This document shows, one piece after another, positions 1-64,000 of a stretch of DNA of 64,000 nt; positions within the stretch are counted from its first letter, which is position 1; every line of letters starts with the position of its first letter. The translations under genes and the position numbers were made by a program. Origin of the DNA: Saccharomycodes ludwigii (Eukaryota; Ascomycota; Saccharomycetes; Saccharomycodales; Saccharomycodaceae); the NCBI RefSeq assembly GCF_020623625.1, contig NC_060205.1, forward strand, positions 1,047,501 through 1,111,500, in the 5' to 3' direction. The notes under the pieces were generated by a model, which was not told the DNA's origin, ran no database searches, and saw only the letters and a program-made list of their open reading frames with translations.

Positions 1-232
1 AAAATTTTTTTTTATTCAAAAAAATATCAAAAATCTGTGTTTTATTCCACTTTTTTTTACCATAAAATGAAAATATTACCCGCACCCACTTCAAATACAT
101 CACGTGAACGTAGGTTTTCTACACTAAAAAAAACAAAGGGGGAAATGATTAGGAAACTTTTTTTTTTTACATATTAATACTGATAAATCTTATTAGATAC
201 CTACATAGATAATAATTATATATAAATAACTG
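1..232. other. left-edge intergenic DNA
   Basis: This is AT-rich DNA with T runs and no convincing reading frame. It holds one CACGTG E-box, in the context ATCACGTGA, at 101-106. It lies beyond the 3' end of the minus-strand HUA1-like gene. The gene to the left is outside the window. Confidence 0.6.
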
Positions 233-664
233 CTACTTAGTAAACCTATAAAGAGCATGTTTTACCAACGGATGCTTGGTAACAATGCCGACCAGTGGTA
301 AGGAATCTACAACTTCAATCGCTTCATTTTTATTTTTAATATTACCAAACAATAGCAAGCATTTCTTACAAACTTTGCCAGTATTCAATTTATAGCCTGT
401 GTTTCCACACTTATTACAGTAGTAGTCTGGTGGGAAATCCCATTTTTTAACACCTTGGATTTCATTTTCATCTTTTTCTTTTTTTATGTTATTTGAAGGT
501 GGATGTCTTGGTGGAGGAGGTGGACGTGTCTTTTCATTACGATCGAAATTAACTCTATTATTATTAGTATTATACTCAGTACTTGGTTGTTCTCCTAAAG
601 CTTCTTCATATGAGGGCGGTAAGTCATTGTCAGGATCTATAAGGCTATTAATATTGGATGACAT
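233..664 (-). CDS. short HUA1-family protein (N-terminal half only)
   Basis: 143-residue hydrophilic protein. It opens with a PY-type motif (PPSYEEAL, about residues 17-24), of the kind bound by WW domains of the ubiquitin ligase Rsp5. A proline-rich linker follows, then one zinc-ribbon-like unit with two CxxC pairs (YYCNKCGNTGY and CKKC, about residues 81-101). This matches the first of the two cysteine units of S. cerevisiae Hua1, including the preceding aromatic/proline stretch. The second, J-protein-like unit is missing; the protein ends about 40 residues later without cysteines. A fuller HUA1 copy lies at 3484-4215 and a copy with only the second unit at 2378-2959. Hua1 is a cytoplasmic protein linked to actin patches and Rsp5 by interaction data. 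This copy's role is inferred only from family. The ATG opens the conserved region and no upstream extension is needed. Confidence 0.75.
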   Translation of the reverse strand: MSSNINSLIDPDNDLPPSYEEALGEQPSTEYNTNNNRVNFDRNEKTRPPPPPRHPPSNNIKKEKDENEIQGVKKWDFPPDYYCNKCGNTGYKLNTGKVCKKCLLLFGNIKNKNEAIEVVDSLPLVGIVTKHPLVKHALYRFTK

Positions 665-726
665 GATATTTCTATTTTATTATTTAATATATTTGCTGTT
701 CAGCTGATGATAAGCTTTAGAATTAG

Positions 727-759
<33 letters not shown>

Positions 760-1182
760 CCCCTCCAGACGAAAACCAGATTATAACTCTACCAATTTAT
801 TTTTATAATTTGGATACAAATTTTTATAGTGATGCACATATACTTGTTTAAATACTTTAAAAAATGTAAAATAATGAGAGAGATAAAAAAAAAAAAAAAA
901 GTTCTGAGTATTGTTTTTATTCCTTGGCTGTAGAATCATTCTAAAACCATTGATGTGCTTCTCGGTATTAATCCAAGCCACCATGCGCCGCATTTTCCCT
1001 TTCAAAAAAAATAAAATAAAAAAAAAAGAAAGGAAAAAGAAAAACTAATTGTGCTTATTTTATTAACAAACCAATAAATATAACACAAACAAAGTATAAT
1101 CCAAGCCATCAAGATTAACAAAGCTAAGTATACTTATTATCTTTATCTTATTGTGATTTTATAACATAGTTTAATTAAATAA
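665..1182. other. intergenic DNA between HUA1-like gene and GOT1
   Basis: It contains a T31 run (729-759) just upstream of the HUA1-like gene. A patch at about 900-1003 is richer in G+C and in hairpins than its surroundings (see findings). An open frame of about 74 codons overlaps that patch on the minus strand, but half of it is poly-Phe/Lys from homopolymers, so it is not called as a gene. Confidence 0.5.
729..759. repeat. poly-T tract (31 nt)
   Basis: Uninterrupted T run, upstream of the minus-strand HUA1-like gene, where it reads as poly-A. Such tracts occur upstream of most genes here and usually exclude nucleosomes in yeast. Exact length may be uncertain in an assembly. Confidence 0.85.
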
Positions 1183-1735
1183 TTACACGGGGAGTATTCT
1201 AATTCCTGCTAATCTATCTACAACCGGTGCAATAGAAGAGCTATTTAAAATAGGTCCAATAACAGGCAAAGATCTTAGAAATTGAATAATAACACTAAAA
1301 AAATCACCAAATAAATTGAAAACCCCCAATAATTCAATAATAAACCCAGTAAAAGTCCATTTTAAAAATAATATCAAAAATATACCACCAAAGAAACATA
1401 TAGATCCGCGTCTTTTATTAGGTCTGTGAAAAAAGAAATTGATAGTTTTATGGGGTCCAATGATTAGAAATATACCAATTAAAAATAAAATATTACCCAA
1501 AGCTAATAGTGCTCGATCAAAAAAACATACAACACCAAATGTGAAAAATGCTACACCACCGAATGTAAATGCAGCACCAAATTCTGTAGATGAATAATTT
1601 CAAAATACAACAGTGTTTATTATCACTTTACACTGTGTACAATAAATAGAGATGTTAATAAAGGTATGATCTAGAAAAAAAGAAGGGGGGAAAAAAAAAA
1701 AATTACATACTCTGAGATTCTGATAGCCAAATCAT
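1183..1735 (-). CDS. GOT1: Got1, ER-Golgi vesicle traffic membrane protein (two exons)
   Basis: Small tetraspan membrane protein of ER-to-Golgi and Golgi vesicle transport. The long open frame (1183-1583) lacks the normal N-terminus, and an in-frame stop lies just upstream. A 25-nt first exon at 1711-1735 encodes MIWLSESQ. It is followed by a GTATGT donor (1705-1710), a TTATTAAC-like branch site and a CTACAG acceptor ending at 1584. Splicing restores [18 protein letters not shown], which aligns with S. cerevisiae Got1 from its first residue, and gives 141 residues against about 138. Conserved blocks include [19 protein letters not shown], the FGDFF segment and the C-terminal [10 protein letters not shown]. 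cerevisiae GOT1 also has a short first exon, as I recall. TDA1, its chromosome XIII neighbour there, is at 6016-7821 here. Confidence 0.95.
1584..1710 (-). other. GOT1: GOT1 spliceosomal intron (127 nt)
   Basis: The donor GTATGT is the canonical yeast form, and the acceptor is CTACAG after a short AT-rich tail. A TTATTAAC sequence about 60 nt inside resembles the TACTAAC branch site. Joining the flanks keeps the frame and rebuilds the conserved Gln-Lys-Phe-Gly junction, which is strong support for the intron. Confidence 0.9.
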
Positions 1736-2377
1736 GAACAATCTTTAACCAACTTTTTTTTTTTTTTGTTTTTGTTTTTGTTTAGACTTGTTCAAGCCTT
1801 TGTCTAATTTATAAATTCACTACAAAAAAAATTGATTGATTTCTTTTTTTTTCTTCCTTCTTTTCTTTTGGTTTATGTTCAGAAGGATTGTTTTGAAAAA
1901 TATCAAAAAAGACAGATGAATAAATAATTAGCATTTAAACAAGCGAAAAAAAAAAAAGTATAAATTAATAAATAAGTGTGATAAAATCTGCTTGATTTCT
2001 TTCTTTCCGTAGAAAATTTTTAATTTTTCGTTATTTTTTTTTTTTTTTCGGTGAGAAAGTTTTTTATTTTTACCAGGACATCCGTAAAGCAGTATGTCCG
2101 TTACTGTGCTAAACAAGCTTTCGGACTATTGATATGAATTTTAATTTTTTTATTTTTTTAATTTTTTATTTTTTACGTTTGTCAATCTGTTAGCAAAGTT
2201 ATCCATTCGTTAATTTGTTTATGATTCACATTGTCACTCGAAAAATTTAATAACTGGGAAAAAAAAAAAAAAAAAAAAATACATGTATATCTAAATATAG
2301 TAACCAAAGTTGTACTATATATATATATATATAGATACTTGTGTCCCCTCTTCTATTAAAAATAATAAAGAAAAAAA
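1736..2377. other. divergent promoter region, GOT1 / HUA1-like copy 2
   Basis: AT-rich DNA with several T and A tracts and a short TA repeat at about 2318-2332. An open frame at 1928-2116 is Lys/Phe filler from homopolymers. It should hold the promoters of GOT1 (leftward) and the HUA1-like gene at 2378 (rightward), but I recognise no specific site. Confidence 0.5.
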
Positions 2378-2959
2378 ATGACAACTAATAGAAACAATAA
2401 CAATAACATAGATATAGTCAATGGCATTAATTATGGAAGTGAATTTGAACCTGAGGAGAATCCACCATCATATGCAGATGTAATAAAAGAAGAAGAAAGA
2501 GAGCAACAATTGGACGATACTAATAATGGTAATAGCACTAATAACTCACATATTTCTTATCAAAGACCATTAGATACACCACCAACTATACCACAGAGAG
2601 TAACTAGTAATACAAGTTATACAAGACCACAAGTCCCACCACCACGTTCATCTTCATCGACACCTTCATCACTCTATTCTAGACCGCCACCACCACCACC
2701 ACAACCTGAAAGAAATTATTATAACACTATGCCAGTATCTGGTCCACCTATCCCAAATTATAATGTTAACTACAATAGCACCTATCCTGCACCTGTCACA
2801 CAATTTATCCCACCACCTCAACCTTTAACTGTTTTACCGGGAGATCCAAGATTGGGAGGCCAATTATGTCCCAAATGTGGGGGTACAGGTCGAGTTAGTC
2901 ATTTTCTCGATTTTAAACTATGTAAAAGGTGCAAGGGTATTGGTAGAATTAATATATAG
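2378..2959 (+). CDS. HUA1-family protein (C-terminal zinc unit only)
   Basis: 193-residue protein. Near the N-terminus is a PY-like motif followed by an acidic helix (NPPSYADVIKEEE, about residues 27-39). A long Pro/Ser/Asn linker with poly-Pro follows. The C-terminus has the signature LPGDPRLGGQLCPKCGGTGR and CKRCKGIGR, the second cysteine unit of Hua1, which resembles the J-protein zinc finger repeat. The first Hua1 unit (YYCSKC-type) is absent, so this copy complements the reduced copy at 233-664. It lies head-to-tail with the fuller HUA1 at 3484. Which copy is the true orthologue is judged from domain content; this one looks derived. Confidence 0.8.
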   Translation: MTTNRNNNNNIDIVNGINYGSEFEPEENPPSYADVIKEEEREQQLDDTNNGNSTNNSHISYQRPLDTPPTIPQRVTSNTSYTRPQVPPPRSSSSTPSSLYSRPPPPPPQPERNYYNTMPVSGPPIPNYNVNYNSTYPAPVTQFIPPPQPLTVLPGDPRLGGQLCPKCGGTGRVSHFLDFKLCKRCKGIGRINI

Positions 2960-3118
2960 CGGTAAATATGTGATAAGGGGAAGGTATATATATATTTTTT
3001 TTTTTTTTTAATTTTATCACTAAAGATTACAATGAGATGATTGACTAAAAGGGGATAGAAACATTCACAATGATATCAAATTGAAGACAGGCAAAAACAA
3101 GTTATAATATTTTATTTT

Positions 3119-3141
3119 AATTTGTTAATTACTAACAAATT
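3119..3141. repeat. perfect 9-bp inverted repeat, 5-nt loop
   Basis: AATTTGTTA at 3119-3127 is the exact reverse complement of TAACAAATT at 3133-3141. A second, GC-richer hairpin follows 6 nt later. The TACTAAC string inside the right arm is probably a coincidence of the palindrome rather than a splice site. Confidence 0.7.
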
Positions 3142-3147
3142 TATTTC

Positions 3148-3187
3148 GGAGCGTTTGAGGCCACAAGCCTTCATATCCGACGCCTCC
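3148..3187. repeat. GC-rich nested hairpin before a T-run
   Basis: The outer arms GGAGCGT and ACGCCTCC pair with one bulge. The inner arms TGAGGC and GCCTTCA pair with one bulge around a CACAA loop. The element is markedly GC-richer than its surroundings and is followed by TTTTTA and a T10 run. It could be a structured 3'-UTR element, a small RNA or a chance fold. Confidence 0.5.
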
Positions 3188-3483
3188 TTTTTATTTTTTT
3201 TTAGGGAGTTTTGCACTCAAAAGAGAAATAAAAAATTAAAAAAAAAAATAGTTGGTTCATATTTATATATATATAATATATCATAGGAATCGTTGACTGG
3301 TAGTTATCCCTTTTTTTCTTTCTTTTTCCTTTGTTTGTTTTAGAAACTATGATCATTAATGCTCTTTCAACATTGTTATATTTGTATTTTAGGCAAAAGA
3401 AAAAAAAAAATCTAAATAGCTTATCAATTTGTAGAAAATCCCATTAATAGACACACATATATTTATATATTAAAAAAAAAAGA

Positions 3484-4212
3484 ATGGCATATAATAGTTC
3501 TTCAAGAACAGACGATAATCCTGATGACTCATTACCTTCATATGAAGACGTTTTAAGGGAAGATAGAAATGCTGGTAAATTTGAAACTAATAATAACAAT
3601 AATAATAATAATAATAATAGTGGCAATAACTCTACTAATAGCAGCATTAACACTACTCAGCGTAGTAATAATTCTTCCCATAACCAACATCATCATACAT
3701 CCAGCAATAGATCATACACTACAAGAAGTAGAACTAGGATACCATGGACTTATCCTAATTCATATTATTGCTCGAAATGTGAAAATACAGGCTTTAAGAA
3801 GAGAAACGGTGAAAAGTGTTCTAAATGCTGGCAACGATTTGGTCCCCTATTACCACCAAAAGGAGATAGCAATAAGCATAAAAAGGGTCATCTACTGTCA
3901 TCCAAAGCACCTCCAAAAAAGTTATACATGCCACCAGATTCAGAAGATTATTCTAATAATACATACCAACAGTCGATAGAAAGACCCTTTAGGACCCAAG
4001 CAACACCTAATATGGTGATGAACAGACCAAAAGTAATTCGGACAGGGGGTAATTATGGTTTTCAACAAGCACAGCCACAAGGACTAGTAGTACAACCCGG
4101 TGATCCGAGAATCGGTGGCAGATTGTGTGCGGAATGTAGGGGTACTGGTAGGATAAGTTTTTTTTTGGACTTTAAATTATGTCCAGTATGTGGTGGTGTA
4201 GGGAGAGTGTTT

Positions 4213-4215
<3 letters not shown>
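3484..4215 (+). CDS. HUA1: Hua1 orthologue, two zinc-binding units
   Basis: 243 residues, against about 198 in S. cerevisiae, the difference being Asn/Ser/His-rich linker. It contains all Hua1 landmarks in order: SLPSYEDVLRED near the N-terminus (PY-like); IPWTYPNSYYCSKCENTGF with CSKCWQRFGP (first unit, about residues 87-120); and VQPGDPRIGGRLCAECRGTGR with CPVCGGVGRVF at the C-terminus (J-protein-like unit). Hua1 is a cytoplasmic protein associated with cortical actin assembly and Rsp5 networks. FOL2 lies immediately downstream on the same strand, the same order and orientation as in S. cerevisiae, which supports orthology. The ATG is preceded by a run of A residues. Confidence 0.93.

Positions 4216-4251
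<36 letters not shown>
4215..4251. repeat. (TA)n microsatellite
   Basis: About 18 TA units lie directly after the HUA1 stop codon. In yeast, TA-rich sequence just past a stop can act as a 3'-end efficiency element. Confidence 0.8.
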
Positions 4252-4253
<2 letters not shown>

Positions 4254-5017
4254 TATATATAATTCTTAATCCAAGGGTTTTTTTTTTCTTTTTGTGATAT
4301 TAATGAATATAGGAGACTCTAAAGAACTTGGCAATACGACTATGTGGAACTTGTTATTTAAAAATATTTTGTCAGGTTAAACTTTAGCAGATTATTAAAT
4401 TAAGAGTTTTTTTTTTACATTATTAAATAAAGATTGAACATTTCCGATTTAATTTACTTGATATGGAACAAAAAAAGAAAAGAAAGAAAAGAAAAGAAAA
4501 GAAAAATATATTTTTAATTAAGCTGCTTACTTATAGAATAACTTTATGATACACATCATGTCAAAGACATAAACTATCAATTACCTTCCTTTCTTTTCTA
4601 ATATTTAATTTTATAATTTTCCAATTTAATATTGGTTTTTATTATTTAATTCAATACTTAATCATTACTGTGTAACTTTTTTTTTTTTTTTTTTTTTTTT
4701 TGCTTTTCATTGAAAATTGAAAAAAAAAATTAATAATAGAAAATTTTCCAAAGTCCCATTTTAAATTTTTTTTTTTTATCTTGACTTTTTGTTGAATAGA
4801 AGAAGTCGAGCGTTTTGCTTTTTGCTTTATCATAAATTTTTTTTTTTCCCTGTATATTATGAACTTACACACTTTAAACAAATTGTGTATAAAAATAATC
4901 AAAGTTTGAATCATACTTTTATTTATCATTCATACTCAATTACTGTCTTGCCCACTTGGCAAAGAAAAAAAGAAATACACAGAATTATACTATATATATT
5001 AGAAAATAAAATAAGTA
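4216..5017. other. intergenic DNA upstream of FOL2
   Basis: It starts with the TA repeat and continues with A/T tracts, including a T run of about 22 nt near 4679-4700 and an (AAAAG)n stretch near 4476-4505. Overlapping open frames at 4651-5034 are Lys/Phe-rich and run through the tracts, so they are not genes. Confidence 0.5.
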
Positions 5018-5791
5018 ATGAATTCAACACATAATTCTAGAGTGGAGCAGCTAATATTAGAAGAAGACCTTACCACAATCGGTCGTCCTCAAACACCTTT
5101 GAAAACAAAGGCATCTTCACCATATACTTTAAAAGCACCAGTTGAAAATGATGGATTATCATGGCCAACACCTGGTGCAAGAGAACGTTCAAAAGAATCT
5201 GCTGAAGCAGAAGAAGCTAGAATAAAGAGAATATCAGAAGCGGTTTCCACCATTTTAACAGAATTGGGCGAAGATCCATCAAGAGAGGGACTATTAGATA
5301 CCCCAAAGAGATATGCTAAAGCAATGCTATTCTTTACCAAAGGCTATCAAACGAACATCATGGATGATGTGATAAATAATGCTGTTTTTGAAGAAGATCA
5401 TGATGAAATGGTTATTGTTCGAGATATTGAAATTTATTCCTTGTGTGAACATCATTTAGTTCCATTTTTTGGAAAATGTCATATAGCTTATGTACCTAAT
5501 AAAAAAGTTTTGGGTCTAAGTAAATTGGCTAGATTAGCCGAAATGTATTGCAGAAGATTACAAGTGCAAGAAAGATTAACGAAGCAAATTGCCATGGCAT
5601 TAAGTGAAATTTTGAAGCCAAGAGGCGTTGCTGTTGTCATTGAAGCAACACATATGTGTATGGTTAGTAGAGGTGTACAGAAAAGTGGTTCATCTACAAT
5701 TACAAGTTGTATGTTGGGTTATTTTAGAGAAAGTCATAAGACAAGAGAGGAATTTTTAACTTTATTAAACAGGAAAAGTAGCTATAGTTGA
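5018..5791 (+). CDS. FOL2: GTP cyclohydrolase I
   Basis: Converts GTP to 7,8-dihydroneopterin triphosphate, the first step of folate and pterin synthesis, in the cytoplasm. It has 257 residues, close to the 243 of S. cerevisiae Fol2. A divergent N-terminus of about 65 residues precedes the homodecameric enzyme domain. Visible are [18 protein letters not shown], the zinc and active-site motif [13 protein letters not shown] (Cys143), [20 protein letters not shown], the second zinc cysteine in [13 protein letters not shown] (Cys214), and the [12 protein letters not shown] end. All key residues are present. HUA1 is its upstream neighbour, as in S. cerevisiae. An ATG overlapped by an upstream frame does not affect the start choice. 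Confidence 0.97.
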
Positions 5792-5805
5792 TAAAAAAAA
5801 TTTTT

Positions 5806-5807
<2 letters not shown>

Positions 5808-5836
<29 letters not shown>
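5808..5836. repeat. poly-T tract (29 nt)
   Basis: T run just past the FOL2 stop codon, in the 224-nt space between the convergent genes FOL2 and TDA1. Confidence 0.85.
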
Positions 5837-6015
5837 GTATTTTTTTATCTGAATCACGACAAGTTATATATGTATCAAATTTTTATCTTATCTCTATATA
5901 AACGGCAAATATAATTAAACTTTACAATATATTTTATTTTTATTTTAGTTTAAGTTGAAAATGAAAAAGAAAAAAAAAAAAAAAATTATAACCTAAACAT
6001 ATAAAAATACGTAAT

Positions 6016-7821
6016 CTAAATGATAAATTTGGGAGTCTCATGTAATTTTGGATTAGCATTTATAGAGTTGCCGTTGGTGACAGAAGTGGCAGCAGTAGGA
6101 GTCACTGTCAAGCTAGGCGTAACTACATTACCGAAAGAATTCATTAAAGCATTTTTATTATTATCATTATCCATCACACTACCATTGGAAGTGGAAACAG
6201 TGGTGGAGGTACCAGGTATAATCATAAGTTGTGAACTCGTTCTTGATAATTCTGGAGAAGTGTTGAAATTAGAACTACTTTCAGGTGTAACACTGTAAAC
6301 ACCATTCATCAAATATTTATCTGGTAATCCTGGTCCAATTTTAAATGTACTATGCAAGTTTTTATTTGACAAAGGCTCTCCTTGTGATAAAGCTTTCATA
6401 GAAAGTGTTCTTTTTAAAGTGTCTCTTATTTTGGATATTTTCTCCATTTCCTGATCATGACGCTTTCTACTAGTAGCCATATCTTTAATACTTGTGGTGC
6501 TACTATTGTTGCTGCTGCTACTAGTAAAGTTAGTTGCACCAGTATGATATATACTACTAGTTCTGCTTGGTGATCCTAGTCTCCTCAAAGAGGTGGATGA
6601 CTTACATCTCTTGGATTTGCTCGTTAATCCTAGAGTGTTATTAAGATTACTCGTATTGTTCGAAGAATTGTTAATATTACCGGTAGAAATGTTCTCATTG
6701 TTATACAGAGGTATCTTATTATCATAACTTCCATTGATGGTGGCGAAAAACTTGCTTACAAATGGATGACAGGCTAATTGATGAACGCTTGGTCTTTCTT
6801 TACTATTTACAATAAAAGTCTGTTTCAAAAAACTAATAAAAAGTTCATCCTCTGTCCCTGGAGGGGTATCGGTTTCTTCCAAATAATAATCCCCAGTAGC
6901 AATACAATCCAAAGTTTCCTTGTCAGTCTCACAATCAAAAGGCATATACCCAAACCCCATAAAATAACTTAAAACACCCAATGCCCAAATATCAACTTTA
7001 TAATCATAAGGTTCACATGACTCACCGGCACCTTTGCACCTGACTATTTGTGGTGATATATATGAAATAGTTCCCACATACTCCCTTAAATCAACAACGT
7101 TGCTAATAGTAGTTGCCAAACCAAAATCAGCAATGATCAAATCATGTGAAGCTAAATCATACTTACTGTTAAGCAGATGATGAGGATTTATATTCTCGGT
7201 AAACTTATCAACTTTGGCAACATCTTTTTTTCTAAACAAAATATTCTCAGCTTTAATGTCTCTGTGTACTATCCCTTGATCGTGCAAAAACTGTAAAGCG
7301 CTCAACAAACATGCTGTATATGGCTTAACTTGTCTTTCCAAGTCTAATTTCCCACTCTCTATAATAACATCGTACAAATCTCTTTTGTTACACAATTGGG
7401 TAACTAACACAATATGATCCTTAGTTTCAAAAAAATCAAATAATTGTAAAATATGATGATGACCTTCAAAAATGGCAGTATTGCGGAAAAAATCAGTTTT
7501 CCCTTGCTTGTTATCAGTTTCTGGTTCTTGTTCGAGTCTAACAACTTCCTGTCTTAAATATCTTAAAATACCAACTTCTCTTTGAATTAAACGTATTTTG
7601 TTAACTAATAAATCCTTACGGACCAACTTCATGGCAAATATATCGTTTGTTTGTCTGTTTATACATTCCTTAACTGTACTGAAATGACCATCACCTAGAC
7701 TATCTTTTTTACAAATATATTTACATGTAGAGGATACAAGGTTATTAGTATTCCCTTTACCCCCTTCATGCGGATTTGATAATATTGGCCAAGGATCTAT
7801 ACTTTTATAATTGAAAACCAT
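6016..7821 (-). CDS. TDA1: Tda1-like CAMK-group protein kinase
   Basis: 601-residue Ser/Thr kinase matching S. cerevisiae Tda1 (586), which acts in glucose signalling, including hexokinase 2 phosphorylation. The kinase domain spans about residues 35-330: glycine loop SLGDGHFSTVKE, Lys65 in FAMKLVRK, EGHHHILQLFDFFET, HRDIKAEN (186-193), ADFGLA (231-236), GTISYISPQIV (250-260) and VDIWALGVL. The C-terminal tail keeps the Tda1 block IRDTLKRTLSM and the Phe-Asn-Thr-Ser-Pro patch. One oddity is that the APE motif reads SPQ. I chose the ATG at 7821 rather than the one at 8109: the extra 96 residues are intergenic-like with a poly-Lys run, and the A-rich leader typical of this genome sits directly before 7821. 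In S. cerevisiae TDA1 is next to GOT1. Confidence 0.93.
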   Translation of the reverse strand: MVFNYKSIDPWPILSNPHEGGKGNTNNLVSSTCKYICKKDSLGDGHFSTVKECINRQTNDIFAMKLVRKDLLVNKIRLIQREVGILRYLRQEVVRLEQEPETDNKQGKTDFFRNTAIFEGHHHILQLFDFFETKDHIVLVTQLCNKRDLYDVIIESGKLDLERQVKPYTACLLSALQFLHDQGIVHRDIKAENILFRKKDVAKVDKFTENINPHHLLNSKYDLASHDLIIADFGLATTISNVVDLREYVGTISYISPQIVRCKGAGESCEPYDYKVDIWALGVLSYFMGFGYMPFDCETDKETLDCIATGDYYLEETDTPPGTEDELFISFLKQTFIVNSKERPSVHQLACHPFVSKFFATINGSYDNKIPLYNNENISTGNINNSSNNTSNLNNTLGLTSKSKRCKSSTSLRRLGSPSRTSSIYHTGATNFTSSSSNNSSTTSIKDMATSRKRHDQEMEKISKIRDTLKRTLSMKALSQGEPLSNKNLHSTFKIGPGLPDKYLMNGVYSVTPESSSNFNTSPELSRTSSQLMIIPGTSTTVSTSNGSVMDNDNNKNALMNSFGNVVTPSLTVTPTAATSVTNGNSINANPKLHETPKFII

Positions 7822-8394
7822 TTTATTTATGTGTTTACTGTCAATTGTTTTTTTTTTTTTTTTTTTTTCTTTTAATGTGGTTTCAATTAAAAGTTGAGAT
7901 TTTAGTAAATGGTTTGTATATCTGGTAATAGGTGTATAGGTATGGAAGGGAAGGAAGGGATTGAAAGAATTAAAGGAATTAGTAGAAAGAAGCAAATAAC
8001 ATATATTTATATCCCCTTTTATATTATTGCTACTATTTATTATTTTTAACAAGGAAAATAACTTTAAAAATAAAAATAAAATAAAAGTCACTCGCCTGAT
8101 GATTAACATCCTCCTTGTTGCTTTTTTCCCCCCGTATAAAAAATCTTGACATTTTTTTTTATTTTTTAATCTCGTGATTTAGAAATCCTTGCCTTGCAAC
8201 ATCCTTACATCCTTTGTTCTATTTTCCAAATTCAAATTGCCTAAAAATATCGCCAAAAGTTAACTATCATTTCAATACAATATCTTACAATATACTTAAA
8301 AAAATCATTGTTATACATAGCTAGGTACAATAACATCATCCCCCACCATTATATATACACGATACAATAACTTTGCAAGATCAAATGCTATAGT
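7822..8394. other. divergent promoter region, TDA1 / IRC3
   Basis: It holds the T-rich tract at 7848-7869 (the A-rich leader of TDA1), then ordinary AT-rich DNA. An ATG at 8109 opens the TDA1 frame early but gives low-quality sequence. A very short upstream ORF (ATG CTA TAG) ends just before the IRC3 start. I see no clear factor site. Confidence 0.5.
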
Positions 8395-10755
8395 ATGACT
8401 TTTACAAAAAATATTAAAAAAATTACAAATCTCATCACAAGTAGAAATCATACAACTCTTTTTAATCAAAAAAGATATAATTGTTCTATTCCAATAACTA
8501 ATCAGGAGCTTAACAATACTACTGATACGCTTAGTCCTAATAAAACTGTCACTGTTCTCCCCATTCAACCTACACTACGAGAATACCAAAAAGATTGTAT
8601 AAATGCTTGTTTGGATCACATATCAAGAGGAATTTATAACATTGGTGTGTCTGTCGCCACTGGTGGTGGGAAAACGGTAATATTTTCAAACTTGATAAAA
8701 AATTATAAAAACTTACTATCCTTATCAAACCCACAAAATAATAATGTTCCTCCCCCTGTTTTTTTAATTTTAGTTCACAGAAGAGAATTGGTTTATCAAA
8801 CTTATAATACAATCAAAAAATTTCAGCCCGATTTGGAAGTACAGATAGAAATGGGTAAAGAACACACCTACTTAACACAGGACCTTTTAAAATCTGTAAA
8901 TAACACGGTTAAAAGAAAAAGGAAAAAAAAAGAGCATCCATTAATGGTTAGGCCAGATGTTATTATAGCGTCCGTACAAACTTTGTCCAGGAGGTTAGAT
9001 CATTATCCATCTCACAACTTTTTATCCATGATAATTATAGATGAAGCCCATCATTCAGTAGCTAACACCTATCTGAACATATTAACACATTTCGATGCAT
9101 TACCAAGTGATGACAACAGTAGCAATGTTAAAAAAATACCTGTTATCGGATTCAGTGCCACAATGGAAAGACAAGATAAAAAAGCCTTGGGACAGATCAT
9201 GCAAGAAATTGTTTATGATAGAGGTATTTTTCAAATGATTGATGATGGTTGGTTATGTGATGCCAAATTCTCTCTTGTGAAAACTAAAATCTTAAATGAT
9301 TTAAATGATAACAGTATTCTTAATAAGGATACGAATGACTTTGTTTTGCATAAGTTATCTGGTATTATGAATACACCCGAAATGAACCAAATTATCTTGC
9401 AAACATATTTAACTAAGGTGGTGCCAAAGAACCCATCTGCATCGACTTTACTATTTGGTGTGGATATTGAGCATGTGGAGACATTAAATGAATTATTTTT
9501 AAACAATGGTATCAAATCAGCTTGTGTTACTTCTAAAACCAAACAGTTTTACAGAGATAAAATAGTAACTGATTTTAAAAACGGCAGAATAGACGTTTTA
9601 ATGAATTGTGGGATCTTTACGGAAGGCACTGACATGCCCAATATCGACTGTATATTACTTTGTAGGCCAACAAGATCTAGATCTTTATTAGTACAAATGA
9701 TTGGTAGGGGACTAAGGCTGCACAAGAACAAAAAGGTTTGTCATATAATCGATTTCGTTGGCACTTCGAATGAGGTAGGGTTAGTTTCCATACCGACATT
9801 GGCCGGCATTGGGAACCACATAAATACGACCTCAGAAGAAGAGGATATGAATGATTTATTATTATCAGAATTACCTAAACTAAAAGAGAAAATAAATTCT
9901 GATGATAGAAGTAAAACTTTGATAACTAAACACGAAGAAGATTTAAAAAGACAATTTAGAGAACATATTGAAAAAAATAATGGATTAGATGTAGTTTTTG
10001 CTACGTTTGATAGTTTTAAGGCGTATTATGACGTAAGCCAGAACTCTGAGCAAAAGCCAATAGATCAATTAAATAACTGGGAAAAAGAGTACGTTTTAAT
10101 TAAGCATTCAAAATACCCGTGGATAAAGTTTGCAGACAAAGGTTGGGCGTTATCCTTATCACCGCAATATCATTTTAGAATATATAAAGAAAAGAAAAAT
10201 GATGGTAATGGTAGTCAAGAAACAATCTATGTTCTAAAGCTGTATGTTGAATTCCCCAGACCTGTTTCCGCAAAAAAAGATGATATATATTCGGAGAGTG
10301 ACAATAACAAATGGAACAATAAAATGAAGGCTAAAATAATTAAAAGCAGTTCTAAGTTTGAAGATCTTGTGGGTTACACAGAGTACTATTTGGAAAAATA
10401 TCAAAGCCATAATCCACAAACACTTGTTTCCACCAGATATTCTAATTGGAGGAAAAACACACCTACTGCTAAGCAATTAAATTATCTAAAAATAAAGGCT
10501 AAAAGATTTTATACTAAACATCAACCAGACAATATCTTGGAAGATGATATTGAGGAATATTTTAATAGATTTAATAGAGGAGAATGTTCTGATTTATTGT
10601 TTGCATTGAGCATAGCACCTGTTTATCCATTAGATAAAACCTTTAAAGTTATTCAAAACAGGAAAAAGTTATCACAACTTTCTAGAAGTAGCACCAGTGG
10701 TGGCAGTTTAATAGAGAAGGTGTTGGGTAAAACAAACAGTATAAATCTAATTTAA
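8395..10755 (+). CDS. IRC3: Irc3, mitochondrial DEAH/SF2 branch-migration helicase
   Basis: SF2 double-stranded DNA helicase that maintains mitochondrial DNA. It has 786 residues, against about 689 in S. cerevisiae. The N-terminus is basic, Asn/Thr-rich and free of acidic residues for about 35 residues, as expected of a mitochondrial presequence. Motifs in order: LREYQKDC (Q-motif-like), ATGGGKT (Walker A, 88-94), VHRRELVYQT (Ia), IIIDEAHHS (II), GFSATM (III), TEGTDMPNIDCI (V) and QMIGRGLRLH (VI). A Lys/Arg-rich insertion sits between Ia and II. The long C-terminal region is characteristic of Irc3. RQC1 and SWR1, its S. cerevisiae neighbours, are also in this window. Confidence 0.94.
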   Translation: MTFTKNIKKITNLITSRNHTTLFNQKRYNCSIPITNQELNNTTDTLSPNKTVTVLPIQPTLREYQKDCINACLDHISRGIYNIGVSVATGGGKTVIFSNLIKNYKNLLSLSNPQNNNVPPPVFLILVHRRELVYQTYNTIKKFQPDLEVQIEMGKEHTYLTQDLLKSVNNTVKRKRKKKEHPLMVRPDVIIASVQTLSRRLDHYPSHNFLSMIIIDEAHHSVANTYLNILTHFDALPSDDNSSNVKKIPVIGFSATMERQDKKALGQIMQEIVYDRGIFQMIDDGWLCDAKFSLVKTKILNDLNDNSILNKDTNDFVLHKLSGIMNTPEMNQIILQTYLTKVVPKNPSASTLLFGVDIEHVETLNELFLNNGIKSACVTSKTKQFYRDKIVTDFKNGRIDVLMNCGIFTEGTDMPNIDCILLCRPTRSRSLLVQMIGRGLRLHKNKKVCHIIDFVGTSNEVGLVSIPTLAGIGNHINTTSEEEDMNDLLLSELPKLKEKINSDDRSKTLITKHEEDLKRQFREHIEKNNGLDVVFATFDSFKAYYDVSQNSEQKPIDQLNNWEKEYVLIKHSKYPWIKFADKGWALSLSPQYHFRIYKEKKNDGNGSQETIYVLKLYVEFPRPVSAKKDDIYSESDNNKWNNKMKAKIIKSSSKFEDLVGYTEYYLEKYQSHNPQTLVSTRYSNWRKNTPTAKQLNYLKIKAKRFYTKHQPDNILEDDIEEYFNRFNRGECSDLLFALSIAPVYPLDKTFKVIQNRKKLSQLSRSSTSGGSLIEKVLGKTNSINLI

Positions 10756-10991
10756 TGGATTTACACCATCTCTAAGCAAGTACTTATTATTTATGTGATA
10801 TTATTCTAGAAACCCTTTTGATATAAATATAAGGAACATATAATATTTGGTGGTATAATTTGAATTAAAATAAAATAAATAAAAAAGAAGGAAAAGTTTT
10901 TGCTGCAAGATTTTTTTATTAGTGGTATTTCTTTCACATACACTCAATGCATTCTATACCAAACTACGTATTAAAAATAATGGGATGCTTA

Positions 10992-11022
<31 letters not shown>

Positions 11023-11368
11023 CTTTTTTTTTTTTCCAGAGCATGAAAAAAGATATAAAATAAAAAAGCAGACAAAAATAACGTTTTTAAGCAATGGTAT
11101 AAAAGGGGCAATAAATTATTATATGTACCAAAACTTTTTAAAACTTTTTTTTTTTATTATTCAGGTACCAAAAAAAAAAAATATAATAAAAAAACAAAAA
11201 TAAAAGTATTTTAATACTAATTTTTCTAACGTTTTACGTGATTTGTAATTTTTTCTGATTTTTCATAACTGTTAAATCAATCTTTTTCCCTTCTCCCCCC
11301 CTTTTCTTGTAACTATATAAAGTTAAATAAATTATAAGGTCAAAAAAGTTAGTGTCTATATTTCGATA
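10756..11368. other. intergenic DNA between IRC3 and LCAT-like gene
   Basis: AT-rich with a T tract at about 10999-11035 broken by single C residues and several A tracts. No coding or RNA signal was recognised. Both flanking genes read rightward. Confidence 0.5.
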
Positions 11369-13498
11369 ATGCATAGTAATTCAGAGGAATTTGACTCGGA
11401 TTTACAAAATGATAGGGAATCTAGTAGTACTAATCATTTGACTACACAGTCTAGTAAAAATAACTATGATAATAATGAGATTAGTGACGAAGAAAGTGCC
11501 AATTCATTCATTGGTGGGTCAAATGTTTCCCATTCAAAGAAGAATAGTATAGTTACCGAGGATATACCCACAAATAAGAATTTTAAAAGCAAAATTAATG
11601 AAAATAAAAGGAGAAAATCCATATATGAAGAAAGCAGCGATAGTGAGGACATTCTTAGTAAGGAAAATGTAAGTGATGTAAAACATGGTATTGGTACTTC
11701 AAAACAGCAACAACAGGAGGATGAGGAGGATGAAGACGAACGTGGGGAGAAAAACCATAGACATAAAATTTTTACGTTTACTGTTCCATTTGGTGGTACC
11801 AGCACTGATAAAAATTACACAAAAAGTGAAGCAAATATTATTGATGTAAAGTCTAAAAATAATGCCATGGTAAGAAAGCTTAATGAAAAATTGCCGACCC
11901 CAACATCGTCATCTTCATTAGGTCCAGTACACATTCCATCAAAACACGAGATCAAATTGAAATTAAAAAAACAACAGTCAATATCAAGTTTAGAAGAACG
12001 TATATTGTTTGCCAACCAAAAGGGCTTAGAGAATGATCGGTTTAGAGCATTTAAAAAGTTTTTAAAACCAGAAAGGGTAATATCTACGGTTCAAGAACTA
12101 GAAAATGTAAAGCTCTCGTCTGTTTTGAATAGTTTGGAGTTCGACAATCATGAGGTGAGTAAATCAAGTAATAAAGACATCAGTAGTGGCAATACGGAGA
12201 ATCATAGTAATGAAGGATATGACATGCATAGAGTACGTAGATTTTTAAAGCACGAATTATCTGGGGACGTAATTATTTTGGGTGGATATCGTGGTAGCAC
12301 TTTAAGAGAGGCAAAGGATAATAATAGAATATGGATTCCCTTAAAAGCTGGTATTAAAATTAAAAAGGTTAATTTAATAATTGGACCGCAAGATTCAGAT
12401 GAAATTAAAACGCAAAAACAAATTAAACCAGATGGAATGCTAACACATGTGGGTCCCATTGACATTGCTAAAAGACTGATAAATAAATTAAGCAAAAATC
12501 CTAAAGTTAACATTCGAGATTTTGGGTATGATTGGCGATTATCATTGGATATAACTTCAGAAGAGTTGCACGATTTTATCTTGAAAATTCAGGAAAAAAG
12601 GAACGGTAAAGAAAGTAAAGGTAAAGGGGTTTTCATAATTGCACATTCTATGGGGGGTTTATTAGCGCACTATGTTTTACAAAAATACACAAATTTAATT
12701 AGAGGTATAATATACGTGGGGTGTCCAAGTCAATGTCCAGATATACTGGGACCGCTGAGGTTTGGGGATCAAGTTTTATGGAACACCTCTATATTAAGTG
12801 CAGAGGCAAATTTCTTTATGAGAAGTAGTTTTTATTTTTTACCGCAAGATGGAAGATGCTTTGTTAATGAAGATACGTTTGAAAGATACGATTTAGATTT
12901 TTTTGACCCAGAGACATGGTGTAAATATGGATTATCGCCTCTGGTGGATAAAAATAGGAGAAAGTTTGATATAAGGCAAAAAAAGAGAAAATCAAGAATA
13001 ATTCTAACAGACTTGGTAGAAAAGTTAATATTATCGGATGATGAGCGGGAAGAGGAAAAAAGAAGAGGTGAGAAAGTGAAAAATACTTCATCAGACAAGG
13101 AGGAGGAGGAAGGAGAAGAGGAGGGTAGTTGTTTCCACACGTCTTATGAAGATTGTGTTGATTATTTAAAAAGAGTGTTGCCTAGGGTGAACGAATTTTT
13201 AAATTTTTTGAATTATATTCCTAATAAGAAATATCCTCCATTGGCAATAGTGTATGGTAACACGGTACCTACAGTTCGTGGAGCAAAGTTTAAAAACAAA
13301 AATGATATTAAGTTAGGTGACTATAGTAAGTTTTATTACGGTCCAGGGGATGGAGTTGTTCATCATAAATGGTTATTACCTGAACATAGGGGATTTCCAT
13401 TAGCAGCTAAAATACAATCGCCTGAAGGCCATGTTAGCTTAATGACAGATCACGATGCAATAGCAAAAGCATTTATTTCGATAGTTGATAATGAATAA
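11369..13498 (+). CDS. LCAT-like alpha/beta hydrolase (YJR098C-type)
   Basis: 709 residues. The first 260 or so are acidic and Ser/Asn-rich with poly-Gln/Glu. The catalytic-type region begins near residue 285 (HELSGDVIILGGYRGSTLRE). It continues with DFGYDWRLSLD, the nucleophile elbow IIAHSMGG (Ser427) and a C-terminal His in SPEGHVSLMTD. This arrangement fits the LCAT/PDAT-like lipase superfamily. From memory, the closest S. cerevisiae protein is the uncharacterised YJR098C; substrate and location are unknown. An acidic Glu-rich insertion (about residues 555-590) interrupts the C-terminal half. No signal peptide or membrane segment is obvious, so it is probably cytosolic. The ATG is the first in frame after an A/T-rich leader. 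Confidence 0.8.
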   Translation: MHSNSEEFDSDLQNDRESSSTNHLTTQSSKNNYDNNEISDEESANSFIGGSNVSHSKKNSIVTEDIPTNKNFKSKINENKRRKSIYEESSDSEDILSKENVSDVKHGIGTSKQQQQEDEEDEDERGEKNHRHKIFTFTVPFGGTSTDKNYTKSEANIIDVKSKNNAMVRKLNEKLPTPTSSSSLGPVHIPSKHEIKLKLKKQQSISSLEERILFANQKGLENDRFRAFKKFLKPERVISTVQELENVKLSSVLNSLEFDNHEVSKSSNKDISSGNTENHSNEGYDMHRVRRFLKHELSGDVIILGGYRGSTLREAKDNNRIWIPLKAGIKIKKVNLIIGPQDSDEIKTQKQIKPDGMLTHVGPIDIAKRLINKLSKNPKVNIRDFGYDWRLSLDITSEELHDFILKIQEKRNGKESKGKGVFIIAHSMGGLLAHYVLQKYTNLIRGIIYVGCPSQCPDILGPLRFGDQVLWNTSILSAEANFFMRSSFYFLPQDGRCFVNEDTFERYDLDFFDPETWCKYGLSPLVDKNRRKFDIRQKKRKSRIILTDLVEKLILSDDEREEEKRRGEKVKNTSSDKEEEEGEEEGSCFHTSYEDCVDYLKRVLPRVNEFLNFLNYIPNKKYPPLAIVYGNTVPTVRGAKFKNKNDIKLGDYSKFYYGPGDGVVHHKWLLPEHRGFPLAAKIQSPEGHVSLMTDHDAIAKAFISIVDNE

Positions 13499-14015
13499 AG
13501 TATGTAGTTTAAGAACATACAAAACATGTGAATAGGTATTAAATGGGAAAAAAAAAAAAAAAAGTGAATGAAAAATGAAAACAGTAAAAGTTGGTAAGTA
13601 ATGTATTCCTAAGTTAATAAATTTATCTTATTACTCCAGGATAAGTTTCTTTTTTTATTAATTTAATTTTTATCTTATTTTAACAAATAATAATAATTAT
13701 GATTGTTATTTTCATTAAAAATAAGCTTTTTGAAAGTACCTGAACTTGACATTGAATTTTAATCATGCTGATTTGTCTAAACAAATGGCAAGATTATTTT
13801 ATATGTCATCTCTGATTTGGTTGTATTTGGGCCAAAAAGAAGAAAAATAAAAAATGAAAAAAAAAAAAAAAGGAAAAAAAGGAAAAAAAAAAAAAAAAAA
13901 AAAAAAAACTTTTTCTAAAATAGTTTGCTGTTCAATGTATATTTATATTCCATATTTGTTTTCCGACGACTATCTTTTCTACAAACCCTTCCCTTGCTAA
14001 GAACTATAGTTAACA
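13499..14015. other. intergenic DNA upstream of SAM35
   Basis: It contains A-rich tracts (about 13544-13563 and 13858-13908) and a TCCGAC string near 13962-13967, close to the GTCCGA motif described in findings. No gene. Confidence 0.5.
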
Positions 14016-15008
14016 ATGCTTGTCCCTAGATTAATACAAATCATATTTAATAGATTTCCATTGAAAGAATATGGACCACAGCAAGAGGTAGATATTAATC
14101 TAGTGAATAAGATTGAACAACATAGATATCGATTAATACCAAAAACAAACTTCGACAATAAGGCAATTAATGCTAATGAAGCTAAGTGTGAAATAGGCTG
14201 TTACAAAGTGTTCAAATATACTGTAGCTGGCAATAAGAATGGTGTTGAAAGTGTTTTTTTACCAAATGATCCTATATGCCTCTATCTATTATTACAGTTT
14301 TGCTATAAAAATAACTTAAATTTAGCTACTGATGATAAAAACATTGATTTTTCAACCAATAATAACTTCCTTCGATTTTCATTGGTTGAATTAAGTTACC
14401 ATGCGTCTACCGAAAAACAATTGCCCATAATGATTGAACAATTTGAATCTAATGATAATACCAGTGTTACTTTTATTAGAGAATACAATAGCATAAAAGA
14501 CATACTAAGTAATAAAGAATTAAGCACTTGTAAAGAAAAAAATGATATTTTTTTGATGGAATTATTAGATGTTGTATTGTATGATTTTTTCATTACACTT
14601 AATTGTGTGAATAATGATGGTTTATTAGTTAAAAATTACGTTTATGATGATAATAAGAGTTTTAATAATTTGAATTTGTTGAAAGATAGTTTAATGCGTA
14701 GAAATAATTATTACTTGAGGAATGGTAGTAACAATACTGACATTGGATGTTTAATCGTGAATATTAAAGAGGTTTTATTACAGTTTGAAGAATATATGGT
14801 GAAGCGTAATATTAATAATGATGGGGATGATTTAAATATAGAAATGAAATTAAGTAGTTACATTATTACATTATTGTATTCTTTAGAGATTATTATTTCA
14901 AATGAAAAACAGAGTGAACAGTTTATTGAACTTGATAAATTTATTAGATTTGAGTGCCCAAATTTAGTTGAGCTTTGTAATAAAGTTATTTTGTCGTTTA
15001 TGGATTGA
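14016..15008 (+). CDS. SAM35: Sam35, subunit of the mitochondrial SAM complex
   Basis: Peripheral outer-membrane subunit of the sorting and assembly machinery, which recognises the beta-signal of incoming barrel proteins. 330 residues, against 329 in S. cerevisiae. Shared landmarks are IFNRFPLKEYGPQ at the N-terminus, a YKVFKYTV strand followed by PNDPICLYLLLQFCYKNNLNL, ELSYHASTEKQLPIMIEQF, and LLDVVLYDFFITL in the middle. Overall similarity is modest, which is usual for this family, but the blocks are in order and length agrees. STE12 lies directly downstream on the same strand, exactly as YHR083W-YHR084W in S. cerevisiae, which makes the assignment firm. Confidence 0.92.
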   Translation: MLVPRLIQIIFNRFPLKEYGPQQEVDINLVNKIEQHRYRLIPKTNFDNKAINANEAKCEIGCYKVFKYTVAGNKNGVESVFLPNDPICLYLLLQFCYKNNLNLATDDKNIDFSTNNNFLRFSLVELSYHASTEKQLPIMIEQFESNDNTSVTFIREYNSIKDILSNKELSTCKEKNDIFLMELLDVVLYDFFITLNCVNNDGLLVKNYVYDDNKSFNNLNLLKDSLMRRNNYYLRNGSNNTDIGCLIVNIKEVLLQFEEYMVKRNINNDGDDLNIEMKLSSYIITLLYSLEIIISNEKQSEQFIELDKFIRFECPNLVELCNKVILSFMD

Positions 15009-15138
15009 AGGGGGGCGGGTTATTTTTGATTTACCGAATGCGTATGCCGAGGATGGTATTCGGAAGTTGGGTTGAGAAGAGGGGGAAGTGCGGGTTACAA
15101 AGCCGAATATTTTTTTTTTCTTTCTTTTTTCTTTTTTC

Positions 15139-15145
15139 TGAAACA
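15139..15145 (+). promoter_or_regulatory. pheromone response element (TGAAACA)
   Basis: Exact match to the core Ste12 binding site, about 800 nt upstream of the STE12 start. One of three in this intergenic space; the grouping suggests autoregulation by Ste12. Confidence 0.45.
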
Positions 15146-15277
15146 AATGAAAATAAATATACAAAACAACCGTTTTGCCCATCAGAGAATTTGTCGACAG
15201 AGCGTGAAATATATATATATATATTTTTTTTTTTAAATAATAGCGTTGAAAAAAACCAAAAATATTAACAACAAACC

Positions 15278-15284
15278 TGAAACA
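15278..15284 (+). promoter_or_regulatory. pheromone response element (TGAAACA)
   Basis: Second exact Ste12-type core site, about 650 nt upstream of STE12, same orientation as the first. Confidence 0.45.
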
Positions 15285-15658
15285 GTTACTAATAAACTGC
15301 CCACACCCTCCCAGTCTGATAAATTTGGAATGGTTGTAACTTTGCAAAGTTTTATTCTAATATAAATAACAAGCCTGTAATTTCAAATTAATGTTTTAAT
15401 TCATTTTCTGTTTTATATTTTTGTTTTATTTTTATCTTTCAAACCAATTAAATAAACTTTTCTTATATTTCTTTTCTTCTTCTTCTTTCTCCTTTTCCAG
15501 TCTATCGTTCTTATTAACAAGCATAGAAAAGAAAAGAAAGGGAAAAAAGAAAAATGTTTTATCTTATTTCAATCGTTTATCAATTCCCAAACTGTGTCTT
15601 AATTTTCAATTGTGGTTTTCCATCTTGTTTTTTTTTGAGGTTTTTGTTTAAGTAAATA

Positions 15659-15689
15659 TTTTTCTTTTTCTTTTTCTTTTTCTTTTTCT
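15659..15689. repeat. (TTTTTC)n microsatellite
   Basis: About five TTTTTC units in the STE12 upstream region. Confidence 0.8.
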
Positions 15690-15744
15690 ATCGTTTTGGA
15701 ATTGACACGCAGAGCGATATATGAAAAATTATTAAAGGGTGTTT

Positions 15745-15751
15745 TGTTTCA
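15745..15751 (-). promoter_or_regulatory. pheromone response element (TGTTTCA, inverted)
   Basis: Exact Ste12-type core in reverse orientation, about 190 nt upstream of the STE12 start, the usual distance for a functional site in a yeast promoter. Confidence 0.5.
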
Positions 15752-15854
15752 TATATCTAATCAAAACTAAAATAATTTTTTATAATTGCTTTTGATCACC
15801 TATCTCCATCTAACTCTGGTTTATCTTTATTTCAATTTAAAAAATTTACAAATA

Positions 15855-15874
15855 AACAAACAAACAAACAAACA
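15855..15874. repeat. (CAAA)n microsatellite
   Basis: Five CAAA units in the presumed 5' leader of STE12. Confidence 0.8.
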
Positions 15875-15934
15875 ACAACTCCAAAATCAATCTACTTTTC
15901 TTTGTTACTACAATAGTATACAAAGATAATTCAC

Positions 15935-18517
15935 ATGACATCAAAAGATAATAATGAATCATCAAAGTCATCACCTCAACAACAAGTCGAACAAAAACAC
16001 CATCAGCACAAACCAACACCTTTAAATATAACAGATTCACATATTAATACTGCCCCATTCCCACTTCTATCTACCGCCATAAGTAGAACCACTACTTCTA
16101 ATCAATCATCTCCACAGCATGATGAAGTCTGTGATAATTTAAAGCTAATTGAAGATTTAAAGTTTTTTTTGGCAACTGCTCCAGCAAATTGGCAGGAAAA
16201 TCAAATTATTAGAAGATACTATTTAAGCAATGATGACGGATTCATATCGTGTGTATTTTGGAATAATTTGTATTATATAACAGGAACTGATATCGTTAGA
16301 TGTTGTTTATATAGGATGGAAAAATTCGGCAGAAAAATTATTGATAAAAAAAAGTTTGAAGAAGGTATATTTTCAGACCTAAGAAATTTGAAAACCGGAC
16401 AAGATGCAACTTTGGAACAACCAAAATCAGATTTCTTGCAGTTTTTACACAAAAACATGTGTTTAAGAACTCAGAAGAAACAAAAAGTCTTTTTTTGGTT
16501 CAGTGTTCAACATGATAAAATATTTGCCGACGCACTAGAAAGGGATTTAAAAAGGGAACTTATCGGTCAAAAATCTACAACTATGGCTATGAAGGAACCA
16601 GCACTATCCTTTAAATATAGTGAGGTTTCTAATTCTACACTTTACGACCAATTAGCTACACATATGGATTTCAAAAGAATGATTACACCATTAAATAGTG
16701 GTGGTATCGAGAATGATAGTAATAATAATAATAATACTGCTTTGAATCCCGATACCAAAAATGACAACAATAAACCGGTTGACCAAAATCATATACATTC
16801 TACCGTTTCTCATTTGACAAATATCAGCGCCAATGGGAATATAGTGCCGCAGGAGCTGATGAACCATAGTAACATAAGAACACAAAATTTGATGGAAAAT
16901 AACACTTCTGCTGTTAAATTAACATTAGATACCTCTCTAAGTACCTCAAATATTAAAGGTTTGCCTCAACACACTTCTGCAACCTTATATCCTTCTCCTA
17001 ATCAATTATATAAAACGGCATTAAAAAAGTTAACATCTGGACTTAGTATGGAAAATAAATTACTAAATATCACTGCAGAGCCGCAGAAACCTCAGTCTAA
17101 TGAAGATTCCACCACAAAAAAATGTAAAAAAATGGCAAATGTCAATGCAGATAATAAAACTACCGGTGAGAATGAAGAAACCGCAGATGTCACAATACAA
17201 CAGGATTTGGAACATGAAGGCAGTGAGGAGGATAGTCATAGACAACCCACATTTAAAAAAAATTATTTAAATGAAGATGATTTCCCATTAGATTATTTCC
17301 CAATTGAAATTGAATATCCTAAAAGTGCCAAAGAGCAAGAAACCCCCGCTTTTAAAAAAATAACCACTTCCTTTTTTTATGACAATATAGACAATTTACA
17401 ACCGCAACCATTGCACTCAGCCTTGTCTTCTAATAATGCCAACGGTTATGGAGTAGCCATTATCCCACCAAATTCTTCTAAATCGGCACACCATTCTATC
17501 GTGACTGAAGACGTTTTGAATGTTGTTGGACTGGAAGAAGAAAAGAAACCCCTGAAACAATTTACTGTGCAACATGATCAGCAAGGCAATGCCACTTCTA
17601 TTGAGCCACAAGTTATCGAGGCCGATGCTGACGCTGATATCATAACGAATAACCCAGTAACTACCACTTTAATGGAAAATGCTGAAAATAACGAAAATTT
17701 TGTGTTAAATACTAAAGAGCATGTAATTAATAAATCAATTAATTTAGAGGTACCACCACAAGACTATTCAGTCCAACAGCATAATTTTTTGGATTATATT
17801 ACTGCCACTAATGCTAATGCTTATGAGCAATATTTATTTGCCAATTATTACCAGTTGCATCCATATACGTCTGGATTATCGCAACCTGCTTTCCCATATT
17901 GTGGGTTTGCTCCACCAGCTTTGCCATCTCAATCCTATTATCCACCAGATCTTTTATATGGTGCAGCTGCTGCTGCTGCTGCATTTGCTCCTAATAATAA
18001 TAGTAATAATAACAATAATAATGGTGGTGGTGGTGGTAGTGTCTCTGCCTGCAATAATAACAATAATGGATTTCAACAACAACTTTTCCAAAATACTTTA
18101 GTGCCAAAAGATAATGGATCTGGAGTAAAAATGACAAGGGAAAATATCAACAATGCCAGTGTTAATAAATATGATAATGACAATGATAGTGATGAACACT
18201 TAGTTCCACAAAGTATCAACGTTCCAATGAATGTTAATAATATGAATAACAATAATGGGGGTATGCTAACTGGTATATATCCACAGTTTACACCCTTGTA
18301 TAATAGATTTTTTCCATATCCAATGATGAGTACCTCTCCGATCACTGCTATTCCACCAAACATTACAGTTAACAATGTACCACCACAATTTAATTCTGGC
18401 GTTCAAATCAATCCTAGTCAACAAATATTATTACAACAACAGCAACAAAAACAGAAATCGCATGCTACTGGTAATACCACTGGAAAAGTTTACAAAAAGA
18501 ACAATACTCATAAATAA
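15935..18517 (+). CDS. STE12: Ste12, mating and filamentation transcription factor
   Basis: 860 residues, against 688 in S. cerevisiae. The homeodomain-like STE DNA-binding domain spans about residues 68-215 and is nearly identical to the yeast protein, with blocks such as LKFFLATAPANWQENQIIRR, FWNNLYYITGTDIVRCCLYR, FEEGIFSDLRNLK and KKQKVFFWFSVQHDK. The remainder is low-complexity: Asn-, Gln- and Pro-rich, with runs of Ala (about 675-681), Asn and Gly. This fits the activation and Dig1/2-binding region. It carries no zinc fingers, as in the Saccharomyces type. In the nucleus it binds TGAAACA elements downstream of the pheromone MAP kinase cascade, and its own upstream region has three such sites. 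Neighbours SAM35 and, after RQC1, IPI1 match S. cerevisiae order. Confidence 0.97.
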   Translation: MTSKDNNESSKSSPQQQVEQKHHQHKPTPLNITDSHINTAPFPLLSTAISRTTTSNQSSPQHDEVCDNLKLIEDLKFFLATAPANWQENQIIRRYYLSNDDGFISCVFWNNLYYITGTDIVRCCLYRMEKFGRKIIDKKKFEEGIFSDLRNLKTGQDATLEQPKSDFLQFLHKNMCLRTQKKQKVFFWFSVQHDKIFADALERDLKRELIGQKSTTMAMKEPALSFKYSEVSNSTLYDQLATHMDFKRMITPLNSGGIENDSNNNNNTALNPDTKNDNNKPVDQNHIHSTVSHLTNISANGNIVPQELMNHSNIRTQNLMENNTSAVKLTLDTSLSTSNIKGLPQHTSATLYPSPNQLYKTALKKLTSGLSMENKLLNITAEPQKPQSNEDSTTKKCKKMANVNADNKTTGENEETADVTIQQDLEHEGSEEDSHRQPTFKKNYLNEDDFPLDYFPIEIEYPKSAKEQETPAFKKITTSFFYDNIDNLQPQPLHSALSSNNANGYGVAIIPPNSSKSAHHSIVTEDVLNVVGLEEEKKPLKQFTVQHDQQGNATSIEPQVIEADADADIITNNPVTTTLMENAENNENFVLNTKEHVINKSINLEVPPQDYSVQQHNFLDYITATNANAYEQYLFANYYQLHPYTSGLSQPAFPYCGFAPPALPSQSYYPPDLLYGAAAAAAAFAPNNNSNNNNNNGGGGGSVSACNNNNNGFQQQLFQNTLVPKDNGSGVKMTRENINNASVNKYDNDNDSDEHLVPQSINVPMNVNNMNNNNGGMLTGIYPQFTPLYNRFFPYPMMSTSPITAIPPNITVNNVPPQFNSGVQINPSQQILLQQQQQKQKSHATGNTTGKVYKKNNTHK

Positions 18518-18886
18518 TGATTTTAACGGACAAACTATTTTTTTTTTTTTTTTTTTTTTGTAACATTTAATTTTCATTTTTATTGTTTTTAATTAATAAC
18601 ATTATATTAGGTATATTTATTATCATTAAATTTAAAGAGATCATCTTTAAAATCATAAATTCGAACAAAAATCAATGTTTTTTTTTCAATTTCTATTTAT
18701 TTATTTGAATTAAGTTTTTATAATAAAGTTCTTATATAAGTTTGATACTTTAAGCTTAACTTAAAAAACTAAGGGAAATGAAGACCTGAGGGAAAATAAA
18801 AGTGTTTGGTTTTCTTACATGTATGTCGCAAAATGGCTGCCATTTTTTTAAAACCGAGTCAAAATAACAAAATATGGTGCACCGAT

Positions 18887-18919
<33 letters not shown>

Positions 18920-19136
18920 CGTTGTTTTTTATGAAACAAAATATACATATTTCCAAGGCAAAAGTGACAAGTAAAAATTTAAAAAAAATTATCAATAATG
19001 GAAAAGTCTCATGTAAACACTCCAACGGGAAAAAAGTATAATAAAAGTAAATTGGCTTAAATTATAAATAAATATTGTGGTATATAACAATATATAATTC
19101 AATCCTTAAAATATAAAACAGATAATTTGTAACAAA
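18518..19136. other. intergenic DNA between convergent STE12 and RQC1
   Basis: 3' regions of two convergent genes, with T tracts at about 18539-18558 and 18892-18919. Open frames within it are homopolymer-driven. Nothing else recognised. Confidence 0.5.
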
Positions 19137-21406
19137 TCATTCTTGAGCCATGTTTTCATTTTGTTGGATATATTCTTGTAATGATAATTGTTGGATTCTA
19201 TTCATAATGTCTTCATCTTGTAACAAGCTTGCAGCATATTGGTTCAAATCTTTTTCTTTGATAAAGGAACTTATGTCTTCTAAAATTTCTGCATCTTCAT
19301 TAGTATGTGGTCTCGGTGGTAACAAGTCATATTCTAATAATTGGTAATTGTCAAACAACTTGGTAGGTAGCTTTGCCATCAATGAAGATTCATGAGATAA
19401 CACAACAAACCTTATTAAATTTATAGGAATGTTATAAATAAAATAGTCATCAGTAGCATCGCTATCATCATTCTCTTTCATATACGGTTTGATTTTGGAT
19501 TTGTTTTCCATGTCACCTAAAATTCCCTTTATTTCAGCAACCAAAAAGTTAATATATTCCATAGTGTATATTTCACTGTTAGTCTTCCTAATTTCATACA
19601 AGGCCAATTGAATGATATCTATTTGGTTCAAGTCTTCGTTGCTTGGAACGTCCAAATCAACATCGATATGTGTTAATTTAGACAAAAAGGAAAGTAGTAA
19701 ATAAATAAAGCTGTCATTAGTATTATTATTATTATTATCCTGGTTTAAAACTTGTGAGTGGATAAATGCCTTGCACTCTGTCAACATGTCCATTTTGTAG
19801 TACGCATAAATAATACTCATTGTTAAATTAAAAGTTTTCCACTCCTCATATTGATTAAATAATCGACACCTGCTCAATTTTATTAGAAATTCATAATCTT
19901 TATCCAAGATCAGGTAGTAATCAATGAAATACCTACAACCATATGGATCATTGGTTGGATTAATGGACCACAAAACTTTAGACCATTCAGCCGCAGTGTG
20001 AAAAGCACCTCTACCAGTTAAGTTTTGGATATGTCTAAAACAGGCTAGATAGAACAATCTGTTATAAAAAAATGTAAAGGGCAATTGACAATCAACACCG
20101 TTGAAAAGTATACCATTTTTAAAACAACGGTCAAAAACGAAAAGCGCTTTTTCTACCATATCGTTGCTATGCGTTCTACCATCGCTACTTTGAACAGTGA
20201 AAATCCATGCAACTTGTAACAACGCAGGGATAGAATATGGAAATTTTGATGAAACCAAATTAATAACGGCTTCATGATCTGGTTTCAAAACAACACTTAG
20301 ATAGAAATCAGTTAACATTTTGCTGTTTTGATCAACATCTAAGGGTTCAAATCTGTAATAACGTAAATTTGAGGCCAAATATGCAGCATCCTGTTCTATA
20401 ACATCATTCCAATCATTGGGTCTTTGCCATTGTAATATGTGACTCAATTCTTTTTTGGTTAATGCTTTCATAATCAACTCTCCTCTTATAGTTGGTAACC
20501 AGTGGTTTTTGATTCTAGAAAATTGCAAAATTCTGGTTAAAGATGGACCTTGTGGTACAATTTTCATATTGCTACCATTTCTACCGCCCCAATTTTTGGT
20601 AAATTTCTTCAATTTTTGTAAATTTCTAAAACTAGCTGCAGACATATTTGACTGTGCAGTATCATTTCTGTTATCACCGTTCCCTTCAACGTCTTTCAAT
20701 ACATCATTAGAAAGATCATCAAATAGATTTTTATATTCATTTTCAATATCTAGATTGGAAAACTTAAAAGAGCCAAACAATTCCGAAAAATCATGAACAT
20801 GAGAAGTATAATGAGTAAAACCAGGATCTTGTCTAACGGATAATGTTGAAGAGGAAATGTTGCAAGATTGATTGATAACACTACCACCTTTTTCTTTCTT
20901 TGATAGATTCATTTTAACGGTTTTCTTTTGAAAGTCTAATAGTATATTGTCAAATTCTCTATCATTGTTTTGATTTTCGTCCCCTGTATCCGCATCATTG
21001 TTATCTAAGTTGTTAATGTCTGTATTACAATTTTTTTTTGTTGAATTATTCTTTTGGGTATTTTTTTTTTATTTTTTTTTTCCCTTTTCTTGGCCTTTTT
21101 ACTTTTAAGGTTTATGAAAGAAGGAGAAGAAGAATTTGGTACGGTTTCTTTACTTGGAATATCATATGTGACTTTTTCTTCAAAAATTGTATCATCGTTG
21201 TTGTTAGCTTCCTCCTCATCACCGTCATCATCATCATCATCATCATCTTTTCCAATTAATGAAAATATATTAATGTTTTTGGTATTGTTGTTGTTTTGGC
21301 TAACCTCTTTTTCAGTATTTTCCTCTTGTGTGTTATTAGTACCTAAAGATGCGAGTAGTGATAATTCATCATCTTTTTTCAATTTCCTTAATGTTCTGGA
21401 ACTCAT
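19137..21406 (-). CDS. RQC1: Rqc1, ribosome quality control subunit (frame change near the N-terminus)
   Basis: Tcf25-family member of the ribosome quality control complex, acting with Ltn1 and Rqc2 on stalled 60S nascent chains. Two open frames make up the gene. The N-terminal part (21406 down to about 21050) starts MSSRTLRKLKKDDE like S. cerevisiae Rqc1 and runs into a Lys-rich stretch. The rest, in another frame, contains REFDNILLDFQKK, KKFTKNWGGRNG, ILQFSRIKNHWLPTIRGEL, LVSSKFPYSIPALLQVAWIF and the IPINLIRFVVLSHESSLMAKLP block, all matching Rqc1 to its C-terminus. The frames overlap at 21005-21068, which holds A9 and much of an A10 run on the coding strand. Changing frame there needs a -1 shift, or one missing base. 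Total is about 755 residues, against 723. A sequencing length error in a homopolymer is the simplest cause; see findings for the alternative. Confidence 0.9.
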
Positions 21407-21846
21407 GTTTTCTTGTTTTTTTTTTTTTTTCTTTTTTCTTTTTTCTTTTTTCTTAGCTGTTTGAATTGTTCTCCTGTAAAGTGTTGATTTTTAAGGAAAG
21501 ATAAAAAAAAAAGAAGAAAAAAAGAAAACTAAAAAAAAAAAAAAAAAAAAAAAAAAAAGAAAAAAAAGTATATACCAAGTCCGATATCCGCAAATAAAAA
21601 TTTTCTCGGAATTAAAATGAAATATAATAGAGCATAAAAAGAAACGTTAAAAATAATAAAAATAATAATAATAATCTTAATGAGATCTTGTTAAGCTTTT
21701 GTTCCATTACCATTTTAAAGACTCAACTATCGTTAGGTTTAAAAAAAAAAAAGAATAATCTATTTATCTAGTAACCGGTTATTTCAATATCTAAAAAAGA
21801 AATCAATAATTATAATTTAGAACTAACTGCTGAAAGAATTTTACAA
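21407..21846. other. divergent promoter region, RQC1 / IPI1
   Basis: It contains T/A tracts (A run at about 21533-21558) and a GTCCGA motif at 21579-21584 placed about 170 nt from the RQC1 start and 265 nt from IPI1. No gene. Confidence 0.55.
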
Positions 21847-22956
21847 ATGTCGAAGAAAAAGAAAACCGTTAAGCAACAAGATTTTCAAAAGAAAAAATTG
21901 AAAATAGGTAAGGGAAAAGTTCAACCTAGCAATATCACAAACACATCCTTTGTTAGTAAACAAATCAAATTACCTAACCAGAATAAATTAACAAGTAACA
22001 CAAGGGCTACAAATTTACCAACTCTTGATTCAGTTAAAAAACTAATTGCTAACAAACTATTGTTGTTAACACATTATTCTCCCAACGTAAGAAAGGACAG
22101 CTTACAAGTTATAAGCAAAAATATCAAAATATTAAATGAAAGTTGTAATACTAATAATAATGCATTAGTTAATGGTATACTTAATAAAAGTTTTAAACTA
22201 ATGTGTGATGATGATAAAGACGTAAGAAATGCATATGCAGAATTGTTAATTGAAATTTGTGAAACTTACGACAATGGTAGATTGTTATTAGAACTAAATT
22301 TAGACAAGTTAGTTTTATATTTATTTAATGCAATGACACATATAACATTTGGTATTAAGACAAATTCCGGTATGTTTCTCAAGATATTATGCAAATATTG
22401 TCCTGGTGATATATTGGTTAGAAGATATTTTATCAAAGTGTTAAACACTTTTTTACCGGTTTTGGGTTGGAGTATTGACAACAGTGATGGTGGTAGTAGT
22501 AACAATACCAATACAAGTAGTAATATAGTTGTAATTAATAAAAATGTTAAAAGTAAAATAATTAATTTGGAGGCATTAACCTGGTTTATCAAGATGGGTA
22601 TAGAAGAAAAAGATGGAAAGGAAATGGGGAAAGAGGGAGATGATAATTTTAATTACAATAAAATAGTATTTAAGAAATATTTATTACCAGAATATCCTCA
22701 ACCATATAAACATTTAAAGTTGTACGAACGGGATGTTAATATGGTGGCAGGTAGTGTTGCAGATAGTAAGACCAATACGCTACAAGATTTATTAAATTTA
22801 TCGATGGAAGATTATAATACAAGATTAGATATTTTTAATCGATATTATAAGCCACTAATTGAGCCACATTTAAACCAATTGATTAAAGAGGGAGGAGAAT
22901 TGGGTAAGATGACTAATAATTGTTTAAAATTGGTTTCAGGAGATGGTAGGATTTAA
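21847..22956 (+). CDS. IPI1: Ipi1, Rix1-complex pre-60S maturation factor
   Basis: 369 residues, against 334 in S. cerevisiae. Ipi1 works with Ipi3 and Rix1 in nucleoplasmic 60S maturation (ITS2 processing) and in pre-replicative complex assembly. The basic N-terminus KKKTVKQQDFQKKKLKIGKGK followed by NTSFVSKQIKLPNQ is the family signature (Tex10/Ipi1 type). The HEAT-like helices after it include LLTHYSPNVRKDSLQVI and CDDDKDVRNAYAELLIEI. The C-terminal YPQPYKHLKLYERDV block also matches. An Asn/Ser insertion lies near residue 215. IPI1 and NAM8 follow STE12 as in S. cerevisiae YHR084-086, with RQC1 in between. Confidence 0.93.
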   Translation: MSKKKKTVKQQDFQKKKLKIGKGKVQPSNITNTSFVSKQIKLPNQNKLTSNTRATNLPTLDSVKKLIANKLLLLTHYSPNVRKDSLQVISKNIKILNESCNTNNNALVNGILNKSFKLMCDDDKDVRNAYAELLIEICETYDNGRLLLELNLDKLVLYLFNAMTHITFGIKTNSGMFLKILCKYCPGDILVRRYFIKVLNTFLPVLGWSIDNSDGGSSNNTNTSSNIVVINKNVKSKIINLEALTWFIKMGIEEKDGKEMGKEGDDNFNYNKIVFKKYLLPEYPQPYKHLKLYERDVNMVAGSVADSKTNTLQDLLNLSMEDYNTRLDIFNRYYKPLIEPHLNQLIKEGGELGKMTNNCLKLVSGDGRI

Positions 22957-23799
22957 ACACATTAGAGGGGGGGGGGGATATGTAGTTATTAACAGCTTTG
23001 AATGTATTAGTGACACATAAGATTTTTTTTTATTGTTTTAGCATTATGGCTAGAATTAGTGGGAGAATATAAATATAAATAATATTTATAGTTTAAAAAA
23101 AAGCCACCAAGCGCGTTAAAGATATTTTAGACATTTATTGAGAAGCCCAGCCACACGAATGGATTATTAAAGCGAGCCAGCAAAGCCAAGAATAATTTAT
23201 TTAAGTTTATTTAAAACGGATTATTCTTTATGGATTATTCTTTACGGATTATTCTTTACGGATTATTCTTTATGGATTATTCTTTACGGATTATTTCTTA
23301 ACTTTAACGGATTCTGCTTTCAAATCTTTTTATCTTACTAAACACCTGTACATCCACATCTTACTTAACACGTATTGTTTTTTTATTTCTCTCACAAAGT
23401 CACCTACAACCTTTCTATCTTTTCCTTTTTTATTTTTTTTATTTTTTTCGTGTTAAAAAGAATTAAATATTATATATAACACATACATAAATAAATAATT
23501 AATTAATTAATTAAATTTATAGATCAATAAAAATTACACATCTCTTTTCTTTTCTTTCCCTTTCTTTTCTCTTCTTTTTCTATCTTTAAACATTATTAAA
23601 AAAAAACTTAACTTATTACTGTGATATAACTTTTCCCCTTTCCTTAACTCAAATCAATCTCTTTTTTTTTTTTCTTTATCAAATCTTTCCCTCTCTTTTC
23701 TTCTAACATCACTCTTTATTCTAATCTTCCCCTTTTCCTTTTTTTTTTTTTTCCCATTTCAAAAAAAGAACTTCGAATAAAAACAAAAAAAAAAAAAAC
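22957..23799. other. intergenic DNA upstream of NAM8
   Basis: It contains a G11 run (22967-22977), a GC-richer patch at about 23103-23190, a 14-bp tandem repeat (23217-23300) and a long C/T-rich stretch on the + strand approaching NAM8, ending in the usual A-rich leader. No coding potential seen. Confidence 0.55.
23217..23300. repeat. 14-bp minisatellite, six copies
   Basis: Six head-to-tail copies of CGGATTATTCTTTA. Copies 2 and 5 begin with T instead of C, and the sixth differs at two positions. It is an isolated array between IPI1 and NAM8. Copies carry CGG spaced every 14 bp, so they could bind a zinc-cluster factor, but that is a guess. Confidence 0.9.
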
Positions 23800-25383
23800 A
23801 TGTCTGGTATCAATAAATCAAATAACGGGACCATCCAACTTTATATGGGTGACTTAGACCCGTATTGGAATGAACATGATATAAGAAATATATGGAAACT
23901 GTTTGGTGAATATAATAATAATAATCTAGTAAATGTAAAAATGATCAAACCATCTACATCCAATAATCCTACAAATCCATATAATAACGCTGGATATTGT
24001 TTTCTTCACTTTTCCAATGAAATAAGTGCCTCTAATGCGCTATTGAAAAATGGTTTACCCATTCCAAACACCAAAAAATACTTAAAACTAAACTGGGCAA
24101 GTCATACAGCTAATAATGCTACCACTAATGTTGTTACTACAAATACTTCTAATATTAATAATATCACCAACAATACTAATAGCACTAATAATTTCACCCT
24201 TTTTGTTGGAGATTTGTCGCCAAATGTTAATGAACAGGCATTAGTGGATTTTTTGGTTAAATCAAATAATCTACAATCTTTGCTAAAAGTTAAAGTAATT
24301 TACGACCCTGTTACCGGAGTTTCTAAAAATTACGGATTTGTCACCTTTGGTGATATAAACGATTATCAAATTTGCTTAGATAAAGTTAACGGTATGTTTT
24401 TAAACGGAAGAAATATTAGGGTATGTGTCACTGGAAACTCTAACAATAGCACCATCGCTAATACTAACAGCAGAAGTAACAACAAAATCAATAACACTAT
24501 AAATGTTCCTAACCACCATCAGTTAATTTACAATATTTCGGCTCTAAAACAACCTAGTAGTACAGAATATACGGACCCTAATAATACCACTGTCTTTATC
24601 GGTGGTTTATCTTCTTTATGTACTGAAAATGAATTACGTTCTTACTTTGAACCTTTTGGTGAAATTGTTTATGTTAAAATACCAGTTGGCAAGGGATGTG
24701 GATTTGTTCAATATGTTGAAAGAAATAGTGCGGAGGAAGCTATTTCTAAAATGCAAGGATATCCTATAGGTAGTTATAGAATTAGATTAAGTTGGGGTAG
24801 ATCTAGTTCTTCTGCAGGAAACAACAATAATAGTATTAGTGGTGTTACTCCTAATAGACACAGGCGCAACAACAGTAGTGTTTCCTCTACTATCAGCAAC
24901 AGCACCATTAGTAGTGGTACCCCTCAGCCTACTACTCCTGAGAGATTATTTTATCCAGCTATTACCAACAGTAACGCTAATAATAATGGAATTCCTTTTA
25001 TTGAACAACAACAAGTAGGTACCAGCTATTCTTCCCCGATTAGATATGAAACATTTTTGAACAATAACGGCAATAATATTAATTCATATTTTGTTGAAGA
25101 TAATACTATGAATGGATATTCTAAATTATCACCATTACATTATATGAATACTGTTGGTAATAACAGCATCAATAATAATTTGAGTTTTTATTACTGCAAT
25201 AATGGTGGCAATAACTTAAATCCAGATTACAACACTATGAGTGGTAACAATGGTGCAAATACTGTGAACAATGATGTGAGTAATACCATAGTCAAAAATG
25301 ATCAACACTCCCAAGTTTATTTAAACAATATCTCTTTGCAAGAACGTTTGGAATTAGCAAGTAATGGTTTTATTTTTGCATAA
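23800..25383 (+). CDS. NAM8: Nam8, U1 snRNP RNA-binding protein
   Basis: 527 residues, against 523 in S. cerevisiae. Nam8 is a TIA-1-like U1 snRNP component that binds downstream of 5' splice sites and promotes splicing of weak introns, including meiotic ones. Three RRM domains are evident: about 12-102 (RNP2 LYMGDLD, RNP1-like GYCFLHF), 132-212 (LFVGDLS, YGFVTF) and 263-333 (VFIGGLS, CGFVQY). The flanks are Asn-rich. All three RNP1/RNP2 pairs are complete. It directly follows IPI1, matching YHR085W-YHR086W. The A-rich leader ends at the ATG. Confidence 0.95.
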   Translation: MSGINKSNNGTIQLYMGDLDPYWNEHDIRNIWKLFGEYNNNNLVNVKMIKPSTSNNPTNPYNNAGYCFLHFSNEISASNALLKNGLPIPNTKKYLKLNWASHTANNATTNVVTTNTSNINNITNNTNSTNNFTLFVGDLSPNVNEQALVDFLVKSNNLQSLLKVKVIYDPVTGVSKNYGFVTFGDINDYQICLDKVNGMFLNGRNIRVCVTGNSNNSTIANTNSRSNNKINNTINVPNHHQLIYNISALKQPSSTEYTDPNNTTVFIGGLSSLCTENELRSYFEPFGEIVYVKIPVGKGCGFVQYVERNSAEEAISKMQGYPIGSYRIRLSWGRSSSSAGNNNNSISGVTPNRHRRNNSSVSSTISNSTISSGTPQPTTPERLFYPAITNSNANNNGIPFIEQQQVGTSYSSPIRYETFLNNNGNNINSYFVEDNTMNGYSKLSPLHYMNTVGNNSINNNLSFYYCNNGGNNLNPDYNTMSGNNGANTVNNDVSNTIVKNDQHSQVYLNNISLQERLELASNGFIFA

Positions 25384-25420
25384 TGCTATTTATTGTTTTT
25401 TATTTGTTTATTTGTTTCGG

Positions 25421-25458
<38 letters not shown>

Positions 25459-25560
25459 TTTTCCTACTGTCATTCGCTCATGTATTAATTTTTAATTTAA
25501 TTTGCTTTACTTTGCTTTAATTTGTTTTGTTACGTTCATCTCGTATATTATTTTATCGCA

Positions 25561-25592
<32 letters not shown>

Positions 25593-25975
25593 AAAATATC
25601 TTCTAAAACTAACTTTATTTGATTAGGGATTGTTATCAGCTTTTAATTAGTATTTTTTTTATTATTATTATTCTATTTAGATATGTATAAGACTTACTAC
25701 AAATACATTAATTATGTTTATTTATGCCAGTTTATTGTTGTGTTTATGATTTTGTTTTTTTCTTTTCTTTCTTTATGTTTTTATTATTCTTTGCTTGTTT
25801 CTATCCCCAGCTTTTTGATCTTATTATCATTTGACACTTGTTATACGGTTACTATTCATTAAATTTTCTCTTAGTTGAATCATTGCTCATTTATAGCTTT
25901 TTAGGACAAATGTCATATTGTTTTTATCCTGTTTTCTTCTGTCCGAACGGACTTCAAAATAGCTACGTACACGGA

Positions 25976-26012
<37 letters not shown>

Positions 26013-26179
26013 AAAAAATATGAAAAAAAAAAAAAACCTCTCTGTTTTAAATTATATGCATATAAACGAATACTGAACTCAACTTGTTAAGCTCTGTTAC
26101 TACACAACTCAGGGCATAAGTGATAATAAATAATATACGCCCTAACCAAATATATCTATTCTAAACTTAACTATACTTC
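25384..26179. other. intergenic DNA between NAM8 and SNM1
   Basis: Long T tracts (about 25443-25462, 25561-25589 and 25978-26005) and a palindromic GTCCGAACGGAC at 25941-25952, about 230 nt upstream of SNM1. No gene recognised. Confidence 0.55.
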
Positions 26180-27139
26180 ATGTCGTTCAGTAAAAAGGAA
26201 AAAGATAGAATAAAAAAATTACATGTTTTATATCAATATAATAGACTACATACTTTACCACAACTATTATGTCCAAATGAGTGTTCTGAAAACGAAAATA
26301 CCACAATTGAACTGAAGGTCGATGATATTCCTTCACATCATACTCCAGACAATTTGCAATACCAAGCTTTACCCTTAGTTCTAAGTGAACTATATTTGAA
26401 AAAATTTTATAATAGCTGTAAAAAAAATCAAATTGTATTGGAGGATAAAATTCGAGGCCATTTTAGGAAAAGTAGTTTCAACACAAGAAAACAATGCAAA
26501 CTAATAAACAAAACTAACCGTCATTGTGATGTTAAATTATATACTGATGATAATAAAAGTGCTGCTAGTACTACTGTTATAAAGCCCATAGAATTTACCA
26601 AAATCCATCACTATAAATTTTGCAATTCTTGTGGAAATTTAAGAATACCAATAATTAACACTGAATATAAGTTATTTAAAAGAAAATTTACCAATGTTAC
26701 TGTCGACATTAATGCAGAGGTATGCAATTCTACTGCTATTAATATTACTAAAAAACCTAATGCAATAAATAATAGTGAAAAAATAATGGTCAATAAAAAA
26801 ATGGTCAATAAAAAAAACAAATATTGTTTGCAACTTCATTGCTTAATATGTGATGACACTTCATATATTGATTACATAGATATACCGCCAACTACTCCAC
26901 TTCTTAATGTTTCTACTACTACTACTACTACTACTACTAATAGACCATTACTGAATGCAGAAGTTACAAAAGGTAATGAAACTTTTATCAAAAAGAAAAA
27001 CGCCCTATCCAAGCAAAGAGCCAAAAAACGTAAAGCTAATACTTTGGAGAATATTTTAAAGGAAAAAAAAAGAAAAGAAGAAGAATCCAAGAAAAAAAAG
27101 TCCATGTCTTTGAGCCTATCTGACTTTTTAACCAAATAA
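26180..27139 (+). CDS. SNM1: Snm1, RNase MRP protein subunit
   Basis: RNase MRP-specific subunit in the nucleolus, needed for rRNA processing at A3. 319 residues, against 198 in S. cerevisiae. Matching blocks are an N-terminal helix KDRIKKLHVLYQYNRLHTLP, LYLKKFYNSCKKNQIVLEDKI, a zinc-binding pair KFCNSCGN with HCLICDD further on, and a basic C-terminus (KKRKANTLENILKEKKRK, then SLSLSDFL). The extra length is Asn/Thr/Lys linker, including a Thr run (about 248-256) and a perfect short direct repeat coding MVNKK twice. In S. cerevisiae SNM1 adjoins PEX29; here one extra gene separates them. Confidence 0.9.
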   Translation: MSFSKKEKDRIKKLHVLYQYNRLHTLPQLLCPNECSENENTTIELKVDDIPSHHTPDNLQYQALPLVLSELYLKKFYNSCKKNQIVLEDKIRGHFRKSSFNTRKQCKLINKTNRHCDVKLYTDDNKSAASTTVIKPIEFTKIHHYKFCNSCGNLRIPIINTEYKLFKRKFTNVTVDINAEVCNSTAINITKKPNAINNSEKIMVNKKMVNKKNKYCLQLHCLICDDTSYIDYIDIPPTTPLLNVSTTTTTTTTNRPLLNAEVTKGNETFIKKKNALSKQRAKKRKANTLENILKEKKRKEEESKKKKSMSLSLSDFLTK

Positions 27140-27310
27140 TTTTTTTTTTTTTTTTTTTGCATCTAAGATATATAAATAACTTTGGCAAAGTTGTACATCC
27201 AATTTAAAATAAGTATTAAAAAAAAAAAAAAAAAAAATGTAATAATAATATCCCAACTAATCCAACCAGGGAATAAAAGTAAAAATTAAAAAACACCTGA
27301 AAACTAGCTA
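27140..27310. other. short convergent intergenic region
   Basis: 3' ends of SNM1 and the orphan gene, with T18 and A21-like runs. Nothing else. Confidence 0.5.
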
Positions 27311-28303
27311 TCATGCTATGCCAATCAGCTTCAAATTTTTAATAACCCTTAAAATTAAAGTAAGACCAGCTACACCAGTAGCAGCAATAGCTGCTAAACA
27401 TAAAGGTAAAAATATACCTTGAGTTATTAAACAAAAAGAAATTAATGTGGCAACACAAGTCAACACAAATCCAATATCAGAAAAGATATCACTAATGGCA
27501 GTTAAAGCACCATTAATATCATTATCCTTTAAATAAGGCTCGATTTTAACACCAATAAATTTGCCAACAATTTCACCAATAATTTCTTCATTTTTAGTTG
27601 AAGTATATTTAATTGAATCCGGTATTTCAAGGGTACTGCCGATGTTATCAGTTTGTAAAGCTTCCATAATGGCTTTTAATTTTTTTATATGGGTTCTAAA
27701 CTTGGTATCTGATTCTTTAGTAAGGCGATGGGTTTTTTTTTTCAACCTGTACAAGTCATGTTTTAAATCTTTCAAAATATCTTTTTCATTATCGAGAATA
27801 TTATTATAAATCCTTAAAAACCCGATATCTTGACTTTTAATTTTAGTGGGTAATTTTTCCAATTGAAATAATAATTCTTTTAAATCATCTTTAACAGACG
27901 TTAAACTGAAACCCGTATCTAAATCAAAATCTTCATTTACTGCAGTGTCAACAGACTCATTATATTTGAACAAATAATAAATTTCAGCAATATCTTCACT
28001 TATGACACTAATGGTATCAGTACTTGAATCAAATACCTCAGAACTAATTCCATCCGAACCAAATAACATTGGCAAGATAGAGGCTGAAATCATATCTCCA
28101 CTAGTTTTTTTAAAATTAAAAGGCTTTTTTTTATCACTAATATAATAATCAACTATATTTCTTGATGAAAATTGATCATTAATTGAAGCTATCCATTTGG
28201 TTGTATCTGGATCTTCGATATAAGCAGCACCAGAAGTTTTTGAAAAAACTAAAATATTAAGTACAAATAAAATACTGGATATTAATAAATTTGAAAACCG
28301 CAT
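27311..28303 (-). CDS. unrecognised secreted or membrane protein (orphan)
   Basis: 330 residues; I do not recognise a family. Visible features: an N-terminal signal peptide (basic start, hydrophobic residues 5-20, likely cut near SGA at 24-26); a polar, acidic region; a Lys-rich helical stretch (about 150-220) with coiled-coil-like spacing; and a long hydrophobic segment (about 274-322) that could form two membrane helices or a hairpin, ending in a short basic tail. Only one internal Cys pair lies in the hydrophobic part, and few N-glycosylation sites are present. The codon use and AT content look like the neighbours, so it is probably expressed. It sits between SNM1 and PEX29, which are adjacent in S. 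cerevisiae, so it is a lineage-specific gain or a gene lost elsewhere. Function is unknown. Confidence 0.75.
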   Translation of the reverse strand: MRFSNLLISSILFVLNILVFSKTSGAAYIEDPDTTKWIASINDQFSSRNIVDYYISDKKKPFNFKKTSGDMISASILPMLFGSDGISSEVFDSSTDTISVISEDIAEIYYLFKYNESVDTAVNEDFDLDTGFSLTSVKDDLKELLFQLEKLPTKIKSQDIGFLRIYNNILDNEKDILKDLKHDLYRLKKKTHRLTKESDTKFRTHIKKLKAIMEALQTDNIGSTLEIPDSIKYTSTKNEEIIGEIVGKFIGVKIEPYLKDNDINGALTAISDIFSDIGFVLTCVATLISFCLITQGIFLPLCLAAIAATGVAGLTLILRVIKNLKLIGIA

Positions 28304-28889
28304 TTTGATTTGATTTTATATATTTGATATAATTTTTTTGTATTTGAGTTATGTATATGTATAGGTAAAAGTTCTTGGCTTATGTTCTTTTATTTCAATT
28401 CTAATATGTTTGTTATGTTTTGTTATTAACGAGGTATATATATTAATAATAATAATTTAAAAATAAAATAAAATGATTCAAATATACAGAAGAAAAATAT
28501 TTTTACATCTGAAAGTTATAATTCATTTTTTTCTTTCTCCCTCTCTCTCTCTCTTTATATATATATCTATATATATATATGTTAAAACATCTAGAAAGGA
28601 TAAAAATAAATCAAAAGAGAAAAGAAAAAAAAGCAAAAAAATGTGACTCAACAAAAAAGAAGCAAAATAATGAGGGAAAAAGCAAAATGAAACTAAAAAT
28701 CTGAATAAAAATCGATAATAGTTTCTTTTTTCTTTCTTTTACTTTATTTTAAGTAAAATAATGTATGTTATTATCGATTTATATTTTGTTCCTCAAACAG
28801 ATAAATAATACTTGGTATGAAAATAATGAAAATATCTTTAGAACTGACGCGAAAAAAACGTTAAAATAGCAAAAAAAAAAAAAAGGTGT

Positions 28890-28936
<47 letters not shown>

Positions 28937-29109
28937 ATAATTTATAGTTTTAAGGATCCTTTACAAAAAATAATCTTTTTATACAATGCTATGAGTATTT
29001 TTTTTTTTTTTAATCAAAAGTATTTATTTATATATTATTCACTTGTACTTTTATAGAAACGTTTAATAATTCTTTTACCCCACACCCCCCGCCTGTCATT
29101 TGTAACATT
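28304..29109. other. intergenic DNA between orphan gene and PEX29
   Basis: It holds CT and TA simple repeats (about 28533-28580) and a 42-nt poly-A tract (28891-28932). No coding or RNA signal seen. It serves as the orphan's promoter and PEX29's 3' region. Confidence 0.5.
28891..28932. repeat. poly-A tract (42 nt)
   Basis: The longest pure homopolymer noticed in the window. It lies at the 3' side of PEX29. Confidence 0.85.
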
Positions 29110-31287
29110 TTAAAAAAAATCTGAAAATCCAGCCAAATTCATCATAGAAGATGGTCTTGGTGACAACTTTTTGGTACTTGAATCATCACTATTTTTATCA
29201 GAAAGATCTTCACAATTATCAGAAGATGTTTTATTTTCACCCTCTTTGTCACTATCATTTGAATTGGCATTAGTATGTGTATTGTCTGTGTTGGAATTCA
29301 CAACAAATCCCTTATGTTTCTTACTATTAACAGTAGATGTACTGCTAGGTCCATTCCCCATGCCAGCTAATGATCTTTTAGGCAATATAGTACTTTTCAA
29401 TATTTTTCTTTTCTGTTCTTCTTCATGAATCCCTTCTACAGAATCATCATATATTGATTCAAATTTATACTCTGGAGAAACAGAGGAAACCACAGAACCT
29501 TTATTATCTTTAATTGTAGTATTATAATTTCGCCCCTCAGATACATCTTTTGCCAAAGGACCTCCCGCTGAGGAAGGTTGTGAATCTGTAGTGGATGACA
29601 CACTGTTTTTGCGTGTGTTAGTGTTGTTTTTTGTATTTACGAATGTTTCTCTAGTACATAAGCGAATCCATCTTCTTCTTCTATAATTTCCCCTCTTAAA
29701 ATTGCTATTTTCGGTATTGCTACCATTGTATTCTGGAATATAATCATAAACCCACTTTTCTTCATCATCTATATCTATAAATTGTAAAATTAACTCTTCT
29801 TGAGCCCATTTTCTTACATCTAAATCTAAAGCCCAAGTAGAATCTTCTACCCAACGCCAATCTTCTGGTGGTTTAACATCATCTAATGATTCGGTGGCGC
29901 CAAAAGTCAACGCTTCGTTGGCCTCTGCCTCCTCTTCTTTTTCCTTTTCGTTATCAAAATCAGTTTCATTGTCTTGTTGTTGTTCCAGCAGCAGTTGTTC
30001 TACATTGGAATTAGTGTCAGCAGGCAGAACCCCACCAGCTTTTTGTGTTGCTGTTGCGGCACTGGGACTAGTATTATTTAAGGAAACCCTTCTAGAACCA
30101 CTATTTGAAGTAGTGTAATAGTAATCCTTCGAAACCCTTAGAAATTTAATAAGATTTATCTCATTTATTCTCAAATCTGAAAGCGGAGAATAGTCATCAC
30201 TACAAAAGCCTACAACTTGCCAAATTTTCAAGGATTTGTTAAATTTCTGTATCTCAAAAATACCCGCCAATTTCAATTCTCTATTTGCATTAAGATATAA
30301 GTCGTATTCTTGTAATATTCTATTTTCAAATTGATTACTTAAAGTTACCCATCTTAACCTAGTTTCTTCACTGCTCAATTGGTTTAAAAAGTCATCTCTA
30401 TAGTGTGGGTGCATTAGTATAGTAAAAATCCAAACAAAACCTATTAGAAAAATCTTAATTAGGCTGGTAACAAACACCGGAGCCAACAAATACTTCATAA
30501 AAAGACAATTAAAGCAACCGATTATAAACAAAATAATAAACATTGTGGCAGAAATCGGATCATCGACGAAATACGCAAATTTATTCAATATTTTATTTAC
30601 AACATCAAAAACAACAACATACAAAGCCATATCATTTTGTAGATCTGTCAAATTTAATAAAAATTCCTTGCTTAGTTCGGGTACTGGTTTAACAATTGTA
30701 GGTTCGATAATATTTGGGCCTCTTATGGTTGGTTCTGGGTTGTTTATAATAAAAGGTGGGTCAATTGCAGTTGGTTTGTGGATTTTTAAGTATGCAGGAA
30801 CCATTATTCCAAATAGTATATAAAAAATGGGGAGACTTGTTAGGGCGGGAATAGGTTTTAATATTATAAATGTTATAATGAATAATATGGTTAAGGTGTA
30901 ACATGGATTTGACCATTTGAAAATCTTTATGATTTCATCGAGTAACATAAAGGGGACACTTAGCCTAGAATTTAAATTTATAAAATTTTTACTCATGATT
31001 TGAACGCTTAGTCCCGGTCGATTTTTGGCCTCATTAATTCTATAGTCAAAGGAAGTTAAATCGCACAAATAAGAGTTTTCTTTGGAAGTGGGGAATGATG
31101 ATAATAATGTGGAAGATGAAGCCGATGGCAATGCCATGTAAATCATTTTTTCGATCAAAGTGTCAGTAAATAACTTTTGAGTTGAACCAAAGGCACTCGA
31201 AAAGGTATTACCGTTGTGATTGTTATTTGTAGCAGATGGCCCATTATCATTATTATGGCTACTGCTACTGTCCCATAAGAAACTCAT
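29110..31287 (-). CDS. PEX29: Pex29-like peroxisomal membrane protein (Pex24/DysF family)
   Basis: 725 residues, against 554 in S. cerevisiae Pex29. The family controls peroxisome size and number at ER-peroxisome contacts. An N-terminal region leads to a Pex24-type membrane domain: hydrophobic segments at about 126-165 and again at about 245-295. It then has dysferlin-like halves, LRWVTLSNQFENRILQEYDLYLN and the typical WRWVEDSTWALDLD with RRRRWIRLCTRETFV. The region between the halves and the C-terminal tail are expanded by Ser/Asn/Glu-rich sequence. Paralogues Pex28 and Pex29 are hard to separate by eye; location next to SNM1 (YDR478W-YDR479C in S. cerevisiae) decides for PEX29. Confidence 0.88.
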   Translation of the reverse strand: MSFLWDSSSSHNNDNGPSATNNNHNGNTFSSAFGSTQKLFTDTLIEKMIYMALPSASSSTLLSSFPTSKENSYLCDLTSFDYRINEAKNRPGLSVQIMSKNFINLNSRLSVPFMLLDEIIKIFKWSNPCYTLTILFIITFIILKPIPALTSLPIFYILFGIMVPAYLKIHKPTAIDPPFIINNPEPTIRGPNIIEPTIVKPVPELSKEFLLNLTDLQNDMALYVVVFDVVNKILNKFAYFVDDPISATMFIILFIIGCFNCLFMKYLLAPVFVTSLIKIFLIGFVWIFTILMHPHYRDDFLNQLSSEETRLRWVTLSNQFENRILQEYDLYLNANRELKLAGIFEIQKFNKSLKIWQVVGFCSDDYSPLSDLRINEINLIKFLRVSKDYYYTTSNSGSRRVSLNNTSPSAATATQKAGGVLPADTNSNVEQLLLEQQQDNETDFDNEKEKEEEAEANEALTFGATESLDDVKPPEDWRWVEDSTWALDLDVRKWAQEELILQFIDIDDEEKWVYDYIPEYNGSNTENSNFKRGNYRRRRWIRLCTRETFVNTKNNTNTRKNSVSSTTDSQPSSAGGPLAKDVSEGRNYNTTIKDNKGSVVSSVSPEYKFESIYDDSVEGIHEEEQKRKILKSTILPKRSLAGMGNGPSSTSTVNSKKHKGFVVNSNTDNTHTNANSNDSDKEGENKTSSDNCEDLSDKNSDDSSTKKLSPRPSSMMNLAGFSDFF

Positions 31288-31863
31288 TTTTTTTTTTTTT
31301 TTCCTGTTTTCTTGTCTCCTAATTGATTCTCTATAGATAATGTTTTCCTTGTCCTTTTACCCAAATATGGGGAGTAATAGAAGATAAATTAAATTAAATT
31401 AAATTAAATTAAAAAAAGAAAGAAGGGAATACAAAAAAAGAAGACAAGAGTGTCGTTATAAAGCAATCAAGCATAATTGAGAAAAGACAAGAAAAAAAGC
31501 AAAAAAAAAAAAAAAAGCAAAAAAAATTGACCCTTATTACTACATCTATTTACAATATAATATATTTGTATATATGCATGATTTGTTGGCATGTGAAATA
31601 ATAATATTTAAAATTTTCACGTTTCAAAATGTGCGGTTGGTTTTCGCACTTCGGACATTCTGGCAACTTGGAATCTTTTATTTTTTTTTCACTTTTTCCA
31701 ATCAATTTACATTTGCCCCATTAAATTTCAACTTTTATTACCAATAAACATAGTTGTAGAAAACATTTTATGAATAAAATCTTAAGTTTTAAATTATAAG
31801 CTAATGAAAAAAAAAAAAAAAAAAAAAAAAAAGAAATGAATATCTTTAAAGATATATAATCAT
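31288..31863. other. divergent promoter region, PEX29 / BUB3
   Basis: It holds an (AAATT)n repeat (31385-31415), a GTCCGA-type motif in reverse (31651-31656, about 210 nt from BUB3) and an inverted GTGCG/CGCAC pair (about 31631-31648). A-rich leader before BUB3. Confidence 0.55.
31385..31415. repeat. (AAATT)n microsatellite
   Basis: About six AAATT units between PEX29 and BUB3. Confidence 0.8.
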
Positions 31864-33000
31864 ATGTTCCAAGTTATCGATGAACAAGACGATATAGTAT
31901 CTTCTCTAAATGTACATACTAATAACAATAAAACTATAATAACTACCACCAATTGGAAGGGAGAATTGAGACTCTATGATGCAGATAATAGTAACACAAC
32001 TACCACCTCTACTAATAAACCATATCTTATAGACAATTTACAATTTAAATATCCTTTGTTATCGTGTGATCCTATAACTGCATACAAATATTATCTAGGT
32101 GATGTTCAAGGCAATATCATACATTTAGACTACAATTATGATACCCCTGTAGTTAACACAATAACCAAGAATAAAAATGCAGTAACATCCGATAAAGCTT
32201 TAGGTATTTGTAGTATTAAAAACGATCCTCGTTTATCCTTACTTATAACGAGTTCATGGAATGGTGTGATTAATCTCATTGATTATAGAACAGATTTAGT
32301 TGAAAATTCCTTACAACTTACACTTGATAGCAACAGTACAAATAATCAAATACAAAAACAATGTAAGATATTCAATATGGACTACAATTCGAATAGTAAT
32401 TTACTAGTTTCAACAATAACCAATAACCTAGTTGATATACGAGATATTAGAAAATTAGATACACCCTATCAGTTGAGAGAAAGTGGCTTGAGAGATCAGG
32501 TACGAGATCTGAAAATAATGCCAAATGGCTCAGGGTTTGCACAAAGTTCAATGGCTGGTAGGGTGGCTATTGAATATTTCAATAATAATGATAATTGTAA
32601 ACTGAAATATGGTTTTAGATGCCACAGAATTAATTTAAAAGACATGGATTTTGTGTATCCTGTTAACTCCATCTGTTTTGGTGGAGTAGGTACAGCGAAT
32701 AGCACACCTCATGGCAATAATATTTTATATACAGGTGGAAGCGATGGCGTTGTTAATAAATGGGATTACATTAAAAAAAAAAAATTGAAAACGTTCAAGA
32801 ATTTCAATATAGCCAATACAGACAATGAAAATAATATTCAAGTCAATAATGACAACCAAAGTGTTGTCAAATTGGCCTGTAATGAAAAGTTTTTAGTTGT
32901 AGCCACGTCAGATGATTCTTATAAAACATATCCATCCATTATACCAAATGAAGATGGTTTGTTTTTGAGTAAAAGCAAAATCTACATGCATCACATTTAA
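31864..33000 (+). CDS. BUB3: Bub3, spindle checkpoint WD40 protein
   Basis: Kinetochore WD40 propeller that binds Bub1/Mad3 and phosphorylated Spc105 to run the spindle assembly checkpoint. 378 residues, against 341. Matching pieces are the blade near residue 30 (TTNWKGELRLYD), FKYPLLSCD, YLGDVQGNIIHLD, LGICSIKND, SSWNGVINLIDYR, GLRDQVRDLKIMPNG, MAGRVAIEYF, the hallmark FRCHRINLKDMDFVYPVNSI and LYTGGSDGVVNKWD. The insertions are short Asn/Thr runs. STI1 follows two genes downstream, as YOR026W-YOR027W, with RKM4 between. Confidence 0.96.
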   Translation: MFQVIDEQDDIVSSLNVHTNNNKTIITTTNWKGELRLYDADNSNTTTTSTNKPYLIDNLQFKYPLLSCDPITAYKYYLGDVQGNIIHLDYNYDTPVVNTITKNKNAVTSDKALGICSIKNDPRLSLLITSSWNGVINLIDYRTDLVENSLQLTLDSNSTNNQIQKQCKIFNMDYNSNSNLLVSTITNNLVDIRDIRKLDTPYQLRESGLRDQVRDLKIMPNGSGFAQSSMAGRVAIEYFNNNDNCKLKYGFRCHRINLKDMDFVYPVNSICFGGVGTANSTPHGNNILYTGGSDGVVNKWDYIKKKKLKTFKNFNIANTDNENNIQVNNDNQSVVKLACNEKFLVVATSDDSYKTYPSIIPNEDGLFLSKSKIYMHHI

Positions 33001-33025
33001 AAAGTCATATATTTATATGTTTATA

Positions 33026-34624
33026 CTAGCATTTTTTATACCTTTTATTATTGTTATTGTTTCCCCTAACATCGCTATTATTCAATCTCTTATTTTTCCT
33101 TTTGGAGTTTAATTCCCCAATATAATCCACATCAGTTAAAATTTGCTTTCCAATCTCTAAATTATTGAAACAATTTTTAATTGAATTAACCTCGCTTTGT
33201 AACACACAATCTGCCATATGCTCTCGTAAAACTTGTAACATGTTGTCACTACTAATACTATCGTTTAATTCTCTAAAGGCATGGTTTGGATATTCTTTTA
33301 ATCTATCATCAAAAATCAATTTTACATTTATTATACAAGTCCCACTGAGCATATTCTTGTTATTATACAATTTAATGATTCTTTTCAATACACTTCCTAA
33401 TTCACCAATGGTATTACTTGATATTTGCACAAAATCCTGATAATTTTCGCATACAACTGTCAATAATTGTACTAAACATAGAAATTCATCCATAATTTCC
33501 CCGTTAATATAACAATCATAACTCTCCATAACAATCGTTTCATCCTCCAAAATATTTGATACAATATATTCATTATCACTTAATAATTGTAATATAATAT
33601 CTATAAATGTGGAATCATTTTTATTACTGAAATACTTGGATTGAAAAAATTTTTTAATGTTAATTAATGGAACTTCACCAAAATCGTACTTAGAACCTTG
33701 CCATTCAACGTAACCATATCTTCTTAATAGCTCAGAATTGGGATAATCGCCATATGTATTGTAGATCTGTTCATTTTTAGCTATAGGTTTAATAGAACAC
33801 ATTATTAAATGAGTGTCTGAATATAACAAATTGGCATTACAACGATGAGTATCTGCATTTAACAAGTCAGCTAAAATAACCATGCTTTTATGATATCCAA
33901 TATTTTCTTCATCTTCTTCGTCTTCTTCGTCTTCTTCTTTTCCTTGTTCATTTGAATTTTGACTCTGCGTGGGAACTGGTAGCTCTACATCAAATGAATA
34001 AGACATGACTAGAGATGCTATATATAAAAATTCATTCCAGTTGAAATCAACATTTAAAATTTGTAAATCGTTTTGTAAAATGTTTACAATATTGCTGTAC
34101 AATTCTAGAGATTGTTTTTTACCAAGTCTGGTCAAAACCAAAGAAGGTTTTAAGTTGTATAATTCTTCATCGCTCCAGTACATTAAATTATTGATAAATA
34201 TGTCCCCGCTAGTATCATTGTCTAATTGCGGCAAGATCTGGAAATAGTTATACCAAAAACTTGAATCCCCCTTAACTTTTATCTCGTAGAAAATAGTTAA
34301 AATCAAAGTTTCCCATTGTCCAAAGATTCCTGTATTATTTAGGAAATCATCTTTGGTTGATGCTTTAATGCTGACGTTGTTGGCCAAATACTCTTTATAT
34401 AATGAGCCTGTTTCCACATTTAAAATAGAAGACCTAGGTATCTTAAAAAGTTGTTCATTCTGTTGAATATCTTCAACAGCTGTTAAACAAAAACCTTGGG
34501 CAAAATGTCTTCGATCTTGTACGGTTATTTTGGGAGAAACTTCGACGCTGGCATGGCTGATTAGCCATGAAAAGAAATTGTTTGTTTTTTGAATAAAAGG
34601 ATCAGTGTTGTGATTTATAGTCAT
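33026..34624 (-). CDS. RKM4: Rkm4, SET-domain ribosomal lysine methyltransferase
   Basis: SET-domain enzyme that monomethylates Rpl42 (Lys55) in S. cerevisiae. 532 residues from the ATG at 34624, against 494. The open frame extends 11 codons upstream, but only to a TTG, so the first ATG is taken. Family blocks: FFSWLISHASVEVSPKI, GQWETLILTIFYE, WSDEELYNLKPSLVLTRLGK, MSYSFDVELP, LADLLNADTHRCNANL (SET) and TYGDYPNSELLRRYGYVEW with YDFGEVPL (SET plus substrate-binding part). An acidic insertion lies before the DLLNAD block. HSP78, its neighbour in S. cerevisiae (YDR257C-YDR258C), is at 40317-42761 here, with STI1, SFH1 and TAD3 between. Confidence 0.93.
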   Translation of the reverse strand: MTINHNTDPFIQKTNNFFSWLISHASVEVSPKITVQDRRHFAQGFCLTAVEDIQQNEQLFKIPRSSILNVETGSLYKEYLANNVSIKASTKDDFLNNTGIFGQWETLILTIFYEIKVKGDSSFWYNYFQILPQLDNDTSGDIFINNLMYWSDEELYNLKPSLVLTRLGKKQSLELYSNIVNILQNDLQILNVDFNWNEFLYIASLVMSYSFDVELPVPTQSQNSNEQGKEEDEEDEEDEENIGYHKSMVILADLLNADTHRCNANLLYSDTHLIMCSIKPIAKNEQIYNTYGDYPNSELLRRYGYVEWQGSKYDFGEVPLINIKKFFQSKYFSNKNDSTFIDIILQLLSDNEYIVSNILEDETIVMESYDCYINGEIMDEFLCLVQLLTVVCENYQDFVQISSNTIGELGSVLKRIIKLYNNKNMLSGTCIINVKLIFDDRLKEYPNHAFRELNDSISSDNMLQVLREHMADCVLQSEVNSIKNCFNNLEIGKQILTDVDYIGELNSKRKNKRLNNSDVRGNNNNNKRYKKC

Positions 34625-35115
34625 ATGTGTATGTGTGTACAGGTGGATGTTAAGCAATAGTTTTTTATTGATATTATTTTTTTAATATATTAAGTTATGG
34701 TAAGAATAATTTTTTCTTTTTTATTTTAGTTATTTTTTTTTTAAAAAGAAAAGAAAAGAAAAGAAAAGAAAGCAATTATTATTTTGTTACTCTGTTAGTA
34801 ATCCGTCTATTTTCGGATTAAATACAAGGATAGATAACCCGGAATAAAAAAAGGAAAATAGAATTTTCTAGCAATAAAATAAAATAAAATAAAATATCAC
34901 TTTGCCTCCACGCGCCCTTTAAAAAAATGTTTCGATTCTTTTCTTTTTAATTCTTTTTAATTTTTTTTTTTTTTTTCCCATTTTTTCCAATTTATGCTCA
35001 GTACAAATCAATAATATATATATATAAACAAGAGCATAAAGAATAAAAACAAAATATTAAGAAAAAAAAAGTAGAAAAAAAAAAAAAAAAAAAACAATAA
35101 TCAATTAAATAAAAA
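34625..35115. other. divergent promoter region, RKM4 / STI1
   Basis: Contains an (AAAAG)n stretch, a (TAAAA)n run, a short inverted pair AATCCG/CGGATT near 34800-34819 and a heat-shock-like element at 34861-34868. Poly-A leader directly before STI1. Confidence 0.55.
34861..34868 (+). promoter_or_regulatory. candidate heat shock element upstream of STI1
   Basis: GAA TT TTC is two perfect alternating Hsf1 half-units, followed at the right spacing by a G. It lies about 250 nt upstream of the STI1 start. STI1 is a known Hsf1 target in yeast. Two units alone are common by chance in AT-rich DNA. Confidence 0.35.
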
Positions 35116-36873
35116 ATGTCCACTGCTGATGAATATAAACAACAAGGTAATGCTTGTTTTACCAATAAAGATTACGAAGGTGCCATTGATTTTTTTACAA
35201 AAGCCATTTCTGCAAGTCCAGAACCAAATCACGTTTTATTTTCCAATAGATCTGCTTGTTACACCTCCTTGCAAAAGTTTTCACAAGCTTTAAAAGATGC
35301 CGAACAATGTGTAGAAATTAATCCTACTTGGGCCAAAGGTTATAATAGGGTGGGTGCTGCTCAATATGGTTTAGGCAATTTAGATGAAGCTGAAAAATGT
35401 TACAAAAAATGTTTAGAATTAGACGCCAACAACAAAATCGCTAAAGAGGGTTTAGAACAAGTTGAAAAAGTGCAAAAAAGTAGATTTGAAGAACCAGATT
35501 TAGGTATTGGTGCTATGTTTAAAGATCCTCAATTGATTGAAAAGTTGAGTAAAAATCCAAAAGTTGCCGAACTAATGAAAGATCCAAGTATGGTTGCTAA
35601 ATTGAAACAATTTCAAAGTAACCCAAGCGCTATGGGTCCTCAATTGTTAAGTGACCCCAAATTAATGCAGGTTCTTGCAGCAATGATGGGTGTTGATTTA
35701 AGTATGGGCAATGAATCTAATTCTTTACCAAAAGATGACTATCCTGGTGCTACTGGAAGTACTTCCACAGAAGAATCTAAAAATAAAGAAGAAGAAAAAA
35801 AACAAAAGCATGAATCGGAAAATGTGCAAGAAACTAAAAAGGAAGACATCCAAGAGCCAGAACCAGCCGCTGATCAAGATAAATCAAAGGCTGAGAATTT
35901 GAAAGCTGAAGGTAACAAACTATATAAACAAAAAAAATTTGATGAAGCCATTGCTTTATACGATCAAGCATGGGATACTTTCAAAGATGTTACATTTTTA
36001 AATAACAAAGCTGCTGCTGAATATGAAATGGGTGAATATGAAACTGCAATTTCAACTCTGACCAATGCTGTTGAACAAGCCAGAGAGTTAAGAACTGACT
36101 ACAAAATTGTTGCAAAATCATTTGCACGTATCGGTAACTCCTATTTGAAGTTGAACAATTTGCCAAAGGCCATTGAATTTTATCAAAAATCATTGACTGA
36201 ACACAGAACACCTGATGTTCTAAATAAATTGAGGTCCTGTGAGAAAGATTTGAAAAAACAGAAGGAATTGGAATATATTAATCCCGAAAAGGCTGAAGAA
36301 GCTCGTTTGCAAGGTAAAGATTATTTTGTCAAGTGTGACTGGCCTAAGGCTGTTGAAAGTTATACTGAGATGATCAAGAGAGCTCCGGAGGATCCAAGGG
36401 GTTATTCTAACAGAGCTGCCGCATTGGCCAAATTAATGTCCTTTCCAGAGTGTATTAAAGACTGTGATAGAGCTATTGAAAAAGACCCGGATTTTGTGAA
36501 GGCTTATATCAGAAAAGCTTCAGCTCAAATAGCAGTTAAAGAGTATGCTAGTGCCATTAAAACTCTAGATGAAGCAAGGGCTAGAGATACTAAAGTTAAT
36601 AATGGTTCCAGTGCCCACGAAATTGATCAATTGTATTACAAGGCTAATCAACAAAGATTCCAACCATCCAATCCAAACGAAACTCCAGAACAAGCTTATG
36701 CAAGAGCCATGAAAGATCCTGAGGTCGCTGCTATATTGCAAGATCCTGTCATGCAAAGTATTTTGAGTCAAAGTCAACAGAATCCAGCTGCCTTAAATGA
36801 GCATATGAAGAATCCAGAAATTTTTAAGAAAATCCAAACGCTAGTTGCTGCTGGCATTATTCGTACTAGGTAA
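35116..36873 (+). CDS. STI1: Sti1/Hop, Hsp70-Hsp90 co-chaperone
   Basis: Cytosolic adaptor that hands clients from Hsp70 to Hsp90 and blocks the Hsp90 ATPase. 585 residues, against 589. Order seen: TPR1 (about 1-115), a DP1/STI1 domain with repeated DPxL/M motifs (about 130-195), an acidic Lys/Glu linker, TPR2A and TPR2B (about 255-500) and DP2 ending in MKNPEIFKKIQTLVAAGIIRTR. All domains are intact. BUB3 is nearby, as in S. cerevisiae. The leader contains a long A run ending at the ATG. Confidence 0.98.
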   Translation: MSTADEYKQQGNACFTNKDYEGAIDFFTKAISASPEPNHVLFSNRSACYTSLQKFSQALKDAEQCVEINPTWAKGYNRVGAAQYGLGNLDEAEKCYKKCLELDANNKIAKEGLEQVEKVQKSRFEEPDLGIGAMFKDPQLIEKLSKNPKVAELMKDPSMVAKLKQFQSNPSAMGPQLLSDPKLMQVLAAMMGVDLSMGNESNSLPKDDYPGATGSTSTEESKNKEEEKKQKHESENVQETKKEDIQEPEPAADQDKSKAENLKAEGNKLYKQKKFDEAIALYDQAWDTFKDVTFLNNKAAAEYEMGEYETAISTLTNAVEQARELRTDYKIVAKSFARIGNSYLKLNNLPKAIEFYQKSLTEHRTPDVLNKLRSCEKDLKKQKELEYINPEKAEEARLQGKDYFVKCDWPKAVESYTEMIKRAPEDPRGYSNRAAALAKLMSFPECIKDCDRAIEKDPDFVKAYIRKASAQIAVKEYASAIKTLDEARARDTKVNNGSSAHEIDQLYYKANQQRFQPSNPNETPEQAYARAMKDPEVAAILQDPVMQSILSQSQQNPAALNEHMKNPEIFKKIQTLVAAGIIRTR

Positions 36874-37480
36874 ATTCCATAACTATTACTCCCTCTTTTA
36901 TTTTATAAAGCGTTAGGGTATGAAACCTTTTCTTTTTTTTTTTTTTTTTTTTCCCCCTCCCCCCCTTTTCAATCTCTTTTTTTTCTTTTGTATATAATAA
37001 CAAATATATGTATGTATGTATGTATGTATGTATATGTATTTTTTTTACAATGGCTAACTAATTATTCGTAATGCTTGGTGTGATATTGGTAATTAAGTTG
37101 GTTTAAGCAATCAGCTATTATGAAACATTCTAAAGATTCTCCTTTATCTTATTTTTTTTGTTGTTGTTGTTGATTGAATTCTCTTTAATAGTAAAAATGA
37201 TCTTATGGTGTTACCCAGCCCTTTGAAACCCGTCCCCCCTTTCGGACATAGTCTCGGACGTTATTTAATATATAAATTAAATATTTCTTGTGCTATGCTT
37301 TTTTATATGTAATAATTTTATTTTTTTTTGATATTTTTTCAATATTTTTTAAAACACGCCTTTTAATAGTGTCAAATACGCACTACCATTATAGATTATG
37401 TAACTCTTTGTTGAATATGAAGCAATAACAATCTATTTAGATCCATCTATAAGCAAAACTGATAGAAAAAAGAGACAAAA
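36874..37480. other. intergenic DNA between STI1 and SFH1
   Basis: T-rich 3' region of STI1, a (TATG)n repeat (37007-37034), then two GTCCGA-type motifs in reverse (37242-37247 and 37254-37259) about 230 nt from SFH1, next to a TTACCCAG string that resembles a Reb1 site. No gene. Confidence 0.55.
37007..37034. repeat. (TATG)n microsatellite
   Basis: About six to seven TATG units in the 3' region of STI1. Confidence 0.8.
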
Positions 37481-38806
37481 ATGAGCTTATTACCACAAGC
37501 TTTAATATCAAACTTTAGTAACAGAGTAACCGGCGGCCAAGAAAGTAATAACCAGCGTGATCATAATCATGATCCTGATTTAATTGGTCCTCCATTATTG
37601 ACCATTGTACAAACTACAAGGTCACATAAACGTGGAAAAGTTATTAATTATTCAGAAGATTTAATGCTAAGTGATATTATTATGGAAGAAGATGACGATG
37701 TAGATGACGATGACAACAACAACAATACTAACACTTTAAACATTTCCACGCTCAATAATCACAATGAAAATGATTCTTATCTAGATGATGAGACAGCACA
37801 TTCAAATAATACTAATCTTAAAAGAACATATCCCCCATTTCCAGACTTGGATATTCCCGTGGACAATACAAATTTTTTAAAATTTGCTAAAATAAGAGAA
37901 ACTTTCCGTAAGGGTAAATATTTTGAACCATATTCCACCGTAGTTGATTTTTCAAAGTTTGATCCCAAAAACAATAACAGTATATACAATAAATCAATAG
38001 ATGCGCAATACACTGCAGATAAAACGGATGTAAATGACAGCACAACTGTTAATAAAGAGAGTAATTGTAATTCTTCTGCCTTGGTGCCCATAAAATTAGA
38101 TTTTGAAACTGCTCAAGGATACAAGATTAATGACTTTTTCACTTGGAATTTAAATGACCCCTTGACACCAGAAGATTTTGTTAAAATATATCTAATCGAT
38201 TTGGGTGTAAGTCCGTCATCTTCAATAACAGTTTTCAACACCTTATATAATACCATTTTGAAAAGTATCGAATCCCAATTACAGGAATATGGACCATTAG
38301 CGCATGTAGTTTTACCCGAAATACATGTTGTTGTTAATTTAACCTGCCATATAGGCCAATCCTTCTTCGAGGACAATTTCCAATGGAATTTGGGTGGATC
38401 TACTGAAACGGGCACCGATGTTCACGGAGTATACAAAGATATTCCGTCTTCCTCCATAACACCAGAACAATATGCTGAAATTGTTGTTTCTGATTTGGGT
38501 TTGCAAAGGGAATTTGTAGGACTAATATCTTTTTCTCTACACGAAGTTATATTAAAATTAAAAAAAAGAATTTTGGAAGGTGGGATTAATGAAATTAATA
38601 GTCACCTATATAATGGTGCCGCTTTTGGTTACGTAGCTGGTGTTAGATTGGATGTCAATGGGCTAGGCAATAGTTGGTGCCCTAAAGTTGAAGTTTTAAC
38701 CGAATGGGAAATGGAAAAAAGAGAGATTGAAAAGGAAAGAAATTATAGAAGATTAAGTAGAAGAAGAAAGATGGTTGACGAACTGGAAACGTCGTTGAGA
38801 ATTTAA
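37481..38806 (+). CDS. SFH1: Sfh1, SNF5-domain subunit of RSC
   Basis: SNF5-family core subunit of the RSC chromatin remodeller. 441 residues, against 426. The N-terminal 190 residues are acidic and low-complexity with a conserved stretch LKFAKIRETFRKGKYFEPY. The SNF5 domain (about 205-420) shows two repeats, each with an acidic loop then a hydrophobic core: DFFTWNLNDPLTPEDFVKIY and DNFQWNLGGS with SITPEQYAEIVVSDLG. The length and N-terminus fit Sfh1 better than the 900-residue Snf5. TAD3 is the convergent neighbour; the two genes are a few genes apart in S. cerevisiae (YLR321C, YLR316C). Confidence 0.92.
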   Translation: MSLLPQALISNFSNRVTGGQESNNQRDHNHDPDLIGPPLLTIVQTTRSHKRGKVINYSEDLMLSDIIMEEDDDVDDDDNNNNTNTLNISTLNNHNENDSYLDDETAHSNNTNLKRTYPPFPDLDIPVDNTNFLKFAKIRETFRKGKYFEPYSTVVDFSKFDPKNNNSIYNKSIDAQYTADKTDVNDSTTVNKESNCNSSALVPIKLDFETAQGYKINDFFTWNLNDPLTPEDFVKIYLIDLGVSPSSSITVFNTLYNTILKSIESQLQEYGPLAHVVLPEIHVVVNLTCHIGQSFFEDNFQWNLGGSTETGTDVHGVYKDIPSSSITPEQYAEIVVSDLGLQREFVGLISFSLHEVILKLKKRILEGGINEINSHLYNGAAFGYVAGVRLDVNGLGNSWCPKVEVLTEWEMEKREIEKERNYRRLSRRRKMVDELETSLRI

Positions 38807-38924
38807 ATATATATATATAGATGTGCATATGTATATAACACGTTTATAATAAATTGTAGCTTGAACTGCAAGAAAAAAAAATTCTCCTACAAGTTTCTCG
38901 ATCTTGATGGAATGGCCGGTCAGT

Positions 38925-39956
38925 TTATACGCACACGTCTGGATCTATGTTTGGAACAGCAAGTGGTATTTTTTCGTTTACCCACTGGAAAACATGATAG
39001 CTACTGTTTAAGGGTTTGATGCTGTGCATATGATAGTTGTTTTTTAAACACCCAGTTTTCGGCATGTCTTTAAGGTAAAACAGTCTAGATATCCTTGAAT
39101 GAATTAATGCCATACAGCACATAGAACAGGGTTCATGTGTGGTATATACCTCGTAATCTAAACAAAGATAACCATCCTCACTTAGCTGAGCACAAACGTC
39201 TCTAATGCCACACATTATACTATGATCTATAGGTCTGCTCTTGTGACGTTCATCAGTTGAAAGAATAGCTTCCCCGGTTTTCTTATTAACAAATAGTGTA
39301 ACAACGGGTAATGCCTTCGATGATACCTTAGCTTCTTCTTCTTCTTTGAATTTCATATTACTTTTTTCGCAAATTAATTGCAGGTTATTTTTGATTTCAG
39401 TCATATTGTATTCCATATCATTTAAAATCTGATCATTCGGATTGCCTCTCCAGGTCATGGGCCAATAAATTTCACTCCAGCAACTGCATATATCTTTGGA
39501 AGGTGGGTATATTTCGGGTATATCAATATATTCCAAAGTGCTATTACAATCATTTCTTGGCTTATTGTATGCCAAGTGCAAGTTTTTTTTCGACAAAAAT
39601 TCTTCAAATTCAAGTATATTTGGTAAAAAATCAAGTGAACATAGTAATAAAAGCAGATCTTGTTTATTTATCTTTTTAATTCTTTTAATATGCGGCATTC
39701 TACTTAAAATGTCTGCAGAACAATATTCTTTGATAAATTTTAAAAACTTTGGTGTATCAGTGGACTTAATTTGGATTAATAAACATTTTATAAAGTTTAA
39801 AGGTTTCTGATTTTCGTCCAAGCCATTATTGCAATTATCGTTACTGTTGCTGTCAGAAAATGTTATTAATAGTGATGGTTTAATTTGTTTTAGTGTGTCT
39901 TCTACTATACAGTTGACATAGTCAATTTTTACTGGATTATTAATCTTTTTAACCAT
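38925..39956 (-). CDS. TAD3: Tad3, non-catalytic subunit of tRNA adenosine-34 deaminase
   Basis: Partner of Tad2 in making inosine at tRNA wobble position 34. 343 residues, against 322. It starts MVKKINNPVKIDY as in S. cerevisiae. The deaminase fold follows with PIDHSIM, where the catalytic Glu of the usual HAE motif is absent (normal for Tad3), and a zinc motif in THEPCSMCCMALIHSR. Also seen are the WPMTWRGNPNDQILND block and a conserved C-terminus HVFQWVNEKIPL. The gene is one exon here. Its 3' end is 118 nt from that of SFH1. Confidence 0.95.
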   Translation of the reverse strand: MVKKINNPVKIDYVNCIVEDTLKQIKPSLLITFSDSNSNDNCNNGLDENQKPLNFIKCLLIQIKSTDTPKFLKFIKEYCSADILSRMPHIKRIKKINKQDLLLLLCSLDFLPNILEFEEFLSKKNLHLAYNKPRNDCNSTLEYIDIPEIYPPSKDICSCWSEIYWPMTWRGNPNDQILNDMEYNMTEIKNNLQLICEKSNMKFKEEEEAKVSSKALPVVTLFVNKKTGEAILSTDERHKSRPIDHSIMCGIRDVCAQLSEDGYLCLDYEVYTTHEPCSMCCMALIHSRISRLFYLKDMPKTGCLKNNYHMHSIKPLNSSYHVFQWVNEKIPLAVPNIDPDVCV

Positions 39957-40316
39957 ATTTTATTATAAGGTTAAAGGTGGTATTGTGATATTTTCCTCGA
40001 AAGAAAAACAATGAGAGTATCTGAATCTTATTAGCAAATAGTAAAGCCCTCAGTTCGAACGTTTTATCGAAACGTATATTAATTTTTTTTTTTTTTTTTT
40101 TTTTTCTCTTTCTTTTCTCTCTTTATTTTTTTCATACGCATTAATAGAAAATAAAAAATAATTAAAAAAAAATTAAAATAAAATCACTCATAAAATATCA
40201 AAACTAGTTAAATTTCTTTTAAAAGAAAATTACATATTTACATAGATAGAAACAATAAAATAAATCATAAATGTCAACTTCACCAGAAGCAATCCATACA
40301 CATACAAATGTCAAAT
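39957..40316. other. intergenic DNA upstream of TAD3
   Basis: A/T-rich with a T run of about 22-25 nt (about 40085-40108). It is the TAD3 promoter and HSP78 3' region. A TTCGAA-containing stretch near 40047 was checked as a tRNA B box and rejected. Confidence 0.5.
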
Positions 40317-42761
40317 CTATTTCTCCTCTTCAACTTCGACTTGTTCACCTTCCTCATGATTAGGTTTAACATATAACTCACCATTCTTAACTTCCACCTC
40401 AACAGTTTCATTAGTTCTTATTTGACCCTTCAACAAATAGACAGCCATCGGATTCAATAATTTCTTATGCAATAGTCTATTTAATGGTCTAGCACCATAT
40501 AGTGGGTCATAACCATGATCAGTCAACCATGTTTTAGCATCATCTGTTAGTTCCAATTTGATTCTCTTGTCTTCTAATCTCTCTTGAATATCATCCAATC
40601 TGATATCAACAATACTACGTAAAACCTTTTTAGATAATCTATTAAAAACTAATATATCATCGATACGATTGATAAACTCCGGTGGATATTGCTTCTTCAT
40701 AGCTTCAATAACCTTGGTTTGCGTAGCTTCACTGACCTTACCATCATCTGTGACACCAGCCTTGTCAGATAACAAAATATCTTGCCCAATGTTAGACGTC
40801 ATCACAATTATAGTATTACGGAAATCGACGTGATGCCCCAAAGAATCAGTTAGCTTACCCTCGTCTAGTACTTGTAACAAAATTTTGCAAATGTCCGGAT
40901 GAGCTTTTTCAAATTCATCAAATAAAACAACCGCATAAGGCTTACGTCTAACAGCTTCAGTCAATTGACCTCCACTTTCACTCAAAACGTAGCCAGGTGG
41001 AGCACCAATCAATTTGGAAACAGTATGCTTTTCTTGAAATTCAGACATATCAAACCTAATAACATTAGATTCATCATCAAATAAAAATTCAGCCAACGCT
41101 TTGGTCAACTCAGTTTTACCTGTACCAGTTGGCCCCAAAAACATAAAGCTGGCAATTGGTCTTTTGTCGCTTGTTAGACCAGCTCTTTGTAATCTAACGG
41201 CATCAGCAATAGTTTTTATGGCTTCATCTTGACCCACAACTCTTTGCTTCAAAGAATTTTCCATGAATAGCAATCTATCCTTATCACCTTTCAGAACAGT
41301 TTCCATTGGAATACCAGTCATCTTGGCAACAACTTTTGAAATATCATCCGAAGTGACTGAATCATGCAATAACCCCTCATTCTTTCCATTTTTGTTTTTG
41401 TTACTCAAAGAAACCATCTTTTCTAGTTCCGGAATTTTAGCATACCTTAATTCGGAAGCTTTAGCAAAATTACCCTCTCTTTGTACAATTTCTAGTTCAA
41501 CTTTGGCCTTTTCTAAATCAGCCTTAGCATTTTTGATAGATTCAATTTCGCGTTTTTCAGCTTCCCAAACTTTTGTTAATCTACTTAACTCATCATTTTT
41601 CATATCCAGTTCTTTTTCCAACTTTTCTCTTCTCTCAACAGAAACAGGATCAGTTTCTTTTTTCAAAGACTCCAATTCTATTTGAATTCTCATAATTGAA
41701 CGATCTAATTGCTGGATCGAATCAGGTTTGGATTCATGTTGTAATCTCAACACAGCACAAGCTTCATCAACTAAATCGATGGCCTTGTCAGGCAAGAACC
41801 TATCGTTAATATACCTATTAGATAAAACAGCGGCCGACACAAGCGCAGCATCAGTAATCCTAACACCGTGGTGAACTTCATACCTTTCCTTTAACCCCCT
41901 CAAAATCGAGATAGTATCAGGGACACTTGGTTCATTCAAAATAATGGGCTGAAATCTTCTAGTTAAGGCAGGATCTTTTTCAATAATTTTAAATTCATCC
42001 AAAGTGGTGGCACTGATACAACGCAAACCCCTAGCCAACCTTGGTTTTAAGATGTTACTGGCATCCATACTACCGTCAGACTTACCCAAGCCCAATAGCA
42101 TGTGAACTTCATCAATGAAAACAATAACTTTGCCGTTACTCTTGTCAATTTCTTCTAAAACTTTTTTCAATCTTTCCTCAAACTCACCTCTGAATTTTGC
42201 ACCAGCGATCAAGCTACTCAAGTCCAAAGCTATTAAATCCTTATCCTTTAAAGATTCAGGAACTTCACCCGCGACAATTCTTTGAGCTAGCCCATCGATT
42301 AATGCTGTCTTACCGACACCTGCTCTCCCAATTAAAACAGGATTATTCTTGGTTCTTCTGGATAAAATTTGAATGGCACGAGCAATTTCCTCATCACGAC
42401 CAATGACGGGATCTAGCTTACCCTTCCTTGCCAATTCCGTTAAATTTGTACCGTACAATTCTAAAGCTGGTTTTTCGGGCTGTTGTTGTTGATTTGGATT
42501 CATTCGCATCTGCATAAACCTCTTAAATTGGTGGAACGGTAAAGATCCACTACTAGCCGCATTAGGTATTAGTTTCGAATGTTTGGTGGAAAACGTTCTT
42601 TTAGACAATTCATTGCCAGGTATTTTTGTAGCGAAAACTGCAGAACCATTAGCATTACACTTAAAAGCATATGGTAGCAATCTGCTCGAGTTATTTAAAA
42701 TGGAGTCGCTTTTATTAATTGCGGATTTTAATACAGTACGTTGGTTAACAGTACGTAACAT
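40317..42761 (-). CDS. HSP78: Hsp78, mitochondrial ClpB-type disaggregase
   Basis: Mitochondrial matrix Hsp100 that rescues aggregated proteins with Ssc1. 814 residues, against 811. The N-terminus is Arg/Lys/Ser-rich with few acids (about 1-60) as a presequence. Like other Hsp78 proteins it lacks the ClpB N-domain and starts almost directly with NBD1: Walker A GRAGVGKT (about 145-152), Walker [15 protein letters not shown] coiled-coil middle domain (about 375-480) follows, then NBD2: [28 protein letters not shown] and sensor 2 GARPLNR. All ATPase motifs are intact. A strong heat shock element and AGGGG stress elements lie upstream. Confidence 0.98.
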
Positions 42762-42937
42762 AATGCTGGATGTATATGTATATATATGTTTTTTTTTTTT
42801 TTTTGTTTTTTTTTTCTTTTGGTTGTATTTGTTTCAAAGTATTTGAAAAGTCTTGTAGAGGTAAAGGAAAGGATTAGATTAAATTAACAAATTAAGTTAT
42901 AGTTTTGATTATAAAATTAGATTGTTTATATATACAA

Positions 42938-42950
42938 GAAAATTCTTGAA
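42938..42950. promoter_or_regulatory. heat shock element, three perfect units
   Basis: GAAaaTTCttGAA is three contiguous alternating nGAAn units, the minimal strong Hsf1 site. It is about 180 nt upstream of the HSP78 start, an apt position for a mitochondrial chaperone known to be heat-induced in S. cerevisiae. Confidence 0.7.
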
Positions 42951-42960
42951 ACACACATAA

Positions 42961-43008
42961 GGGAGAGTGGTGGGGGAGGGGGGGTGTGTGGAGTAAAGGA
43001 AGGGGCAA
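42961..43008. promoter_or_regulatory. G-rich stress-element patch (AGGGG / CCCCT)
   Basis: Two AGGGG cores (Msn2/4 STRE) occur in a G-rich stretch with runs of 5, 7 and 4 Gs, 200-250 nt upstream of HSP78. The runs could also form a G-quadruplex. Confidence 0.45.
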
Positions 43009-43317
43009 GAAAAGTTTTTAGTCATTAAGCGTATTGAATTGAATTCTCTTGTTAGTTTAATTCAATGAGTAATAATATTCATAGTAATAATACTTGGTAA
43101 CAATCTATCATTATGTTATCCCTGGCCTTTCCCTCTGCCCCTTTTTTTTATTTTTTTATTTCTTTTTTCCATAATTAAATATAAAGAATATTCTCGAAGT
43201 TTCTAAATTAATCTACCGCGAGGAAAGGGGCACTTATGAACTCCTTTTGCTATTTTGTCCGAAAATAACACGGACATCAACAAAATTTTAGATTACAAGT
43301 GGGAGATGGTTTGTCTC

Positions 43318-44391
43318 TTATGGAATAGTTTCATCATTAAATATAACTTCTACAGGATCATTATCAGCATCAAATATCTCTGTTGCGTGTAAAGCCAACA
43401 GCTCCCTATTACTGTCTATACAAGTATAATTATTTACCAAATCACAATTAATTATATCGATATTATCATCACTTTTATCACCACCATTATTGTCGTTATC
43501 TGAGCTATTTGTATTGTTTTCAGCTATTATAGCAGGTGTTTTCATGTGACACGTCTTTAACATAAACCTTTCTAAACCATACTCTGGCCATTGAGTGCTA
43601 TCTATCAACTTCCTTCTTGGAAACCCAAAAACATGTAAATTATTTGAACTCGAATCATCTTCATCAAATAATGTGTTTATCCCATTGCTACCGCCACCGT
43701 ACATACAAGTATCACCATCATTGGCATCATGTTGATTCATCATCGGTATTCCATGATTAATACTGCCGCTATTCATGTTTCCCGTTACAAAGTTTGGGTC
43801 ACCAGTATTAGAAGTATACTCATTCATCATCATTCTGAATTCCATCGGTGTCATCATGGTGCTGTTGTTCCCTATGCCATAGTTTAGTGCGCCAAATAAT
43901 CCGTTTGTATTGGAGGCAGTGCTGTTAGTGGTCTTTGAGATTCTATTTTTCAAAAAGGATATTTTACTTGAAGTAGGCACAATGTTCTTGGTTTTCATCA
44001 CAATAGAACCATTGTTATTAACCGTTATTAATTGAAACATCTTAAAATCATCTTCGTCATGATAATAATCCCAAAATTGGTTTATTGAACCTAAATAGTT
44101 TTTGGTATAATTACTGCCGGCAGCCATCGAGGTAGCATTAGCATTATTCCCGTTGTTATTGATGCCATCTGGATTGTTTCTATTATCATTTGATGCAGAG
44201 CTTCTACTTGTATTTTCTAAATATCTGCCCAACCTATCTCTTCTAGTTTTGAATTGATGTTGTTCTGCATTATTAGGGTTTCCATATAATTGGTCTGGTG
44301 CGGGAAAAACATCTCGTTGCCAATCCAGATATAAGATTTCCTTTGATTCTTTTAAGTGTATGTAATTGAAATAAGAGTCTCTGTAGTTCAT
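43318..44391 (-). CDS. SWM1: probable Swm1/Apc13, APC/C subunit (expanded)
   Basis: 357 residues. Most of it is Asn/Ser/Gly/Asp-rich filler. The N-terminus carries YIHLKESKEILYLDWQRDVF with a Pro-containing acidic end, resembling the conserved Apc13/Swm1 motif (a Leu-Asp, Trp, Asp, Leu-Pro pattern). A second possible conserved block is FWDYYHDEDDFKMF. S. cerevisiae Swm1 is only about 170 residues, so this would be roughly doubled. Its main support is position: between HSP78 and EXG2, as YDR258C, YDR260C (SWM1) and YDR261C in S. cerevisiae. Swm1 is a small subunit of the anaphase-promoting complex needed for spore wall formation. The call is probable, not certain. Confidence 0.55.
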   Translation of the reverse strand: MNYRDSYFNYIHLKESKEILYLDWQRDVFPAPDQLYGNPNNAEQHQFKTRRDRLGRYLENTSRSSASNDNRNNPDGINNNGNNANATSMAAGSNYTKNYLGSINQFWDYYHDEDDFKMFQLITVNNNGSIVMKTKNIVPTSSKISFLKNRISKTTNSTASNTNGLFGALNYGIGNNSTMMTPMEFRMMMNEYTSNTGDPNFVTGNMNSGSINHGIPMMNQHDANDGDTCMYGGGSNGINTLFDEDDSSSNNLHVFGFPRRKLIDSTQWPEYGLERFMLKTCHMKTPAIIAENNTNSSDNDNNGGDKSDDNIDIINCDLVNNYTCIDSNRELLALHATEIFDADNDPVEVIFNDETIP

Positions 44392-44841
44392 AGCAGCTGA
44401 TTATATCTTCTATTAACGTATTTTGTGTTTTTACCTTGTCGAATTTTATATTTACTGTGAGAAAAAAAAAAATCGATTCTTGGGTCTATAGTTTTTTTAA
44501 CTATTCGTCAATTATTAAAGCAACAATCCACCTTATATGCTTAATCTTTATGTTTATATATGTATACAAATATATATATATATATTTTTTTTGTTTTTTT
44601 TTTTTTTGTTTTGTGGCGTTTAAAAATAATTCCCTGCTTTTTGTTTAAAAGAATTGTTTTTGTTTCAATCGTAGCAGTGAATTTTTTTTTTTTTTTTTCT
44701 TTTTTTTTTTTTTGATTTGGAAAATAAAACATAAGCATTCAAAATGTCGTCAAATAAGACAAATTACGATGTATAAGTCATTTTTATTCTTTTTTTCCAT
44801 TTCCTTTAATTATATATACTCTACTTCATTATATTATTATT
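44392..44841. other. intergenic DNA between SWM1-like gene and EXG2
   Basis: T-rich and TA-rich DNA with several T tracts (44587-44607, 44682-44713). Small open frames are homopolymer artefacts. Confidence 0.5.
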
Positions 44842-46470
44842 CTAAAAATATAAAATCAAAAAGGTTATTGCCAACGGTATATTTAAAAATAATAAGATTT
44901 TCATAATTGAATTTAAATTCATACCATTATTCGATATAAGTTTGACTGCTTTGTTAGAGTAGGTGTCATCTGTGCTCGTAGCCAATGCAATTTGTGACTG
45001 GAATGAACTCTTCATGCTACCATCTTTTTTATTGTAATATTTATAATCATCAAAGGGATGGGGGAATAATTTGGCCTCTTTTAATTTTAAATAATCCCAT
45101 TCAACTGCATTCTCGGTTTTCCAGTTCCAGAATATCCAACCGGCTGACTTATTTCCAAACTGAACTAACTGAGTTTCAATAAATTGCCTAACACTTGTCT
45201 TATACGAAGAGGACCAATTTTCAACCGACAATTGACTTTGACATTTCCCCACAGGGATACCAGTTGAAGTTGTAGTAAAATTAGTTGCCGAACCATAGTA
45301 AGAGCCATCGTATCTTGAACCAATACCCACCCCATTTAACCATGTAGCGCAATCTGTAATCGCACCAGACCATTCGCCAACTACAGAGGGATGGTAACCC
45401 TGTTCCATCTGCAAGCTGTCACCATACGAAATAATATCCCTAATTCTTTGATATGGTGAATTAATTAGTTGGCCGTCAGTAAAAACTTCATAGTGATGAT
45501 GATCAATTATTATCGTACGATCGTTTAATAACTTAGATGAAGATATGACGCTGGTGTCATTAGTGTATTGGCTAGAAACATTCTTATACAGTACATTAAA
45601 GTGTTCATTCCAAAATCCTAGTCCTTCAAAGGCATCATGGATTATAAGTGTTGTGTTTGAGGTCTCCTGATAATATTGTTGAAAATTAGCTAAACTTTTA
45701 TAATAAAATTGAATAACGTCATTTATTGGGATCGGCCCATGTAATGGTTCATTGACAATTTCAATCCCAGCAACAACATCTTGGTAAGTCTTATTGCCAT
45801 TTAAGAATGTTTGGAAAATATCAGTCAATATATCAGTAGTTAAAGTGTTAGTGACATCGGTTGACAACCAGCCCAATGGACCATTTAATATTCTTTGTCC
45901 ACTATTGTCAAACCCATTTTGAGAGCCAGGGACACCGTGTAAATCGATCCATGCTTTTAACCCATACTTTTCACACCAGATAAGAGCATTCTCCAAGTAT
46001 TGTAATTGCCCCACATTTATAAAATAATCCTTGTAGGTATACTTTCCTTTCAAATAAGTCGAGGTTGTTGAGTCGGCACTATTGTTATCTTTCCATGCCC
46101 AGTATCCTATTGGTATTCTAACCAAATTAAATCCATCCTGTGCAATTTTTTGAAAATCGGCTTCAGTTATCCAAGTATCTAAATGAGTTTTTAGCAAGGA
46201 GCTTGCCTGAGAATATGACAAATAATAACCAATATGGTACTCATCGACTATTAAATCAGATGAAGAAGATAAATTCATTGCATTTTTATATAAAGATGGT
46301 GTAATGTATGGTTCTGTAACCAACCAACCGCCAACAGTAATACCCTTGATATTTGAAGTTAATAATGCGGCATTAGAGAGTGAGAATAATGAGAAAACCA
46401 ATATTGGTAGTTGTTGTGATACAAGCCTAGATATTATGTTATATATCTTTTTTTTTAAAAATATTACCAT
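44842..46470 (-). CDS. EXG2: Exg2-like exo-1,3-beta-glucanase (GH5), GPI-anchored
   Basis: Cell-wall exo-beta-1,3-glucanase. 542 residues, against 562. Signal peptide at about 20-34 (VFSLFSLSNAA). GH5 motifs: GWLVTEPYITPSLY, LVRIPIGYWAW, IDLHGVPGSQNGFDNSG, the acid/base IEIVNEP (Glu241) and the nucleophile VVGEWSG (Glu366), then GWIFWNWKTE. About ten N-glycosylation sites. The C-terminus has an Asn/Ser patch and a hydrophobic end (about 520-542) as for a GPI signal, which favours EXG2 over EXG1/SPR1. Position next to the SWM1 candidate and the YDR262W-like gene agrees. Confidence 0.92.
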   Translation of the reverse strand: MVIFLKKKIYNIISRLVSQQLPILVFSLFSLSNAALLTSNIKGITVGGWLVTEPYITPSLYKNAMNLSSSSDLIVDEYHIGYYLSYSQASSLLKTHLDTWITEADFQKIAQDGFNLVRIPIGYWAWKDNNSADSTTSTYLKGKYTYKDYFINVGQLQYLENALIWCEKYGLKAWIDLHGVPGSQNGFDNSGQRILNGPLGWLSTDVTNTLTTDILTDIFQTFLNGNKTYQDVVAGIEIVNEPLHGPIPINDVIQFYYKSLANFQQYYQETSNTTLIIHDAFEGLGFWNEHFNVLYKNVSSQYTNDTSVISSSKLLNDRTIIIDHHHYEVFTDGQLINSPYQRIRDIISYGDSLQMEQGYHPSVVGEWSGAITDCATWLNGVGIGSRYDGSYYGSATNFTTTSTGIPVGKCQSQLSVENWSSSYKTSVRQFIETQLVQFGNKSAGWIFWNWKTENAVEWDYLKLKEAKLFPHPFDDYKYYNKKDGSMKSSFQSQIALATSTDDTYSNKAVKLISNNGMNLNSIMKILLFLNIPLAITFLILYF

Positions 46471-47147
46471 TTTTTTTTTTTAATTGTACTGTTATGTACT
46501 TATGGAGTGTTGTTCTACTTGGTTGATAACAGAATTATAAATGTAGTTAAAACAAAAGTCTTGTATCAAAAGGTACCTTGTAGTTAACGAATAGATCTAA
46601 GATTTTTTTTTTTTTATTTTTTTTATTTTTTTTTATTTTTTTTATTTTTTTTCGTATTACAATGCTAACCACATAATACGTAATGTGCCATGTGCTTTTT
46701 AAACCACGCACAAAAAGTCCGTTGACCTTGCTTGACCAAAAAGGGATAAATGCTTTCTCTGACACAAAAAATATTACTGTGTAAATTGGTTTTGTTTACA
46801 AGTCTAAGTCCGAAATCCGTAGCAATCATCGGAGTATTTCACGGATGTAGAAAATATAAATCATTGTGTACGAATTTTTTTTTTATTTTTTTTATTTTTT
46901 TTTTTCCCACATTTTTACTTTTGTTTCCTTCCGTCTCCATTTTTCTTTTTCGGTTTTTTAAAAATGGCTTGGCAACTTACAAAAAAAATAAAAAAAAGAA
47001 AAAAAAAAAAAAAAATAAAAATTGAAAATAAAAATAAAAGTTGCAAGCTATAAATAAGTGTATATATAATATATCGTCCACAAATAAACATAAAAACTGC
47101 ATACCAACAAAAATACAACCTACAAGAAGAAATAAAACACTTAACAA
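46471..47147. other. divergent promoter region, EXG2 / DFG16
   Basis: T-rich tracts near EXG2 in a TTTTTATTTT pattern, a GTCCGA motif at 46808-46813 and an A-rich tract before DFG16. Open frames at 46547-47118 are Lys/Phe artefacts. Confidence 0.55.
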
Positions 47148-49223
47148 ATGAACATTAGTTCAGTCGTATCTACTGATTTTAGTGGAGATAAATCATATAC
47201 TGCCTTCAAAGAAGACAATTTTACAAATTATTTATTAAATAACTGCATTGCATATACCTTAAGTAGTGGTGTTTTACTCATACAGGATGAAAATAACGAA
47301 GACGATAAAAACAATTTGACAACTGCTACTTCACCCATACTACTCTTCAATTGTTCTCAAATTAATTCTATTAACGATAGTAATCAAAATATATTCCAAC
47401 AAAATGATTACATAAGTAATTATGTTAGTCTGAACAACAATACTCTCTTTTTGAGCCAGAATTTCCTTTTGGATGTGAAACAGAATTTAAATATACCAGA
47501 TATTCAAAGAGATAATTTTAGTAATAGTTCGGTTGTGGTTGCCTTTATACTAGCTGTTGTTTGTGTAGGTGGTTGGATGGTTATTTTGATTCTACTAATG
47601 CTACCTACAAGGGAAAAGTACGATTTTCAACACAATAGCGATCACAGTGATACTATGAAAACTAATTTTTTCACAAATGATAATGACGATGATACAAAAT
47701 CATACTATAAAAATAGACTACGAAAATCTACCAATCACTTTGTCAAAAACACATCCTCTGTTGCTACCGAAAACATTTCATCTACTAGCAATAGTACTAC
47801 TGGTAAATTGTCTAATACACATTCAAATTTGTTTTATTTTTATGTGCTGTACTTTGCCATTACGCATACAATAATATTAAAATTATCTGATAAAAAAGTG
47901 TTTTACCAACAATATATCAATAACTATCAAGATGTAGGTGAATTTGTGTCGTTGGTTATCAATTCGACTTGGTACAAGATTTTAATCTTGTTTAATACAC
48001 TATTGCAGGACCTATGTTGGTTTGAGTTAATCTATCATATGAACTTTTATAAAACACCCAAATTTAAAAGAAAGTTTAAGAAAAAGGTCATAACAGCTAT
48101 ATCTTTTATTTTAATTATTATCCATATAATATTTTATTCTTTGCATTGCTTTTATAGCCACGTCGCCGAAAATACTACCATTGGTTTTGTAAACTATGAC
48201 GAACTTACAGGTTTGGATTTTATTTTAAAAATATTAAAGTATTCCATCGACATTTTTATTTTCACTTGTTTTACCGTATTGGGCATATTTCCCTATGTTT
48301 ACAAGAGTTACCAAGAATTAACTTTGCAAAATTCGTTTGAAAAATCAAACGTTAGTATCGATACAAGCGATTATAATGGTCCATTTATCACTGCTATTGT
48401 GCCAAATAAGTTTTTCGTTCATAATTTACCCTTATTAATATATAATGTACTTATCATTGGTATTGTTTTCTGTTTGGAGTTTAACACGTTAATAACTTTG
48501 ATATTTGTTGAAGAAACTAAAAAAATGAGTAATTGGATGGAAATATTGACTTCTTTCATTAAGTTAATCGTTACAGTTAATATGTGGGCTTTGATTGGAA
48601 TGATTGAAAGCCAACAAAGACTATATAACAAATGGTCTGTAGTAGGTAAGAAGATAGACGAAAGTGATAATGGCACTGCACTATTTATTAATAATAATAA
48701 TCGGACTGCCAAGAATGGTACAATCAGTGGGCTTATAAATGGTGTGACAGAATTTAGTGGGAGAGTAAACACATATAATTTATTTAGACCGCCATCATCT
48801 ATTAAGAATAATGTGGCGAAAATACTACCGAATCCATTGCAGAAAGGTGGTAAAAGGACTTTATCAGCCTTACCAAGATTGATTACAGAATCCAAAATTT
48901 TAAATATTAATCAGAGAAACAGTGAAAACATTAGAAATAATGTTGATTATAATGTAGAAGGCACTAGTAACATTGGGGATAGGGAAAAATCAAGTGAAAA
49001 GGAAAACGAGGCAGCAGCAAAAGGGCAAGAAGTAGATGATATTAAAGTGAAAATTATACATCATGCGATGGCCCACAATTTATCTGATTGTGAAGAAGAC
49101 GAGGAGGCCAAGTATAGTATAAATGATAGTATGAATACAGGCTTAAAATATCAACTTGAAGAGAAAAAATTGAATTTTATGCTGAAAATGAAAAATTTAG
49201 GTACACATAAGGAGACGAAATAG
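47148..49223 (+). CDS. DFG16: Dfg16-like PalH pH-sensor membrane protein
   Basis: 691 residues, against 619. PalH/Rim21 family protein of the plasma membrane needed for Rim101 alkaline-pH signalling and filamentous growth. A glycosylated extracellular N-terminus (about 1-125, several NxS/T) is followed by seven hydrophobic segments: about 127-150, 225-245, 270-300, 310-335, 360-380, 425-450 and 463-485. The WMVILILLMLPTRE end of the first segment is typical of PalH. The cytosolic tail (about 490-691) is basic then acidic. Rim21 and Dfg16 are paralogues. BUB3 and STI1 in the same window (YOR026W, YOR027W, with DFG16 YOR030W) point to Dfg16. Confidence 0.85.
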   Translation: MNISSVVSTDFSGDKSYTAFKEDNFTNYLLNNCIAYTLSSGVLLIQDENNEDDKNNLTTATSPILLFNCSQINSINDSNQNIFQQNDYISNYVSLNNNTLFLSQNFLLDVKQNLNIPDIQRDNFSNSSVVVAFILAVVCVGGWMVILILLMLPTREKYDFQHNSDHSDTMKTNFFTNDNDDDTKSYYKNRLRKSTNHFVKNTSSVATENISSTSNSTTGKLSNTHSNLFYFYVLYFAITHTIILKLSDKKVFYQQYINNYQDVGEFVSLVINSTWYKILILFNTLLQDLCWFELIYHMNFYKTPKFKRKFKKKVITAISFILIIIHIIFYSLHCFYSHVAENTTIGFVNYDELTGLDFILKILKYSIDIFIFTCFTVLGIFPYVYKSYQELTLQNSFEKSNVSIDTSDYNGPFITAIVPNKFFVHNLPLLIYNVLIIGIVFCLEFNTLITLIFVEETKKMSNWMEILTSFIKLIVTVNMWALIGMIESQQRLYNKWSVVGKKIDESDNGTALFINNNNRTAKNGTISGLINGVTEFSGRVNTYNLFRPPSSIKNNVAKILPNPLQKGGKRTLSALPRLITESKILNINQRNSENIRNNVDYNVEGTSNIGDREKSSEKENEAAAKGQEVDDIKVKIIHHAMAHNLSDCEEDEEAKYSINDSMNTGLKYQLEEKKLNFMLKMKNLGTHKETK

Positions 49224-49810
49224 AGGTTGTATATTATTAAATTTATCTGGAAAAGACATAGCGCAATAGAAGGGGGGGGGGGATAAGGAAAAGATTATAT
49301 AGGATCCACATTGTTTCATTGGCGTGTTCTATTTGTTGTTATCGTTATTTTTTTATTAGCTGGAGTGCCTTCGATAACAAATGGTTAGTATTATGTTGGT
49401 TATCAAATGATGGTACGATTTTTATATTGCTTGTTTGGTTGGAAATTTGCAAAAGTTTAAGTTATATAATATCATGTGTTACCGAATATTTTCGGCATTG
49501 GGATATTTTCGGTCAAAAAAGGGGATGTACTAAAATATCACCCTTTTTTTTCTTTTTTCTTTTTTTTTTTTTTTTCTTTTTTTCTGTCCTTTGTTCTCCA
49601 CAACTATAATTAAAAAAAGGGTTGATTATATAATTATAAAGCATTTTTGTAAGTATTTTGTTAGCACATATATATAAAAGATATTGATAGAGAAATAAAT
49701 AAATAAATAATTTACAGTTCATATTTAGGTTTTTAGTAATCCAATTTTGAAATATAAATATATAAAGGAAGTATACACTACTTATTTACTTTTGTAAGAT
49801 AAAACGAGAA
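49224..49810. other. intergenic DNA between DFG16 and FAS1-domain gene
   Basis: Begins with a G11 run (49272-49282), followed by a patch with a small open frame and a T-rich tract (49552-49575). No convincing gene. Confidence 0.5.
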
Positions 49811-50800
49811 ATGTTTAAAATATCATCTCTTTTTTATTTGTTGTTGCTGATGACAAGTTGCTTCACTGTGATTGTTTCTGCTAAAAATGTTGTAGAAGTT
49901 GAAAGAACTTCAGATGGTAAGAAAGAGATTATATTTAGAGACACAACCGGACATAGAAAGTTTTTAACCCAAAAAGAGATTGACGCTTTCCACAAGGATC
50001 AACACTACAAAAAAATACTACATAATTTTTTGAACTGGGGTGACTTAATAACAAACACCGAAATGAATAATGCGTATGGTGATAATGTTGATGAGGGCAC
50101 GCCACGTGTCTCAAAACAAAATGGATATAAACAAAAAATTCAGTATTTTTTTAATAGCATAATCAATAATAATGCTCATGATGCTGCTATTGAGAATGTT
50201 GAGAGACCCCAACGCGCTTCTCTGCCTAGTTATGTCCCTGTATATCCATTAACTTCTGGTATGACTTTAATTAATGATATTTCAATCTTCAGTGGTTATT
50301 GTAGAGATAATGTTAATTTATATAATATGTTAGACAGTAAAAATGATGATTTATTGTTTTTAATATTTGCTCCTTCAAATGAGGCCATTGCCAGTTTGGA
50401 ATTGAAGCCTTGGCAATTTCCCATAGATATTAATTCTTTAGAAGCAGAATTCGAACAGGGAATGAGAACAGCTTCTGAATTGGATGATGCCGTTAGAGAT
50501 AACGTAAACAAGTTTGTCTACAACCATGTTGTTATGATTGACATGGAGGAACAAGAAAAGCAAGACAGTGCAAACGTTTACGATAGTAAAAATAGTGTTG
50601 ATTTATCAAAGCCTAACTCTTCACTAATTTATGAAAATTTGGATGGAAAAAAATTAATTCTAAGAAGAGACGGTTTGAAATTCACTGTTAGACTTGCTGA
50701 TGCTGACATCGAAAACGAAATACCCATTCAGGACATTGAATGTTCTAACAATGGTTGTATTTTTGTACTTGGAGGGTCCTTGGAAACTCCAAAGAAATAA
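49811..50800 (+). CDS. vacuolar FAS1 (fasciclin) domain protein, YDR262W-like
   Basis: 329 residues, against 272 for S. cerevisiae YDR262W, a vacuole-associated protein of unknown role. The signal peptide is MFKISSLFYLLLLMTSCFTVIVSA. A middle linker of about 100 polar residues follows. The FAS1-like part (about 155-325) has the H1-type TLINDISIFSGYCRDNVNLYNML, FLIFAPSNEAIASL, the H2-like VNKFVYNHVVMIDME and a C-terminal strand. No GPI signal or transmembrane end is visible, so it is secreted or luminal. Next to EXG2/DFG16, as YDR261C-YDR262W in S. cerevisiae. Confidence 0.83.
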   Translation: MFKISSLFYLLLLMTSCFTVIVSAKNVVEVERTSDGKKEIIFRDTTGHRKFLTQKEIDAFHKDQHYKKILHNFLNWGDLITNTEMNNAYGDNVDEGTPRVSKQNGYKQKIQYFFNSIINNNAHDAAIENVERPQRASLPSYVPVYPLTSGMTLINDISIFSGYCRDNVNLYNMLDSKNDDLLFLIFAPSNEAIASLELKPWQFPIDINSLEAEFEQGMRTASELDDAVRDNVNKFVYNHVVMIDMEEQEKQDSANVYDSKNSVDLSKPNSSLIYENLDGKKLILRRDGLKFTVRLADADIENEIPIQDIECSNNGCIFVLGGSLETPKK

Positions 50801-51384
50801 TGGAAATTATAGGAAGATATAATAAATGTTATTTTTTTTTTTTTTTAGTGGAATTATATTTTTAATAATTGATTATGTGTGCATTGCTGTTTCTTCATTT
50901 ATTATTTAAGTTTGCTGCCAATATTTATTTATTTATTTACTTATTTGCCTGTTTGTTTCCCAGAATATCATCATGTTTTGGATAGTTATGGTTAGTAAAT
51001 AATTTTTCTTTATTTTTATGTTGTTTTTATTATTGGCTATTTCTTTATTACAGGATATTATATATTGTTATAAATATATATGTATATAATTATATTTAAA
51101 ACTAAAAAAAAGGAAAGAAAATTAATATTTATCTACTTCCACTAAAAAATTAAAATTTATATGTATTATACCACTGCTAAAGCCTTGGTATATTTTAAGC
51201 AGTAACGTAGTCCCATATATATATATATATATATATATTAGAGCTTTATAAAATGGTACACTGGAAATTCTAATTACTTAATTTTACTTGAAAAATCGCC
51301 TAGATAAAAAAGGAACCAAGTAAGAAATATGGAATATAAAAATAAATAAAAGCGAGAAAATGTAAAAGTAAACCATAATGTGAG
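50801..51384. other. intergenic DNA, convergent region before the MATE gene
   Basis: T tract, short repeats (TTTA) and a (AT)n run at about 51215-51239. The (TCTTCA)n sequence at about 51430-51460 belongs to the MATE gene's acidic tail. No gene. Confidence 0.5.
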
Positions 51385-53712
51385 TTATACCTGTATCAAC
51401 CTAGAATGTTCATTGATTAAATTGTCGTTTTCATCTTCATCTTCATCTTCATCTTCGCTATCAGAGTCGCTTTCTTCCATTTCGATATCATCATTGTCGT
51501 CGTCATCATCCTCAGTCTCTTTTAACATTTCTGCCCGTTCTAAAATAGAATTCCAATTGGGACACAAAACATAATAGCTTTCGATTAACCCAATTAGTAA
51601 CATCCCAGAACCAATACCTATCCACAAGCCAAATATTTTCAAGTCTATAACCCAACCTAAAAACATACCTAATGGAATAGCAAACAAATAATAAACGATT
51701 AAATTGACGATACTCCCAATAAATTGCATACCTTGCCCTCTCAAGCACGAACCGGCAATACAATTAATGGAATCAAAAATCTCTACGACACCAACTAGAG
51801 GTAAAACTTCAGTAATTAATTTGAAAACATCTGGATCCCTCGTGAAAATACCAGCAATGAATTTTCTGCCAAAAGTTAAAACAAAACAATTGATAAAACC
51901 AACAAAAACTGATGCTATTATAGCCACAGTAGATGCAATATTGGCGCTATCAACTCTTTTAGCACCAATAAAATGGGCAATTCTGGTAGAGGAAGCAACA
52001 CCGACTGCAAAAGACCCCATATACATCAAGACAGCAACAGTGGAAACCGCGGATTGAGCCGCTAAATAAGAAGTTCCAAAATAAGAACAGAATAGAGTTA
52101 AAATTTCATATGATAAGTCTTCAGCTTCCAACATAACAATACCAGGTATGGCTAAATATGACAAATCCCGCCAATGGGTCAGGGCCTTTTTAGAAAATCC
52201 AGGCCAGCATTTCATAGCATCTGTATTCACGGTATATGCTAATAATAATAAAAACATTAACCAGAAATTAATAACAACAGCTATTGGAGCGCCGATATAG
52301 CCTAAACCGATAGTTTTGTTCCACACCAATAAATAACTTAGCAAAATATTCAGAGGACAACATATGATTAAAACATAAATTCCTGCATCAAAAATACCCT
52401 GCGCTTGTAAGAACCTTTTTAAATTTTCAAACATAATATATGGTGGTGCTCCTAATATGACAACTCTTAGAAATAACGCTGTTAGGTGAATTAAATCTTT
52501 TTCCTCTTTGGGAACAAGGTAAATTAAAAAATGTTCGGCAAAATACCATAAAAAGGCAAAGGGAATGAAAATAACCAAGGAGAATGCCACACATCTCTGC
52601 AAATGGATTCCTACGCCTTTATAGTTACCAGAACCATAAGCTTGAGGACACAAAGTGTCTAAACTTGTGGCTATCCCTTCAAAAACGGCCAAAGTTATAT
52701 TAGTGGTCATTGAGGCTAAAGAGACTGCTGCTAATTCACTTTTACCCAAATGACCAACAGCTACAGAACAAACTACACTGAAAATTTGCTCAAAAAAAAA
52801 GGTAAAAATTAAAGGAATTGAATAAGCGACCAATATTTTAGATTCTGATTTGTAGGTCACAACCTCATTGGCAAAGTCCTCACTTTCTTCATCATCTTTA
52901 AGCAAAAAACCATCCTCTTCAATCGTGTTCTTATTTATTAACTCATCATTTAGTGTTTTATTCAAAGCATTTTCATTTGCTTCATTTTTCTTAACTCTTC
53001 TCATAAACGACTCGTAGTTCGAAATGACATCATCATCAGCATCTAACATAGCACCAGTACGTATTCCTCTTCTTCCTCTTCGTTCATCATCTTCATCTCT
53101 TTCCTCCTCCTCCTCCAATATGGCACTTTCCACATCATTATTTGTAATTGAATATCTTCTTTCATGTTCTCTCAAAATCCAGTCAACATCTGGTTCAACA
53201 GCATCAGATGTTTCACTAACCCTTGAAGGTAAAGAAATCGTTCTACTTAGCTGTGACCCTAGTTCATTATTTTCGTCATCCTCATTAGCTCCTTCGACCT
53301 CAATATTGCCTTCATCCCTATCATTAATGGCATCGTCATAATTCCTTACGTTCTCTATATCGTACAAATGATTTCGATTTTGAAGTTGGGCATTCTGATC
53401 AAACTGATCATCAATATTTTCCCCATCTCCGCTATTTATCGAGCCATAATAGCTTTCTCTAATACTGCTTCCAAAATCTTCACCCAAGGACCTAACACTT
53501 CTCTGCTCTTCCCAGATTCTTTTTCTTCTTCGATCTCTCTTCCTTAAAAACTTTTTATTTTGGAGTTTGGATTTTTTGATCAAAGGATTAGATTTATCAA
53601 TCGGTGTTAAGAATGCTAAAGAGATTCTTCTGTGCGTGTTACCTATCCCAATACCATTGGTTTGTAATTTAGGATGTAATTCTGATAACTTTTGGCTAAT
53701 GTAATTAGACAT
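51385..53712 (-). CDS. MATE-family transporter (YDR338C-like)
   Basis: 775 residues; S. cerevisiae YDR338C has about 695 and Erc1 about 581. A polar N-terminal domain of about 280 residues is unlike bacterial MATE pumps but like YDR338C. Twelve hydrophobic segments follow (about 285-735), starting with YSIPLIFTFFFEQIFSVVCS and including the family signature region GYIGAPIAVVINFW and TLCPQAYGSGNY. The C-terminus is a long acidic tail (DDDDNDD, EDEDEDEDE, DNLINEHSRLIQV). Such proteins extrude organic cations or drugs in exchange for protons or sodium; the fungal substrate is not known to me. SWR1 nearby (YDR334W) supports YDR338C rather than ERC1. Confidence 0.88.
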   Translation of the reverse strand: MSNYISQKLSELHPKLQTNGIGIGNTHRRISLAFLTPIDKSNPLIKKSKLQNKKFLRKRDRRRKRIWEEQRSVRSLGEDFGSSIRESYYGSINSGDGENIDDQFDQNAQLQNRNHLYDIENVRNYDDAINDRDEGNIEVEGANEDDENNELGSQLSRTISLPSRVSETSDAVEPDVDWILREHERRYSITNNDVESAILEEEEERDEDDERRGRRGIRTGAMLDADDDVISNYESFMRRVKKNEANENALNKTLNDELINKNTIEEDGFLLKDDEESEDFANEVVTYKSESKILVAYSIPLIFTFFFEQIFSVVCSVAVGHLGKSELAAVSLASMTTNITLAVFEGIATSLDTLCPQAYGSGNYKGVGIHLQRCVAFSLVIFIPFAFLWYFAEHFLIYLVPKEEKDLIHLTALFLRVVILGAPPYIMFENLKRFLQAQGIFDAGIYVLIICCPLNILLSYLLVWNKTIGLGYIGAPIAVVINFWLMFLLLLAYTVNTDAMKCWPGFSKKALTHWRDLSYLAIPGIVMLEAEDLSYEILTLFCSYFGTSYLAAQSAVSTVAVLMYMGSFAVGVASSTRIAHFIGAKRVDSANIASTVAIIASVFVGFINCFVLTFGRKFIAGIFTRDPDVFKLITEVLPLVGVVEIFDSINCIAGSCLRGQGMQFIGSIVNLIVYYLFAIPLGMFLGWVIDLKIFGLWIGIGSGMLLIGLIESYYVLCPNWNSILERAEMLKETEDDDDDNDDIEMEESDSDSEDEDEDEDENDNLINEHSRLIQV

Positions 53713-54434
53713 GCCTTTTTTTTTTCTGTGATGTTCAATATTGTCTTAAAATATCAGAATAGAAGAAAGAAAGAAAAAAAGAAAAAAAAGAGATTTCAAC
53801 AGTTTTAACATTCAAAGTCGATAATCAAACGTGGAGATAAATCAATAAATGAATTTTCCGAAAAAATGAAAAAATAAATTAAAGATAAAAAATAAAAAGT
53901 GTTGTTTTTTTTTGTTTGTTTTTTTTTTTCTCCCTCTATTTATACAATTCTTTGACTTAAAATCCTTTATAGGTTAAACTTCGATAAACCATCTTTTTTT
54001 TTTTTGACTTTTCTTTAATAAAATTGATTATCTTATCAAGTATATTAAAAATATAAAATTGTTGTTGTTTTAAGCGCATTTTTTTTATATTCATTACTCG
54101 AATTTTTTTTTTTTTTTTTTTTCTTTTTGTATGGCGTGGTGTACTGCTGTAAATTTTGCATAATAACGACACGTCAAATTTTCTATCGGTGACGTTTTAT
54201 AGGATTAAAAAGGTTGCTAAATCAGGTAATTTAGCAAAATGGAAATGACTGAAAATGTGTCACAAAAATGATAATTTGTATCATCAAATGCATATATATA
54301 CACATATATGTATAGAAAACCTTTATAATAAAATAAAAGTTTATCATATCAAAACTATAATTAGGATAAAATCGGTGTAAAAGAAAGAAAAAAAAAAAAA
54401 AAAAAATAAAATAAAACGTTTATTTCACAGCAAA
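53713..54434. other. divergent promoter region, MATE gene / Dbl-homology gene
   Basis: AT-rich with A and T tracts (about 54100-54121 and 54389-54406). A 71-codon frame on the minus strand is homopolymer filler. No specific site recognised. Confidence 0.5.
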
Positions 54435-57400
54435 ATGGCCACACCAGCTGATTCAAATGTAATATGTTATAATCCAAAACCACATGAAAGTAAAAATGAT
54501 AATACAAGTAACTTGTTTTCCGTTACAAACCAGACATTAATGATCAAAGAACTTGAAAAAAAAAGTGACAACATTTCTAAAACCTATATAGCAAATAAAA
54601 GCGAAAATGACTCAAAATTAAAACCATTTTTACTAGAACAAAAGTATAAAGAAATGAATAAAGCGAATAACTCTAAAAAAAATAACAAGAATAATAATTT
54701 GAATTCCCCTGAGGTGTTGACAAATTGTTTGAGTCCGGGACTTTTACTCCCCTATATGATGGAATCCCCAATTTTAGAAAAAGCTTTAAAACAGTTAAAT
54801 ACTTCACCCTCGGTATCGCTACCCAGACCTTCTACCATAAATAATAAAAGCTATGAAGAAAACAACCATATCCCTATTTTTAAAACCTTGGAGACAAAAA
54901 AAAATGATAAAAATTCAACACTGGAAACGTCTATGGTTTCTCGAAGAAATTATATTTTAAATGAAATAATTTTAACTGAAATGAAATATGTTGTTTTATT
55001 GAAAATATTACAAAAGGGGTATTTAACCAAATTAGTGACCAATGCTAAAGGAAACTATGTACCATTTAAATTGTTAAATTATCTTCTGAAAGAGTTGTAT
55101 AATATACACACTCGGCTATTAAGAAAGATAGTTGAGATTTTAGAGGAATTAAATATCAAATATGGTTATAAAACAGCCAATATAAGTGATTCAGATTCGA
55201 TGGAAATATGTGCTAAAATAGCTCAAGTTATAACAAATATGGGTGTTCCCATTTATTGGTATCAAAAATATACTGTTAATTATGAGTTGGTATTATTGTT
55301 GTTAAATAAGGAAGACGAAACAGAGCATGAAAGTATACGGGCACAACAAGAAATACATGACTGGCTTAAAAACATTCAATTTTTCCTCGAATCAAGCTAC
55401 AAAGAATTTATCCCTCAGCAAGTGTCACCTTGTATTCCAAATGGTATATTTGGCAATAATACACCTTCACTGTCCTCAGCTCAGTCTTCCTTTTTGTCTG
55501 AACTTTTGGTAGAAAAGAATATCTCTCAAAATGAATTATTATTAGAAAAATTCAATGAGTACTACAGGTTAGAATTTTCTTTTCTTGAAAAATTTGATCA
55601 ACATTTCCAATGCAGTTATGAGCACGAAGATTATTATGATAGCCACGATATTGCAAGTTCGGTGGAGAATAGCGTTGAAAATGCTCGTAAAAATAACAAT
55701 AACGGCAAGATTGCTATAAACATAACAAATAAAGCAAAAAACAAAATAGGAAACTCAAATCTAAAAATGGATTTATCATTTAGCTCATTGGTTCAAACAC
55801 CCATTTCTAGAATATCAAAATACAAATTATTTTTGCAGCAATTATTAATATTTGCTGAACCTGATAAAAACCAAAAGGACATTGAATCAACAAATTCATA
55901 TAAAAGAGAAATTGCAACATCACTTAATCAATTACTAAGTAAATTAGAAAAAGTTAATGATTTAAAAGATTATTTTGGCAATGTGGATTATAATATGCAC
56001 ACTCCGAGCCCGTTTAAAACAAATTTTTTGAGGGGGAACTTCAAAAAGTACAAAAACAATTGGGTCACAAAGAATAGTCATGATACTGAAATCAAAGGGA
56101 AATTTGATCCCTTTCATTATAAAAATAATAAACAAAATGAAAACAGTACACAGAATTTTCAGAAATACTTATACAGTCGTTTAAAATATCCATCCAATAG
56201 TAATTTTTCTAAAATGAACAACTATCTACCAATAGAAGCTTTAGGCAGTTGTTATTTAAGAGGTTCATGTGTTGGAGTATGGGTTAAAAATAAACAAGTT
56301 GAGAAAGAAGGTTATTCTCCTATTAAAAGTATCACAAGAAGGAAAAAAAGCTCCTCCTTTTCTAGCAAAAATACCAGTTTTTTAGACAATGCCAGCAAGA
56401 GGAAAAACGGTGAGGATGATGAAAAGTGCGTCATTACAGGTACAAAAGTGGTTCGCTTAAAGAAAATAGAAAACACCAATGCTTTTGGATGTAGGAAAAG
56501 GAGATCATGGTTTGGAATTAATGAAGAGGGAAGGAACAGTAATGCTTTTGATAATATTATTAGGTCAAAAAGTGCTCAAAATAACAGCATAAAACATAAA
56601 ATTATAGATGATAGTGTAGAAAACAATAGATCAGAAATATTCCGTTTAGTTGCAGAACAATATTCGATTTTTGCTTTCAAGTCAACATTGGTACTTTCTA
56701 AAGCCGATGCTAATAATGAAAAAAATTCTTTAGGAACATGGCCAATTATATTTATGATTCCTTTGTCTGTTTGTAAATTGATAAAATTGAACAAAAATAA
56801 TAACTTCTGTAACACTGACATCAATGATCAAGCGACTTTTAACATCAATTCTGGTGACTTAATGGGGGGATTGGATACTAATTATAAGTACTCGTTTAAA
56901 ATTGTTTTTGAATACAAGTTTATGATTTTTGAAATAATTTTGCTCTTTTTAAATAAAATTGAATATGTAGAGTGGGAGAATACATTAGATTTATTAATTA
57001 CACACGTTAATGGACCGTATAAGCTTGGAGGATATGAGGCTTCTATCATGGAAAGGGAGGCAAAGTCTAATTTGGAAAATGCTCAGCAAGCAGGTTTTTT
57101 TGATAATACTATAATACCCGATACTATGGCTCCCATGGATTTATCAGTTGAAAATATAAGTAACATCGAATGTATCGATTCTAAAATTGGGTTGAATAGA
57201 CATTTAAAGATTTTTCAGCTATGTTATTTTCATAGTTTATTTCCTTTTAATGTGATATTTAGTGACTGCAAGTGTTTCTCACATTGGAATAAAACACAAA
57301 TGTGGATTTCAGGAAATAAACATTATGATACAACTTGGGCATTTCAACACAACATAAGGTATGAAGATGAAGATTTAAATGAAAAAAATTTTAACGTTCA

Positions 57401-58562
57401 AATTTCATTACATGAAAGAATTAGAATTGAAAGCAATTTGCAAGATGTTTGGAGTAATAGATTGCCCATGTTATATCATGCAATAGATACGTGTGATAGC
57501 GATGAAAAAATTAAAAATGATGTTACTCATATAGCTGGTTTTAAAACTAATACAAAAGGAATGAACTCGGTGATTAACCTAAAGAATGATTCTATTCTCT
57601 CTGGCAATATTAACACTGTTGGTAAGAACATTAATGTTCTTCCTGTTGCTTCGCCCAATTCTTTACATAACATTAGAGCAGAAGCTGATAACGGTACGAT
57701 ATTAGATAATTTTGAATTTAGTTTTAATTTGATTTCTACCGCTGGTTCCTTACAGGATGACAAAGAATCGACACTTGATTACTTTCCTAACAATGCAGCC
57801 AATAAAGACAGCGCGCCCAACCTTTTGTTGGAAAATGAAGAAACTTTAAAGTCCTTAACACCATCCAATTCTTTAAATTTTTTTAGAAATGAACATGTAG
57901 TTATTTCCAAAACAAAATCTTTTACAGATCTTTTTTCAAAAAACCCCCCTCGTAGTAACCATATACAAACAAATAAATCTATGGAAATCTCTAAAGATGT
58001 GACATACACTAACATTAATTCAATTGTGAATATTAATAGGGACAACGATAACACAAAAGACAACTGTGAAAATGAAGACGAAATGTATCCAAAGACGATT
58101 ATGAAAAGAAGTAAAAGTGTGAGTAACTTTTTCAACAAGCCAAACTTCCACCTCCGTACCATGTCTTTGTCGGCTAATTATAATAGAAGGAAAGAAGGCA
58201 GAAAAATTTCGAATGTCTCCCATATTTCTAATGTTTTAAACAATGAGAATAATAAGAAAAACACTACGATTTATACAGTAAAAAATAGTAATTTTACTTC
58301 ATTATCTAGTAATAATAATAACAATAATGAAAATTTGTTACCGGTATGCCCATCACCTAATTTTACGATTACTTCTTTAGATGAATTGAGTGGAAGCCCT
58401 AGTAAGGTCCCCAGTATCTTTAGAAAGGCTTCTCTATTGATCAACAATATTTTTAATTCAAATACGGGTACTACTATTAACTCTAGTAGCTTCTCTTTCC
58501 CACCTCCATCAAATAAAAATGAAATAGAAATTATTTTCAGTAGTGATGGTGAGATTGCTTAA
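54435..58562 (+). CDS. large Dbl-homology (RhoGEF-like) protein, not assigned
   Basis: 1375 residues. The DH-type helical region starts near residue 170 (RRNYILNEIILTEMKYVVLL) and ends near 480 with the typical QTPISRISKYKLFLQQLL, interrupted by an Asn-rich insertion at about 410-440. A possible PH-like region follows (about 590-870: LPIEALGSCYLRGSC, then VAEQYSIFAFKSTLVLS and EYVEWENTLDLLI). The C-terminal 350 residues are Asn/Ser/Lys-rich and lack a CNH domain, so it is not a Rom2/Tus1 type. It could be a Bud3- or Fus2-like exchange factor. I could not match it to a named yeast gene, nor is it expected in this syntenic spot. A Rho/Cdc42 role is an inference from the DH region. Confidence 0.65.
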   Translation: MATPADSNVICYNPKPHESKNDNTSNLFSVTNQTLMIKELEKKSDNISKTYIANKSENDSKLKPFLLEQKYKEMNKANNSKKNNKNNNLNSPEVLTNCLSPGLLLPYMMESPILEKALKQLNTSPSVSLPRPSTINNKSYEENNHIPIFKTLETKKNDKNSTLETSMVSRRNYILNEIILTEMKYVVLLKILQKGYLTKLVTNAKGNYVPFKLLNYLLKELYNIHTRLLRKIVEILEELNIKYGYKTANISDSDSMEICAKIAQVITNMGVPIYWYQKYTVNYELVLLLLNKEDETEHESIRAQQEIHDWLKNIQFFLESSYKEFIPQQVSPCIPNGIFGNNTPSLSSAQSSFLSELLVEKNISQNELLLEKFNEYYRLEFSFLEKFDQHFQCSYEHEDYYDSHDIASSVENSVENARKNNNNGKIAINITNKAKNKIGNSNLKMDLSFSSLVQTPISRISKYKLFLQQLLIFAEPDKNQKDIESTNSYKREIATSLNQLLSKLEKVNDLKDYFGNVDYNMHTPSPFKTNFLRGNFKKYKNNWVTKNSHDTEIKGKFDPFHYKNNKQNENSTQNFQKYLYSRLKYPSNSNFSKMNNYLPIEALGSCYLRGSCVGVWVKNKQVEKEGYSPIKSITRRKKSSSFSSKNTSFLDNASKRKNGEDDEKCVITGTKVVRLKKIENTNAFGCRKRRSWFGINEEGRNSNAFDNIIRSKSAQNNSIKHKIIDDSVENNRSEIFRLVAEQYSIFAFKSTLVLSKADANNEKNSLGTWPIIFMIPLSVCKLIKLNKNNNFCNTDINDQATFNINSGDLMGGLDTNYKYSFKIVFEYKFMIFEIILLFLNKIEYVEWENTLDLLITHVNGPYKLGGYEASIMEREAKSNLENAQQAGFFDNTIIPDTMAPMDLSVENISNIECIDSKIGLNRHLKIFQLCYFHSLFPFNVIFSDCKCFSHWNKTQMWISGNKHYDTTWAFQHNIRYEDEDLNEKNFNVQISLHERIRIESNLQDVWSNRLPMLYHAIDTCDSDEKIKNDVTHIAGFKTNTKGMNSVINLKNDSILSGNINTVGKNINVLPVASPNSLHNIRAEADNGTILDNFEFSFNLISTAGSLQDDKESTLDYFPNNAANKDSAPNLLLENEETLKSLTPSNSLNFFRNEHVVISKTKSFTDLFSKNPPRSNHIQTNKSMEISKDVTYTNINSIVNINRDNDNTKDNCENEDEMYPKTIMKRSKSVSNFFNKPNFHLRTMSLSANYNRRKEGRKISNVSHISNVLNNENNKKNTTIYTVKNSNFTSLSSNNNNNNENLLPVCPSPNFTITSLDELSGSPSKVPSIFRKASLLINNIFNSNTGTTINSSSFSFPPPSNKNEIEIIFSSDGEIA

Positions 58563-58913
58563 AAGATAAACTCATTTGACAGTGTTAATTAATAGCTCTA
58601 AAAAAAGACGCAAGCCGTATTATATTTTTTTTAAAATTGATATTAACTCTGTGGCATAACTAACAAGGGTGAAAAGAGATGTCGAAAAAAAAAAAAAAAA
58701 AAGTTAAATAATCATCATAACTAGTACATTCTATGTTAAAAATAGAGACTTTTATATAAAGTATATTCTTATATATATAAACATATATATATATATATAT
58801 ATATCAAATTAAAAAGAAGGGAATGCATACAAATGATAGTTTTATTAAATTCTTCATTTAATTGTCCGACCAATTGTTTCTATTTTAATATCATTCTATT
58901 AGCTACTTGATAA
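58563..58913. other. convergent intergenic region
   Basis: A/T-rich with A run (58687-58701) and (AT)n (58784-58804). It has a GTCCGA motif at 58864-58869 flanked by AATTG/CAATT arms. 3' ends of both neighbours. Confidence 0.55.
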
Positions 58914-59252
58914 CTAATATTTTGAATCATTTGTCGAAGAAAATTTGTTTTTTTCGAGATTTTCAACCTGTTGGTACTTTCCCTCTTTTAAAATCTTAAA
59001 CAAGTATTCTTCAGTAGTCAAATTTTTACCCAATTCATTTTCCACTTGTGATTTAGAAGCTTCTCCAAAAGCACCTTCGGTGCCTCTGCCAGATTGTGTA
59101 GTGAAAATTTTAAAAACTGGAACCACATTAGCTAATTCACTTAATTTTGGGTTCGCTTTAAAGTTGTTGAGGATTTCCGAGTTTTCAGCGAAAACTATCA
59201 AATCGGTGTCTTTACCTTTAAAAATTACTTTGACGTTATTAGTGTTTGACAT
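58914..59252 (-). CDS. RTC3: Rtc3, SBDS-domain-like small stress protein
   Basis: 112 residues, against 111 in S. cerevisiae Rtc3 (YHR087W). It is homologous to the N-terminal domain of SBDS and is linked to RNA metabolism and stress response, abundant after glucose exhaustion. Shared motifs are IFKGKDTDLIVFAENSE near the N-terminus, LSELANVVPVFKIFTTQSGRGTEGAFGEASKSQVENELG, and YLFKILKEGK. The tail is short and polar. In S. cerevisiae it is next to NAM8; here it has SWR1 behind it. Confidence 0.96.
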   Translation of the reverse strand: MSNTNNVKVIFKGKDTDLIVFAENSEILNNFKANPKLSELANVVPVFKIFTTQSGRGTEGAFGEASKSQVENELGKNLTTEEYLFKILKEGKYQQVENLEKNKFSSTNDSKY

Positions 59253-59423
59253 TTTTTGTAATTGTAATGGAGCAGTATTGATATAGAGATTTATAAGTTG
59301 TTGGATATATGAGATAACTTATCTTTATTTGATATTTATCTTTTTTGGACATTACAAAATAAACTACTAAAATTTAAATTTTAATTTAAATTAAAAGGAA
59401 AAAGGAATGAATAAATAAATAAG

Positions 59424-59431
59424 TTCCAGAA
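59424..59431. promoter_or_regulatory. candidate two-unit heat shock element
   Basis: TTC CA GAA about 175 nt upstream of RTC3, a stress-induced gene in S. cerevisiae. Two units are weak evidence. Confidence 0.25.
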
Positions 59432-59854
59432 GATAAGAACAAAGAGAAAAAAAGAAAAAAACCTCAGGTTTAAATACTAAATATATTTTTTTTTTCTTTC
59501 TCTTTTTTTTTTTTAAGGTATGACATAAGAAATTAGTTTATATACAGAAAGATCTTGACATTTTTGATGCTAAGGGATAAAAGATATGAATAGAAATCGC
59601 AAATTTGAACAAACAAACATCAACAATTTCAGTTTTGTATTAATTTGAAAGCAATGCTTAACAAAGATTCTATGGCCTTCTATTAAGAAAATTCATCCCT
59701 GATTTTTTATTTTTTTTTATAGTTGTTGATCTTTTTTTTTTCAGTGCAAAAATAAATTACGAAAGAAGGGGGAAATGATCAAATGTACAATACAAACAAA
59801 ATAGGAAAATGTTTTATTAATATCAAAAATTATAAAGCCCATTTGCCACCCTGT

Positions 59855-59885
59855 CTTTCTCTTTCTCTTTCTCTTTCTCTTTCTC
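59855..59885. repeat. (TTTCTC)n microsatellite
   Basis: About five units of TTTCTC/CTTTCT, in the 3' region of SWR1. Confidence 0.8.
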
Positions 59886-60053
59886 CCCCCTTTTTTTGCT
59901 TGTCCCTTTTTTACCCCCTTTTAGGGCTTGCAAGTACAAAATCAGAATTACGTGGCTTTCCATCTACATCGCACATCGCATAACACCCCCAGCCAAAAAT
60001 ATAATTCTACTACAATAACAACTTTTATATTACGTACATATTTTATATCAATC

Positions 60054-63000
60054 TCAATCATAATAATAACCATTGGCTATAAATTTGATCATATACTCTT
60101 CTACATGTTTAGTACCCTCATATTCATCTTCATCATAATTATCTCCTTTAATATCGTCTATTTTACCACTATTATTATCCACAGAATATTCCTTAAAATC
60201 TTCCGTATCAACATTTTCTTCTTCTTGCAACGCCATTTTTGCTGCCCTAGCGTCATCTTCATCCTCTACTTGGCTTAACAATTTGCTAAAATTACCACTC
60301 TTCTTGACATTTTCGTTACCAGAATCATTCACATTGCTAATGTTAATCTTTTTATTCTCACTACTATCTTCAATCAGTAACCTATCGTCTTTCAATTCCA
60401 CGGGTGCTTCTGACCCCAACAAATCTTTGACTGTCAATTTAGAAAAATAATCTGTCGTAAAATCCCCCTGTTGAATAACAACATTATCTAATCGTCTCTT
60501 TTGGTTGGCCTTGTCTAAAATATTACTCTCAATCGTATGTTCACTAACAAATCGGTAGATATGGACATCTCTTGTTTGTCCAATTCTATGGCACCTATCT
60601 TGGCACTGTTTGTCCATTGCAGGGTTCCAATCACTATCATAAAATATAACAGTATCTGCACCGGTCAAATTTATACCAAGCCCACCAGACCTACTTGACA
60701 AAATAAAGACTGTTATCTTCGAGTCATTGTTAAACCTTTCCGTTAATATCTGTCTATCTTCAATCTTAGTAGCACCATCCAATCTTAAATACAAGTACCC
60801 ATGATAATTCAAAAATTGTTCCAAAATATCCAATACTTTGGTCATTTGAGTAAAAATTAGTACTCTATGTCCATTTTTCTTCAAATCAGCTAATAGAGTG
60901 GTCAATTTCTGCAACTTGCCACAATCATATTGTAATAATGATTTATCTGGAAATTCAATACTTAATTTAGTTTGAACAAAATGATTAAAGGCAACAACAG
61001 GGTTTTTGTTCACATTATCGTTCAATAGTAATTGATCTCTAATAATTTTTTTTTCATAACCTTTTAAATATACTGAAATAGGATCAATGCCCATAAATAT
61101 TTCCTTGTTTTCTAAAACCACTATTTTGGGTGTCAAAAAGGCAAATTTTTTGATAATACCCTTTTCTTTTAAAATAAAATCATCGTAACTTTTAACCAAC
61201 TTTGTTGACAATACACTAGAGCTGCTGGGAACCTTAAGTAACTTGATTAAATTCAAACCGAATTTCGGTTTGCCCTGTTTACATCTATGTTGATTAATAT
61301 AATTTAATAGTTGCAATTTATTGATTTCAGAAACAATTTGCAACCGATTATAACGTTTGTAGTACTCTTCAATGTCTTGAAAATCAAACATTGTTGTCAT
61401 GGAGTTGTCTCTATCAGCCTCTTTCCGCAATTTCGCCACTTCCTTAACAAAACTATCAAGCACAGATAGTTTCGATATTTCAGCGTACTTGAGCGACGTG
61501 TTCTTTTGCTCATTATTAATGTCTAAAAACTTTAAATTCAAAAAGTTCAAATCCAGTTTGTTGTTGCTATCAGAAATAATCATTTTATTTGCCAAATATA
61601 AATAATCATGGTATATAGATTTTGAAATGGCAAACGATGTGACAACTGGCCTTACTTCAAATAGATCTGGGTGATTACAAACCTTTCTTAACTGCATTAA
61701 GCAATTAATAATAGACATAAAATTTCCACTGGCCAAAGTTTCCTTGGTTTGTGCTCTAGCCATAAAATCATCATACAAATATCGCTGTCTTTTCGATAAT
61801 TTGCAATAGATTATATGCTCATATTTAGCTGGCATTTGTTTTTCAACGTCCGCCTTCAATCTTCTTAATAGATACGGCCTCAAAACTTGATGCAACTTAT
61901 CCACTGTTTTTTGTGTTTCCTCATCAGTACTGTTTAGCAGATTATATTTGTCACCACTGTCGTTGTTCTTGGTTCCAAGCTCCATGATCTTATTGACTGG
62001 ATTCCCAAACCAATTTTGGAAAGCTTCTAGATCTGCAAACCCCTTTACAGTACCATCTGTCATAATAGTCTTGGGCATTAAAAAATACAATAGTGACCAA
62101 AGCTCTGCTAAATTGTTTTGTAATGGCGTACCAGTTAAAAGCAATCTTCTTTCTGTATTAAAGTTTAGCAAAGCTTGCCAACGGGTAGATCTAAAATTTT
62201 TGATATTGTGTGCTTCATCTAATATCATATACTGCCATGTTTTCCGTTTAAAACTGTGTTGGTCAGTAACTACCAATTGATATGAGGTAATACAAACATG
62301 AAAAGAATTAGGATTGTTCCAACCTTTCCTTTTTCTTTTACGTTCTTGGGGCGACCCATAATATGCCAATACTTTGAAACCTGGCGCAAACCTTTTAAAT
62401 TCCATTTCCCAATTTAATAAAACACTTGTAGGGACCACAATTAAATGTGGCCCCCAGTTTTGCTTTTCACATGCTAACCAACACAATAAGGATATTGTTT
62501 GTATGGTTTTTCCTAATCCCATCTCATCTGCTAAAATACCGTTTGTGTTATTGTTATACAATGACGCTAACCAATTCAATCCTTGTTTTTGATAACTTCT
62601 TAGGGTTCCCTTTAATAACGGGGGAACCGGAACATCAACAACTTTCAATTGTTCACCCTCATATTCCTCCTTATTTTCTATAAAATCTCCCTTCTCATCT
62701 GAATAATTAGATGTTACATTACCTTCTTCATAATCTGCATCAAAACTCGTATCTTTCTCCTCTATTTCAAGTTCATTATTATTTAGTAACAAGCCTAATT
62801 GGGTCTTTGGTTTCCCTTGAATATTCTCTTCTTCTTCTTCTTCCTCCTCCCCCTCTGAAGAAGAAGAAGCAGAAGAAGAAGAAGAAGAAGAAGAGGAAGA
62901 ACTATATTCTGTAGTTATAGAATCGCTTTCACTGTCAACGTCGCTTTGACTAGCATTGTAATTTATTTCTTCTTTTGCACTTTTAGATACTAAAGCACCT

Positions 63001-64000
63001 ATATTTACAGAATTTTCGTTTACTAAAGGTTGTGGTCCAATTGATATATCTGTGTCTTGTAAAATGTTTACCTCGTCTAATTTAGCGTATTTTTCTTTCA
63101 ATTGCTCGACACTAAGTTTAGAATCATCATATTCACCTTTTCTCTCTCTATTTTCATCCAGAGAAACGTTGGCATCCTTTATAGTTCCAGTTAAATATTG
63201 GCTACCAGCACCTTCCCTATCCTCATCACTGGTAGTATCTATATTCATATCATCTACAGAGGACAACTTCTTGTCATCGTTTGTAGAAAAATCGGATGAC
63301 AAAGAAAGATCATCATCTGAAAGTTCCAGACTTTTTTTATTTAATTGAGCACCTAGTAATTTAGTACTTTTCTCTAGCATTTCACTTAAATGTTTTTTAC
63401 CTTGTATTTTCTTTAATTCCTCTTCTTCATCCTTCTTCAAAACCCTATATGCCTTTTCGGCTAGCGACCATCTTTTTCTAACCGCCTGTGCAGCTGTCCT
63501 GGCTAATGCCCTTATATTTTTCTCATGTTGTTTTTTCATACGTTCTTCTGCACCAGATATATGTTTGAAATGTTGCTCAACCATTTGGGAGACTTTTTTA
63601 GCCCTAGCAATTCTCGCTCTAGTACTATTGTGGAATATTTTACTTAATTTGATACCTTGATTCATTAAATGATCTTGTATGGGAAATTGATTTTGTTGCT
63701 TATATATGAAGGTAATAGGCTCGGGTTTCCTTAAAATGTTATTACTAATAGTATTTTGCGAACTGTTAACATCTTTTAAAGTGATTTCCTTTAATAATTG
63801 ATTTTCCAAATTTACTTCTAAAACTCCCTTTTCTACACCTTTCCTAATGTCTTGAAATACCTTTTTTTGTTTGGAAATAAAATTTTCATATTCTTGCTCG
63901 TCAACATCCTCATCTAAAGACCTAAAAGAAGTTAGATATGCCGATAAATTGTTAAATTTAGGTTTTGTTACATTTTCTGGGTTTGTTACTGTTGGTTTCG
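60054..64000 (-). CDS. SWR1: Swr1, ATPase of the SWR1 histone-exchange complex (5' end outside window)
   Basis: Catalytic subunit that swaps H2A for H2A.Z in nucleosomes. The frame is open to the right edge, so the N-terminus is missing; about 1314 codons are seen, against 1514 total in S. cerevisiae. The first in-window stretch reads LSAYLTSFRSLDEDVDEQEY. HSA-like basic helices (ARIARAKKVSQMVEQHFKHI, AVRKRWSLAEKAYRVLK) follow, then an acidic Ser/Glu region and the Snf2 ATPase: LADEMGLGKTIQ, LDEAHNIKN and LLLTGTPLQNNLAELWSLL in lobe 1. The long insert typical of the Ino80/Swr1 class precedes lobe 2 with SSRSGGLGINLTGADTV and DRCHRIGQTRDVHIYRF. The end is EEYMIKFIANGYYYD. A TTG at 63809 is not the start. 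S. cerevisiae neighbours RQC1 and IRC3 are about 40 kb away here. Confidence 0.97.
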   Translation of the reverse strand, partial: KPTVTNPENVTKPKFNNLSAYLTSFRSLDEDVDEQEYENFISKQKKVFQDIRKGVEKGVLEVNLENQLLKEITLKDVNSSQNTISNNILRKPEPITFIYKQQNQFPIQDHLMNQGIKLSKIFHNSTRARIARAKKVSQMVEQHFKHISGAEERMKKQHEKNIRALARTAAQAVRKRWSLAEKAYRVLKKDEEEELKKIQGKKHLSEMLEKSTKLLGAQLNKKSLELSDDDLSLSSDFSTNDDKKLSSVDDMNIDTTSDEDREGAGSQYLTGTIKDANVSLDENRERKGEYDDSKLSVEQLKEKYAKLDEVNILQDTDISIGPQPLVNENSVNIGALVSKSAKEEINYNASQSDVDSESDSITTEYSSSSSSSSSSSASSSSEGEEEEEEEENIQGKPKTQLGLLLNNNELEIEEKDTSFDADYEEGNVTSNYSDEKGDFIENKEEYEGEQLKVVDVPVPPLLKGTLRSYQKQGLNWLASLYNNNTNGILADEMGLGKTIQTISLLCWLACEKQNWGPHLIVVPTSVLLNWEMEFKRFAPGFKVLAYYGSPQERKRKRKGWNNPNSFHVCITSYQLVVTDQHSFKRKTWQYMILDEAHNIKNFRSTRWQALLNFNTERRLLLTGTPLQNNLAELWSLLYFLMPKTIMTDGTVKGFADLEAFQNWFGNPVNKIMELGTKNNDSGDKYNLLNSTDEETQKTVDKLHQVLRPYLLRRLKADVEKQMPAKYEHIIYCKLSKRQRYLYDDFMARAQTKETLASGNFMSIINCLMQLRKVCNHPDLFEVRPVVTSFAISKSIYHDYLYLANKMIISDSNNKLDLNFLNLKFLDINNEQKNTSLKYAEISKLSVLDSFVKEVAKLRKEADRDNSMTTMFDFQDIEEYYKRYNRLQIVSEINKLQLLNYINQHRCKQGKPKFGLNLIKLLKVPSSSSVLSTKLVKSYDDFILKEKGIIKKFAFLTPKIVVLENKEIFMGIDPISVYLKGYEKKIIRDQLLLNDNVNKNPVVAFNHFVQTKLSIEFPDKSLLQYDCGKLQKLTTLLADLKKNGHRVLIFTQMTKVLDILEQFLNYHGYLYLRLDGATKIEDRQILTERFNNDSKITVFILSSRSGGLGINLTGADTVIFYDSDWNPAMDKQCQDRCHRIGQTRDVHIYRFVSEHTIESNILDKANQKRRLDNVVIQQGDFTTDYFSKLTVKDLLGSEAPVELKDDRLLIEDSSENKKINISNVNDSGNENVKKSGNFSKLLSQVEDEDDARAAKMALQEEENVDTEDFKEYSVDNNSGKIDDIKGDNYDEDEYEGTKHVEEYMIKFIANGYYYD

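Follow-up and report, generated by a model that had tools for sequence, protein, structure and literature searches.

The DNA analysed here, hereafter referred to as the window, is a stretch of 64,000 nucleotides at positions 1,047,501-1,111,500 of contig 6 of Saccharomycodes ludwigii, in which the minus strand carries RQC1, flanked by STE12 and IPI1. These two neighbors were named on the basis of their Pfam families. RQC1 itself is divided between two overlapping reading frames, ORF1 and ORF2, which meet in a tract of A-rich coding sequence. The features of the locus are listed below.

15917-18514: STE12 (Pfam STE)
19137-21068, minus strand: RQC1 ORF2, open for 643 codons at -1 relative to ORF1 and containing the whole Tcf25 domain
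20910-20912, minus strand: earliest ATG in frame with ORF2; initiation here, if it occurs, would give a protein with Tcf25 but lacking the N-terminus
21005-21406, minus strand: RQC1 ORF1, 133 codons from an ATG at 21406, the Rqc1 N-terminus ending in a basic tract
21031-21039, minus strand: A9 (run 3), alternative site of the frame change
21061-21070, minus strand: A10 (run 2), read in frame 0 as AAA AAA AAA A, weakly favoured site of the frame change
21069-21071, minus strand: TAA closing the ORF2 frame where runs 1 and 2 meet, the 5' bound of the frame change
21072-21081, minus strand: A10 (run 1), where a -1 slip terminates at once
21416-21430, minus strand: A15 in the RQC1 leader, 9 bases 5' of the ATG
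21775-22953: IPI1 (Pfam Ipi1_N)

ORF1 closes in frame 0 with a stop at 21005-21007, and the frame of ORF2 is offset from the RQC1 ATG by +338, i.e., by -1 or +2. The claim of the initial annotation that the start and the remainder of the gene are in different frames was thus confirmed, with 133 codons in one frame and 643 in the other. Over these 133 + 643 codons we found no second lesion, neither a further stop nor a frame break, and long decay as a pseudogene was set low for this reason. A domain search of the whole genome (12,500,424 bases in 8 contigs) returned a single copy of RQC1. A-rich leaders of the length of the A15 run may affect initiation; the coding strand of the leader also carries T28, T10, and T8 further 5' of that run.

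Elsewhere in the window, the genes at 2378-2956 and 3484-4212, both on the plus strand, have similar starts (PPSY and LPSY) and Cys-rich ends, and are probably tandem paralogues. Both show weak matches to DnaJ-type zinc fingers below the curated cut-off, and a third PPSY protein is encoded at 236-664 on the minus strand.

Homology of the two parts to Rqc1

The reference for the comparison was chain v of PDB 9ofv, which we take to be S. cerevisiae Rqc1 (presumably YDR333C). Residues 10-639 of ORF2 align with residues 99-717 of this chain (E 3.9e-131), and the Tcf25 match of ORF2 covers profile positions 4-337 of 337 (PF04910, E 5.2e-64). The first 67 residues of ORF1 match residues 1-71 of Rqc1, with identity in 29 of 74 columns (BLASTP, single comparison, E 9e-7). 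A shuffling test was run in four versions, some including the basic tail and some omitting it, and in every version none of 2000 shuffles attained the alignment score. ORF1 alone, when searched against all PDB chains, did not retrieve Rqc1 at E <= 10; the joined ORF1 and ORF2 query aligns with Rqc1 from residue 1. ORF1 carries the N-terminus with a basic tract that is characteristic of Rqc1, and the single open reading frame expected of the RQC1/Tcf25 family is replaced here by two frames, -1 apart. Because both parts are homologous to Rqc1 and the joined protein aligns from the first residue, the two ORFs belong to one gene and the frame change is truly present in the assembly. The Tcf25 domain and the homology of both parts also support the earlier identification of the gene as RQC1. 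Comparison of ORF2 with viral_contigs in search of relatives gave six pattern matches, none of which was confirmed.

Interval and direction of the frame change

In coding-strand orientation, the junction consists of A10-T-A10, 21 bases, and A9, and the tract from 21031 to 21081 is 78% A. From the ATG to 20700, no other A run is as long as runs 1, 2, and 3. The ORF2 frame is shut by the TAA at 21069-21071 and frame 0 is shut at 21005, which confines a single -1 change to 21070-21005. Within this interval, the slip-prone sequences are run 2 and run 3. A shift in run 1 was excluded, as the -1 frame meets the TAA after one codon. A +1 slip in runs 1, 2, and 3 leads to a stop after 8, 5, and 2 codons, respectively, and a -1 (equivalently +2) slip in run 2 or run 3 is the only one among the slips examined that opens a long frame, of 641 or 631 codons. 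Past the frame change, ORF1 would continue for 18 wrong-frame codons (run 2) or 8 (run 3) before its stop. Between runs 2 and 3, the 7-8 codons score +2.67 in the ORF2 frame versus -1.44 in frame 0, which points to run 2, and we weakly favour this run over run 3. The initial annotation had placed a -1 change at 21005-21068, with an A-AAA-AAA slippery step in runs of A9 and A10. The runs are present on the coding strand, the sign of the change holds, and the interval is sharpened to 21070-21005.

We considered whether the two frames could be joined by an intron. On paper, 60 GT-AG pairs would restore the frame, but none of the 60 has a GTATGT-like donor. TACTAAC is absent between 21406 and 20700, where TACTAAT at 21341 and AGCTAAC at 21209 are present, and the homology and the basic tract continue up to the junction, making an intron scarcely credible.

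Alternatively, the locus could yield two products, a short peptide from ORF1 and a shortened Rqc1 from the ATG at 20912. This ATG has an A at -3 and would keep the whole of Tcf25. However, a ribosome scanning from the RQC1 start meets 16 other ATGs first, three of them between 20998 and 20965, and both the homology and the coding score of the first 60 codons of ORF2 (+0.38 per codon) support translation in the ORF2 frame upstream of 20912. We regard this arrangement as highly improbable as an explanation of the locus; initiation at the internal ATG is compatible with a broken allele and does not exclude it.

Homopolymer runs and disrupted genes in the assembly

According to the available text of the genome report, the NBRC 1722 reference is haploid and was assembled from approximately 200x PacBio RS II coverage with HGAP/Quiver, followed by Pilon polishing with Illumina MiSeq reads from the same DNA sample as the PacBio reads (PMC8567612). 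A haploid strain with deep PacBio coverage and Illumina polishing makes a sequencing error less likely than was initially assumed.

As a control, we scanned for frame changes at homopolymer runs in 264 kb, consisting of 200 kb from the start of contig 6 (the arm, with 5,000 letters masked) and the 64-kb window. Nine settings combined flanks of 120, 150, and 180 bases with coding-score thresholds of 0, 5, and 8, using a coding model that is mildly circular, since its 87 training ORFs came from these 264 kb and included ORF2. For A runs of at least 9, RQC1 was the sole gene flagged in seven of the nine settings, and it alone was flagged at any run in five (150/5, 150/8, and the three at 180). 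Where flanks of 150 bases were free of stops and each had a codon-usage score above 5, seven such A runs were intact (4 in the arm and 3 in the window), and none apart from the two in RQC1 were broken. Since the window was picked for RQC1, the unbiased figure at this setting is that of the arm, with 0 broken versus 4 intact. The number of intact runs varied from 4 to 14 by setting, a small sample that leaves the rate of such breaks poorly bounded. Nevertheless, the seven settings in which RQC1 stands alone indicate that the assembly looks mostly clean.

The other flags were few. At 120/0 they comprised arm 103515 (T8), 195295 (A7), and 127818 (A25), and window 15224 (A11); arm 195295 and 127818 were flagged again at 120/5, arm 195295 at 120/8, and arm 96302 (A7) at 150/0. 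Those in A runs of at least 9 (A25 and A11) occurred in two settings. By eye, one frame is open across the run at 96302 and 195295, 103515 lies just 5' of a gene start, and the flanks of 127818 and 15224 are low-complexity or frame-poor. To judge by eye, none of these five places is a clear second case, although arm 195295 (contig 6, L021), which was flagged in all three 120-base settings, stays doubtful and may be nothing. Without a score threshold, a flank of 150 bases yielded 25 rows, one of 180 yielded 14, and one of 240 yielded 4, the two RQC1 rows included; all other rows scored below zero for coding on one or both sides. A general scan at any sequence found 14,147 positions with both flanks coding, which fell into 7 clusters, one of them RQC1. 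One of the six others is an in-frame TAG in an aminotransferase gene identified by Pfam, and the remaining ones, judged by eye, may be frames antisense to repetitive genes or the normal end of a gene.

Long A runs as such are common. In 91 ORFs with 178,137 coding bases we counted 24 A runs of at least 9, a number that is in frame by construction and therefore shows merely that such runs are tolerated. Examples in the window are A12 at 32773 (ORF 31864-32997, plus strand) and A10 at 27733 (ORF 27314-28303, minus strand). Some of these runs (e.g., A21 and A23) lie near the predicted start and may be non-coding; A21 is found near codon 80 of ORF 6019-8109 (minus strand), upstream of the best-matched part of its kinase domain (residues 216-451). 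The A10-T-A10 motif occurs 224 times in the genome, counting both strands (116 + 108), so the RQC1 tract itself is not rare.

The aminotransferase gene is a class-III member (PF00202, profile 16-344 of 403) near the chromosome end, close to the start of contig 6 (L002:7726-8868). Its in-frame TAG lies inside the domain, is not tied to a long homopolymer, and is followed by at least 58 further open codons, which gave no Pfam match when these 58 codons were searched alone. This second disrupted gene in the same assembly suggests that disrupted alleles may occur in NBRC 1722.

We also examined the genes of the ribosome-rescue pathway, which we named RQC2, LTN1, HEL2, VMS1, and MBF1 on the basis of their Pfam families. 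Open frames of 988, 1607, 736, 701, and 152 aa, respectively, were found, each with one domain match without an internal stop, as judged at the matched domains in one domain search per gene. The pathway thus seems to be kept, which argues against a long-dead RQC1.

Origin of the frame change and comparison with known systems

The initial annotation raised the idea that expression of RQC1 requires slippage. In this case, all full-length Rqc1 would come from an extra A inserted by the polymerase, or from a -1 slip of the ribosome, in run 2 or 3, and the level of Rqc1 would follow the state of ribosome rescue, in a manner comparable to release factor 2 and antizyme. Several observations fit this idea. 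A_AAA_AAA, a heptamer of the form X_XXY_YYZ, is in phase in runs 2 and 3 (which is trivial for runs made up of A only), a -1 slip in either run is the sole outcome that gives the long frame, a long A run (A10 or A9) of the kind looked for in transcriptional slippage sits at the frame change, and the five pathway genes show their matches without internal stops. In the accessible text of a study on poly-A tracts, a reporter one A short (A28) reached 42.4% of the in-frame A29 in MDCK/COS-7 cells, and one that was one A long reached 9.8%; the direction fits RQC1, but these tracts have 28-30 A's (PMC3520932).

Other evidence speaks against it. Downstream structure is absent: three stretches gave minimum free energies of -3.7, -2.7, and -2.8 kcal/mol with z-scores of +0.53, +1.13, and +1.58, i.e., weaker than the shuffle mean, in a model of pseudoknot-free folds. 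In the part available of a recent account, the four chromosomal genes of S. cerevisiae named as needing frameshifting for their full-length product are all +1 cases (PMC12719033). To judge by their titles, Jacobs 2007 and Belew 2011 report -1 signals in this yeast. In E. coli extract, robust sliding product was obtained with A11 and little with A9 or A10, as stated in the portion available of that work (PMC4363877). Because of the missing downstream structure and the little sliding at A9 and A10, required slippage is not favoured, and we consider it unlikely.

In a stronger form of this idea, full-length Rqc1 would arise solely from slippage at its own poly-A/poly-Lys tract, forming a feedback loop. 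When rescue falls short of capacity, stalled ribosomes would linger and slip by -1 more often, yielding more Rqc1; when rescue is ample, stalled ribosomes would be cleared and less Rqc1 would be made. The annotation had also noted that self-control of Rqc1 through its N-terminal basic tract is disputed, and this dispute was indeed found: the available text of one study reports that S. cerevisiae Rqc1 is not a co-translational RQC target and that Rqc1 and polybasic proteins are not RQC targets (PMC8102910). We judge the feedback form to be very unlikely. In literature searches on RQC1 frameshifting or autoregulation and on S. ludwigii frameshifts, the case is untreated in the titles and abstract openings of the matches listed.

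The explanation that we prefer is a one-base change in the length of an A run in an otherwise intact, conserved RQC1, which, taking a real allele and a consensus error together, is very probably correct. The initial annotation regarded a one-base homopolymer error as the plainest account; such an error retains a substantial share of the probability, weakened by the polished haploid assembly and the control. We consider a real, recent replication-slippage mutation in NBRC 1722 quite possible and a residual consensus error a little less so, and most likely the two share the probability in roughly equal parts. A length change at A10 needs nothing beyond the usual behavior of A runs, so no special cause has to be invoked. 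As to the origin of the change, the run involved, and any leaky expression, we infer that the A10 at 21061-21070 (or, less likely, the A9 at 21031-21039) has a length that puts the frame off by one base. A real allele would yield mostly a 133-residue fragment, and some full-length Rqc1 could still be produced through one-base slips of RNA polymerase or the ribosome within that run. Loss of Rqc1 alone would be odd given that the five pathway genes are open at their matched domains, which weighs against the allele, although S. cerevisiae can live without RQC1.

A consensus error or a private allele would be of interest only for annotation and as a reason for caution with RQC phenotypes in NBRC 1722. 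Slippage that proved both required and conserved would make RQC1 a chromosomal yeast gene recoded by -1 and would place a loop of self-control within ribosome quality control; it would also touch on the dispute over what the Rqc1 basic tract does. The feedback, if true, would parallel in a eukaryote that of release factor 2, with the lesion that Rqc1 handles as its basis.

The S. ludwigii gene resembles S. cerevisiae Rqc1 over nearly its full length, in the MSSR.LR.L N-terminus, NIFS, the basic tract, and Tcf25, whereas Rqc1 of S. cerevisiae is one chain and that of S. ludwigii consists of two frames joined at poly-A. Like OAZ1, EST3, ABP140, and YFS1, the cases of programmed frameshifting in yeast, RQC1 presents a functional gene in two overlapping frames; in the available text, these four shift by +1 at other shift sites (PMC12719033), whereas RQC1 would need -1. 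A further likeness in form is to the dog RPGRIP1 poly-A tract (PMC3520932) and the Buchnera A-tract genes (PMC5009743), in which, as described in the accessible parts of both reports, the frame is also broken inside an A run and slippage could restore it. In contrast to the RQC1 runs, which have just 9-10 A's, these tracts are reported to slip.
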